Positions 1 through 41,821 of a stretch of DNA of 41,821 nucleotides are shown here, piece after piece. This DNA is from Candidatus Obscuribacter phosphatis (GTDB taxonomy: Bacteria; Cyanobacteriota; Vampirovibrionia; Obscuribacterales; Obscuribacteraceae): assembly GCA_001899315.1 (NCBI GenBank), contig MOYA01000003.1:708585-750405 (forward strand), read 5' to 3'. Position 1 is the stretch's first letter. Each line of letters opens with the position of its first letter. The notes below the pieces were generated by a model. The model was not told where the DNA came from and made no database searches. It saw only the letters and a list, made by a program, of their open reading frames with translations. A program made the translations under genes and the position numbers.

Positions 1-19
1 TCCTGTGTCATGTACCCAG

Positions 20-103
20 GTATGTCGAAAAGAAAGAAGAAAGAGAGCTAAGAAGGAAAGCTTGCGCCTTCCCACTTCATCTCTCTTCTTCTAAGTTGCC
101 GGT
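20..103 (-). terminator. Possible terminator after the HEWSH gene
   Basis: Read leftward, a purine-rich AAGAAGAGAG stretch just after the stop can pair with a CTCTC/TTCTT stretch about 60 bases on, enclosing a smaller GGAAGG/CTTTCC stem, followed by pyrimidine-rich sequence. The stem is long but imperfect, so this is a weak call. Confidence 0.3.
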
Positions 104-118
104 TAGACTTTGGAGAAG

Positions 119-1297
119 TCAGACCAGCCAGGTGTTGAGGAAAGCAGCAACGCGAGCCGCTTTCTCTTCAGCCTCGGGCAGGAGCTTTTCGGCACGCGAC
201 AGCCAGTTGCGATGGTTGTCGCTGGGGTTTTCAGCGACAGCCTTGCGAGCCGACTCCACCTCCTGCTCCGCCCTGGATTTGGCGCCCTTGAGATACTCCA
301 GCGCCTTGGGCTTGAGCACTTCCAGACCATAGCGCGCCCGCTCGCAGTAGAGCACGTGATAGCAGCTGGGGCGCGACTCGAGAGACTCGACGAGAGCCTT
401 CTTGAGACCGGCCAACCAGACAACCACACGCAGGGGGGCATTATTTGCCGCCTCCAGGAAGCGCCCGCAATCCAGAGCCAGGATCGGCTCGGCAATTACG
501 GCGAAATGCTCTTCGTAGCTGCGGAAGGCATAGGTGCGGGGCACCCAGCCGTTCTCCAGCTCCAGAGTGTCGGCCCAGCGCTTGGACAGCTCCGGAAACT
601 TCTGCTCCAGTCGATGGCTCCATTCGTGAAACACGTTGTCGCGCAGGAAGATGTCCTTCTTGCCGCGATAGAACATGATGTCGCCGTTGGGCTTGACCGA
701 AGCGGAAGAAACGAAGTTGCGGTCGTAAGTGAGCCGCAGCCAGAGCTCCAGGTGATTGCTCTGGTTGAGCATGTAGATGGTTCCGAAGTAACGAGCGTCC
801 GGGCACTCATCCAGATGAGCGACGATGTCTTCCGGCAGGAAGCGGTCGCCATAGGGATGCGTTGCCAGCTGAGCCAGAAGACTGGTGCGCAGCTGAGCAT
901 CGGCGTCGGAGGACAGGTCTTCGATTTGCTGGCGGAGGGCGCGGACCGGGTCGAGAGCATAGGCGGTCGGCACGATGATTTCGCCGACATGACCCTTAAT
1001 CTTGTAGACCCGGACTTCGGTTTCCACCTCGACGACAGCACGTTTCATGTAGTCGTCTTCGTCGGCGAAGGGACCCTCGACACCGGGCAAGGTGGTGAGA
1101 ATCCGCCGCGTTTCGATGGTGAAGTCACCGAGCCGACGGCTCAAGCTGCGCAGCGAAGCCGGCTTCTGAGCGCGGATGTCGAGACAAACATAGGGGTAGC
1201 CAGCGCAGGCGCCGGCACAGGACTCGCCTTGGCAAGTGCTGCAGCCACCCGAGGCGGCAGCGGCAGCATCGGTGATGGGGATGACAGTTTCGTTCAT
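119..1297 (-). CDS. Putative HExxH zinc metallopeptidase with Cys-rich N-terminus
   Basis: A 392-residue protein of a family I cannot name. Residues 224-228 read HEWSH, a match to the HExxH zinc site of gluzincin peptidases. About 34 residues later comes SYEEHFAVIAE (260-270), which resembles the EExFAE helix that supplies the third, glutamate ligand in anthrax lethal factor-like (ATLF) peptidases. The N-terminus has five closely spaced cysteines (C19, C22, C27, C31, C38) after an Ala run, possibly a second metal site. There is no signal peptide or membrane span, and the C-terminus (about 335-385) is Ala/Glu/Lys-rich and looks coiled coil. The ATG at 1297 has only a weak ribosome-binding site. 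Base composition is clearly more GC-rich than most neighbours, which is why a long antisense frame (110-1315 +) exists. The reading is supported by the motifs; peptidase activity is inference. Confidence 0.7.
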   Translation of the reverse strand: MNETVIPITDAAAAASGGCSTCQGESCAGACAGYPYVCLDIRAQKPASLRSLSRRLGDFTIETRRILTTLPGVEGPFADEDDYMKRAVVEVETEVRVYKIKGHVGEIIVPTAYALDPVRALRQQIEDLSSDADAQLRTSLLAQLATHPYGDRFLPEDIVAHLDECPDARYFGTIYMLNQSNHLELWLRLTYDRNFVSSASVKPNGDIMFYRGKKDIFLRDNVFHEWSHRLEQKFPELSKRWADTLELENGWVPRTYAFRSYEEHFAVIAEPILALDCGRFLEAANNAPLRVVVWLAGLKKALVESLESRPSCYHVLYCERARYGLEVLKPKALEYLKGAKSRAEQEVESARKAVAENPSDNHRNWLSRAEKLLPEAEEKAARVAAFLNTWLV

Positions 1298-1651
1298 GGC
1301 AGTCTCACAAGTTAGAGGCCGTTCGTTGAGGTCAGCCTAGCCGTTAACGCATACTTGCCTCGGGAAGAGACTAGTGACGGTGCGAGAATAGCTGAGGAGC
1401 AGTACCTGTTCGGAAAGTGACCCAGTTAGATTGAGAAGATAAACAACAGTTTCACCGTAGAATAAATCTCAAGATAGAAACAAGAGAACGAAACAGAAAG
1501 AGCGTCATGAACAGGCTTCTTGTACTTAGCTTCTTTTACTAATCATGAGTATTTAATATATTACTCAGTAACCGAGCTCGCGCTACCGCTGGATGCAAAG
1601 GCTATTGAATTGCTAAACTCTTGCAAGAAGCGAAAACTAATGGGAAGAAAA
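1298..1651. other. Intergenic region, divergent promoters presumed
   Basis: About 350 bases between the divergent HEWSH gene and rfaE2. An open frame continues upstream of the rfaE2 start to 1520, but its 44 extra residues do not resemble the family. I see no repeat or RNA gene, and no promoter that I would name. Confidence 0.4.
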
Positions 1652-2134
1652 ATGAGCAAAGTACTGGCATTGCATGAACTGAGGCAGCTATCAGAGCAGC
1701 TCAAACAAGAAGGCAAGAAGCTTGTCACCACTAATGGCTGCTTTGACATCTTACACGTGGGACACGCGCGCATACTGGAAGAAGCACGTAAACTCGGCGA
1801 TGTTCTAGTGGTTGGACTGAACAGCGACGACTCGGTGAAAAGACTGAAGGGCGAGAGTCGACCAATCAACAATCAAGCAGACCGAGCCGAGATGCTTACC
1901 CACTTAAGAAGCGTTGACTATGTCTATATATTTGGCGAAGACACACCGGTGGAATTTCTCCAAGCAGCCCGCCCCAATATTCACGTCAAAGGTGCCGACT
2001 ACACTAAGGAAAGGTTAGCAGAAACCCCCGTGGTCGAATCATTCGGCGGAGAAGTACGACTGCTCTCGCTTGTCCCCGCCAAAAGCACCACTTCGGTGGT
2101 GGAGAAAATCAAGCAAAGCGAAAAGAACCCTTAG
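1652..2134 (+). CDS. rfaE2: D-glycero-beta-D-manno-heptose 1-phosphate adenylyltransferase
   Basis: Stand-alone cytidylyltransferase-fold enzyme corresponding to the C-terminal half of HldE. It transfers AMP from ATP to heptose 1-phosphate to make ADP-heptose, the LPS-core precursor, in the cytoplasm. Visible hallmarks are TTNGCFDILHVGH with the HxGH nucleotide-binding motif, GLNSDDSVKRLKGESRPI, the VKGADY segment and the terminal KSTTSVVEKI, which matches the ISTTxxxxKI signature. The ATG at 1652 gives 160 residues, the usual length for the single-domain form. It is preceded by GGGAAG. An ATG 12 bases upstream is also possible. It is divergent from the HEWSH gene and converges on the AMIN-TPR gene. 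It implies a Gram-negative-type outer membrane with heptosylated LPS. Confidence 0.93.
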   Translation: MSKVLALHELRQLSEQLKQEGKKLVTTNGCFDILHVGHARILEEARKLGDVLVVGLNSDDSVKRLKGESRPINNQADRAEMLTHLRSVDYVYIFGEDTPVEFLQAARPNIHVKGADYTKERLAETPVVESFGGEVRLLSLVPAKSTTSVVEKIKQSEKNP

Positions 2135-2190
2135 CACCAACCTCTCGCAATGAGAGGCAACGGGCATCAGACTACAAACCAGCTCTTATT

Positions 2191-4368
2191 TTACTTGGCG
2201 GCTTTCTCAAGCAAAGCCATTCTTTGCCTGGCATCATCCGAATACTCAGACTTGCCAGAAAGCTTGAGGGCAAGCTCGAAATGGTGACGGGCCTCAGTCA
2301 GACGCTTCTGCTTTTGCAAGATCAAACCAATGCGGTAGTGCGCCTCGCCCATGCGTGAATCACATTTGACCGAAGCCTGATAAGAAGCAAGAGCTTTATC
2401 GAATTCACCCTGCTGCTCATAAGCGGTGCCTAGGTTGTAATGCGCAACACCGAGCTTAGGATTGAGCTTTACCGCTGTTTGCCAGTTCTTAGCAGCACCG
2501 GCGATGTCTTTCTGCGCCTTCAAAGCCGCACCAATGCCGTTGTAAGCTATTGCATCACTGGCATTGCAAGCCAGCGCCTTACGGAAAGCTTCCAAGGCCT
2601 CGTGATAGTTGTGCATCTGGTTATAAGCTAAGCCGAGATTGCAATAAGCAGGTCCCAGCTCTGAATCGGCTGCAACAGCCGCTTTATAGCCGGCGATAGC
2701 ACCGTCGAGATTACCCGACAGATGCTGCAACTGGGCCTTGTTGTAGAGCTTACGAGCCTGAATCCTTGGTGAATCACCGGTGGAAGGCACCGCCTCGGCG
2801 GGCTCGACCGCCTCTGCCGGCTCCGCTTTCTCAACCGTTTCGCTACTCTTGTTTTTCAAATTGTGCTGGGGCGGCGTTGTTTCTTCACCGCCCCCCAAAG
2901 AAGAAGAAGAAGAAGATTCAGATGAAGCAGCCGCTGGAGCCGCAGAGGCAGCTTGATTCGAGACAGCCGCTGAAGCGACAGATGCAACAGTACCACCGGC
3001 AGTATCAGCCCCCTTAGCAGCACCGCCTTGCGCGCCCCATTCGCCCCAGCCACCACTGCCGGTATCAGACTCGGCAGACTTGGCGCTGCTCGGCTCTTCA
3101 GCAAGCTGAGTTTCTTCGGCAGCAGTAGTCTGAGCCGAGGCCGCGGCACCACTATTGGAAAAACTGGCAGCAGGTTGAGTAGAGCTCTTTTGCGCGATTT
3201 CCTGAGGTTGGCTTTGGGTTTGGCTTTGGGTTTGGCTTTGTGTTTCGGTTTGAGCTTGCCCTTGAGCTTGCCCTTGAGCTTGCATAGAAGACTGTTCTCC
3301 GCCCTTACGCTTCCAAATTTTCATCCCCTTGGTCAGCATGGCGGCGGCGGCCTTGGCCTTACCGGCAGCGGCTTCGGTCATACCAGAGACACCACCCGGC
3401 TTAGCAGCACCGTCAGCCTCTTTCACTTCCGCATCAGCTGCTGCTGCTTCTGCTGCCTTGCTAGAAAGCAAAGGCAAACCGGCAGAACCAACCTTTTCTT
3501 TTGCCGGTTTTTCGGCTACAGACTTTTCGGCTACGCTCTTATCTAGAGGTTCACCAGCAGCATCCGGCTTATCTTTCTTCCAAAAGGAACCCATCCAATT
3601 AGAGACGTTGGTGATAGGCTTAATAGCCACCTTGCCGCCTACTTCAGAAAGGTTTCCCCGACGGGAGGTCCACTCATTAGTGAGTGGGCTCTCTGTTTCT
3701 TTCTGTTGACGAAATTGATTATAGTATGCGTCATAGGCGTCAGCACTGGACTGCGACGTAGTAGCAGCAGTAGTTGTGGCACCGCCGGCGCCACCAGCGC
3801 CAGCGGCTGCTTGGGCTCCACTGCGCCCACCAGTGAAAGCTATGGTGACAGCGCCCTCTTCCACTTTTGCTACTCTCGCTTTCAGATCGGAAGCATCGTC
3901 AAGATCGAGTACAAGTCTGGCGATAGTGCCCTTTACCCCTTTAACCGCTGCACAGCGGAAGCCTTTGACCGAGGGAATCGCTCCGACAAAACGACCGGTG
4001 AGAACATCGCTGCTGGGGACAGTACCGTCAAAACCGGCATCATGAAAATCAATCACCAGCCGCTTGTTGGGAGGCGCCATCTCAGAAATGCTGGGAGAAG
4101 GAGGGAAGGCGCCACCAGTACCAAAAACAATCACAAGCTGCCCATTGCCGTCCAGTGTCAAATCTCTGATGGGCAACCCCTCGGCCTGCGCCTGAGCGGC
4201 AGGCAGTAGCCGGAAAGAAGACTGAAGATCGGGGGCACTGACACCAATAAGGAGGGTGCAGCTAAGCAGGAGACCAGCCCTAAAAGTGATACCCGGTAGT
4301 CTGGAGACGGCTTCTTGCAATCCCTGCACAAATACCCGGCTGTCAGCAGCTGCGTTCGTTTCGGTCAT
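2191..4368 (-). CDS. AMIN-domain/TPR envelope protein
   Basis: 725 residues. A hydrophobic stretch at about 27-50 with a nearby AAQAQA suggests a signal peptide or anchor. Residues about 65-180 look like an AMIN domain (repeated beta-strand pattern including RLVIDFHDAGFDG), a module that localises periplasmic proteins to the septum or secretin complexes. The middle (about 185-530) is low-complexity Ala/Ser/Glu/Gln sequence. Residues about 535-720 form about five TPR units (AYCNLGLAYNQ, AHYNLGTAYEQ, AHYRIGLILQK). The order suggests a periplasmic scaffold. The DNA for the Gln-rich part (3207-3283) is a 12-base direct repeat, a likely length-variable spot. AAAGGG precedes the ATG. It converges on rfaE2 and is divergent from the exported protein at 4643. 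The specific role is unknown. Confidence 0.75.
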   Translation of the reverse strand: MTETNAAADSRVFVQGLQEAVSRLPGITFRAGLLLSCTLLIGVSAPDLQSSFRLLPAAQAQAEGLPIRDLTLDGNGQLVIVFGTGGAFPPSPSISEMAPPNKRLVIDFHDAGFDGTVPSSDVLTGRFVGAIPSVKGFRCAAVKGVKGTIARLVLDLDDASDLKARVAKVEEGAVTIAFTGGRSGAQAAAGAGGAGGATTTAATTSQSSADAYDAYYNQFRQQKETESPLTNEWTSRRGNLSEVGGKVAIKPITNVSNWMGSFWKKDKPDAAGEPLDKSVAEKSVAEKPAKEKVGSAGLPLLSSKAAEAAAADAEVKEADGAAKPGGVSGMTEAAAGKAKAAAAMLTKGMKIWKRKGGEQSSMQAQGQAQGQAQTETQSQTQSQTQSQPQEIAQKSSTQPAASFSNSGAAASAQTTAAEETQLAEEPSSAKSAESDTGSGGWGEWGAQGGAAKGADTAGGTVASVASAAVSNQAASAAPAAASSESSSSSSLGGGEETTPPQHNLKNKSSETVEKAEPAEAVEPAEAVPSTGDSPRIQARKLYNKAQLQHLSGNLDGAIAGYKAAVAADSELGPAYCNLGLAYNQMHNYHEALEAFRKALACNASDAIAYNGIGAALKAQKDIAGAAKNWQTAVKLNPKLGVAHYNLGTAYEQQGEFDKALASYQASVKCDSRMGEAHYRIGLILQKQKRLTEARHHFELALKLSGKSEYSDDARQRMALLEKAAK
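3207..3283. repeat. 12-base coding repeats, Gln-rich
   Basis: Two adjacent runs of 12-base units, TTTGGCTTTGGG-like and then CTTGCCCTTGAG-like, inside the AMIN-TPR gene. They encode alternating Gln-Ser/Thr and Gln-Gly/Ala and keep the reading frame, so copy-number changes would alter only linker length. Confidence 0.8.
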
Positions 4369-4550
4369 CGTTCTTGCCCTTTGAGTAAAACAGGAGGCGC
4401 TAATCGACTCAATTTTACTAAAGGTGGGCAGATGTTTTTAGCAACTCCATTTAATTTAGAGCGGCAAGCTAAGTAGATTTTAAGCCCCAGAGCAAAAGCT
4501 CTTGGAGAAGACCTATCTAATCAAGCGGTTCTCGCAAGCCGGGCCTCATT

Positions 4551-4579
4551 TTGCCAGATAGAAGAGAACAGCATATAAT
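4551..4579 (+). promoter_or_regulatory. Sigma70-type promoter
   Basis: TTGCCA (4551-4556), a 17-base spacer and a perfect TATAAT (4574-4579) lie upstream of the GTG-started exported-protein gene. The predicted transcript starts near 4586, leaving a leader of about 57 bases. This is the best canonical promoter in the window. Confidence 0.75.
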
Positions 4580-4642
4580 TGTCGCTCCGCCTCGAATTGA
4601 GGGCGAAAACCAAGATAGACAAGCTAAAGTCGGACAGCAAAA

Positions 4643-5113
4643 GTGAAAACGAGAGCAAGCCAGAAAACAGTCAATACACTAGCTATTTCACTGGGCCTTA
4701 GCCTGCTCACCCTCTTGACTATGACGGTCAATAGCGCAGTGGCTGCCGACAAAAACGCCCTTTTGGCCTGGGGAAGCAAGAAAGAAACCTTGCCCGAACC
4801 GGCCGCTCCTCAGCCGGCCGAAGACAATCTAGTTCCGCCTCCCAGTGAAGAAATTTATTTTCCAGTGCGCGCGGACGGCCAACCATTTTTGCTCAACATA
4901 GACACCACGATCAACCTGACTGATGCTATTTCAAGCTTTTACTACGATCCCAAGTGGCGCGGCGAAGTTTGGGCGCCATTCGACCAAGTCTCTTTGATCG
5001 AGCGCTCCACAAGACTAATGTCAACCTGGCAAGAGTATGACCAATTCTCGACTCTGCGCTTATTTAATAAAGTCAACAAAACTTTCGAGAAGTACTCCGG
5101 TTTCGGCCCATAA
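4643..5113 (+). CDS. Small exported protein of unknown function
   Basis: 156 residues. The N-terminus has a basic start and a hydrophobic core (about 12-30) ending in NSAVAA before D36, a good signal-peptidase I site. A Pro/Glu-rich linker (about 50-70) precedes a conserved-looking C-terminal region (about 75-155) rich in aromatic residues. I recognise no domain. The start is GTG at 4643; no in-frame ATG upstream fits, and a strong promoter sits 64 bases before it, which supports a real gene. The product is probably periplasmic or surface-exposed. mce follows 120 bases downstream on the same strand, but with its own spacing. Confidence 0.65.
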   Translation: MKTRASQKTVNTLAISLGLSLLTLLTMTVNSAVAADKNALLAWGSKKETLPEPAAPQPAEDNLVPPPSEEIYFPVRADGQPFLLNIDTTINLTDAISSFYYDPKWRGEVWAPFDQVSLIERSTRLMSTWQEYDQFSTLRLFNKVNKTFEKYSGFGP

Positions 5114-5233
5114 AAGTCAGAATTTGCGGAGGAGCCGGCTAGTCAGGAAAAGTCAGCGAGTCAAGCGCAGTAAGCAAACCAAGTATATTTGGCAAATCAA
5201 GCATACTCGGCAAAGCCAAAAGGTCATTTATCT

Positions 5234-5662
5234 ATGCATACGCAAAATGAGACTAAAGACGGCAAAAGGCTAGATCACATAGCCATAGCTGTTGAAAACC
5301 TGGAAGAATCGCTGGTCTTTTATAAAGAGAACTTAGGACTGACTTTGCTTGACATCGAAGTTGTAGAAGAACAAGGTGTGAGAGTCGCCAAGCTTTGCAC
5401 CGGCAACACACATATTGAGCTATTGGAGCCCCTCTCGCCCGAGACCCCCGTGGGCAAATTTCTGGCAAAGAATGGTCCCGGGCTGCATCATATCTGCCTC
5501 GGAGTGAAAGATATCAAAGCCGACCTCGACCTTCTCAAGCAAAGTAATACGCGACTGATCAATGACGAACCACGCATAGGCGCTGGCGGAGCCCAGATTG
5601 CCTTTGTCCACCCCAAAGCTACCGGCGGAGTGCTTTTGGAGCTTTCCCAACCGCAAGAATAG
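5234..5662 (+). CDS. mce: Methylmalonyl-CoA epimerase
   Basis: 142-residue vicinal-oxygen-chelate (glyoxalase-fold) enzyme that interconverts (R)- and (S)-methylmalonyl-CoA in propionate, odd-chain and branched-chain catabolism, upstream of the B12-dependent mutase. Family hallmarks are LDHIAIAVENLEES with metal ligand H15, the GNTHIELLEPL segment (59-66), LHHICLGV (84-91) with the second His, and the C-terminal GGVLLEL with the terminal Glu ligand (E136). The whole length matches the family. The ATG at 5234 follows AAAGG at about 10 bases; a TTG frame extension from 5189 lacks family similarity. A hairpin terminator lies just after the stop. No mutase gene is in the window. Confidence 0.93.
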   Translation: MHTQNETKDGKRLDHIAIAVENLEESLVFYKENLGLTLLDIEVVEEQGVRVAKLCTGNTHIELLEPLSPETPVGKFLAKNGPGLHHICLGVKDIKADLDLLKQSNTRLINDEPRIGAGGAQIAFVHPKATGGVLLELSQPQE

Positions 5663-5664
5663 AG

Positions 5665-5684
5665 AAAGCCGACACGGCTTTTCC
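5665..5684 (+). terminator. Intrinsic terminator after mce
   Basis: AAAGCCG-ACA-CGGCTTT perfect 7-bp stem beginning a few bases after the mce stop and running into a short T tract (TTTT shared with the 3' arm). Confidence 0.6.
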
Positions 5685-5908
5685 AAATACGTTAGTGCTG
5701 AGCGCTCAAAATTGACCGATCAAGTCACAATTGTTGAGCTTTCCTGAGTAATTAGCCAATACAGGCAGCCGACCTGCTAAATTATTGCCACCATAAGACC
5801 GGCGTCCGGACCGACAAAAGTATTCCTGAAAGACTTTGGTACCCTGGAACTTTTGCCACCTGATGTCAAAGAGTCATTCTCAAATACAAGCTTAACTAAA
5901 GGGAGGCA

Positions 5909-6988
5909 ATGGTCTCAAAGATGCCAGTAATGACAGAACTTTCCAAAATCGAAAAGGCTCTCGGCAGCCAAGCCGGATTCTACCTTGAGCACAAGTGCAC
6001 AACCATAGCCAAAGAGCACTTGCATCTTCCCGGTGGTGACTTCGTAGATCGCGTCGCCCAAATCTCCGACCGCTCGCCTAGAGTGTTGCAGAGCCTGCAA
6101 ACCCTGTTCAATCATGGTCGCTTGGCTGGTAGCGGCTATCTCTCAATTCTTCCAGTTGACCAAGGCATTGAGCACTCTGCCGGTGCCTCTTTCGCCAAAA
6201 ATCCGATTTACTTCGACGGCGAAAATATCGTCAAACTAGCCATAGAAGGCGGTTGCAACGCCGTTGCTTCGACTTACGGCGTGCTTGGATCTGTGGCTCG
6301 CAAATATGCCCACAAGATTCCTTTCATCGTCAAAATCAACCACAACGAGTTCCTTTCGTACCCCAACAAGTTTGACCAGATTCTCTTTGGAAACGTCAAG
6401 CAAGCCTACGATATGGGCGCAGTTGCAGTCGGCGCCACAATCTACTTTGGTTCACCCGAATCAGCCCGCCAGATTCAAGAAGTCGCCCACGCCTTCCGCG
6501 AAGCACACGAACTCGGCATGGCTACTATTCTCTGGTGCTATCTGCGTAACAATGGCTTTAAGCAAGGCGAAACCGACTATCATGTCTCAGCCGACTTGAC
6601 CGGTCAGGCCAACCACCTCGGCGTCACCATCGAAGCCGACATCATCAAACAAAAATTGCCCGAAAACAACGGCGGCTACAACGCCATTAAATTCGGCAAA
6701 ACAGACAAGCGCGTTTACAGCGAACTGACCACCGATCACCCGATCGATCTCACCCGCTACCAAGTAGCCAACTGCTACATGGGTAGACAGGGTCTGATCA
6801 ACTCCGGCGGTCCCTCTGGTGAGAACGACCTCGAGCAAGCGATCATGACTGCTGTCATCAACAAGAGAGCCGGCGGCATGGGTCTCATTTCTGGACGCAA
6901 AGCCTTCCAGAAGCCAATGAAAGACGGCGTCGAATTGCTCAACGCCATTCAAGATGTTTATCTCTGCGACGATGTAACCATCGCTTAA
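5909..6988 (+). CDS. fbaB: Class I fructose-bisphosphate aldolase (FbaB/DhnA type)
   Basis: 359-residue Schiff-base aldolase of the DhnA/FbaB type, cleaving or forming fructose 1,6-bisphosphate in glycolysis or gluconeogenesis in the cytoplasm. Landmarks are [11 protein letters not shown] (about 80-90), [59 protein letters not shown] and the phosphate-binding [12 protein letters not shown] (about 299-310). Length is normal for the family with its N-terminal extension. The ATG at 5909 has an ideal GGGAGG six bases upstream-to-start. It stands alone with a strong downstream terminator. Codon use is biased to C-ending codons, in keeping with high expression. Confidence 0.93.
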
Positions 6989-7032
6989 GCGCCCAGATAA
7001 ACAACAAAGCCAAGATAGAAACTAGAAACTAG

Positions 7033-7060
7033 AAAAGGAGAGGCAAATGCCTCTCCTTTT
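7033..7060. terminator. Bidirectional terminator
   Basis: AAAAGGAGAGGC-AAAT-GCCTCTCCTTTT, a perfect 12-bp stem with A and T tracts on either side, lies between convergent fbaB (+) and the gene ending at 7069 (-). It can terminate both transcripts. Confidence 0.85.
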
Positions 7061-7068
7061 AGTATTGG

Positions 7069-7899
7069 CTATTTCTCGCCCTTTTTGGCATTAAGAGCAT
7101 CAAGCTCTTTTTGCAAAGCCGAAACATCGATATGCAGCGCTTCATTGGCGGCGATGCGAGCCTTGATGATATCTGACATGAGCGCCTTATCGCCAAGACA
7201 GGCAGCATCGCTCTGCAACCGAGACAGTTCGCTAACGGCAAAGTAAGGCACTTTCGCCTTCTGTGCTTGCTCAGCCATCCGAATGCGCAGCCGCGCCACT
7301 TTCAGTTTCTGCTCGCGACTAAGTTCACCACCCTTAGCTTTAGTTATAGCCTCGATTTCATCGGCGATTTTCTTGACGCCGGCATCGCGCATCGCCACTT
7401 CGTTCCAATCTACCGGACGCACTGCCCCACCCATCATGGGCTTGCCCCTTAAAACAGTAGGTTCACCCATGAGCTTTTCCGGATTGGCAATAACCTTCTC
7501 ATTGCTCTTCGACTGCCCCGAAGCATTCTGTGCACCAACTATACCCGGAAGCGAAGCCACAGCAAAAGCAATAGTGGCGGCAGCAATAGACTTTACTCGC
7601 TTCCACAGATCGCGAATGCGCCTCAAACCCACCGGACAATCATCAGTGATGATTGTGCCGTCAGCTCTGCGATAGAGTTGCATACAAGAAGAGCCACCGG
7701 TGAGACAGTTTTGCTGCAAAAGCAAACTGGTTCTTTCAGCGCTCATCTTGGAGACATCGTAGACATCCTTCTTGCACTCACCGCAAAAGCGCACAGCTTG
7801 GTCACCGGTTTCAAGCATATTCTCCCAGAGCATCGGACATGGGCTAGCAATCTTCAGGCTGTCGATAAGGCTTCTAGTCTCAGCATCGATATTATTCAT
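7069..7899 (-). CDS. Zinc-finger-like Cys protein with one membrane span
   Basis: 276 residues. The N-terminal module has the pattern CPxLWExM (21-28) then RFCGECKKDVYDVSKMS (38-54), with further cysteines at about 65, 72 and 87. I recall this Cys/Trp pattern from short cytoplasmic N-terminal modules in Planctomycetes, Acidobacteria and Bacteroidetes membrane proteins; it probably binds zinc. A single hydrophobic segment follows (about 103-123). The C-terminal half (about 125-276) is Lys/Ala-rich and helical, probably on the far side of the membrane. Topology resembles an anti-sigma factor, but no sigma gene is adjacent, so that role is speculation. A GGGACTGAGAGAA stretch precedes the ATG. 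It ends at the bidirectional terminator. Confidence 0.65.
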   Translation of the reverse strand: MNNIDAETRSLIDSLKIASPCPMLWENMLETGDQAVRFCGECKKDVYDVSKMSAERTSLLLQQNCLTGGSSCMQLYRRADGTIITDDCPVGLRRIRDLWKRVKSIAAATIAFAVASLPGIVGAQNASGQSKSNEKVIANPEKLMGEPTVLRGKPMMGGAVRPVDWNEVAMRDAGVKKIADEIEAITKAKGGELSREQKLKVARLRIRMAEQAQKAKVPYFAVSELSRLQSDAACLGDKALMSDIIKARIAANEALHIDVSALQKELDALNAKKGEK

Positions 7900-8454
7900 T
7901 TCTCTCAGTCCCTTTCACTTAAGATTTCTAGTTTCACCTGTCACCGGCGCCTAATGCTAGGCATTCTTTTAGATTGCTACATCAGCTTTTCTCATCAGCT
8001 TGCCTCATCTTAATGGCTCTATTAGACATTCTCGTTTTCAAGCTATTGATTGAAAAACCAAGAACCATTGCTAGCCGGGCCAACCTTCCAAACCTGCTAA
8101 TTCTTTACTAACCAGAGCCAGGAAATAGGAGCAGAGCTAATAAGCAAGAGCGGAGGCTAGTCAAGCAGCCCAAAAGGTATTGAAGCATATTGTCCAAGAT
8201 TCATATGATTATTGCTCAAACCAACCAATTTCCAAAGACTCCAACCTTCTAGAAAAACAGCGTCCACAAGCCAAGTACTGAAACCAGCGACAACAATAGA
8301 CACAAGAGAGCCATCAAATAGGGTCTTCAGTCTTAGATTGCCAGCCGGAAGCAGAACAAATTTCCTGGACGAAACTAAAGCTAGCCCCGAGTACCTGGTA
8401 TTTTTGAATCTTCGCTTTGCCTCCCGCAAATCCTCATCTTTCAGGAAATATTCT
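7900..8454. other. Intergenic region with a doubtful leftward frame
   Basis: Between the Cys protein (-) and ppa (+). It holds a small GCCTA-ATGC-TAGGC hairpin near 7950 and the low-confidence leftward frame at 8157-8498. A rightward open frame that continues the ppa frame upstream to 8212 lacks resemblance to pyrophosphatase and is not used. Confidence 0.4.
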
Positions 8455-8498
8455 ATGAACAAGAAGACCCAGCGCTTCAAAGAACTGCTCTCTACCAT
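8157..8498 (-). CDS. Doubtful small protein
   Basis: A 113-residue leftward frame containing KDEDLREAKRRFKN and a hydrophobic segment (LVSIVVAGFSTWLVDAVFL). Composition looks protein-like, but no family is recognised, no good ribosome-binding site is visible, and the ATG would lie inside the ppa coding region (44-base divergent overlap). It could begin further in, at a TTG near 8456 or 8421. It is listed only so that it can be checked. Confidence 0.2.
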   Translation of the reverse strand: MVESSSLKRWVFLFIEYFLKDEDLREAKRRFKNTRYSGLALVSSRKFVLLPAGNLRLKTLFDGSLVSIVVAGFSTWLVDAVFLEGWSLWKLVGLSNNHMNLGQYASIPFGLLD

Positions 8499-9228
8499 CT
8501 TCAAATCGCACCCTTGGCACGGCGTACCAGCCGGACCGCAGGCACCGGCGGTGGTCACATGCTATATCGAAATTGTCCCTCCCGGCTCAGTCAAGCTGGA
8601 ATTGGACAAGACCACCGGTCATCTGCGCATCGACCGCCCCCAGCGGTTTTCTTCGGTCAGCCCCACGCTTTATGGCTTCATCCCCCAGACCTATTGCGGT
8701 GACGGCATTGGCAAACTAGCAAACCAGCACGCCAAAAGAAAAATCACCAAGGGCGATGGAGACCCCCTGGACATTTGCGTGCTCACCGAAAAGGAGATCG
8801 TGCAAGGAGACCTTCTCCTGAGCGCCCGCGTTATCGGCGGCTTACTCATGGTCGACAAGGGAGAAGCGGACGACAAGATCATCGCCGTACTCGATGCCGA
8901 CATCACTTTCGGGCATATCAAAGACTTGAGCGAAGTACCGCCCGGCGTTATTGAGCGGCTCAAGCATTATTTCCTCAGCTACAAACGTCCTCCCGGTCAG
9001 AGCGACAGTGATAAGTCTGTGGTCTATATCGACGAGGTTTACGGCCCAAACCGTGCCCATGAGGTCATTCGCCAAAGCATGCAAGACTACGAGACAGCGT
9101 TTGGCAGCGAGGAAAGCCGTCTAGAAGAACTCCGTCAGCTTTTGAGCGAAGGCTTGCACGAAAACTGCTCCAGCCAGAAGCCAAAAGACGGCAAACGCAA
9201 AAAAGACGGCAAGAAAAGTCGTAAATAA
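8455..9228 (+). CDS. ppa: Inorganic pyrophosphatase, family I
   Basis: 257 residues. Hydrolyses pyrophosphate to drive biosynthesis in the cytoplasm. Family I landmarks: VTCYIEIVPPGSVKLELDK (35-52) with the substrate-contacting Glu/Lys, GDGDPLDICVLTE (100-112), which is the metal-binding D-x-D-P-x-D signature, and DKGEADDKIIAVL (134-146). The enzyme is longer than the about 175-residue bacterial norm because of an insertion around the YGFIPQTY region and a very basic C-terminal tail (about 240-257). The ATG at 8455 has AGGA eight bases before it. Palindrome AACCGATATCGGTT lies three bases after the stop, before a terminator. Confidence 0.9.
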   Translation: MNKKTQRFKELLSTIFKSHPWHGVPAGPQAPAVVTCYIEIVPPGSVKLELDKTTGHLRIDRPQRFSSVSPTLYGFIPQTYCGDGIGKLANQHAKRKITKGDGDPLDICVLTEKEIVQGDLLLSARVIGGLLMVDKGEADDKIIAVLDADITFGHIKDLSEVPPGVIERLKHYFLSYKRPPGQSDSDKSVVYIDEVYGPNRAHEVIRQSMQDYETAFGSEESRLEELRQLLSEGLHENCSSQKPKDGKRKKDGKKSRK

Positions 9229-9231
9229 CTA

Positions 9232-9245
9232 AACCGATATCGGTT
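9232..9245. repeat. Palindrome AACCGATATCGGTT, copy 1
   Basis: Perfect 14-bp palindrome with a central GATATC, between the ppa stop and its terminator. It is one of seven identical copies in the window. Confidence 0.9.
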
Positions 9246-9253
9246 CAGTTTTG

Positions 9254-9285
9254 GCGAGTGGATCGATAAGATCCCTCGCTTTTTT
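9254..9285 (+). terminator. Intrinsic terminator of ppa
   Basis: GCGAG-T-GGATC pairs with GATCC-CTCGC (one bulged T) and runs straight into TTTTTT. Confidence 0.85.
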
Positions 9286-9365
9286 GCCCTGTCCTACTAT
9301 TATCTATAATAATCCCAAGATACGAAGTAAACAGCCAAAAACATGACAGAGTGACTCATTCAGCA

Positions 9366-9401
9366 AAATAGCAAGAAATTCTCGAGAATTTCTTGCTATT
9401 T
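9366..9401 (-). terminator. Perfect 36-bp inverted repeat, probable terminator
   Basis: AAATAGCAAGAAATTCTC followed at once by its exact reverse complement. It lies 30 bases downstream of the leftward Gly-rich gene, and the leftward strand ends in TATTTT. It is long and loopless in DNA form, so it could cruciform; the simplest reading is a terminator. Confidence 0.6.
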
Positions 9402-9431
9402 CATAAACGAAGACCAAGCGCGCCAAAAAAC

Positions 9432-10655
9432 CTAGAAATCGCCTTCTCTAACCGGCTTCTGCGGCTGATTGACAACCGGTAGATTTTTAAGCGGCTTATT
9501 GTCTATCGGCTCACCCTTCTTTTGAGATAGTTCTTGCACGCTTTTCAAATTGGCCAGCTTGCCGGAACCACTCAGAGCGTCCAAATCGCCATCATAATAG
9601 TCATACCAGGGCAAACCATGAGAGGCATAAAGACTTGCACTGGGCGGCGCATGGGGAGGCACAGCCCCAGTAATGTTCTTCCAGGCTAAAGAATTGGCAA
9701 GATGAATAAAGCAACGGCTGCAGTTCTCAGTATCCCAATCATCTAGGTTGAAGGTGTCTTTATAGATATCTTGCTTCATTCGCCCACCAGGCGCGATACC
9801 CATATCCGGAGCAGCAATAGCTTTGGCAACCTGCTTTGCCGAAGCCTGCTGAGGTAGTGGTGCCGCTGCAGGTGAAGCTCCCCAAGAGCCCGTCGAAGAT
9901 GCAGAGCCAAAGGCTGCTGAACTGGCCGGACCACCTTGAGGTGGTGGAAACCCAGAACCGGCGCTCATTGGATAAATAGGAGCGGAGCCAAAGCCGGACC
10001 CCATGGCGCCGCCGCCTGCCCCCCAGGCCCAGGGACTATCATCTGGATTACTGCTCAAACGAGCGCGCAGCTGGTCGATCGCTATCTCAGGATAGAGCCG
10101 ATCATAAACTTCGGCCTTGAGTGGATACACCACTATTTGGATACCTCCAAATTCGGCTTTCTTTGTAATCTGCTCTTCGGCTGAATAACCTTGACCAAGA
10201 GGCATAGCAACGAACTGCCTGATGATCCCTTTTTTCACACAATATCCGTCAAGCCAAGGTTGTCCAGGTACCACAACATAATCTTGCTTATTGCGGTGCA
10301 AACCTTTTTTCAGTTCCTCACCCGTAATAGCATCGATTTTGCCGGTTGAAATCTTTATGGCAAAGGGGTAAGCAGAAGCTCTGCCAGGGGCCGGGCGAGG
10401 ATTGAAACAGATCCACATCGCTTCAGATTGATACATAGGCAGAACGACTCCACCATGTTCGATCCAGTTGGATGGCACATTGTCCTTGTAGTCATCCACA
10501 TGCACCAGGGGAAACGAACCCAAGCCGGGCGGTAGAGGATAAACCTGGTCATTATCGGGAATACGCAGTGTTCTCTGAAAATTCAGACCCACCCGAGCAA
10601 GCTCGTGCACCTCGGGGAAAGAAATTACAAGCTCATTGTGTTCCAGACTTATCAT
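9432..10655 (-). CDS. Conserved protein of unknown function paired with XRE regulator
   Basis: 407 residues, no signal peptide or membrane span. The N-terminal about 200 residues are conserved-looking: YQSEAMWICFNP, KISTGKIDAITGE, VVVPGQPWLDGYCVKKGIIRQFVAMPLGQGYSAEEQ and FGGIQIVVYP. I recall this block (DQPWLDG...VRQFVA.PLG.G...E.Q.T....GG.Q) as a widespread bacterial family without known function. A Gly/Pro/Ala-rich linker (about 215-275) and a C-terminal region with NCSRCF (CxxC) follow. The ATG has AAGGAG eight bases upstream and begins 18 bases after the XRE stop, so the two form one operon and the protein is probably under XRE control. Function unknown. Confidence 0.65.
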   Translation of the reverse strand: MISLEHNELVISFPEVHELARVGLNFQRTLRIPDNDQVYPLPPGLGSFPLVHVDDYKDNVPSNWIEHGGVVLPMYQSEAMWICFNPRPAPGRASAYPFAIKISTGKIDAITGEELKKGLHRNKQDYVVVPGQPWLDGYCVKKGIIRQFVAMPLGQGYSAEEQITKKAEFGGIQIVVYPLKAEVYDRLYPEIAIDQLRARLSSNPDDSPWAWGAGGGAMGSGFGSAPIYPMSAGSGFPPPQGGPASSAAFGSASSTGSWGASPAAAPLPQQASAKQVAKAIAAPDMGIAPGGRMKQDIYKDTFNLDDWDTENCSRCFIHLANSLAWKNITGAVPPHAPPSASLYASHGLPWYDYYDGDLDALSGSGKLANLKSVQELSQKKGEPIDNKPLKNLPVVNQPQKPVREGDF

Positions 10656-10672
10656 CGAGAAATCTCCTTACC

Positions 10673-11029
10673 TTACCAATTGCCGTCACGCACTTCTCTT
10701 ACTAAATGGAGAACGGCGTGGTCAGGCATATCTTTGAGTTGACGTATTAGTTGACCAAACAACTTTGGTCGCTGTTGAATAATCTTCTTCAGTTCTTCTG
10801 AAACCTTGCCTGCTAAGGCAAGAAGGACATCAGGATCCTCCCCGAGGGCTAAAGCCAGGGAAACGATGGTCGCCTCGCCAGGCGGAGGCTGCAGACCGCG
10901 TTCAATCTTACTGAGATAAGAAGGCTCGATCTGGGCTTGTGCCGCCACCTTCCGCAAGGAAAAGGCTGCGGCATCCTGCTTTTGCAGCTGCTCACGCCTG
11001 GCTTTTATGTAGTCTCCAAATTCGCTCAT
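10673..11029 (-). CDS. XRE-family HTH transcriptional regulator
   Basis: 118 residues. Residues about 6-65 are a Cro/CI-type helix-turn-helix (FGDYIKARREQ, FSLRKVAAQAQIEPSYLSKIERGLQPP, IVSLALALGEDPDVLLALAG). The remaining 50 residues are helical and may dimerise. The start at 11029 is preferred over an in-frame start at 11065 because the stretch between them holds a perfect 8+6+8 inverted repeat and promoter hexamers. The arrangement predicts autorepression and a leaderless mRNA. It is the first gene of an operon with the 407-residue protein. No toxin, phage or integrase gene is nearby. Confidence 0.88.
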   Translation of the reverse strand: MSEFGDYIKARREQLQKQDAAAFSLRKVAAQAQIEPSYLSKIERGLQPPPGEATIVSLALALGEDPDVLLALAGKVSEELKKIIQQRPKLFGQLIRQLKDMPDHAVLHLVREVRDGNW

Positions 11030-11051
11030 GTGTGTAGCATATACTACACAC
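11030..11051. promoter_or_regulatory. Operator, perfect inverted repeat at the XRE start
   Basis: GTGTGTAG-CATATA-CTACACAC, with perfect 8-bp arms, abuts the ATG of the XRE gene and covers the probable -10 hexamer. Size and position are what an XRE dimer autorepressor would use. Confidence 0.75.
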
Positions 11052-11065
11052 TCTACACTCGTCAA
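11036..11065 (-). promoter_or_regulatory. Promoter of the XRE operon (leaderless)
   Basis: On the leftward strand TTGACG, an 18-base spacer, then TATGCT, six bases, and ATG. Transcription would start at or next to the A of the start codon, and no ribosome-binding site is present, so the mRNA is probably leaderless. Confidence 0.6.
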
Positions 11066-11130
11066 GAGACATTTTCTTGACAGTGTTTTTTTCAGAGCCA
11101 GCTTCTCTTCATCAAACCAGCTGGTCTTAG

Positions 11131-13260
11131 TTACTCTCCACAGACGCGTTTCAGTTCGTCCCCGGTTAGACTCTCTTTCGACAACAAGAGCTTAGCGGCT
11201 TCATCTAACTTGCCCCTTCTGCCTGTAAGAATTTCTAGAGCCTTTGCCTGAGCATCATTTATCAAGTCTCTCACGGCGCAATCAATCTCACGCGCCGTCT
11301 CCTCGCTAAAATGCCTTGAATCTGGATAAGGACTTTGATAGCCATTCAAAATAGTCTGACCATCGCTCTCATAAGTAATCGGTCCCAATTCTTTGACCAT
11401 GCCATAGCGTGTGGCCATGCTGCGGGCCACATCGGTAGCCTTGCTCAAATCATCGGCAGCCCCGGTTGATACGCTATCAAAGACCAGCGATTCTGCCGCC
11501 CTGCCACCCAGCAAGACAGCCAACTTATTCTCAAGTTCTTCTTGCGACATAAGAAAGCGATCTTCCGTAGGGCGCTGCATTGTATAGCCCAGCGCTCCTA
11601 TGCCTCGCGGAATAATGGACACCTTTTGAATTGGATCGGTTCCAGGCAAAGACATAGCCACCAAAGCATGCCCCATCTCGTGGAAAGCGACCCGCTCTCG
11701 CTCGAGTTTGTTGAGCAGGCGGTTCTTCTTCTCAAGACCGGCAACGATGCGCTCGAGAGCCAGAGTGAAGTCTGATCCTTGTACTTTTTCAGCACCGCGC
11801 CTAGTGGCAAGTAATACCGCTTCGTTAATCAAGTTAGCCAGGTCGGCACCGGTGAAACCGGCTGTTGTAGCGGCAATTTCTTCCAAATTAACACTAGCTT
11901 CATCGAGAGACTTGCCTTTCACATGTACTCTCAAAATCTGCTCGCGCCCGATGCGGTCGGGTCGGTCAACCAGCACATGGCGGTCAAAGCGACCGGCGCG
12001 CAAAAGCGCCTGATCTAGTATCTCAGGGCGATTGGTGGCAGCAAGCAAGACCACGCCCTGCCGCGGATCAAAGCCGTCCATTTCCACCAGCAGTTGATTG
12101 AGTGTTTGCTCTTTCTCGTCATGCCCGCCACCCAGACTAGCGACACCACGCGCTCTCCCCAAGGCATCCAGCTCATCAATAAAGATTATGCAAGGCGCAC
12201 TGCGCTGGGCTTGAGCAAACAAATCGCGCACTCTGGCCGCGCCCACGCCAACGAACATCTCAACAAACTCAGAACCACTAATAGAAAAGAAGGGAACGCC
12301 GGCCTCACCCGCCACAGCTCTCGCTAAAAGAGTTTTGCCGGTACCAGGTGGTCCGACCAGCAGAATGCCCTTGGGTAGATGCCCGCCCAATCTGTTGTAA
12401 CGCTCGGGCTCGCGCAAAAAACCAACCACTTCTTGCAACTCTTCTTTGGCTTCATCGACGCCTGCCACATCAGCAAACGTAGTCTTCACCTTACTTTCGA
12501 CATAAACTCTGGCACGGTTCTTCTCTATCGACATAAAGCCAAAGCCGGGCGGACCACCCGAAGACGAGCCATCTTTCGGTCCAAATCGACGCACGATCAT
12601 CGACCACATACCAACAAAAAATACTACCGGCAAAACCCAGCCCAAAAGAGCTTTGCCAAAGGTATCTTCGATTTCGCCCTGAAACTTGATGTGATTGACC
12701 TCAAGCTTGGCGGCAAGTTGAGGGTCGTCGACCCTAATTGTCCTAAACTTGCGAATCTTGACCGCATTCGGCTTACTGCCTGCCTTTGTTTCAACCGGCT
12801 GCAGGTTGGTCTTGTCGGTTGGCTTATTAGAATCTTTACCTGAGTTAGCGGGCATCTTGCCAGACTGCGCTTCCAACAAATTACCGCGAATTTCATGGCT
12901 GCTTACGACAAGGTCATTGACGCAACCTCTCTGCACATAGCCCATAAAGTCGCTGTAGGAAATTGTCTCGGTTTGAGCAGCATTGAAAAAACCAGAGAAG
13001 AGAACAGCCAGCCAGAAAGAGAGAAACAGGTACCAGAGCCAATTATCAAAGCTTGAGAAATTGCCGCCCGGGCCGTCAGCCTGGCGCAAACTGTTGAAGC
13101 CAGAAGACTTTTGCGGGGAAGATTCTTGATTTGATTTTGCTTGTGCAGGCTCTTTTCCAGACTGCGATTCTGAAGGAAGCGACTTCTGCGGTGAAGATTC
13201 GGACAAGATTCCACCTAAATTGAGGGAAACAGCTAGGCTGACCCTGAAATTGTATGTCAT
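11131..13260 (-). CDS. ftsH: FtsH ATP-dependent zinc metalloprotease
   Basis: About 709 residues. Membrane-anchored AAA+ protease that extracts and degrades membrane and unstable cytosolic proteins as a hexamer. Order: a Ser/Gln/Lys-rich extension (about 1-70), membrane span (about 74-93), periplasmic domain, second span (about 205-223), AAA+ module with Walker A GPPGTGKT (about 303-310), pore loop [10 protein letters not shown], Walker [12 protein letters not shown] and the second region of homology [20 protein letters not shown] with both Arg fingers, then the peptidase domain with HEMGH (about 527-531) and the third ligand Asp in ADDLSKATD. All key residues are intact. The about 70-residue N-terminal extension is unusual. 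Start is ATG at 13260 or TTG at 13266; neither has a clear ribosome-binding site. It follows the thioredoxin-like gene by about 32 bases, suggesting cotranscription. Confidence 0.94.
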
Positions 13261-13292
13261 TGACAAGCCGAGACCAAAGCACTAGAGAAAGC

Positions 13293-14612
13293 CTAAATAC
13301 AATTGCTCTGAGCCTTATTCAAGACTAAGCGTACCCCTTGTCCCTTCGCACCCAAATAGATGGCTCGCCTGGCACTGTTAGCCGCTTCGCTTTTCATATT
13401 GAGCTTCAGGCAAGCAAGGGCGCGCATTTCAAAGGGTTGCGCCTGCGGGCGCTGCCGGTTTTCAAAGATGAGCTTTTCAGAAATCTGAAGGGCGAGGCGC
13501 CAATTTTGACCGGAGATTGCCTTAATGTATTCCTGCTTAAGGCTAAGCGGTGCTGCCTTTTCCGTTCTAATCTGGGGCTTGGGCAGAGGGTCATGACTGG
13601 CGGTGAGTTCGCGCAGACTGCGCTTTCTATAGGCATGATCATAGGGATTCTCAGCCAGTTTTCGCTCTTCGCGGTCATAATACTGGCAGCCATAATCGGC
13701 AAACTTTTCTACATTGAAAGACTTGTATGCAACAAAGGGCTGCTCGGCCAGGCGACTATGCATAATTTGGTCGGTAGTCTTGAAAGCTTCGATTGGCACA
13801 CCCTTATGAGGGTCCTGCACAGCCTTTATTGCTTCCTTATCGCTAATACAATCTGCCAGTTCGTGCCGATGTTCGTAGATATGCATAGCATCAAAGCCCT
13901 GTAGCTGACTGCGAGCCCTCAGCTCATCACTGTGAGCCTGGGCATGCTCTTTATGCAGGCGCACAAAGAGTTGTTTCTTGTCAGATAACTTCATAGCCTT
14001 ATCGAGCCAAACGGCGTTGAGACGCTTAGCCAATTCCAGTTCACAGTTTAAGTCATCAGACTGCCAGTAACCCGGTAAGCAATGCAAAACCGTACCATCG
14101 GCACTCAAAATAAACATCTGTACATTATGGGGACCAGCACCATTGGTAGTACCAACGGCAGCACCATCAAGAGGATGCACACCCGAATTGCCGGCATACT
14201 TTTCGTCTTTGATATTGCGATAGCCGACTATAAAGTTACGCTTCAGCTCTGCAATTGTTGATTCTTTAGAAAGCGACACGGCTCTCAGGCTATTGCCGGC
14301 CGATCAAGTAAAGCCGTCGATATTGCCAAGCAAGTGCAGCCAAAAAACCAGCTTTCCCTGGCGCGCCGCCGCTTCACCGGCGGCATCGAGATCGGCATAC
14401 CAGGGAAGAGTAGTGGCCAGTCGCTGGCTTCTAGTCTTGTTTTCAGAGCCAGGCACAACCATTGAAAGCTCTGGACCAGGATCGACTTTGGCATCCTCAG
14501 CCAAGGCCGGTATTGCGCTGGAGGCGAATAGTCCAGCCGCAATCATAAAAGCAAGTGGTCGACTGAAAGACAAGACAAACCGCCACAAATGAGTTACACA
14601 CAAATGAGACAT
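13293..14612 (-). CDS. Thioredoxin-fold protein with in-frame TGA at the active site: candidate selenoprotein or disrupted gene
   Basis: One reading frame, 440 codons, interrupted only by TGA at 14304-14306 (codon 103). Upstream: a signal peptide (hydrophobic core about 20-33, AIPALAED) and TTLPWYADLDAAGEAAARQ then GKLVFWLHLLGNIDGFT, a first thioredoxin strand. Downstream without a break: SAGNSLRAVSLS, ELKRNFIVGYRNI, then GAGPHNVQMFILSADGTVLHCLPGYW, which matches the later strands and GY turn of thioredoxin-like proteins. Aligned to WCxxC, TGA sits at the first Cys and Gly at the second. After TGA, CGGC can pair with GCCG about 20 bases on, but no textbook SECIS loop is seen. The C-terminal part has a TPR-like helical pair (about 375-430). 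The next possible start after TGA is a GTG that is Val in the full frame. ATG at 14612 is likely but lacks a clear ribosome-binding site. Genes with true TGA stops occur nearby (33030, 36703). Confidence 0.6.
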
Positions 14613-14728
14613 ACAAAAAACATATATCAAGTCCAGAATACACCCGTCACCAGCAATTGACAAGCGGAAATAGAACCACAGCCTTCGCTCATTTACTAAC
14701 TACATTCTTTAGTATCTATTCGCCAAAA

Positions 14729-14754
14729 GAGGAAAGGGGTCGCCCCCTTTCCTC
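14729..14754 (-). terminator. Terminator overlapping a stop codon
   Basis: GAGGAAAGGGG and CCCCTTTCCTC form a perfect 11-bp stem with a four-base loop; leftward it is followed by TTTT. The first bases overlap the stop codon of the 78-residue gene. Confidence 0.8.
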
Positions 14755-14989
14755 AGCGACTCCAGACTCGCTCCAGACGGATAAGCCGAAGTAAAGTCGG
14801 CATGTTATACCAGACAAGATCGGCAGAGATGACAGCAAGCCAAGGCGAAGCATGACAAGCCATCGCTTCGACTGTCTCGCAGCCGCTCACCGAGAAAGCC
14901 AACCCCACAAGATTCTTTCCGACAAAGACCGCCATAGAGGCTTTGCCGAAGAAAATCTGATAGAGCGGTCCCGTCAGCTTTGCAAACAT
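14753..14989 (-). CDS. Small protein of unknown function
   Basis: 78 residues with a weakly hydrophobic middle (GKASMAVFVGKNLVGLAFSV) and a basic C-terminus. No family is recognised. The gene call rests on signals: GAGG five bases before the ATG, a possible promoter 32 bases further up (TTGAGA-17-TAGATA), and a strong terminator overlapping the stop. It may be a membrane-associated peptide; function unknown. Confidence 0.55.
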   Translation of the reverse strand: MFAKLTGPLYQIFFGKASMAVFVGKNLVGLAFSVSGCETVEAMACHASPWLAVISADLVWYNMPTLLRLIRLERVWSR

Positions 14990-15020
14990 GACTACCTCAT
15001 AGTTGGTTGCACTATCTTTA

Positions 15021-15049
15021 TCTAGAGCGAAGCAAAGCGCTTCTCAATG
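15021..15049 (-). promoter_or_regulatory. Possible promoter of the 78-residue gene
   Basis: Leftward strand TTGAGA, 17 bases, TAGATA. Moderate match to sigma70 hexamers with ideal spacing. Confidence 0.4.
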
Positions 15050-15190
15050 AAATATCTTCACAGAGAGCAAAGACAGTTCATTGAGAAAGGCTCTACTTAA
15101 GTTTGGTTTGCTAGAAGGCTTGTTCTGTATAGATTGGCACCCAGATTTGCATAAGATTGCGAAAAGTCATATCTAGATCCGCGCCAAAAC
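15050..15190. other. Intergenic region
   Basis: Between the possible promoter at 15021-15049 and the tandem repeat array. AT-rich, with no ORF or clear site seen. Confidence 0.4.
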
Positions 15191-15364
15191 ATATTTAGAT
15201 TTCGAGAAGGGCGCTTCGCGCCATATTTATTTAGATTGAGAAGGGCGCTTCGCACCATATTTATTTAGATTGAGAAGGGCGCTTCGCGCCATATTTATTT
15301 AGATTGAGAAGGGCGCTTCGCGCCATATTTATTTAGATTGAGAAGGGCGCTTCGCGCCCTTCTC
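15191..15364. repeat. 34-base tandem repeat with GC-rich hairpins
   Basis: Five units of 34 bases. Each carries GAGAAGGGCGCTTCGCGCC and an AT-rich spacer ATATTTATTTAGATT; the first unit is diverged and one unit has a single change (CGCACC). GAGAAGG begins at 15204, 15238, 15272, 15306 and 15340. Every unit can fold GGCGC-GAA-GCGCC on the leftward strand. The last unit is extended to a perfect 11-bp stem (15340-15364), which would be the first hairpin met by transcripts leaving the FtsH-like gene 50 bases upstream. Confidence 0.92.
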
Positions 15365-15415
15365 TGGTTCCCCTCCGTTAACTGTTGGAGGACTCGCTGC
15401 AGCGAGATGTAGGAG

Positions 15416-17512
15416 TTATGAAGCTGAAACTTGGTGATTCTCGTCCCAGTTATAAACGAAGGCAAAGGACCGGGAAAGGTCCTTGCCTTTGTGGAAGTAG
15501 TCCCAGTGCTCTTTGATCTCAGCAAAGCGCATGCGCTCTTTCTGAATCAAAACAGGCACGAAATACTCCACCCACTCCCGCTCCTCTTTCAGATAGGCAC
15601 GAGCCTCCGCCTCCGCTTCCTCAAGATAAACCTTGATCAGTTCATCCACCTGGCTGGCGGAATAGTCGGACATGCCGTACTGCGGAGCCTCGGTCATGGC
15701 ACCGCCAAGATAGCGCGAGCCACCCTGCTGCTTGACCGAAATCGCCGGCAGCTTAATTAGCCTTTCCTCTTTGCGGAAGTTATGATAGCCGGACATATTG
15801 ATCTGCATGAGCATCACCTTGATGATGCGATTAGCCATCTCCACGTCATTCTGACAGCCACCGGTGGTCTCGCCGAGGAAGAGCGCTTCAGCGACATTAC
15901 CAGCCATAGCCACCGCCAGACGCGACTTGAGATTGCGCGCAGTGGGCATTTCATGACGCGGATTAGTGCGCACAAAGCCACCGGTGCCATTCGGTCCCAG
16001 TATGCTGATATCGGTAATCTCGTCACCATACTGCCCGTCCCAGCGGCCGGTGTTCTGCAACAGTTTACGCATGGCCACAGTCAGATGGCCGGTTTCGTGA
16101 TAGGCGATCATTCTTTTCAGTTGGGGCTCGAGGCGTCTGCCCTTGGTCTCATTGATATTGCCCAAGACCATCTCCATAAGCGACACCCAAAGGTCGTCCA
16201 TGGTGATTTTCACCGCCCCCGCCTGAAAATGATCCGCGACTCGGAATCCTTTTTCAGAAAAGAGCAGGGCAGGCGAGACGCCGCGCAGAAGACGGCGCTT
16301 AGCCTGAGCCGGAGCCCGTTTGCGCACCAGAGTATCGATATCGGCGCCGGTCATGCCGGTCATCTCGTTAGCGATCTTATCGAGGTCGACATCGTCTGCG
16401 ATTGGCATGTTCTCGAGTTTCACTCTCAAGATAGCCAGACGTCCGTCCTTGTCGGGTTTAGAGATCTCGATCACCAGATCGCCCAGACGACCAGAGCGAG
16501 TCACAGCAGCGTCGAGCGCCTCAGGTTGATTGGTGGCAGCGATGAAAAGAATGCGCTCATTCAAATCACCGGCACCGTTCAGTTCGACAAGCAACTGGTC
16601 GACAGTCTGCTTGTGCTCTTTGTTATCACCTTCGGCGCGGTTCTGACCGATTGAAGTGAACTCATCGATAAAGATAATCACCCACGAGTTCAACTCATCG
16701 CGCAAACGCCGAGCCTGGGCAAAGGCATCGCGAATGCGGGCAGCGCCCACACCGACATACATTTCCACAAAGTCTGAGCCGGCACCGGACAGAACCGGAA
16801 TGCCGGTCTCGCCGGCGATAGCCTGCACGATATAAGTCTTGCCCACCCCAGGAGGACCCTTGAGCAGGACAGCGCGCGGAATCTGACCATTGAGACTGGT
16901 GAGCAACTCGGGATGCTTGAGGTCAAAGATGAGTTCCTCTAAAGTGCGCTTCTCGTCATCGATGCCCGCTACATCTTTGAGCGAGACTTTCTTGGAGACC
17001 AGATCAAGACGGGTAAGTTTGGCGTTCTTGTCCTTTGAGCCATTCTGCGAGGCGGCTGACATCTTAGAGAACATGAGCCAACCAACCAGCATGAAGAGCA
17101 GCCACGGCACTATAGTGATAGCCAGTTGCAAGACCAGCGATGTCTTCTGAGAAGGCTCGACCACCTGGCTGTTGATGGCGATTTTTGCACTATCGGCAGT
17201 GGCACTAATGCGACGATATTCTTCTTCGCCGGCAAGTGGACTCCAGATATTCTCTTCTCCATTGCTGTCGAGCAGCACCTTACCAGGGAAAGCCTCACCT
17301 TTAACTCGCACAAAGGTGATGGTTTTGACCGTAGCCGGATTCTCGCGAATCACTTGCTGAACTCGCGAGAGATCTTTCTGCGAGTGAAACTTGAGCAGGT
17401 TGTCTCCATCATCGTCATGGGGCCAAACAAAAGCCACTGCGCCCATGATCACAAAGGCGAAAGCCGCATAGAGAAACCAGTTCATTGTTGCTTTAGGAAG
17501 TTTCGGAAACAT
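15416..17512 (-). CDS. Divergent FtsH-like AAA+ protease
   Basis: About 698 residues. Two membrane spans (about 10-30 and 125-150) flank a periplasmic domain. The AAA+ module has Walker A GPPGVGKT, pore loop FVEMYVGVGA and Walker B IIFIDEFTSIG. The second region of homology reads ATNQPEALDAAVTRSGRLGD where FtsH has RPGRFDR, so one of two Arg-finger positions is Asp. The peptidase site HETGH and the later NDVEMANRI Asp are kept. A long C-terminal tail (about 600-698) is Glu-rich and helical. ATG at 17512 has AGGA eight bases upstream and overlaps the preceding membrane-protein gene by 20 bases, implying coupled translation. It is much more diverged than ftsH at 11131 and GC-richer than its surroundings, so it is probably a specialised paralogue. 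Confidence 0.85.
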   Translation of the reverse strand: MFPKLPKATMNWFLYAAFAFVIMGAVAFVWPHDDDGDNLLKFHSQKDLSRVQQVIRENPATVKTITFVRVKGEAFPGKVLLDSNGEENIWSPLAGEEEYRRISATADSAKIAINSQVVEPSQKTSLVLQLAITIVPWLLFMLVGWLMFSKMSAASQNGSKDKNAKLTRLDLVSKKVSLKDVAGIDDEKRTLEELIFDLKHPELLTSLNGQIPRAVLLKGPPGVGKTYIVQAIAGETGIPVLSGAGSDFVEMYVGVGAARIRDAFAQARRLRDELNSWVIIFIDEFTSIGQNRAEGDNKEHKQTVDQLLVELNGAGDLNERILFIAATNQPEALDAAVTRSGRLGDLVIEISKPDKDGRLAILRVKLENMPIADDVDLDKIANEMTGMTGADIDTLVRKRAPAQAKRRLLRGVSPALLFSEKGFRVADHFQAGAVKITMDDLWVSLMEMVLGNINETKGRRLEPQLKRMIAYHETGHLTVAMRKLLQNTGRWDGQYGDEITDISILGPNGTGGFVRTNPRHEMPTARNLKSRLAVAMAGNVAEALFLGETTGGCQNDVEMANRIIKVMLMQINMSGYHNFRKEERLIKLPAISVKQQGGSRYLGGAMTEAPQYGMSDYSASQVDELIKVYLEEAEAEARAYLKEEREWVEYFVPVLIQKERMRFAEIKEHWDYFHKGKDLSRSFAFVYNWDENHQVSAS

Positions 17513-18035
17513 TTTCATTTTCCTTCTTTTGCACACCGGCTTTCCATCTTTCTATTTTTTGGAAGAAACCGGCAAAGAGATAGCCCAGCGTCAGGCCGGA
17601 CAGGTGAGCTACCAGGGTGGGAGAACCCATTTTGAAGATTACCTGGTAGGCGAACAAGGCTAGAGCGATATAGCGCAAGCCTTGTCCAAAAGTACTAGGG
17701 GGCGCACTGGCGCCGCTAGCTCTTTCAAGCAAGAGAGCGGCCAATTGTATGGTCTCTCTCAAGTAGAGATAGGCTTGCGCCAATGCCCATGAGTGCTCAC
17801 AAAAATCGCGCCGCTGATTAACTCGCGCACCAGCACGCAGCCCAGCATAAAAGCAAACTGCCGACCAGCTATATAGCAAAAAGGCGGCAGTTAATTGAAT
17901 CAGACGATTCAACCAGTAGGGCAGGTTGAACAGATCAAGGCCAAGGTCAAAATAAACCAGCAGTAACTGCCAGATAATTCCAACCACAATGAGTGCTAGC
18001 GCCGCTCGCGGCAGACCTTCATCTTGAGAAGCAAT
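17493..18035 (-). CDS. Polytopic membrane protein, rhomboid-like C-terminus, possible ATT start
   Basis: About 180 residues with four hydrophobic segments. Near the C-terminus SPTLVAHLSGLTLGYLFAGFF resembles the last rhomboid helix (HLGGLxxGxxxG), including the His, but no GxSG catalytic serine is visible, so it may be an inactive rhomboid relative. The start is unclear. GTG at 17987 has no ribosome-binding site. The frame is open upstream, and an ideal AAGGAG (18044-18049) lies eight bases before an ATT at 18035; an ATG closer to that site is in another frame and gives only 14 codons. The gene overlaps the FtsH-like gene by 20 bases, so the product may be a partner or adaptor of that protease. 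Confidence 0.55.
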   Translation of the reverse strand: MASQDEGLPRAALALIVVGIIWQLLLVYFDLGLDLFNLPYWLNRLIQLTAAFLLYSWSAVCFYAGLRAGARVNQRRDFCEHSWALAQAYLYLRETIQLAALLLERASGASAPPSTFGQGLRYIALALFAYQVIFKMGSPTLVAHLSGLTLGYLFAGFFQKIERWKAGVQKKENENVSETS

Positions 18036-18284
18036 AGCGGCATCTCCTTTCGCTGGAGTTCAGTTGAAAAATTAGGTTCGGTTGAACTTGCCCGCCGGCA
18101 AGGTAACATTCAATTGAACTAGGAGTTTGGCTTGTTCTTGAAAGAGACGAGACTTTTTCCTTGCAGAGGCGAAAACCGAACTTATCTTGATAATGAAACA
18201 GCCACAGGCAGCTTATCAAGAGAAACAAGCACCGCTCATGGTGACAGTTGGAAAGACACAACACTTGACTGTCTTATTTCAGCC

Positions 18285-18316
18285 AAAAGAAAAGGCGCCC
18301 GATGCGCCTCTTCTTT
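18285..18316 (-). terminator. Intrinsic terminator
   Basis: Leftward AGGCGC-ATCGG-GCGCCT with flanking AAGA/TCTT pairing, then TTTTCTTTT, directly after the stop of the gene ending at 18317. Confidence 0.75.
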
Positions 18317-19798
18317 CTATTTCTGCATTTGCTCAGCTCTAAAAGACTCTTCAAACTGGGCATTGCCATATAGCTGGCGACTGGCGTTGGCACCATGCCT
18401 AACCCTATACACAGCCTCTAACAATTGCCCGGCATTTCGCTTTTGCACTATTGGATTAGCCTCATAGCCTTTGCGATCGAAGAAATTAACCGTCGGTAAA
18501 TGACTTCGACCCGGCTTAAGCATGGCAGCGCCATTCGTCTCACCCGCTAGATTAGCCATTTCCACCGCAGCGCCAAAATACTCTCCGGCTTTCTCTCCCT
18601 TCAGCTTAGTAAGATTGGCGCGTACTTCCGGCGAAAGCATATGTTGCATGGTATGTTGCAACTGCCTGGCTTGAATCACCGGTCCTAGATCGCCGTCAAG
18701 GTTGAGTGCATGCAAGGCCGAAGAAAACTGACGCCCGGTCAAACCACTGGCGGTAGGCTTATGGGAAGCGGCGAAATCTTGATAGAGCTTATAGCGCGGA
18801 TTACCATCGTGGTCTAAATATTTATGTCTTCTGCCCGGGTGCTCGGCGGCAAAAAGCAAAAGTTCCTTGTGCAGATTATTCTGCAAGTTTTCGTAGAGCT
18901 TTGCCTTGCCTTCCAACTCAGCGCCCCTGGGTGAATCCTTCGCCAATTCACGCAGCCGCTCGGCAACCGGTGCTGCTTCTTTATCGTGAATAGCCAGGTT
19001 AGTGCTCATTATTATTTGGTTATAGCCAATCGCCGAAGAAATCGGATGGGCAGAACGGCGAGCCTCTTGTATTTCGCTATGACCAGGTTTATCAGGTTGA
19101 GTCAGCCTTTTGTCTACACCAGAAAGCAAGTCATAAGTTCCGCGTCCGCCGCACTCGAAAGCATAGACATTCATCACCACTTTCTCAGTCTCTTCGGCGG
19201 TCAAACCAAGTTTTTTACCTACGTTCAGAGCTTCTCTAGCATAACCTTGTTTGAACTCGCCTTCAGAAAGCTGCAGAGGCTTAAAATCAGGCGCATCCGG
19301 CTTCTGCTCCGCCAGTCTATTCAATTCTTGGGCATTATCGAGCATGTCATTGGCTGAAGGCAATTTCGCAGACGGCGTCTTCAAGACTTTATCTTCAGCA
19401 TGAGCCGGCTTGGGTGGTCCGTTAAACTCGGGTGGAAACTGATAGATCAAGCGTCCAAAGCTTTTATCCAATTCCACCTGGTTCCAATATTCGCCGACCG
19501 CCTTTTGATGCTGCTCCAAGACAGATTTGTAGCAACCTGCTTCCTGCTTCTCCTGCTCTTCCTTACTGCGCGTGTGCAGACCCAACATACCGAGCAGCGA
19601 ATTATCGCCTTGTTTAACACAAGTATTGTAGAGATCTTTTGCATCTAATTTAAGCTCTGACGACTGATTATCAGGCTTTCTGTGGGCCAACAAGGGCGAG
19701 GTTACAAAGTCATAAAGCAAATGCAAACCATCGCTTTGCTGGTCATTATGGTGCTTCTGCCCTTGCTTAGATTCCACCGATTCGTGCGTCTTGTCCAT
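18317..19798 (-). CDS. Lysozyme-fold-like protein of unknown function
   Basis: 493 residues, no signal peptide. The central part has VYAFECGGRGTYD (about 211-223) and SSAIGYNQIIMS (about 254-265). This spacing resembles the ESGGxxxxD ... GAxGxMQI pair of lytic transglycosylases, with E215 as the candidate catalytic acid. The assignment is tentative because Cys replaces the usual Ser and no export signal is seen. The N-terminus is polar and disordered; the C-terminal 150 residues contain ANLTKLKGEKAGEYFGAA and PTVNFFDRKGYEAN without known match. GGAG lies seven bases before the ATG, and a terminator follows. It could act on peptidoglycan or be a non-enzymatic relative. Confidence 0.6.
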   Translation of the reverse strand: MDKTHESVESKQGQKHHNDQQSDGLHLLYDFVTSPLLAHRKPDNQSSELKLDAKDLYNTCVKQGDNSLLGMLGLHTRSKEEQEKQEAGCYKSVLEQHQKAVGEYWNQVELDKSFGRLIYQFPPEFNGPPKPAHAEDKVLKTPSAKLPSANDMLDNAQELNRLAEQKPDAPDFKPLQLSEGEFKQGYAREALNVGKKLGLTAEETEKVVMNVYAFECGGRGTYDLLSGVDKRLTQPDKPGHSEIQEARRSAHPISSAIGYNQIIMSTNLAIHDKEAAPVAERLRELAKDSPRGAELEGKAKLYENLQNNLHKELLLFAAEHPGRRHKYLDHDGNPRYKLYQDFAASHKPTASGLTGRQFSSALHALNLDGDLGPVIQARQLQHTMQHMLSPEVRANLTKLKGEKAGEYFGAAVEMANLAGETNGAAMLKPGRSHLPTVNFFDRKGYEANPIVQKRNAGQLLEAVYRVRHGANASRQLYGNAQFEESFRAEQMQK

Positions 19799-19863
19799 CT
19801 CTCAACTCCAAGAAAATCAAGTGAGGGAAGCATACGTAAAGGTGTATAAAATCCACATCAAAT

Positions 19864-21201
19864 TTATTTGATCGGTCGACCTCTTGGCGGTGTCCAAACA
19901 AAGCCCAGCGAATCAAGCAAAGCCACACGCTCAGCCTCGATCTGACCGTTTTTATAACATTGTCTCTGGTGCGAAACCCAACGCGAAAGCGTCCGATTCT
20001 CGGGCCAAGCGTTAGGGACGAGACAGTGACCAAAACGCTCTTTGAAGAGACGCAACTGATCAAAGCGCTCATACCAGACCTTCTCTCGCACTTCAAAATC
20101 AAAGCCTATAGCCCTCAAGGCAGCAATTCTTCTTTCCGAGACCGATTGGCGACGCACGTCTTTACGCAGATTGCGCACCCATTTAGCCAGGCTCGGATTC
20201 TCTTCATAGTCTATTGGCACAAAACTATGACCATGTTCTTTGATAAATTGAACAAGGGCATCAAAATAATTCTGCCAGAGTCGTCTATTGCTTTCCCAGA
20301 GAAAGTCTAATCGGTCGAGCTCTTCCACGCGCTCGCGGCTGAGCAGTCCCTTTTTGCGCCGACTGCGCAAATTGGCCACCCAGACAGCCAAACGCTGATT
20401 CTCTTTGTAGCGCCTTGGTACATCGCAATGACCAAACTTCTCTCTAAACGTTTTCAACTCGGCAAGCATGGCTTGAAAATTAGACTGACGGTCGAGGATG
20501 ACTTCGGTTCGACTCTTGATCCCTATTACTCTCCCAGCGCCAGAAGGAAGCACTTGCCCGACGCTAAACAACTTTTGCCATTCATCAACCAGGCTATGTG
20601 CGTCGCGAATATAGCCCAGATTCTCTAAACTTTTTGCCAACAAGAGTCGAGCCTGCAAACGCGCATCCTTAGACTCATACACATCTCGCTCCAATACAGC
20701 GAGTCTATCGGTAAGCTCCGCCTCTTTTCTCTGGCAAACAAGAAAGGCAGTAATTAGATAGAGAAGTTGTTCGTCAGAATCAAAACCGGCTTTCATAAAG
20801 TCGGCAAGACCGACATCACTGCCGCAAAGCACATCATTAATAAGCGCCGTCAAGCTTTTTGCATGGGTATGGTTTGACTGATCCAAATAACACTCAAGGC
20901 GTTGCCGCAAAGATCGTCCAGCCGAAGAGTTCTCAATCAGCTCAATCTGTATACGACTAATCTCAGCCAAAGCCAGCCCTGAGAGCCGATTATACCGCTC
21001 ATCAAAAATAGCAATTAAGCCGCGAAAATGCTCGATGGCACCGTTTGCCATAGACTCCGGTACATTTCTATAAAGCTTTTCGAACTCTTGCAACTGTTCA
21101 GTCAGCTGACCGACTAGGCAAAGCGCTTCGTTCGGCTCGCTTTGAGGCATTGCCACGGCAGTTTTTTCAACATATGTCGCCCTAATATCGCCTGTTATCA
21201 T
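19864..21201 (-). CDS. Protein with three helicase-associated domains, no helicase
   Basis: About 445 residues. The C-terminal half carries three copies of the helicase-associated (HA, PF03457-type) domain, each starting FREKFGHCDVPRRY, FIKEHGHSFVPIDY or FKERFGHCLVPNAW and continuing LAxWVxxxR with a basic run, then a D-x-L/I-GF-x-W ending. These domains are usually tails of superfamily 2 helicases and are thought to bind nucleic acid; here no ATPase motif exists. The N-terminal 210 residues are helical and unrecognised. ATG at 21201 has GAGG five bases upstream; an earlier frame start would run into the divergent response regulator. Only 91 bases separate the two divergent starts, so shared control is possible. 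Confidence 0.7.
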   Translation of the reverse strand: MITGDIRATYVEKTAVAMPQSEPNEALCLVGQLTEQLQEFEKLYRNVPESMANGAIEHFRGLIAIFDERYNRLSGLALAEISRIQIELIENSSAGRSLRQRLECYLDQSNHTHAKSLTALINDVLCGSDVGLADFMKAGFDSDEQLLYLITAFLVCQRKEAELTDRLAVLERDVYESKDARLQARLLLAKSLENLGYIRDAHSLVDEWQKLFSVGQVLPSGAGRVIGIKSRTEVILDRQSNFQAMLAELKTFREKFGHCDVPRRYKENQRLAVWVANLRSRRKKGLLSRERVEELDRLDFLWESNRRLWQNYFDALVQFIKEHGHSFVPIDYEENPSLAKWVRNLRKDVRRQSVSERRIAALRAIGFDFEVREKVWYERFDQLRLFKERFGHCLVPNAWPENRTLSRWVSHQRQCYKNGQIEAERVALLDSLGFVWTPPRGRPIK

Positions 21202-21280
21202 TGCAACCTCACAGGAAAGCGTCAGTAATTTCCAATAGTGCGAGGTTAGGCGAAGCGATATAAAACCAGCGTCAAATTTG

Positions 21281-21286
21281 TATAAT
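21281..21286 (+). promoter_or_regulatory. -10 hexamer of a leaderless response-regulator mRNA
   Basis: TATAAT followed by six bases and the ATG of the regulator. No ribosome-binding site precedes the ATG. No good -35 hexamer is seen at the usual distance, so an activator may be needed. Confidence 0.5.
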
Positions 21287-21292
21287 GCAAGC

Positions 21293-21964
21293 ATGGCCAA
21301 AATTCTTCTAGTCGATGACGATCAAAATCTGGTTGCCGGTTTGAAACAGTTCTTAGAGGAACAGTCTTACCAAATCGAAGCAGTTCAGGATGGCGAAGAT
21401 GCCCTGCAAATACTTTCGTCCTTTCATTATGATGCGATAGTGCTGGATTGGAATCTGCCTGGAATGAGCGGTGAAGCCATTTGCAAAGAATATCGCCGGC
21501 GGGGCGGACAGACTCCAATCATTTTCTTAACCGGTCAAAACGACATAGAATTTCTAGAGCGCGGACTGGCAGCCGGAGCCGACGACTATCTCACCAAACC
21601 TTTTGCCGCGCGCGAACTGGCGGCACGACTGCGCAGTCTTTTGCGCAGAAGACAAGGCGCCTTCGAAGCAGAGCTTCAGGCCAATGGTCTCTTGCTCAAA
21701 CCGGAAATGAATCTGCTCACCGACGGCAATGAAAAGGTGACGCTTCGCCCTAAAGAAACAGCCCTTTTGGAGTTTCTGCTGCGTAATCCCAATAAAATAT
21801 TCAGCGCCCAGCAACTATTAGACATGGTCTGGTCTTCAGACAGTGCCGCCACCTCGAACACAGTACGCACCTGGATGGGTCTTTTGAGACAGAAGCTCAG
21901 TTTATTCAATCAACAAGACTTGATCAAAACAATTCCAGGCGCCGGCTATATTCTGGAACGCTAA
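21293..21964 (+). CDS. OmpR/PhoB-family response regulator
   Basis: 223 residues. The receiver domain (1-115) has acidic DDD (8-10), phosphoacceptor D52 in IVLDWNLPGMSG, T80 in FLTGQ and K102 in LTKPF, all intact. The C-terminal winged helix (about 130-222) has LRPKETALLEFLLRNP and TVRTWMGLLRQKL...IKTIPGAGYIL, typical of the OmpR DNA-binding domain. It should bind DNA when phosphorylated. The nearest kinase is the double histidine kinase, which faces it tail to tail with 12 bases between the stops, so the pair is probably cognate although not co-transcribed. ATG at 21293 is preferred to TTG at 21278 because TATAAT lies between them. Confidence 0.93.
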   Translation: MAKILLVDDDQNLVAGLKQFLEEQSYQIEAVQDGEDALQILSSFHYDAIVLDWNLPGMSGEAICKEYRRRGGQTPIIFLTGQNDIEFLERGLAAGADDYLTKPFAARELAARLRSLLRRRQGAFEAELQANGLLLKPEMNLLTDGNEKVTLRPKETALLEFLLRNPNKIFSAQQLLDMVWSSDSAATSNTVRTWMGLLRQKLSLFNQQDLIKTIPGAGYILER

Positions 21965-21976
21965 AGAGAAAATCCA

Positions 21977-24900
21977 TCAAAAGTCGATTTCAAGCAAGCT
22001 TTCATGCCGCTCTTTGTTATAGCGCACCTGCAAGGAAGTGCCGGTTAAACTGACCAGCCGAGTCAAATTTTGCAAACTCAAAGAGAGAGCATAAGCTTCT
22101 ATGTCTTCGCCCGCTGCCACCGAAAAGCGTGTGCAGGCAGTAACTGCTTCTCTTATATCGCCGGTCAGCGAGGCAGACAAAGTCGGGCCGGCGGCAGTCT
22201 CAGACTTAAGCACCAAGACTTGGCCATTGGCACAAAGAGAGAGAGCAAATTTGATCAAATATCTAACCAGAAGAGTGCTGAGGCTTTTATCGCCTCTAAT
22301 CTCGGGAAAGGTGCCGGACATTTCGATAAATACATCTTTCAGTCCGGCTTCATCAGCAAATTCCGCCACTTGGTCGGCAAGCAATTCTTGCAGCGAGACT
22401 ACCGAGCTTACTGAACTTACTGAACTTACTGAACTTGCTGAGCTTGCTGAGTCAACTGGCTCTAACGCTTCTGCTTTGGCGGCTAGTTTCTGCAAGACGA
22501 GCAAGTCTTGAATGATTGCCAGAGAACGCTTAAACCGGCTTAGCGCCATCTCTGCCTGGGCGCGATTGGCTATGTGACTATTCTCAGAGCCCCCAGCTTC
22601 AAGCAAGAGTACTAAATTTTGAATAGGCGAGCGAACATCATGGGCAATGGCTGTGATCAGGCGCTCCTTTATACTTTCATTCTCTGCCAATTGATCTAGC
22701 ATCGAGACAAGCTTTGCCTGCAATCTATCAATCTCGTCGGCATCTATAGCTTGAGAGTCTCTTGCCGTCTGAGAAATCTGACCATAGCCGCCGCATGCCA
22801 GAGCAGCCAAAGCTTCCAAACGCTTGACCAGATTGCGGCTGAATACGACCGGCAAAGCAATGCAAAAAGCCAGACATAGAAAGGTCAAAATCAAAAACTG
22901 AAATTGCAAAAAAACAAATCGCTGAGCCTGCAGAGAGAGAATTTCATCGATTTGTCTGAACTGTCCCGATAAGACCTGCATCATGCGCAGAGAAAAGAGT
23001 TGTCCTCGCTTGATCGAAAATGCCAGCGAACCAAGCATGTCTTCTCGCCCAAAGCCGACCGATGCCATAGTTGACTCAAAGGCCGAATCTAATCGGCTCA
23101 ATTCACCCTCTACGGTGGGGATGACTCCGCGCCAAAGAGCCTCATCTTTCATCTCATTGCGAGAACTAAGATCTAGCCTGGTTAAAAGCTTGCGCACGGT
23201 CACCAAAGATGCCGAAGCTTGTTCGGCATAACGACTATTCTGCATAGCTAGAGAGAGAGCCGTCCAATAGCCGCCCCCGAACAAATTCAGCCAAGCCCGA
23301 CCGGCATAAGCACTGATTTCTTGTCTAGACTTTATTTGCATCAATAACTTATCTGAGTCGAGCACACTAACTGCCAGAGCCCCAAAAAGAAAGCCCTGAA
23401 ACAAAATAGGAAGGCAGAGAAGCAAGACTGTCTTTCTGAGAAATGGAGATACTTGCACAGCTGATTCTGAGGTAGGAACCCGGTCTCTATCGCCATCGAC
23501 TGCACTAAATTCAAGAATATCCAACTGCCGAGATGGAAAAGCGAGGCTGAAGATAGACTGTCCTTCTTCTTTGCTATAAGAAAGCCGCGCGCCGCAACGC
23601 TCTAGAACAAGGCGACAGAAAGCTAAGCCCAGCCCAAAACCTTGTCCGAATTTCTCGCTGACAAGACCAGTATTTGTCTGTCTTTCTCTATTCTGTCTGT
23701 CTGCGGTCCCCCAAATTTGCTCCACCTGCTCTTGACTGAGCTCCGGACCACTATCGACTATCTGCAAAAGCAAACCATCTTGCCAAAGTCCACTATTCGA
23801 AGGCGGTCTCAAGAGCACGGCTCTAACCCTGGAAGGGCTCGGCGCAAACTTAATGGCATTACCGAGCAGATTGGCTAAAACATTCTCGAATATCCTTCGG
23901 TCAGTGACTAGAAAAGTCTGCTCACTGCCTTCAAAAACAAGCTCAATCTCTCTACTTGCCGCCAGCGCCGAGAGTTCCAAGAAAACCTTTTCAACAGCGT
24001 CTTTCACCCTAAATTCAGAGTTAGAAAGCTTTTCTAGGCTGGCAGGCAGAACCACCCCAGATAAGGTCTTTAGCTCGCCGGCAAAATCGCTTATTTTGTG
24101 CAAAGCAGCATTTATCTTGCGCGATCTGTCCTCGTTGATGTCGGCTTCAATACCTAGACCTCGCACTGTCGAGTCTAAATCTGCGGCCAATAAACCGACA
24201 ATCGCCGCACTCTCGCGACGACTCTTGTTTATTTCGCCAAAGAGCCTGGTGAAAGCTTGCTCGATTGAAAGGAAAGCATTGGCGGTAGACCACCCGAATG
24301 CCGGCTTTGCAGATGAATACGGCACCATGGCCTTCTCATCCAATTGTTCAATAGCAAATTGCCCTTTACCCAAAGCCCCGACCAAATTTTCTAAGGCTAA
24401 AAGACGCGCCACAATGCCCCTATTGAAATAGGATGCAATCATCAAAGCCAGAGCGATGCTTCCAGCGATAGACAGCCAAGCAAGCAACCAAAATAGAGAA
24501 CAGAGCCGCTGCCAAGACGACCAGATGGCTTCCGCCTGCTCTTCGTTGCCTTTCAGATAATTATCAATTGCGCCTGCCGCCCCCAGGGTTTTGAGAGAAA
24601 GTCCGGCATAACTGACCAGCCTCTCCTGATTGCTGTGAAAAGCTTGACCAGCCAGACGGTTTGACTCTTTATCGACAACAGACTGCAGCGACCGGCATAA
24701 ACTAACCAGTTCAGCCGCCTTGGCATCCTGCACAGGCGGTTGCCCCGAGAGCTTTTCCGGCAGCTGCAGTTCGCTAACTGCCTCGCCGGAAAAAATTGGA
24801 CTGAGCTTACGATAGCCGTGCAAGACCAGATCGGCAAAAGCAATTTCTACAGCCTGCGAGGAACCCCAGATTGCTTCAGCCTGCCTGGCGTAATTTTGAC

Positions 24901-25045
24901 CGGCAAGCACCACAAAATACATCGAAGCCAGCGCTGCCAGACCAACAAGGAAGGGCACTACAGTAATGCAAAGCCCCATGAGAAAGAAAGAAGAACTGGT
25001 TCTAGATCTAGAAGGGAAATTCTGATTGGGCCATCTGTTTGGCAC
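21977..25045 (-). CDS. Double histidine kinase with complementary degenerate halves
   Basis: About 1022 residues made of two full sensor-kinase layouts in a row. Half 1: span about 19-48, extracytoplasmic domain, span about 182-206, a helical region where the usual AHDLRxP reads AADLDST (no His), then an intact ATP-binding domain with N-box ENVLANLLGNAIKFA (about 387-401), DSGP (431) and GQGFGLGL (about 467-474). Half 2: span about 536-561, sensor region, span about 713-736, HAMP-like linker, intact AIAHDVRSPI with phosphoacceptor H802, then an ATP domain that lost its N-box (RYLIKFALS) and DxG motif. A 9-base repeat codes for an SSV linker in half 2. GTG at 25045 has AAGGA eight bases before it; ATG at 25054 and 25117 are alternatives. 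It overlaps the upstream TPR gene and faces the response regulator. Confidence 0.85.
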   Translation of the reverse strand: MPNRWPNQNFPSRSRTSSSFFLMGLCITVVPFLVGLAALASMYFVVLAGQNYARQAEAIWGSSQAVEIAFADLVLHGYRKLSPIFSGEAVSELQLPEKLSGQPPVQDAKAAELVSLCRSLQSVVDKESNRLAGQAFHSNQERLVSYAGLSLKTLGAAGAIDNYLKGNEEQAEAIWSSWQRLCSLFWLLAWLSIAGSIALALMIASYFNRGIVARLLALENLVGALGKGQFAIEQLDEKAMVPYSSAKPAFGWSTANAFLSIEQAFTRLFGEINKSRRESAAIVGLLAADLDSTVRGLGIEADINEDRSRKINAALHKISDFAGELKTLSGVVLPASLEKLSNSEFRVKDAVEKVFLELSALAASREIELVFEGSEQTFLVTDRRIFENVLANLLGNAIKFAPSPSRVRAVLLRPPSNSGLWQDGLLLQIVDSGPELSQEQVEQIWGTADRQNRERQTNTGLVSEKFGQGFGLGLAFCRLVLERCGARLSYSKEEGQSIFSLAFPSRQLDILEFSAVDGDRDRVPTSESAVQVSPFLRKTVLLLCLPILFQGFLFGALAVSVLDSDKLLMQIKSRQEISAYAGRAWLNLFGGGYWTALSLAMQNSRYAEQASASLVTVRKLLTRLDLSSRNEMKDEALWRGVIPTVEGELSRLDSAFESTMASVGFGREDMLGSLAFSIKRGQLFSLRMMQVLSGQFRQIDEILSLQAQRFVFLQFQFLILTFLCLAFCIALPVVFSRNLVKRLEALAALACGGYGQISQTARDSQAIDADEIDRLQAKLVSMLDQLAENESIKERLITAIAHDVRSPIQNLVLLLEAGGSENSHIANRAQAEMALSRFKRSLAIIQDLLVLQKLAAKAEALEPVDSASSASSVSSVSSVSSVVSLQELLADQVAEFADEAGLKDVFIEMSGTFPEIRGDKSLSTLLVRYLIKFALSLCANGQVLVLKSETAAGPTLSASLTGDIREAVTACTRFSVAAGEDIEAYALSLSLQNLTRLVSLTGTSLQVRYNKERHESLLEIDF
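22404..22448. repeat. 9-base tandem repeat in the kinase gene
   Basis: Five in-frame units of GAACTTACT or near copies (GAGCTTGCT), encoding SSV/SSA between the phosphoacceptor helix and the degenerate ATPase domain. Such runs can change copy number by slippage and would change the linker length. Confidence 0.9.
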
Positions 25046-25829
25046 TCTGTTCATCCTTAAGAGCTTCTTTGGCTTTACCCATTTTCTTGAAAAGTTGGGC
25101 CCTGTAGCCGTAAGCATAGGGTTCGGTCGGTCTTATTTTAATCATTTGCGAGGCAGACTCGACAGCTTTATCGTACATTTTGCGGTTCTCGTACGAACGG
25201 GCTAGTTCATATGCCGACCAATAATGCTTAGGATCTATCTTGAGAGCCTTGATGAACTCTTGTGCCGCTTCCTCCTCCCGTCCTAAATTGCGTAGAATCT
25301 GTCCTTTCAGCTTAAACCGCTCCAGAGAATTCCCACTCTTTTGAGCCTTCTCTACTTCAAACAAAGCCTTGTGCCACTGCCCAAGCTCGGCAAAGTTGCG
25401 GGCTTTGCAATCAAACACATAACCTTCAGCGATGGGAATTTTTGCCCGCGTTTGCATGCGCTCATATACCTCCAAATCGGCAAGCCCAGCTTTGGCTTCA
25501 TTCAGTTCGGTATAGGCTACCCCCCGAAAGTAATAGGGCATAGCCTGACCGGGGAAGTCCTTGATCGCCCCGTCCGCTTCTCTAACCACCTGCTGAAAGC
25601 GACTAGACATGAGGAGCTTACGAGTCTTATCACAGTAAGCCGCCAGCCTGAGAAATTCGTTCTTGGCTCTTTCATCGGCAGCGCCCTTACCGGCAAGCTC
25701 ACGAGCCAGACAAGCGCAAGATCCAGACCCAGAAGATCCAGACCCAGAAGATCCAAACGGGTCGATGCCAATCAGCGCACAAGCAAATACTAAAGCCTTA
25801 GCAAGCAGCCAATAATGTGCCAGCCTCAT
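25008..25829 (-). CDS. TPR protein, probably exported, upstream of the kinase
   Basis: 273 residues. The N-terminus is hydrophobic (about 6-22) and is followed by a GSSGSGSSGSGSC stretch encoded by a 15-base repeat, so it is likely exported or membrane-tethered. The rest is helical repeats of TPR type (PYYFRGVAYTELNEAKAGL, KLKGQILRNLGREEEAAQEFIKAL, SAYELARSYENRKMYDKAV, AYGYRAQLFKKMGKAKEAL). It has a good promoter (TTGCAG-16-TATAAT at 25863-25890). Its 3' end overlaps the double kinase by 38 bases, so the two are translationally coupled and the TPR protein may be an accessory sensor of the kinase (inference). Confidence 0.75.
   Translation of the reverse strand: MRLAHYWLLAKALVFACALIGIDPFGSSGSGSSGSGSCACLARELAGKGAADERAKNEFLRLAAYCDKTRKLLMSSRFQQVVREADGAIKDFPGQAMPYYFRGVAYTELNEAKAGLADLEVYERMQTRAKIPIAEGYVFDCKARNFAELGQWHKALFEVEKAQKSGNSLERFKLKGQILRNLGREEEAAQEFIKALKIDPKHYWSAYELARSYENRKMYDKAVESASQMIKIRPTEPYAYGYRAQLFKKMGKAKEALKDEQSAKQMAQSEFPF
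25720..25758. repeat. 15-base tandem repeat
   Basis: GATCCAGACCCAGAA occurs twice in full and once in part, encoding a Gly/Ser linker just after the signal segment of the TPR protein. Confidence 0.9.
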
Positions 25830-25862
25830 GATTCTCAGTTTTTCTGCCTAGGGGATGTCTCG

Positions 25863-25890
25863 ATTATAGGTTAATTTAGTGGTGCTGCAA
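25863..25890 (-). promoter_or_regulatory. Promoter of the TPR-kinase operon
   Basis: Leftward TTGCAG, 16-base spacer, TATAAT. Predicted transcript start about 25 bases before the TPR-protein ATG. Confidence 0.65.
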
Positions 25891-25961
25891 CTTAGCGCTG
25901 CTTGGCTCAACCCCATTATTTCTAAATCAAAACACCGCCCTGCATCATATAAATGCTAGGC

Positions 25962-26234
25962 TCAAACGAGGCTTCGCGCCTTATACTGCTGCCAATAGTC
26001 CATAGATTGCATGAGCCATTCGGTAGCACTTTCAGTATCGCCAATTTCTAGTAAGAGGTTACCAAGCTTGTGAGTGAGCCAATAACTGTCATACAAACTC
26101 TCTCCGTCTTCCGCCCCTTTTAACTGCTCCAGCGCCTCCACCATCTTTCTGGCTGCCTCCGCCCTAGACTTGGTATTCATTGCTGAAGCATCCAGTCTAG
26201 TCAGTCTTCTATAGTCATCCGCCGTTAACGCCAT
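25962..26234 (-). CDS. Small helical protein
   Basis: 90 residues from ATG at 26234 (MALTADDYRRL). The pattern LTHKLGNLLLEIGDTESATEWLMQSMDYW resembles one TPR hairpin. The frame is open to a GTG at 26318, but that stretch encodes a Val-Thr run from a hexamer repeat and has no start signals. AAGG lies about ten bases before 26234. Nothing points to a function. Confidence 0.45.
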   Translation of the reverse strand: MALTADDYRRLTRLDASAMNTKSRAEAARKMVEALEQLKGAEDGESLYDSYWLTHKLGNLLLEIGDTESATEWLMQSMDYWQQYKARSLV

Positions 26235-26284
26235 CTGCCACCCGCCTTGTTCGAACCTAAACCAACCATCTAGCAACCAACCCA

Positions 26285-26322
26285 ACACCGTAACCGTAAC
26301 CGTCACCAACACCGTCACCGTC
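26285..26322. repeat. Hexamer repeat ACCGTA/ACCGTC
   Basis: A short run of ACCGTA, ACCGTC and ACACCGTC units, upstream of the small helical protein. Probably slippage-derived. Confidence 0.7.
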
Positions 26323-26492
26323 TATCACGACCGCGCAAACTCTCCTCTGGCGCAACCGTCTAATTCCAGGCTAGCAGCCGGCTGCTTCCAGCCCCATCGG
26401 TTAACCGACGGATCTTTGCACAAGCGGGGTATATTGCTTCAAGGCAAGACCAGTTACTCAATTTCTACAAAATTTCAAAGGACAGATTAAGC

Positions 26493-27212
26493 ATGGTGGA
26501 CCAGGCCGATAGAAACCAGGGCACAAAAGAACTGGCAGAAAAAATCGTGGCAGACAGCGTCAGAGGTGGAAGCGGCGACTCTTTCAGAGATGAAATCGGT
26601 CAGATGACCGATGATCAAAGACTAAGCCTGGTGAAAGACCTGCAGGGAAAAGTAACTGAACACAACCGAGGAGGGGAAGACCCGCTATATCTAGAGGCTC
26701 ATCTAGATAGAAATGACGGTACGGTCAAAGACATTGACATCATCAAGGCAGCCGACCCTAATGACCCGGTTAAAAATCTAAACCGACTCGACTTGTATGA
26801 CAGCGGCGATAAAGCCGGCTTGGAAGCCGATGAGAAGCAAAGACTAGACGCCCTCACCGCCCCTTTTGAACATCTCTATTTTAGCCGCATCGGCTTAAAC
26901 TCAAGCCAAGAAATGAATAATCCGGCTTTAGACTCAGAGGCCGGCAGAAGAGATCCAAGACAAGAGTTGATCAGGCAAACCACTAGAGAAATGCTTGCCG
27001 AACTAAACATTACCGATGCAAGCGGGGAAGAGGCGAGAAAACTAGTGGAGAACTTCTCAGGCAATGTCAATATGAATGGAGAGAGACAAACCAAGCTCTT
27101 CGACCCCAGCCAAAGCTATTTGAAATTGACTAGTGACAACAAATATCCGGCATGGCTCAGCCGCGAAATCAATCAAAACAATCTTGAGGCAGAAGCTTTA
27201 GAAAACGAATAG
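26493..27212 (+). CDS. Soluble acidic protein of unknown function
   Basis: 239 residues, highly charged, no membrane span or signal. Stretches such as MTDDQRLSLVKDLQGKV and AEKIVADSV are helical. I recognise no domain; Asp/Asn-rich motifs (DRNDGTVKDID) could suggest metal binding but do not form a clear EF-hand. AAGGA lies ten bases before the ATG. Its stop is one base away from the stop of the convergent ATP-grasp gene, with no terminator between, so both transcripts must overlap. Confidence 0.6.
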   Translation: MVDQADRNQGTKELAEKIVADSVRGGSGDSFRDEIGQMTDDQRLSLVKDLQGKVTEHNRGGEDPLYLEAHLDRNDGTVKDIDIIKAADPNDPVKNLNRLDLYDSGDKAGLEADEKQRLDALTAPFEHLYFSRIGLNSSQEMNNPALDSEAGRRDPRQELIRQTTREMLAELNITDASGEEARKLVENFSGNVNMNGERQTKLFDPSQSYLKLTSDNKYPAWLSREINQNNLEAEALENE

Positions 27213-27213
27213 T

Positions 27214-28374
27214 TTAGGAACGGCTGAGCATTTGCCGAGCTGACTCCAGAAGTGGCTCTAGAGCTTGATCGCGCAAGATATAGCCATGGTTGCCAATTAC
27301 TCTGGCAAACACTTCTTGGATGCGTTCATCGTGCACCAGAAGTTCTTTGTAGCGCTCAACAACTTGCAAGTGGTTGAGTTTGTAATTCATTCTGTCTTTG
27401 CGTCCGACATAAATTACAAAATATGGTCTGAGCGCATAATTGGCTTTCTTGCCTTGCACGATCATCTCGGACCAAACGCGGCAAGCATCAAAGTCGAACA
27501 TATAGTTGAACATGTTGAGAGTCAGCCCACCAGGCGGACGCATATTCACTTCAAGAGGAACGATGCGCCCACTTTCGGTTTTGAAAAACTCGAAGTGAAA
27601 GAAACGAGCCTTCAAATCAAAAGCCTTCAAAACGGCACGACCAAGCGTCTCAAGCTCTGGTTCTATGGTTCTCACCGCCCAATAAAAGAGATCATCGTCT
27701 TGATTGACGATATCCATAATGCCACTGCTGTAGCGCAAAGAAGAAGAGAAGACCAGATCGCCGTCGCGATCAACCAAGCCATCAAAAGTAACGATATCGC
27801 CCTTGACGAACTCTTCTACAATATAGTCTAGAGGCGGCTTCTCTACTATAAATCTTTCGGCATCAGTTCTATTTTCAATTTTAAAAGTTGCTGCCGCCCC
27901 AACACCGTTATCGGGTTTAGCAACCACCGGATATCCTACTTCCGAAACAAACTTCCAAAAACTTTCAGCATCACGACAAACAGCCCCCCGAGCCGGACTC
28001 AACCCGGCACTACGAAAAATCTCTTTCATCTTGGACTTGCATTTTATCGTCTCAATCTCACCGGTTTTGATACCATCGATATTGAAATCTGTGCGCAATT
28101 TAGCTTCTGTCTCTAACCAATATTCGCTGTGACTGTCGATATGATCTAGCTTGCCGTATTTGTGGGTGAAATAACCCAGTGCGCGCACAAGTTGGTCATA
28201 ATCATGCATATCTGAAACATAGTAATATTCGGTCAAGGAATGCTTGAGCAAAGGGCTAAGGCTCTCATAGGGCTGGTCTGCCACACCTAGAACATTGGCG
28301 CCGCACTCTCTTAGGCGAAGAGCAAAAGTATCGAAATTCGGCGGAAAATGCGGCGAAAGAAATACCGAGTTCAT
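27214..28374 (-). CDS. ATP-grasp carboxylate-amine/thiol ligase family protein
   Basis: 386 residues. ATP-grasp fold: an N-terminal Rossmann-like domain (about 1-110, FLSPHFPPNFDTFALRLRECGANVLGVAD), then YPVVAKPDNGVGAAATFKI (ATP-binding Lys and Gly-rich loop), DYIVEEFVKGDIVTFDGLVD, and the metal-binding RFFHFEFFKTESGRIVPLEVNMRPPGG with Glu and Asn ligands. Such enzymes activate a carboxylate as acyl-phosphate and join it to an amine or thiol; the substrate cannot be told from sequence. AAGGA lies nine bases before the ATG. It stands alone, divergent from the RNB gene. Confidence 0.85.
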   Translation of the reverse strand: MNSVFLSPHFPPNFDTFALRLRECGANVLGVADQPYESLSPLLKHSLTEYYYVSDMHDYDQLVRALGYFTHKYGKLDHIDSHSEYWLETEAKLRTDFNIDGIKTGEIETIKCKSKMKEIFRSAGLSPARGAVCRDAESFWKFVSEVGYPVVAKPDNGVGAAATFKIENRTDAERFIVEKPPLDYIVEEFVKGDIVTFDGLVDRDGDLVFSSSLRYSSGIMDIVNQDDDLFYWAVRTIEPELETLGRAVLKAFDLKARFFHFEFFKTESGRIVPLEVNMRPPGGLTLNMFNYMFDFDACRVWSEMIVQGKKANYALRPYFVIYVGRKDRMNYKLNHLQVVERYKELLVHDERIQEVFARVIGNHGYILRDQALEPLLESARQMLSRS

Positions 28375-28446
28375 AGAGGGCTGTCCTTTGGGCTGAGAGG
28401 CAATTGCCTTGGGTTTCAGGGCTGCGCCCGAGAAGTATAAGCAGAC

Positions 28447-28475
28447 TTGGCACAGGGTGCAATATGCCTTATTCT
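28447..28475 (+). promoter_or_regulatory. Promoter of the RNB gene
   Basis: TTGGCA, 17-base spacer, TATTCT, about 95 bases before the TTG start. Confidence 0.55.
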
Positions 28476-28570
28476 GCCTTTTGTTAGAATATTGGCTCTT
28501 GATGCGCTCGGGAATATAACCAAGATATGTTGCAAATCGGTCACAAATAGTCGAAGCAGGAGCCTAAAAT

Positions 28571-30118
28571 TTGCCCAGAAGAAGAAACCGGCACCACAAA
28601 AACCATCAAGACTCTCACCGAGAGCCGATGCTGCGCTCACCAAAGCAAGATCTGCGAGACCGTGCTCGACTTGAAATGGCCCTAAACGGCATGCGCTCTG
28701 TCTTTTCAGAAGAAGCGCGCAAACAGATTCGCGACCTCTTGCATAAATTCGACAACGGCGAAGGCTTGCTGACCCTAGGCAAAAAGTCGGCAACCAAAGA
28801 TATGCGGCACTTGCTCTGGTCTTCAATAGACAATCCAGACTCGAAAGATTTGGACCAAATTGAATATGCCGAAAGATTATCAGACGGAGAAACCAGGGTC
28901 TATATCGCCATTGCCGATGTCGACTCATTTGTGCCGGAAAAGAGCCCAATCGATGAGGCAGCCAGACAGAATACCACCTCGGTCTATACCGGCATAATCA
29001 ACTTTCCGATGTTGCCCGACGAGCTCAGCTACGATATGACCTCGCTATTGCCTGATATCGAGCGCCTGGCCATGGTCTATGAAATGACCGTCGGCAGCAA
29101 AGGACATGTCATAGAAAGCAAGGTCTACCGCGCCTTAGTGGTAAACAAAGCCAAGCTCGATTATCGCAGCATCGGCGACTGGCTGGACGGCAAGAGTTCG
29201 GTGCCTCGCGAAGTAAAGAAAATTGCCGGACTGACCGAGCAAATTCTTCTGCAAAACCATATCAAAGAACTTATAGCCGAACTGAGGCAAAAACACGGTT
29301 CACTCTTTCTGCGCACAGTTGAAGCAAGAGCAGTGGCAGTTGAAGGACAAGTTTTAGACCTTGAGCTTGTGGAAGAGAACCCGGCCCGTGACTTAATAGA
29401 AAACCTGATGATCGTCGCGAATATGGCTGTTTCAGGCTATCTTGACCAGAAAGGCTATCCATCGATCAAAAGGGTAGTACGCACCCCGGAACGTTGGCCC
29501 AAAATAGTCGAACTAGCAGCCTTCCACCGAGAGCACCTGCCTCAAACTCCCGATGCCCGCGCCCTGCAAGCATTCCTGCTGAAAATGCGAGAGCGAGATC
29601 CACTTCGCTTTCCCGATTTGTCTCTGCGCATCGTCAAACTCTTGGGCAAGGGCGAATATATTCTTGATCCGCCCGGTGAAAATAATCCTGGACACTTCGC
29701 CCTGGCAGTCAACGATTACACCCATTCCACCGCACCCAATCGCCGCTATGTAGATCTCATTACCCAGAGACTTCTTAAGGCAGCTATTGATGGACAACCT
29801 TGTCCCTACAGCGAAGACGAACTCTCAGACCTGGCCCTCGAATGCACCCGTAAGACCAGCCTGGCCAAGAAAATCGAGCGGACCATGCGCAAAATTGCAG
29901 CGGCAAGCTTGTTGGAAAGCCAAATCGGGCGCACCTTCGATGGTATCGTCACTGGTGTCAAAGACGACGAAGTTTATGTCAGACTACTCAAGCCACCCGC
30001 AGAAGGACGCATCGTAGAAGGCGGATCTGGACTGGATGTAGGCGATGAAGTAAGAGTGAAACTTCTGATGGTGGATGAAACCAACGCCTTCATCGACTTT
30101 GCCTACGTAAGAAGATAA
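28571..30118 (+). CDS. RNase II/R-type 3'-5' exoribonuclease, short form
   Basis: 515 residues. RNB catalytic domain (about 75-430) plus C-terminal S1 domain (about 445-513); the N-terminal cold-shock domains of RNase R and II are absent. The active-site loop reads SSIDNPDSKDLDQIE (84-98), so three of the four Asp positions are kept and Gln replaces the last; I recall this D-L-D-Q form from short RNB proteins in other phyla, so it need not be inactive. HSTAPNRRYVDLITQRLL (about 387-404) is the conserved substrate-binding block. TTG at 28571 is chosen because AGGAG lies eight bases upstream; ATG at 28628 and 28676 lack good sites. It should degrade RNA from the 3' end in the cytoplasm. Confidence 0.88.
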   Translation: MPRRRNRHHKNHQDSHREPMLRSPKQDLRDRARLEMALNGMRSVFSEEARKQIRDLLHKFDNGEGLLTLGKKSATKDMRHLLWSSIDNPDSKDLDQIEYAERLSDGETRVYIAIADVDSFVPEKSPIDEAARQNTTSVYTGIINFPMLPDELSYDMTSLLPDIERLAMVYEMTVGSKGHVIESKVYRALVVNKAKLDYRSIGDWLDGKSSVPREVKKIAGLTEQILLQNHIKELIAELRQKHGSLFLRTVEARAVAVEGQVLDLELVEENPARDLIENLMIVANMAVSGYLDQKGYPSIKRVVRTPERWPKIVELAAFHREHLPQTPDARALQAFLLKMRERDPLRFPDLSLRIVKLLGKGEYILDPPGENNPGHFALAVNDYTHSTAPNRRYVDLITQRLLKAAIDGQPCPYSEDELSDLALECTRKTSLAKKIERTMRKIAAASLLESQIGRTFDGIVTGVKDDEVYVRLLKPPAEGRIVEGGSGLDVGDEVRVKLLMVDETNAFIDFAYVRR

Positions 30119-30140
30119 GCCGCAACAAGCGAGCCAACAG

Positions 30141-30617
30141 CTAGGGGTCTTTTCTCCCAATGGCGCCGACTTGAGCCTTGGTCACTCGAATATAACTTTC
30201 TGGATCAATGATTATCTGGGTGCCCCGCACTCCTGCTGATATAGATATCTTTTCAAATAGATAGACGTTTTCATCAACAAAAACCGGATAATCCTTTTTG
30301 CAAGCCAAGGCGGTGACACCACCCCTGATATAACCGGTGAGAGGCTGTACTTCTTTCAGGGGCACAACTTCGCATTTTCTATCGCCTGTCAAACGAGCCA
30401 ATGACTTGGGATCTAGCTGGGCGTCACCGGCAACGACGGCAAGAAGTATGCCGGTGCGATCACCGCGAACCACCAAGGTCTTGAAGACTTGCTCGGGTGG
30501 AAAGCCTATTTTGCTTGCCACTGTTTCTGCACTCAAGTCATCAGGGTCGACTTGATACTCTTTCAACTCGTAGTCAATATTGAGGCTATCAAGAATTCGA
30601 ACTGCATTAGTCTTCAT
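30141..30617 (-). CDS. ybaK: Cys-tRNA(Pro)/Cys-tRNA(Cys) deacylase, YbaK type
   Basis: 158 residues. YbaK/EbsC-family trans-editing enzyme that removes mischarged amino acids (mainly Cys from tRNA-Pro). Landmarks: KTNAVRILDSLNIDYELKEY, SAETVASKIGFPPEQVFKTLVVRG, LAVVAGDAQLDPKSLARLTG with the catalytic Lys just before (VFKTLV), GYIRGGVTALACKKDYPVFVDE (the GGxxPxG-type substrate loop, here TGYIRGGVTAL), and the strand RGTQIIIDP. Length is normal. ATG at 30617 is preferred over an in-frame TTG two codons upstream; AGACGG lies about six bases before it. It converges with the RNB gene, 22 bases apart. Confidence 0.9.
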   Translation of the reverse strand: MKTNAVRILDSLNIDYELKEYQVDPDDLSAETVASKIGFPPEQVFKTLVVRGDRTGILLAVVAGDAQLDPKSLARLTGDRKCEVVPLKEVQPLTGYIRGGVTALACKKDYPVFVDENVYLFEKISISAGVRGTQIIIDPESYIRVTKAQVGAIGRKDP

Positions 30618-30842
30618 GGTCAACCGTCTCTAAAAAACCACCGAAAGCGTTCCAAAATTATGGCAACAAGTGACATAAATCAAAAACTTTTGAAAGTTTG
30701 TTCACTTTTCAACGCCACCCTCAATCTAACAAACCGCCTGCCCGACTGCACCATGCTTTCTTTCAGTCATTTGAACAAGCTCAATATCAATGTAAACACA
30801 TACTTCAGGTAAGTAACGCTGATGCATTCTGATAAAGTTTTA

Positions 30843-30936
30843 GCCTTATGATCAGACCTCATGTATGAAAATACATAAGGCATCTACTGGAAACCCACCT
30901 CCTTCTCCACAAAACATACGTTGAGGTCTGAGAGAC
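30843..30936 (+). promoter_or_regulatory. Structured leader sequestering a ribosome-binding site
   Basis: TCAGACCTCA (30852-30861) is the exact reverse complement of TGAGGTCTGA (30922-30931), and the helix continues past one bulge with TGTATG (30862-30867) against CATACG (30915-30920, one G-U pair), for 16 pairs. The GAGG inside the 3' arm is the best ribosome-binding site for the TTG start at 30937. A competing helix GCCTTATG (30843-30850) with CATAAGGC (30874-30881) crosses the first one; since the joining loop is a single base both cannot form fully. This is the layout of an on/off leader. Confidence 0.55.
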
Positions 30937-33030
30937 TTGAAAGTGTATGCTGCCGAATTACCAATCGGCGAGCTCTTGGTTAAAGCCGGGCTTGTATCCC
31001 AAAAAGAAATCGATGAAGCCATAAAAGACTCGGGCACCCGTGCCAGACTGCTTGGCAAAACATTGATAAATCGCGGACAGCTGAGTAGAGAAAATCTCGA
31101 AGCAGCGCTGCAAGCGCAATCGCTTTTGCGAGACGGAGTGATAGATAGTCACACAGCCTTTAGAGCCTTATCAAAGGCCTGCAGCATGGCACTGGGCTTT
31201 GAAGCCGCTCTTGCGATGGTCAAAGGGCAAAATCAAGTCAATCTGCACCTCAGCTCTCAAAAAGAAACCTGTAAATTGGGTGAACTCTTGCTTGAAGCAG
31301 GCGCTATCTCAGCCGAAGCACTGCAAGCCGTCTCGATTAAGTCAATGGAAAGCGGAGAGCCGCTTGGTCTGCAGCTAGTCAAGGAAGGGCTGTTGAGCCA
31401 ATCTTACATTGAGGCTGCCCTGGAACTGCAGATTCGCATCCGCGACGGACTTTATTCCAGAAGCCAGGTAGTAGAGGCTCTTAACCAAGACCCCTGTCAG
31501 TTCTTGAAGCTGATGTCGCCTGAATTCTCGCCTAAGGCGGCGACAATACCAAGCGAAGAAAGCAAAGAAGAAGAAGGAAGAGAAGAAAAACAACAACAAC
31601 AACAACCACCACCACCACAAAAACCACCACAGCAATATCAACTGCAATATCAACAAGCAGAACTAGAAGAGGAAAATAGCCTTGAGCAGCAAGAAAAAAT
31701 CGCTCAAAGGCTAAACGAAGCCGGCTCAAAAGAACAGCCAGACAGAAGTTCAGGCGCACTAAGTGCAGCAAAATCAGTGAGCAGCGCGAAGCCAGCAAGC
31801 ACGGTACGCCTTGGCGAGTTATTTGTCCGCGCCGGTATACTCACCCAAACAGACATAAGCCAAGCCCTAGAACTGGCTTTAGCGCATGGACATCCAATTG
31901 GTGAAATGCTAGTGGCAAGAGGCTTTATCACTAGAGCCCTTTTGGACGCCGCTCTCAACCTTCAACAAATGGTCAAAAACGGCAATTTGAGTACCGGTGA
32001 TGCTTCTGCCTGTATGGTCAAAGTTTTCACAACCGACCGCACTGTCTCTGAATGTATTCTTGAATTGCACAGACTGAAGCAAACGCCGCCCAGCCAAAAC
32101 ACTCTGACTCGGCGAGATCTGCCTGAACTGAGCGGCTATTTCAAAAGGCAAGATAGGCTATCTGCAGCCTCAAGAACAGTCAATGAATTGCCAGCTATGA
32201 CCCCGCAAAGACTAGAAGAAGCGATAGGTTTAATCGAAACTGCCCGAAACGCAGGCTTTCGAGAAGAAGAGAAGAGCAAAGCTCAAGATTCTCCAGCTGC
32301 GAGGGAAGCTCTGAGGCTAGTTTCGGAGCTAGATCATAAACACTTGCCAGTCAACGACAACGAGCTTAAGGGAGAAACTGAATTTGAGGTTGACAATGAA
32401 TCTTACAAATCTCTATTCCCGAGTTCTTTTCCTTTCGTAAGATCATGCGACCTGAAAGAAAAGCAAGCCTTCTTCAAAGCCCTCCACCGCGTCAAAAGCC
32501 GACTTGGGCGTTGCTTCCTCAAAAGAGGTGAATGGTTGCAAGCAGAAGAGCTTTTCGAAGAAAGTCTGGCACTGACGCAAAGCTTCGCTCTTGAAGAATT
32601 TCTTCTTTCAGACCTCAACTTCTTGGCTTGCAATTGTCTCAAAACAGGCAAAAGCTGGCAATCAGAAAAACTCTTAAAGCGCTCAATCGCACTTGCCGAG
32701 ACTGCGGGCAGCGCAGACGAAGCTTTACTCGGCTTGCTCTACCATCGAATAGCCTTGACTTACTGCCATTTAGGCTTACTTTTCAAGGCGGAAAAACATT
32801 TCAAAAAGGCGGCTGAGCTTCTCCATACGGCTTCCCTAAAAGGTTATCTACTTCTCTCAACTCAGACTGGGGAGCATTGCACTCTCGGAAGCCTGTTGAA
32901 AAGGCGTCTGGCTCTGATCTATAAAGACCACGGCGTCCTTTTGAGTCGCATGCGCAGAGAAGGCGAAGCTGACAAGTACTACTGCTTGTCAAGAAAGACT
33001 ATGTCTGACGCCATGCTGGTTTTAAGGTGA
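30937..33030 (+). CDS. MshEN-repeat/TPR protein without ATPase
   Basis: 697 residues. Three paired helical modules of the type found at the N-terminus of type II secretion/pilus ATPases (MshEN, T2SSE-N): residues about 9-65 (IGELLVKAGLVSQKEIDEAI ... LGKTLINRGQLSRENLEAAL), about 112-170 (LGELLLEAGAISAEALQAV ... LGLQLVKEGLLSQSYIEAAL) and about 292-345 (LGELFVRAGILTQTDI ... IGEMLVARGFITRALLDAAL). Some MshEN domains bind cyclic di-GMP; whether these do is unknown. No secretion-ATPase core follows. A Gln/Pro-rich linker (about 215-245) and a TPR-like C-terminus (about 515-690) complete it. The frame is closed upstream at 30922, so the start must be TTG (30937), GTG (30943) or CTG (30928). It is soluble and probably a scaffold. 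Confidence 0.75.
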   Translation: MKVYAAELPIGELLVKAGLVSQKEIDEAIKDSGTRARLLGKTLINRGQLSRENLEAALQAQSLLRDGVIDSHTAFRALSKACSMALGFEAALAMVKGQNQVNLHLSSQKETCKLGELLLEAGAISAEALQAVSIKSMESGEPLGLQLVKEGLLSQSYIEAALELQIRIRDGLYSRSQVVEALNQDPCQFLKLMSPEFSPKAATIPSEESKEEEGREEKQQQQQPPPPQKPPQQYQLQYQQAELEEENSLEQQEKIAQRLNEAGSKEQPDRSSGALSAAKSVSSAKPASTVRLGELFVRAGILTQTDISQALELALAHGHPIGEMLVARGFITRALLDAALNLQQMVKNGNLSTGDASACMVKVFTTDRTVSECILELHRLKQTPPSQNTLTRRDLPELSGYFKRQDRLSAASRTVNELPAMTPQRLEEAIGLIETARNAGFREEEKSKAQDSPAAREALRLVSELDHKHLPVNDNELKGETEFEVDNESYKSLFPSSFPFVRSCDLKEKQAFFKALHRVKSRLGRCFLKRGEWLQAEELFEESLALTQSFALEEFLLSDLNFLACNCLKTGKSWQSEKLLKRSIALAETAGSADEALLGLLYHRIALTYCHLGLLFKAEKHFKKAAELLHTASLKGYLLLSTQTGEHCTLGSLLKRRLALIYKDHGVLLSRMRREGEADKYYCLSRKTMSDAMLVLR

Positions 33031-33060
33031 ATTTGCTCAGCGAAAGTTTTGGGGTAGCTC

Positions 33061-33197
33061 TTGAACCGATATCGGTTTAACCGTCCGGGTCACCTTGCTC
33101 TTGAACCGATATCGGTTTAGCTGTCTGGGTCACCTTGCCCTTGAACCGATATCGGTTTAGCTGTCTGGGTCACCTTGCTCTTGAACCGATATCGGTT
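33061..33197. repeat. Four AACCGATATCGGTT palindromes at 40-base period
   Basis: Three 40-base units (TTG + palindrome + about 23 bases ending GGGTCACCTTGCTC) and a fourth partial unit. Palindromes at 33064-33077, 33104-33117, 33144-33157 and 33184-33197. The spacers differ at a few bases while all four palindromes are identical. They lie in the 3' region of the MshEN-TPR gene and upstream of the terminator of the leftward His-rich gene. Confidence 0.95.
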
Positions 33198-33221
33198 CAA
33201 ATTTCGCCTCGGAGTTTCTCT

Positions 33222-33252
33222 AAAAAAGAGAGGGCGACCAAGCACCCTCTCT
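33222..33252 (-). terminator. Terminator of the His-rich gene
   Basis: Leftward AGAGAGGG, ten-base loop, CCCTCTCT, then TTTTTT. The stem starts 25 bases after the stop at 33278. Confidence 0.85.
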
Positions 33253-33277
33253 CCAAAGAACCCTAAGCAGTCTATAA

Positions 33278-33625
33278 CTAGCTTACTTTTACCGGACCAT
33301 GATCATCACAATGATCACCGCAAGGATGATGCAAATGTCCGCTCACTATGTAATCAACATGGTCGCCGTGCGGAATAGCTTCATGCCCACATCCAGCCTC
33401 ATGTTTGTGGGCAGTATCGTGCCCCGAGCACTTGTGCTCAGGCGTACAACTAGCATTGTTGGCACCGCCTACAGCTAAGCTGTGGTCATGAACATGGTCA
33501 CCATGCACATTGTGCAGATGCCCGTCATGGAGATAGTCCTGATGTCCTTCATGCTCTACGACTTTATGCCCACAGCCAGCTCCGTGCTTATGCTCGTGCC
33601 CTTTGTGTTCCTTATCACAACTCAT
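33278..33625 (-). CDS. His-rich metal-binding protein with internal duplication
   Basis: 115 residues, about one quarter His. Two similar halves: HKHGAGCGHKVVEHEGHQDY ... GHLHNVHGDHVHDH (about 13-47) and HKHEAGCGHEAIPHGDHVDY ... GHLHHPCGDHCDDH (about 73-109). Each has a GCGH and a GHLHxxxGDHxxDH. No signal or membrane span. It probably stores or buffers Zn, Ni or Co in the cytoplasm. AGGAG lies seven bases before the ATG. Two or three 15-base sites of Zur/Fur shape are upstream (33672, 33707, 33904), so it may be metal-regulated. The second-half motif is one I recall from many bacteria without assigned function. Confidence 0.8.
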   Translation of the reverse strand: MSCDKEHKGHEHKHGAGCGHKVVEHEGHQDYLHDGHLHNVHGDHVHDHSLAVGGANNASCTPEHKCSGHDTAHKHEAGCGHEAIPHGDHVDYIVSGHLHHPCGDHCDDHGPVKVS

Positions 33626-33671
33626 TTCTGTTCTCCTGAATACTCTTTAGAAATTGCCTTGGTAACTTGTT

Positions 33672-33721
33672 TGAAAACGATTCCCAATTCAACTCACAAA
33701 TAAAAATGATAACGTTTTTCA
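33672..33721. promoter_or_regulatory. Two Zur/Fur-like 7-1-7 boxes
   Basis: TGAAAACGATTCCCA (33672-33686) and TGATAACGTTTTTCA (33707-33721), 35 bases apart start to start, upstream of the His-rich gene. They share TGAWAACGNTTYYCA, which resembles TGATAATnATTATCA, the general Zur/Fur box. They lie about 47 and 82 bases before the ATG, where promoter elements are expected. Confidence 0.45.
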
Positions 33722-33903
33722 AAAACCGAATGCTTGAAAGTGTCATTTCATGCGGTTCTAGCAACATTGAAACAAGCCCGCGTTCTTTCGTCAACACCAA
33801 ATACAACACCATACCTAACTCAACACAATGAATACAGGCTCAGGCTGCGTTTCTCAGAATAGTTAAATTATCGAATCAATTCAAAATCGCGCAAATTCAG
33901 ATT

Positions 33904-33918
33904 TGATAACGGTTTCCA
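33904..33918. promoter_or_regulatory. Third Zur/Fur-like box
   Basis: TGATAACGGTTTCCA, same consensus as the two boxes nearer the His-rich gene, just downstream of the ABC permease stop. It is about 280 bases from the His-rich start, so it may serve looping or be fortuitous. The rest of 33722-33903 shows no gene. Confidence 0.35.
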
Positions 33919-33938
33919 TTGTTTTTGCATTGTTCAGT

Positions 33939-34745
33939 TCAGACAACAATCTTGGCTAGCGAGCCACGTTCTCTAGCCCGACTTAGCATCTTGCCGAAAA
34001 ACACCACTGTGACCGTCCAATAGAGCAAATTGAAGAGAGCTGCCTTGACAAGATACAGAGTCGAAGTTGAATCGGCTCCCCCTTGCAGAATATTGCGCAT
34101 ACCTTCAAACACGTAAGTAGAGGGCAACAGCCAGGCAATCGCCTGCAAAGCTGTGGGCAAAACTGATACAGGATAAAAAACAGCACTGACCGGTTGGAGG
34201 AGAAAGGGAACAGCCCAAGCCAGCGCTTCAGCTTGATAGCCATAGCGCAAAATGAAAGCCGTCGTGCCAAGACCAAGCCACCATCCCATAACCAATAAAT
34301 TGACAAAAAGCGGAATGAGGTACCAACTCATTGAAAATATGTCAAAGGCATAGAGCAAAGAAGCCATCAGCGACATGATGATAGTGACCGTTACGGACTG
34401 CGCCACGCCTACCACGTATGTAGCCGAAACGAACTCAGCAACAGTTATGGGCGAGACAAAAATGCTCAAGAGGTTTCTGGACCACAGATCTTCGAGGAAA
34501 GAAACAGAAATAGACTGCTGGGCTCGGTAGAGAACATTAAAGAAGATAATACCGCCAACCAGAAAAGACACCGCTGGCGACACCACTCCACCACTTTTCG
34601 CGAAGTAGCTACTGACGAAGCCCCAAACAAGGAGGTCCATAACAGGCCAGAAGACAATGTCCATCACCCGAAAACTACTTCGAGAGAGCACTAAAAAATA
34701 GCGATAACACAAGGCAAAGACCCTGTCTAAACGCACGACTAGCAT
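33939..34745 (-). CDS. ABC-2 type exporter permease
   Basis: 268 residues with six hydrophobic segments (first about 28-48). ABC-2 layout: short cytoplasmic N-terminus, amphipathic SISVSFLEDLWSRNLLSIFVSPITVAEF coupling region between spans 2 and 3, and YPVSVLPTALQAIAWLLPSTYVFEGMRNILQG before the last span, a family hallmark. Partner of the ATPase gene 80 bases upstream. GAGGAGG lies seven bases before the ATG. Substrate is unknown; relatives export drugs, polysaccharides or lipids. Confidence 0.88.
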   Translation of the reverse strand: MLVVRLDRVFALCYRYFLVLSRSSFRVMDIVFWPVMDLLVWGFVSSYFAKSGGVVSPAVSFLVGGIIFFNVLYRAQQSISVSFLEDLWSRNLLSIFVSPITVAEFVSATYVVGVAQSVTVTIIMSLMASLLYAFDIFSMSWYLIPLFVNLLVMGWWLGLGTTAFILRYGYQAEALAWAVPFLLQPVSAVFYPVSVLPTALQAIAWLLPSTYVFEGMRNILQGGADSTSTLYLVKAALFNLLYWTVTVVFFGKMLSRARERGSLAKIVV

Positions 34746-34825
34746 CTTGACGCCTCCTCAAACCTCTTTCGCCCAAGTACTCTTTGAATTAATTCTTGAA
34801 TGTGCATAAATTGCAGGCTCTGCTC

Positions 34826-35584
34826 TTATTGCTGGCTATGAGGAAGCCGCACTCTGTCTCTAGCAATTGAGATAAAGACCTCCTCTAGTGACTCCTCCCC
34901 AAGATTCGCCACCAGCTCGGCAGGCGTTCCCTGGGCGATTATGCGACCTTGATGCAAAAACAATACCCTCTGACAAAGCTCCTCGACATCAATCATATTG
35001 TGCGAAGTATAGACCACGGTTAAGGCTCGCTCTTTTTGTACTTGTTTAAGCAAGTTTCGGACTTTATCGGCGATATCAGGATCTAGGCTGGCAGTTGGTT
35101 CGTCCAAGAGCAAAAGTTCTGGGTCGTTGAGCAGTGCTTTGCACAGATTGACCCTAGTCGACTCACCGGAAGAAAGCGCCCCAGTCATTTTCTGTGACAA
35201 CTGTTCTATTCCAAACAAGGACATCAACTCTTGAATTTTGGCTTTTCGATCTCTGACGCCGTAGAGCCTGGCAAAGACTTCCAGATTCTCAATCACTTTC
35301 AAGTTAGGAGGCATTGCGACATAGGCAGAACTAAAATTTGTGCGGGCCAAAACCTGAACCCTCTCTTTCCATGGGCTCAAGCCAAAGATTCTCACCTTTC
35401 CTGCAGATGGCGTGATAAGCCCAAGCAGAATCTGAATCGTGGTAGATTTACCAGCACCGTTTGAACCAAGAAGCCCAACAAATTCGCCTTTCTTGATGGT
35501 GAATGAGACGTCTTGTATAGCGACAGAGTTATCGAAACGCTTGGCTAAATTTTCAACTTCAATGATGTCTACAAGTTCAACCAT
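34826..35584 (-). CDS. ABC transporter ATP-binding protein
   Basis: 252 residues. Walker A GSNGAGKST, Q-loop region in NFSSAYVAMPPNLKVIEN (the usual Gln position is hard to place), signature LSSGESTRVNLCKALLNDPELLLLDEPTASLDPD containing Walker B and the D-loop, and switch His in YTSHNMIDVEEL. It hydrolyses ATP to power the permease at 33939. Signature LSSGE rather than LSGGQ is common in ABC-2 systems. AGGA lies five bases before the ATG. Confidence 0.92.
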   Translation of the reverse strand: MVELVDIIEVENLAKRFDNSVAIQDVSFTIKKGEFVGLLGSNGAGKSTTIQILLGLITPSAGKVRIFGLSPWKERVQVLARTNFSSAYVAMPPNLKVIENLEVFARLYGVRDRKAKIQELMSLFGIEQLSQKMTGALSSGESTRVNLCKALLNDPELLLLDEPTASLDPDIADKVRNLLKQVQKERALTVVYTSHNMIDVEELCQRVLFLHQGRIIAQGTPAELVANLGEESLEEVFISIARDRVRLPHSQQ

Positions 35585-36316
35585 TCAATCCTTTGGGCTT
35601 GCCTGACTAAGGCTCTTGAGCTGACTAAATCTCCTCAGCAAATCCAGTACCCTCAATCAACCAAGTCAATTTCCGAAATCGGGTCCCTATTTGACTGGCT
35701 TCTCGCTAGCGCACCTGCGCCAGCCAAAATCCAAACCGAAACTACAATCTTAGCATTGTCATAATGATTGCAATATCGAAAAAAGCCTTCCTTTCACAAG
35801 CTTTTCGGGGCATTCATTAAATCGCAAACATCGATCTGGCTTAACTAGTCCAAATTTCTTCGGTCGCATCTCGCCCCTTTCCCGAGGAACGCAAACTCTG
35901 AAGCGTTCGCAGCACTTGTAAAGCGAGAGTTCTAATTAGCTGCTTAGTCCGCAACCCCTGTCGTACAACAGAAGTCTCTTTTCAATTCTTACCTCAGGTA
36001 TCCTATCATCTACTAGTTCAGAAACCAGCCACCGGCAGACCCGAATCGTTCCTCAGAAAGCTTAAGGCAAGGAATGAAGTCGCTCACAAAGTTCTGGATT
36101 TCCAGTTCTCTAGGTCGCGTTCTGGAGACAGCCAGACCGCATCTTAAAAACACCAAGACCGCGTTCTGGAAACGCCAAGATTGCCAGCCCAAAGAACCAT
36201 ACGCTTGTCTGAACCAGCAGTGATAGAAGAGAAGAAAAGAGAGAAGAAAAGCAGAGCAAGAAAAGCCATCCTTCTGTCGAAACAGCTAAATCCCTCGATC
36301 CCTTGAAAGGACCAAC
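35585..36316. other. Long intergenic region
   Basis: About 730 bases between divergent genes. No credible coding frame; a leftward open frame from 36110 to 36688 is antisense to the small TPR gene. It holds an imperfect direct repeat (CGCGTTCTGGAgAC and CGCGTTCTGGAAACG, starting near 36117 and 36165) and a near-palindromic ATTGTCATAATGATTGCAAT near 35754. It could hide a small RNA; no terminator-like hairpin is clear. Confidence 0.4.
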
Positions 36317-36703
36317 ATGACAAAACCGCAGACGACTCTGATTCTTCCCGAGAATGAACTCACCGAAGCCGGCGAACCGAATGACAAGGGCTGCCCGACC
36401 TTGAGCGAAATCGCCGACCTGATCAAGCAAGGCGGCGAGCATCAGCGCTGGCAAGAGTTCGACAAAGCGGAGGGTTTCTACGCCGATGCAGTGTCCATCG
36501 CTCGCCAGAAGCTCGGGGCCAACCATCAGGTGCTCGGCTACGCCCTGGCTGACCTGGCGCAGCTTCAGGAAAGCAAAGGCGACGAAATCAATGCTCGACA
36601 CAACTTCGTGGAAGCCTTGCACATTCTGGAAGCGCACCTCGGCAACAACCACCCTGTCACCCTGGACATCTTCGGCAGGCTTCACCACCTCTTCCGGCTC
36701 TGA
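36317..36703 (+). CDS. Small TPR-like protein
   Basis: 128 residues. About two helix-turn-helix repeats of kinesin-light-chain type: HQRWQEFDKAEGFYADAVSIARQKLGANHQVLGYALADLAQLQESKGDEINARHNFVEALHILEAHLGNNHPVTL, with the typical LGxxHxxx ends. Probably a protein-protein adaptor in the cytoplasm. AAAGGA lies five bases before the ATG. Base composition is much more GC-rich than the flanks. A strong terminator lies 116 bases downstream. Confidence 0.75.
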   Translation: MTKPQTTLILPENELTEAGEPNDKGCPTLSEIADLIKQGGEHQRWQEFDKAEGFYADAVSIARQKLGANHQVLGYALADLAQLQESKGDEINARHNFVEALHILEAHLGNNHPVTLDIFGRLHHLFRL

Positions 36704-36819
36704 GCCGAATTTGCCCTACAAGACCAGGCGAGCAGCGGTCTCAGCGGACAAGATAAAGACCATCTAATAAAACACTCGCTAATTGGCGCCGAAAGCTGCT
36801 GAAGCCGCGAACACTTATC

Positions 36820-36857
36820 GGTAGAGGTCTTCCAGACCTCTACCCTTTTCATTTTTT
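36820..36857 (+). terminator. Intrinsic terminator
   Basis: GGTAGAGGTCT-TCC-AGACCTCTACC perfect 11-bp stem, then CTTTTCATTTTTT. Confidence 0.85.
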
Positions 36858-36884
36858 GCACCTCTCTCTGATATGCGATAGTAT
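36856..36884 (+). promoter_or_regulatory. Possible promoter of the small exported protein
   Basis: TTGCAC, 17-base spacer, TAGTAT, just after the terminator and about 120 bases before the ATG at 37005. Modest match. Confidence 0.35.
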
Positions 36885-37004
36885 TATACAGTCAAAGGGA
36901 AGAAGAGCCTGCTATCATAATGTCCCGTATCAGCCGTATCAGTCAAAATCGGCTAAAGTCGTCTAAAGCATTACTGAAGTCAGAAATTCAGCCCGGAGAA
37001 AGCA

Positions 37005-37367
37005 ATGAATAACAATGGTTTGTGCCTTCGCTCAGTGAGAAGAATCATTATGGCGTCAACAGCCCTTTCTCTAACAGCCTTGAGCGCTCAGGCTCAACTC
37101 CCCACGCAAGCAACCTACAGGTTCCCAAAAGACAGCGACTACAAGAAATACGCAAAAGTTCTTTCTGAAGAATCAAAAAAAGAAAAGTCCCCGAAAGAAA
37201 GTAAATTTGCCACGATGAAAAGCGGTCTTATGAGCAAACTCAAAAACAAGAAAGTGGCTCGCACTGCCTCTTCTCAAACATCCTCGGGCGCTGAAGTAGC
37301 CGGAATGGCTGAAAAAGCCAATAGCGAAACCAAACCAGAAGATGCTGCAGACTCTTCTCAGAAGTAA
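37005..37367 (+). CDS. Small exported basic protein
   Basis: 120 residues. Signal peptide: RRIIMASTALSLTALSAQAQ with a likely cut after AQA (about residue 30). The mature part is Lys-rich (KKYAKVLSEESKKEKSPKESK, SKLKNKKVAR) with a Ser/Ala/Glu tail, probably disordered. GGAGAAAGCA precedes the ATG. No known domain; may bind acidic polymers or envelope surfaces. Confidence 0.6.
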   Translation: MNNNGLCLRSVRRIIMASTALSLTALSAQAQLPTQATYRFPKDSDYKKYAKVLSEESKKEKSPKESKFATMKSGLMSKLKNKKVARTASSQTSSGAEVAGMAEKANSETKPEDAADSSQK

Positions 37368-37406
37368 GTTTCAAACGAATCAAACGACCCAATCAAAACC
37401 AATCAA

Positions 37407-39035
37407 TCAAATAAGCTCAGAATAAACTTGAGAGAGGATCTTTATCCCTCGAGTAATTTGATTTCGCTTAGCCGCCCCCAAACCGAAAATAAATTGCTGA
37501 GCAGCATTGGCATCTCTAGCCGAGAGAGCGGCTCTGATAAGTTCGGTTAGTTTTTCATCTCGGCATTCGAGCGAAAATTCACCAAGAAAATGTGACATCG
37601 GATAGAGAAGAACCCCTCTGGCTCTAGCTTCAGCTCTGAACTGTTGACTCTTTGCCGTGGTCAAACTTCTGAACTGCACAGTCGTGAAAACACCAGTAGC
37701 AGAGCCAAGTCTCCGTACTTCATCCCCAAATCGCCTGTCAATTTCATTCAAAAACACCTGACGGCGCTCGGCGTAGAGCAAAAGACTTCTTCTCCAATGC
37801 CTTTCCATCTCACCGGAGCGCACAAATTCATCCAAGCACTTTTGCAAAATCAAGCTAACTGGCTCAATTAAGAGAGAGCAAGCGCTTCGATAAATCTCAA
37901 TCAAAGATTCAGGCACCACCAAATAGCCTAAACCAAGAGCAGGAAAAACGAGCTGATTGAAGGTGCCACAGTAAATGACCCTCTGAAACTTATCCAGACT
38001 CATTAATGCCGGCAAGGGCTTGCCTTCAGCAAAATACTCACTATCAAAATCATCCTCAAAAACAAACGCCCCTTTTCGTCTAGCAAACTCCAAAAGCTCC
38101 AAACGGCGCTCCAGAGTCATTGTCACACCTGTCGGAAATTGATGGGACGGAGTGGTATAAATCAAGCGCAACCTCTCAAGGTGACGACCATATCGCCCCG
38201 TCCAGATCGACAAATCCAAGCCATCTTGATCGACAAAAGCAGGGCGAGTATTTGCTCCAACACTAGCAAACAATTGCAGGCAACTCTGATATCCTGGAGT
38301 TTCAACAAGAGCTGAAACACCTGGTTCCAGAAAAATCCGAGCCGTCAAATCAATCGCTTGATTGAGACCATGCAGCACAATCACCTGTTCGGGACTAACA
38401 TTCAACCCTCGCACCCGGTGAAGCCAATGCGCGATACTCTCGCGCAAGAAAAGTTCACCCCAAGCGGCACCAGATTTCATGAGGTCTTCAGGCCCCAGCA
38501 CTCTAGAACTACGCCCAACAATACGATTCCATTCACCTATGGGAAATTCAGCCAAAGATGGAGTGCCGTACTGAAAATCAATGAGTTTTTCCCTAACTTT
38601 TACCTGAACCTTCTCCCTGGCTGCACGCTGGCGAACAAGAGCGAAACTCGATGCTGCATTTGGCAGAGAATCGCTGCCGAAGTCTCTCTCCTGGCGAAGT
38701 ACAAGACTTTTAGCGAATTTGGTCAACTCGGAGTACGCCGCAGGGGACTCCACATTCGATTCGGAACGCTTGAATCTCAAATATCGCCCATCTAGCTCCT
38801 TGATAAAGGTGCCAGAACCTAACCGTCTTTCGATAAATCCTTCAGAGGAGAGCAAGTCAAATGCCGCATTGATGGTCGGCCTCGAAACTTCCAACTGACT
38901 AGCCAACTCGCGAGAGGAAGGCAATCTCTCACCGGGCTTGATTCTTCCCGTCAGTATGGCACCTTTAAGCTGCTCGTATACCTGACGGCTTAGGTCAATT
39001 TCCAACCTTCTATCAAGTGTGATCTTTAGCCGCAA
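37407..39035 (-). CDS. MocR-type regulator lacking the PLP lysine
   Basis: 542 residues. GntR winged helix (about 13-78; LPSSRELASQLEVSRPTINAAFDLLSSEGFIERRLGSGTFI) fused to an aminotransferase-fold domain (about 145-520). PLP-site features PSHQFPTG (about 296-303) and FVFEDDFDSEY (about 324-334) are kept. The lysine motif, GTFSKxLxPxLRLGYLV in MocR/PdxR/GabR proteins, reads GTFNQLVFPALGLGYLV: the Schiff-base Lys is Gln (CAG at 37953-37955) and the phosphate-binding Arg is Gly. It can hardly form an internal aldimine, so it may sense a ligand without PLP chemistry. TTG start at 39035 has GAGG five bases upstream. It is divergent from the deacylase gene, its likely target. Confidence 0.88.
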   Translation of the reverse strand: MRLKITLDRRLEIDLSRQVYEQLKGAILTGRIKPGERLPSSRELASQLEVSRPTINAAFDLLSSEGFIERRLGSGTFIKELDGRYLRFKRSESNVESPAAYSELTKFAKSLVLRQERDFGSDSLPNAASSFALVRQRAAREKVQVKVREKLIDFQYGTPSLAEFPIGEWNRIVGRSSRVLGPEDLMKSGAAWGELFLRESIAHWLHRVRGLNVSPEQVIVLHGLNQAIDLTARIFLEPGVSALVETPGYQSCLQLFASVGANTRPAFVDQDGLDLSIWTGRYGRHLERLRLIYTTPSHQFPTGVTMTLERRLELLEFARRKGAFVFEDDFDSEYFAEGKPLPALMSLDKFQRVIYCGTFNQLVFPALGLGYLVVPESLIEIYRSACSLLIEPVSLILQKCLDEFVRSGEMERHWRRSLLLYAERRQVFLNEIDRRFGDEVRRLGSATGVFTTVQFRSLTTAKSQQFRAEARARGVLLYPMSHFLGEFSLECRDEKLTELIRAALSARDANAAQQFIFGLGAAKRNQITRGIKILSQVYSELI

Positions 39036-39188
39036 GACATCCTCTAAAAGACCCGCACAGCACTATGCAAGCACATAGCATATTAGCCCAGTTTGGAAAT
39101 AGTTGCCGTTAGCAACTCAAATAGAAAAACTAATATTGTAATCGAGACTCGACGGGTATAGCAAAAAAGTAGTGTAACAGGCTCAGAT
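39036..39188. promoter_or_regulatory. Divergent intergenic region of MocR and deacylase genes
   Basis: 153 bases. It contains an inverted repeat AGTTGC-CGTTA-GCAACT (39101-39117) and a looser one, CTATG-CAAGCA-CATAG near 39063-39078. Either may be a regulator site; MocR proteins more often use direct repeats, which I do not see. Confidence 0.35.
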
Positions 39189-40364
39189 ATGGACAGATCC
39201 AAACGAAAAATCATTCTTTCATGCATTTCATTGTGCACGTTTCCTGGCGCAATTGCACTATTAATCAACAAACTCGATGAAGATTGTGCTGATGTTGTCA
39301 ATCTAGAGGGCTACAAGGGGAAAATTGAAATCGACGATTCGAATCTTGCCAGCGGAACCGATATCGGTTCCACTACTAACTCAGAATCGCTCAAATCAAC
39401 AAACAATAAAGAAGTGGCAATCGCAAGATGCGAGAGCAAAGTACCTTTGGTTTATTCAGCGAAGTACAACTTCAAACTCCTGGCTTTCGAGAAACTACAT
39501 AGTTTTGATTCAAAGAAATACGCAAAAATTGCCAATACACTCATCAAGGAAAAGAAGAGAACCTCTTCGGAATTTCACAATCCCGAAGAGCTCAAGAGAG
39601 CGCTTTTGCTGAAAGTGCATACCAAAGATTACCTCGACTCTCTGTCAGACAGCAGAGTATTAAGTAGAATCCTCGAGGTTCCGATACTAAGTTTAGTACC
39701 CAGTCCAATTCTAGATTGGCGACTTCTTTTTCCTATGCGCCTAGCTTCAGGTGGCAGTCTAAAAGCTTGTAGAGAAGCGATGAAGAACGGTCTAGCTATT
39801 AATATTGGAGGAGGCTACCACCATGCCGACCGAAATAAAGGAGGTGGATTCTGCGTCTATTGTGACGGTCCAATCAGCCTCAAGGTCATGAAAGAAGAAG
39901 GTCTGATTAAGAGAGCTTTGATTGTTGACACTGACGCTCACCAAGGTAATGGCTTTGCTAATGTGGCAAGAAACGAGAGATTCCTATCTGTCCTAGACTT
40001 CTTCGACGAATCGGTCTACCCATATCCAAAGGTGGACGAAGATTTCTCTGTGCCTCTGCCTAGATGCACAGACGGACCCAAGTATTTGAGCGAGCTAAAG
40101 AGAATGCTGCCTTTCGTACTCGACAAGATAGAACCAGATCTTGTCTTCTACAACGCCGGCTCAGACGTGCTAGTCACCGACCCACTAGCAACACTGAGAC
40201 TGACAGTTGATGACATGGTCAGGCGAGATTTGTATGTGGTTACAGAATGTCGAAAAAGAAGCATTCCCTTGGCGATGGCTTTAGCCGGTGGATACGGACC
40301 AGAATCGGCAATAGCACATACAAAATCAATCAAGACGCTTCTTGAGACATTCGATCCAGTTTAA
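39189..40364 (+). CDS. Histone-deacetylase superfamily deacylase, class IV (HDAC11-like)
   Basis: 391 residues as drawn. Zinc-dependent amidohydrolase fold: INIGGGYHHADRNKGGGFCVYCD (His pair about 211-212), VDTDAHQGNG (zinc ligands about D249 and H251), NAGSDVL (third ligand about D326) and LAGGYG (transition-state Tyr about 369). GGGFCVYCD is typical of HDAC11, whose animal member removes long fatty acyl groups; bacterial substrates are unknown. The first about 75 residues are not part of the fold and contain the palindrome AACCGATATCGGTT in the DNA. A later start (GTG at 39414) would put that palindrome in the promoter. ATG at 39189 has only a weak ribosome-binding site. Divergent from the MocR gene. 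Confidence 0.88.
   Translation: MDRSKRKIILSCISLCTFPGAIALLINKLDEDCADVVNLEGYKGKIEIDDSNLASGTDIGSTTNSESLKSTNNKEVAIARCESKVPLVYSAKYNFKLLAFEKLHSFDSKKYAKIANTLIKEKKRTSSEFHNPEELKRALLLKVHTKDYLDSLSDSRVLSRILEVPILSLVPSPILDWRLLFPMRLASGGSLKACREAMKNGLAINIGGGYHHADRNKGGGFCVYCDGPISLKVMKEEGLIKRALIVDTDAHQGNGFANVARNERFLSVLDFFDESVYPYPKVDEDFSVPLPRCTDGPKYLSELKRMLPFVLDKIEPDLVFYNAGSDVLVTDPLATLRLTVDDMVRRDLYVVTECRKRSIPLAMALAGGYGPESAIAHTKSIKTLLETFDPV
39354..39371. repeat. Palindrome copy with 18-bp perfect symmetry
   Basis: GGAACCGATATCGGTTCC, containing the 14-bp core at 39356-39369. It lies in the N-terminal coding part of the deacylase gene, or just before the gene if the start is at 39414. Confidence 0.9.
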
Positions 40365-40396
40365 AGCAGTCTCAGGAGAGACCTAATACTCTGCGG

Positions 40397-41614
40397 TCAG
40401 ACCATTAACAATGGCACCGAATTCGATACCTGATTGACGAATTCGACCTTGAGACCAGTAACAGACTTTCTCAGTTTTCTTGAGCCCACATAACCAGCCT
40501 GCAAGCAGAAGTCTAGTGCATCAGCTTGAATTGAACGTGCGACGATCTCGTTTGCTGCAGCTATATAAAGTCCCAAATACTTCCTACTGACTCCCTTCAA
40601 TACAACTTTGCTCAGTTTGGCAAAGACCATTAGAGCTTCTAAGAAGCGCAAATCAAAGGGTTCAACTCCGCGTGGACAAGAACCATCCAAAAATGCCGCC
40701 GGACTGATTGTTAGAGGCATGTTCTCATCACTGCAATCTGGTGAGTCTTTGAGAGAATAACGTCCTCCTCCCAACCGAAAGATCAAGCCCTCAAGCTCAA
40801 GCTCAGTTATTGAAACCAAGACAGTCCGCTCGTCTTCGCCGAGTGCCAAAGAAAGCTCATCCACACTTTTTGCACTCTCTCTTAGCACCGCAAGAATACG
40901 ATTGGCTACGCTATGCTCTTTTGTATTTTTAGCACCCTCGCTCGAACTCTCTGACGTTGATTCAAAAGACTGTTTATGAGCCAAATCATCCTCAAACTGA
41001 TCACTAACAGAGTCATCTGAACTGTCAGAGCTATCCGCACTGGCAGAGCTATCCCGTGTCTCCTCTTCAATGCCAGATTCTTTTCCAGGCTTCTGTCCAG
41101 CCGGCGTCAAACAGGTACGTTTAGCAAAGAAATCATGGAAAAGCTTCGTGTTCAAAGCCTCCTTCGATAGATCTTTCTGACTCTTTTCTGCAACGGTCAG
41201 CACAGTCTTGAGAATATGCAAGGCGCTTGACTGGGATACAGATATGGCTTGGGCGAGCCACTTAGAGCTAACGTAAAAGCCATGCTCAATAATCCAAATA
41301 GCAAACATCCAAGCACGGATCTTACGAACACCATGAAAAAATGTCCCGGATGTCGTGAAGTAGCTTCGTTTACAGATCAGACACCTAAACTTGCGAAAGC
41401 AAGGAGAAATCTCGAGCTTCAGATCCGAACAGCCCCAACACCGAACCAGACCACTTAGTACCATCTTGTCCAAAAGATGCTCCCAGCATTTCTGATCATC
41501 AGGAAATATTTCAGAAAAACTATCCAGTAGTTTCTGTCTATTCAGGGCATAATCCTCGAGGTCAAGCGATGCGCCTGCCGTTGAAGCGAAAGAACAATTG
41601 CCAAAGTTGAACAT
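40397..41614 (-). CDS. Transposase-derived DNA-binding protein (ISXO2/IS1595-like N-terminus plus winged helix)
   Basis: 405 residues. The N-terminus has a zinc ribbon (C59, C62, C78, C81: CWGC ... RCLIC) followed by SGTFFHGVRKIRAWMFAIWII and a helix-turn-helix (about 113-140), the DNA-binding start of IS1595/ISXO2 transposases. The catalytic DDE core that should follow is missing; in its place are a Ser/Asp-rich linker (about 175-230) and a DprA-type winged helix (about 235-290; KSVDELSLALGEDERTVLVSITELELEGLI). Near the end GVSRKYLGLYIAAANEIVAR resembles the tail of ISXO2 transposases (GVSxKYLQxYLxEFxFRxNRR). No terminal inverted repeats flank it. GGAG lies eight bases before the ATG. It is probably a domesticated regulator. 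Confidence 0.7.
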   Translation of the reverse strand: MFNFGNCSFASTAGASLDLEDYALNRQKLLDSFSEIFPDDQKCWEHLLDKMVLSGLVRCWGCSDLKLEISPCFRKFRCLICKRSYFTTSGTFFHGVRKIRAWMFAIWIIEHGFYVSSKWLAQAISVSQSSALHILKTVLTVAEKSQKDLSKEALNTKLFHDFFAKRTCLTPAGQKPGKESGIEEETRDSSASADSSDSSDDSVSDQFEDDLAHKQSFESTSESSSEGAKNTKEHSVANRILAVLRESAKSVDELSLALGEDERTVLVSITELELEGLIFRLGGGRYSLKDSPDCSDENMPLTISPAAFLDGSCPRGVEPFDLRFLEALMVFAKLSKVVLKGVSRKYLGLYIAAANEIVARSIQADALDFCLQAGYVGSRKLRKSVTGLKVEFVNQVSNSVPLLMV

Positions 41615-41713
41615 AGCGAGTGCTCCAGCCAGTGGGGTCTGAATATAAGACGTACTTTTGCAGGAAAAAGTTCAACGGAATTGGATTAATTGTTGAAGAT
41701 GCGATTTGTATCT

Positions 41714-41743
41714 GGAAGTGGAACCGATATCGGTTCCACTTCC
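41714..41743. repeat. 30-bp perfect palindrome with AACCGATATCGGTT core
   Basis: GGAAGTGGAACCGAT directly followed by its reverse complement; core at 41722-41735. It lies 100 bases upstream of the transposase-derived gene, in its probable control region. It is the most extended copy in the window. Confidence 0.92.
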
Positions 41744-41821
41744 ACCAAACCATACAAGGCTTCGTTTTTACTACTGCGTATCATACATCCGGTCGACCGG
41801 GATTATTCGCCGGAGTGATAC

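Follow-up and report, generated by a model that had tools for sequence, protein, structure and literature searches.

An in-frame UGA codon in a thioredoxin-fold gene of Candidatus Obscuribacter phosphatis points to an apparently new selenoprotein family in Obscuribacterales

Selenocysteine (Sec) is the rare 21st amino acid, and thioredoxin-fold selenoproteins with a bacterial SECIS element are a known kind. A 2026 review tabulates 119 prokaryotic selenoprotein families or subfamilies and, in its accessible part, models the bacterial SECIS element as a hairpin with a loop of 3-9 nt, a stem of 4-16 bp, a G in the first two loop positions, and 16-37 nt between UGA and loop (PMC13188914). Two described families are closest to the locus reported here. 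The VPGUxxT proteins (NF041382 and NF041383; OS_HP5) are also thioredoxin-like and use Sec as an alternative to Cys. The Trx7/PDZ family (NF041199) shares a Thioredoxin_7-like region and is listed with the motif CxxU in the accessible part of the same catalogue (PMC13188914). For the host phylum, the available text of a 2022 review describes Cyanobacteria as apparently without Sec (PMC9312934), and that of a 2016 study reports selD alone in three Prochlorococcus (PMC5029168). Our literature search, with supplements and most subscription papers outside its reach, found nothing on selenoproteins or selenocysteine in Obscuribacter, Obscuribacterales, Vampirovibrionia, or non-photosynthetic cyanobacteria. 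Combining selenocysteine or selenoprotein with Melainabacteria as search terms found only work on selenium nutrition, as judged by titles.

We analyzed a window of 41,821 nucleotides from Candidatus Obscuribacter phosphatis (contig MOYA01000003.1, positions 708,585 to 750,405), whose genome assembly comprises 5.49 Mb in 8 contigs and is 95% complete. On the minus strand of this window, a gene extends from a putative ATG start at 14612 to TAG at 13293 (13293-14612). It contains 439 codons plus the stop when its in-frame TGA (14304-14306, minus strand) is counted as Sec, at residue 120 of P0001 and residue 65 of the predicted mature protein. From routine annotation one would expect a gene that ends at this TGA or begins downstream of it. 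An initial annotation had described the frame as open on both sides of the codon, and this was borne out. If TGA is read as one residue, no other stop occurs before TAG 13293, and the same frame is present in a sister genome, with the same TGA, 92% protein identity, and zero gaps over 1294 aligned bases. Third codon positions accounted for 21 of the 34 base differences from the sister gene before TGA and for 100 of the 129 after it. Relative to the sister genome, dN and dS were 0.067 and 0.374, respectively, before TGA and 0.035 and 0.718 after it. The low dN/dS (∼0.05) and the third-position bias after TGA therefore indicated that this stretch is constrained as protein. Judged from its sequence, the gene very probably encodes an exported thioredoxin-fold selenoprotein, with Sec inserted at TGA 14306-14304.

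Homologues were then compared at this codon. Family matches occurred in 41 of the 53 genomes of the order. Among the 107 matches listed, 92 scored above 50 bits, and exactly one TGA was present in 91 of them; only three of these carried an additional TAA or TAG. The 15 weaker matches (50 bits or less) had one TGA in 11 cases and none in four. Within the fetched loci, where the position of TGA was read (L020-L069 and, with the profile, L020-L156), the codon sits in a T-U-S-A-[GA] motif. U occupied the motif column in 103 of 139 profile-aligned rows, or 101 without L059 and L069; many of these rows repeat a gene that was reached by another route as well, which leaves 69 distinct family-1 genes. 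Named genomes were scanned with a pair of peptide patterns, one designed for the Cys codon form, and the scan reports only loci that were confirmed. L051, a congeneric locus and the sole TGA-less match above 50 bits, has Cys in the position of U and reads TCAAASALRAVSLS. As in bacterial selenoproteins, the in-frame UGA stands where homologues have UGA or Cys. Two loci labeled Planctomycetota, L093 and L117, also kept U and the hairpin described below. Their G+C contents were 0.693 and 0.678, respectively, against a median of 0.50 for 61 loci. The L093 genome has a full selA, and in the L117 genome a selA fragment that covers 112 profile positions and scores below cut-off lies at a contig start.

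The order also contains a sister family with an adjacent Cys-Sec pair (FCUTNA), represented by L053, L054, L056, L057, L058, L060, and L067, most members of which read FCUTNARLARTVLFS. The two families aligned with an hhalign probability of 98.4 (E 1.1e-14). The sister family shares the hairpin and its distance from UGA, with one G-C pair replaced by A-U. As far as sequence can tell, TUSA[GA] is a multi-copy family of Obscuribacterales, accompanied by this sister family with its FCUTNA Cys-Sec pair. Two further thioredoxin-like frames with an in-frame TGA, L059 (TUGNGH) and L069 (DCUIGGRMARGSS), are possibly members of more selenoprotein families.

The initial annotation had seen no textbook SECIS after the codon. 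A SECIS-like hairpin is nevertheless present at 14269-14286 on the minus strand, with a 5' stem GAGAGC (14286-14281), a loop CGUGUC (14280-14275), and a 3' stem GCUUUC (14274-14269). UGA is separated by 23 nt from the apical loop, which reads CG[U/G]G in homologues. This spacing, the 6-nt loop, and the 6-bp stem agree with the SECIS geometry in the accessible part of the 2026 review (PMC13188914). The same part quotes an energy limit of -7.5 kcal/mol (PMC13188914), compared with -6.7 kcal/mol for the window hairpin alone and -11.0 kcal/mol for the isolated 45-nt RNA, which prefers another fold (shuffle z -0.35). When the first 12-15 nt were omitted, as under the ribosome, the hairpin was the best fold of the window RNA. 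The hairpin is not the minimum free energy (MFE) fold of the isolated 45-mer and becomes clear only from homologues, and the isolated MFE fold was discarded as a SECIS test. The Rfam model SECIS_1 gave no match here and likewise none in any of 14 control genomes, so its silence was not used as evidence.

For the hairpin alignment, we used 70 distinct 45-nt stretches starting at UGA (of 73), excluding L051 because of its Cys and L059 and L069 because of their different spacing. Columns 21-26 pair with columns 33-38, and loop positions C27, G28, and G30 are invariant across the 70 stretches. The stem was paired in 95.2% of 420 cells, compared with 92.9% in shuffled alignments (0 of 500 shuffles as high), and sliding it by 1-3 columns left 35-66% paired (at most 65.7%). 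The covariation score was 0.156 against 0.126 for shuffled alignments, again with 0 of 500 as high. Double changes occurred in one of the six stem pairs, in 7 rows that all belong to the sister family; this number of doubly changed pairs was equaled in 291 of 500 shuffles, and slid versions also have 1-2. The count of further pair types was matched by all 500 shuffles. The RNAalifold consensus retained four of six pairs at an energy of only -1.95 kcal/mol. Taken alone, the covariation of the hairpin was modest.

Codon constraint gave stronger evidence for the hairpin than covariation did. Among the 105 scored columns, which span the profile-covered part of the gene, U+7, U+9, U+10, and U+11 were the four most constrained and U+8 was sixth. 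Codons U+7 to U+11 are the ones from which the hairpin and its loop are built. Arg at U+7 was encoded by AGR in 68 of 69 cases, whereas AGR accounts for 21% of the Arg codons in the rest of these genes. U+8 was GCC in 66 of 66 and U+9 was GTG in 61 of 61, with TCG at U+10 in 60 of 67 and CTC or CTT at U+11 in 68 of 69. L051, the homologue with Cys, no longer has the CGUG loop. In the host genome, a covariance model built on the hairpin stretch (R1) had two clear matches, the selenoprotein gene (64 bits) and a paralogue (56.8 bits). Four further R1 matches with E of 0.14-0.34 were set aside as chance, and their frames show no family motif.

These data also bear on whether the gene is a pseudogene, in which a TGC/TGT-to-TGA mutation inactivated a formerly functional Cys gene. 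Seen in one genome, a lone stop at a Cys site would look no different, and a Cys homologue, L051, does exist in the same genus. Across the order, however, TGA is retained in nearly every strong match, and it holds the same place in the motif in the loci read, including those labeled Planctomycetota. This explanation fails because dN/dS after TGA is low, as expected under purifying selection, and the hairpin is conserved, down to its specific codon constraint. We regard it as having practically no chance of being correct.

The components for Sec insertion were found in the host genome, where their presence had been proposed as a check. SelA (502 bits) and SelD (349 bits) exceeded their NCBIfam cut-offs, SelB (256.6 bits) exceeded its cut-off of 242.25 by a small margin, and tRNA-Sec reached 74 bits against the Rfam cut-off of 47. 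The SelB candidate contains the SelB winged-helix Pfam domain, and its SelB beta-barrel domain falls short of the cut-off. ARAGORN assigned the anticodon UCA to tRNA-Sec. All four components associated with a bacterial selenoprotein, SelA, SelB, SelD, and tRNA-Sec, are thus encoded. Neither the formate dehydrogenase alpha model nor NF041383 had a match over cut-off in the host genome. With sel genes present, TGA or Cys conserved in homologues, and additional stops rare among them, the suggestion of a possible new selenoprotein in the initial annotation was supported. SelB carrying Sec-tRNA-Sec(UCA) would bind the hairpin just 3' of UGA and insert Sec, as the genome and the sequence suggest, and such insertion would let the 439-codon frame give one protein.

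Across the order, selA was over cut-off in 38 of 53 genomes. The family and selA occurred together in 33 of the 53, the family only in 8, selA only in 5, and neither in 7 (Fisher p 0.024), a weak association. Restricting the count to the 37 genomes at least 85% complete gave 28 with both, 0 with the family only, 3 with selA only, and 6 with neither (Fisher p 3.6e-5); both tests count genomes as independent and ignore kinship. The 8 genomes with the family and without selA are just 64-84% complete, so the absence of selA may reflect a missing contig. Five genomes (G015, G022, G050, G051, and G052) have selA over cut-off and no match to the TUSA[GA] family.

Any form of read-through would account for the open frame, including the reading of TGA as an amino acid other than Sec through genome-wide reassignment or a suppressor. 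TGA terminates 6 of the 26 window ORFs taken, a weak argument against reassignment since the ORFs were called with TGA as a stop. The Sec machinery and the hairpin are both present, and where the homologue differs at this codon, it has Cys. A reading as another amino acid is very improbable on these grounds, and Sec insertion remains the preferred reading.

The protein sequence continued coherently through the codon, as had been suggested initially, with a signal-peptide-like start and the first thioredoxin strand before TGA and a helix and the later thioredoxin strands after it. The signal-peptide-like N-terminus (14499-14612, minus strand), judged from the sequence by eye, contains a hydrophobic segment whose last residues are ALA. 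For the predicted mature protein (401 residues), the model had a pLDDT of 87.4 and placed Sec65 directly before helix 66-75. Structure searching with this full model was swamped by TPR matches, and the thioredoxin domain was therefore folded alone (pLDDT 95.4, pTM 0.92). In the model, the thioredoxin-fold domain with a helical extension occupies 13674-14465 (minus strand), and TPR-like C-terminal helices lie at 13296-13547 (minus strand), from about mature residue 318.

The best solved structural matches of the thioredoxin-domain model were thioredoxin folds: 3f9u (Z 11.6, rmsd 2.3 over 109), 2lst (Z 10.8, rmsd 3.9 over 119), and 3ira (Z 9.6, rmsd 3.5 over 132). Foldseek with the same model returned no match passing E 0.001, and PDB sequences gave none against profile A2 at E up to 10. 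Among described proteins, the fold resembles the DsbD gamma domain (2fwf; Z 9.2, rmsd 2.9 over 104), DsbH (2ju5; Z 8.7, rmsd 3.7 over 106), and AGR2/AGR3 (AGR3, 3ph9; Z 9.3, rmsd 3.3 over 115), at 9-15% identity in these comparisons. Unlike these proteins, the window protein has a single Sec without CxxC, a helical extension, and a TPR tail.

In the predicted model, the helix that follows the first core strand carries the redox residue at its N-end, as in thioredoxin folds, which would put Sec in the place of the first Cys of thioredoxin CxxC, where the active-site helix begins. The initial annotation had likewise placed TGA at that Cys with Gly as the second, and the motif is indeed U-S-A-G. 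The CxxC (or UxxC/CxxU) pair of classical members is absent, and the conserved Cys lies elsewhere. This residue, the Cys of DGTVLHCLPGYW (mature residue 140; 14079-14081, minus strand), sits in the strand before PGYW and is shared by L051, the Cys homologue, and 67 of the 69 distinct family-1 proteins. The sister family has Val or Ile at this position and its own Cys beside Sec. Cys140 is a candidate resolving thiol in the TUSA[GA] family: with no second Cys in the motif, the Cys of the fourth core strand (HCLPGYW) would be the likeliest selenylsulfide partner. The TPR tail may serve in partner binding. Given its fold, Sec, and export signal, the protein probably functions as a selenol oxidoreductase or peroxidase exported to act outside the cytoplasm.

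The same data speak to a split of the locus into a short protein ending at TGA and a 328-residue protein starting from GTG 14279. An ORF from that GTG does exist. The predicted thioredoxin fold, however, would need both strand 50-56 and helix 66-75, which lie on either side of the codon, and the stretch separating UGA from GTG ranks among the best conserved in the family. Two separate proteins are therefore extremely improbable, and a single read-through selenoprotein is favored.

Relatives of the domain also occur elsewhere in the phylum. Profile A2 matched 25 of 386 genomes sampled evenly across it, 24 of them outside the host genome. These 24 relatives, presumably oxygenic cyanobacteria, have no in-frame stop, and every one carries a Cys followed by Arg at +7, as Sec is. 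The automatic alignment set this Cys directly against Sec in 5 of the 24 relatives and shifted it by one residue in the other 19; an offset of one residue was also seen in the sister family, so the equivalence of Cys and Sec in the phylum relatives rests on spacing. The thiol relatives of the same phylum (L132-L155) have domain homology at 27-42 bits. Unlike the Sec family, they show no in-frame stop and, in rows covering the column, no equivalent of C140.

Comparison with known families left the window protein apart. The full-length read-through product had no match in Pfam or NCBIfam at E up to 1, and members of the alignment gave scattered weak matches only. The sister family and more distant loci had sub-cut-off matches to Thioredoxin_7, DsbH, and VPGUxxT models. 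For Pfam Thioredoxin_7/Thioredox_DsbH (gathering cut-off 27 bits), relatives reached 15-22 bits and the window protein did not match. SenA matched 4 of 28 members (best E 8.1e-4), in one member over residues 244-274 with 15.5 bits against 420, and was rejected as chance.

The locus could still be a real selenoprotein of a family already described under another name, such as Trx7/PDZ (NF041199), VPGUxxT (NF041382/NF041383), or another. Relatives do show weak NCBIfam similarity to both, and some rows of the catalogue give no motif by which to exclude them, in the accessible part of its table (PMC13188914). The scores, however, stay at or below about 20 bits against cut-offs of 275-350. VPGUxxT matched 1 of 28 family members and, at E 4.6e-4, a sister-family member, and its motif VPGUxxT differs from GxTUSAG here. 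Against NF041383 (cut-off 275 bits), the window protein had no match and the relatives scanned reached at most 18 bits. Trx7/PDZ weakly matched 1 of 28 members, with L069 and L132 at 12-15 bits against a cut-off of 300 and no match for the window protein, which has U-S-A-G instead of CxxU and is further set apart by the TPR tail of its model. No row in the accessible part of the table is recognizable as the TUSA[GA] family, and UxxG, which USAG would fit, is given there only for rhodanese-like and (arsenite) methyltransferase families, none of them thioredoxin-like (PMC13188914). An earlier description under another name is thus unlikely. The TUSA[GA] family, which has no Pfam or NCBIfam model, and Sec use in Obscuribacterales are apparently new, as far as the literature could be searched.

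We lean toward a broader interpretation, in which multi-copy exported thioredoxin-fold selenoenzymes, together with the Cys-Sec sister family that shares their hairpin and its distance from UGA, underlie Sec use in Obscuribacterales, and oxygenic relatives keep the Cys form. Sec would then be in use in a bacterial group thought to do without it, and Sec/Cys exchange in one enzyme would be traceable within a single phylum reported to lack Sec. The Cys copy inside the family that has lost the hairpin loop, along with the Cys relatives elsewhere in the phylum, would make this a tractable case of such exchange.

The surroundings of the gene contain further features. Two FtsH-like genes (AAA + peptidase M41) flank it on the same strand (11131-13266 and 15416-17536, minus). 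A functional tie to them was rejected: in a comparison of L070-L130, L050, and L051, with L020 as the own locus, both were kept only at the sister locus L070, and L115 had one weak AAA match beside the selenoprotein gene. Upstream of the selenoprotein gene, at 15192-15358 of the window, a 34-bp unit that includes GGGCGCTTCGCGCC is present as a tandem array of 4.9 copies.
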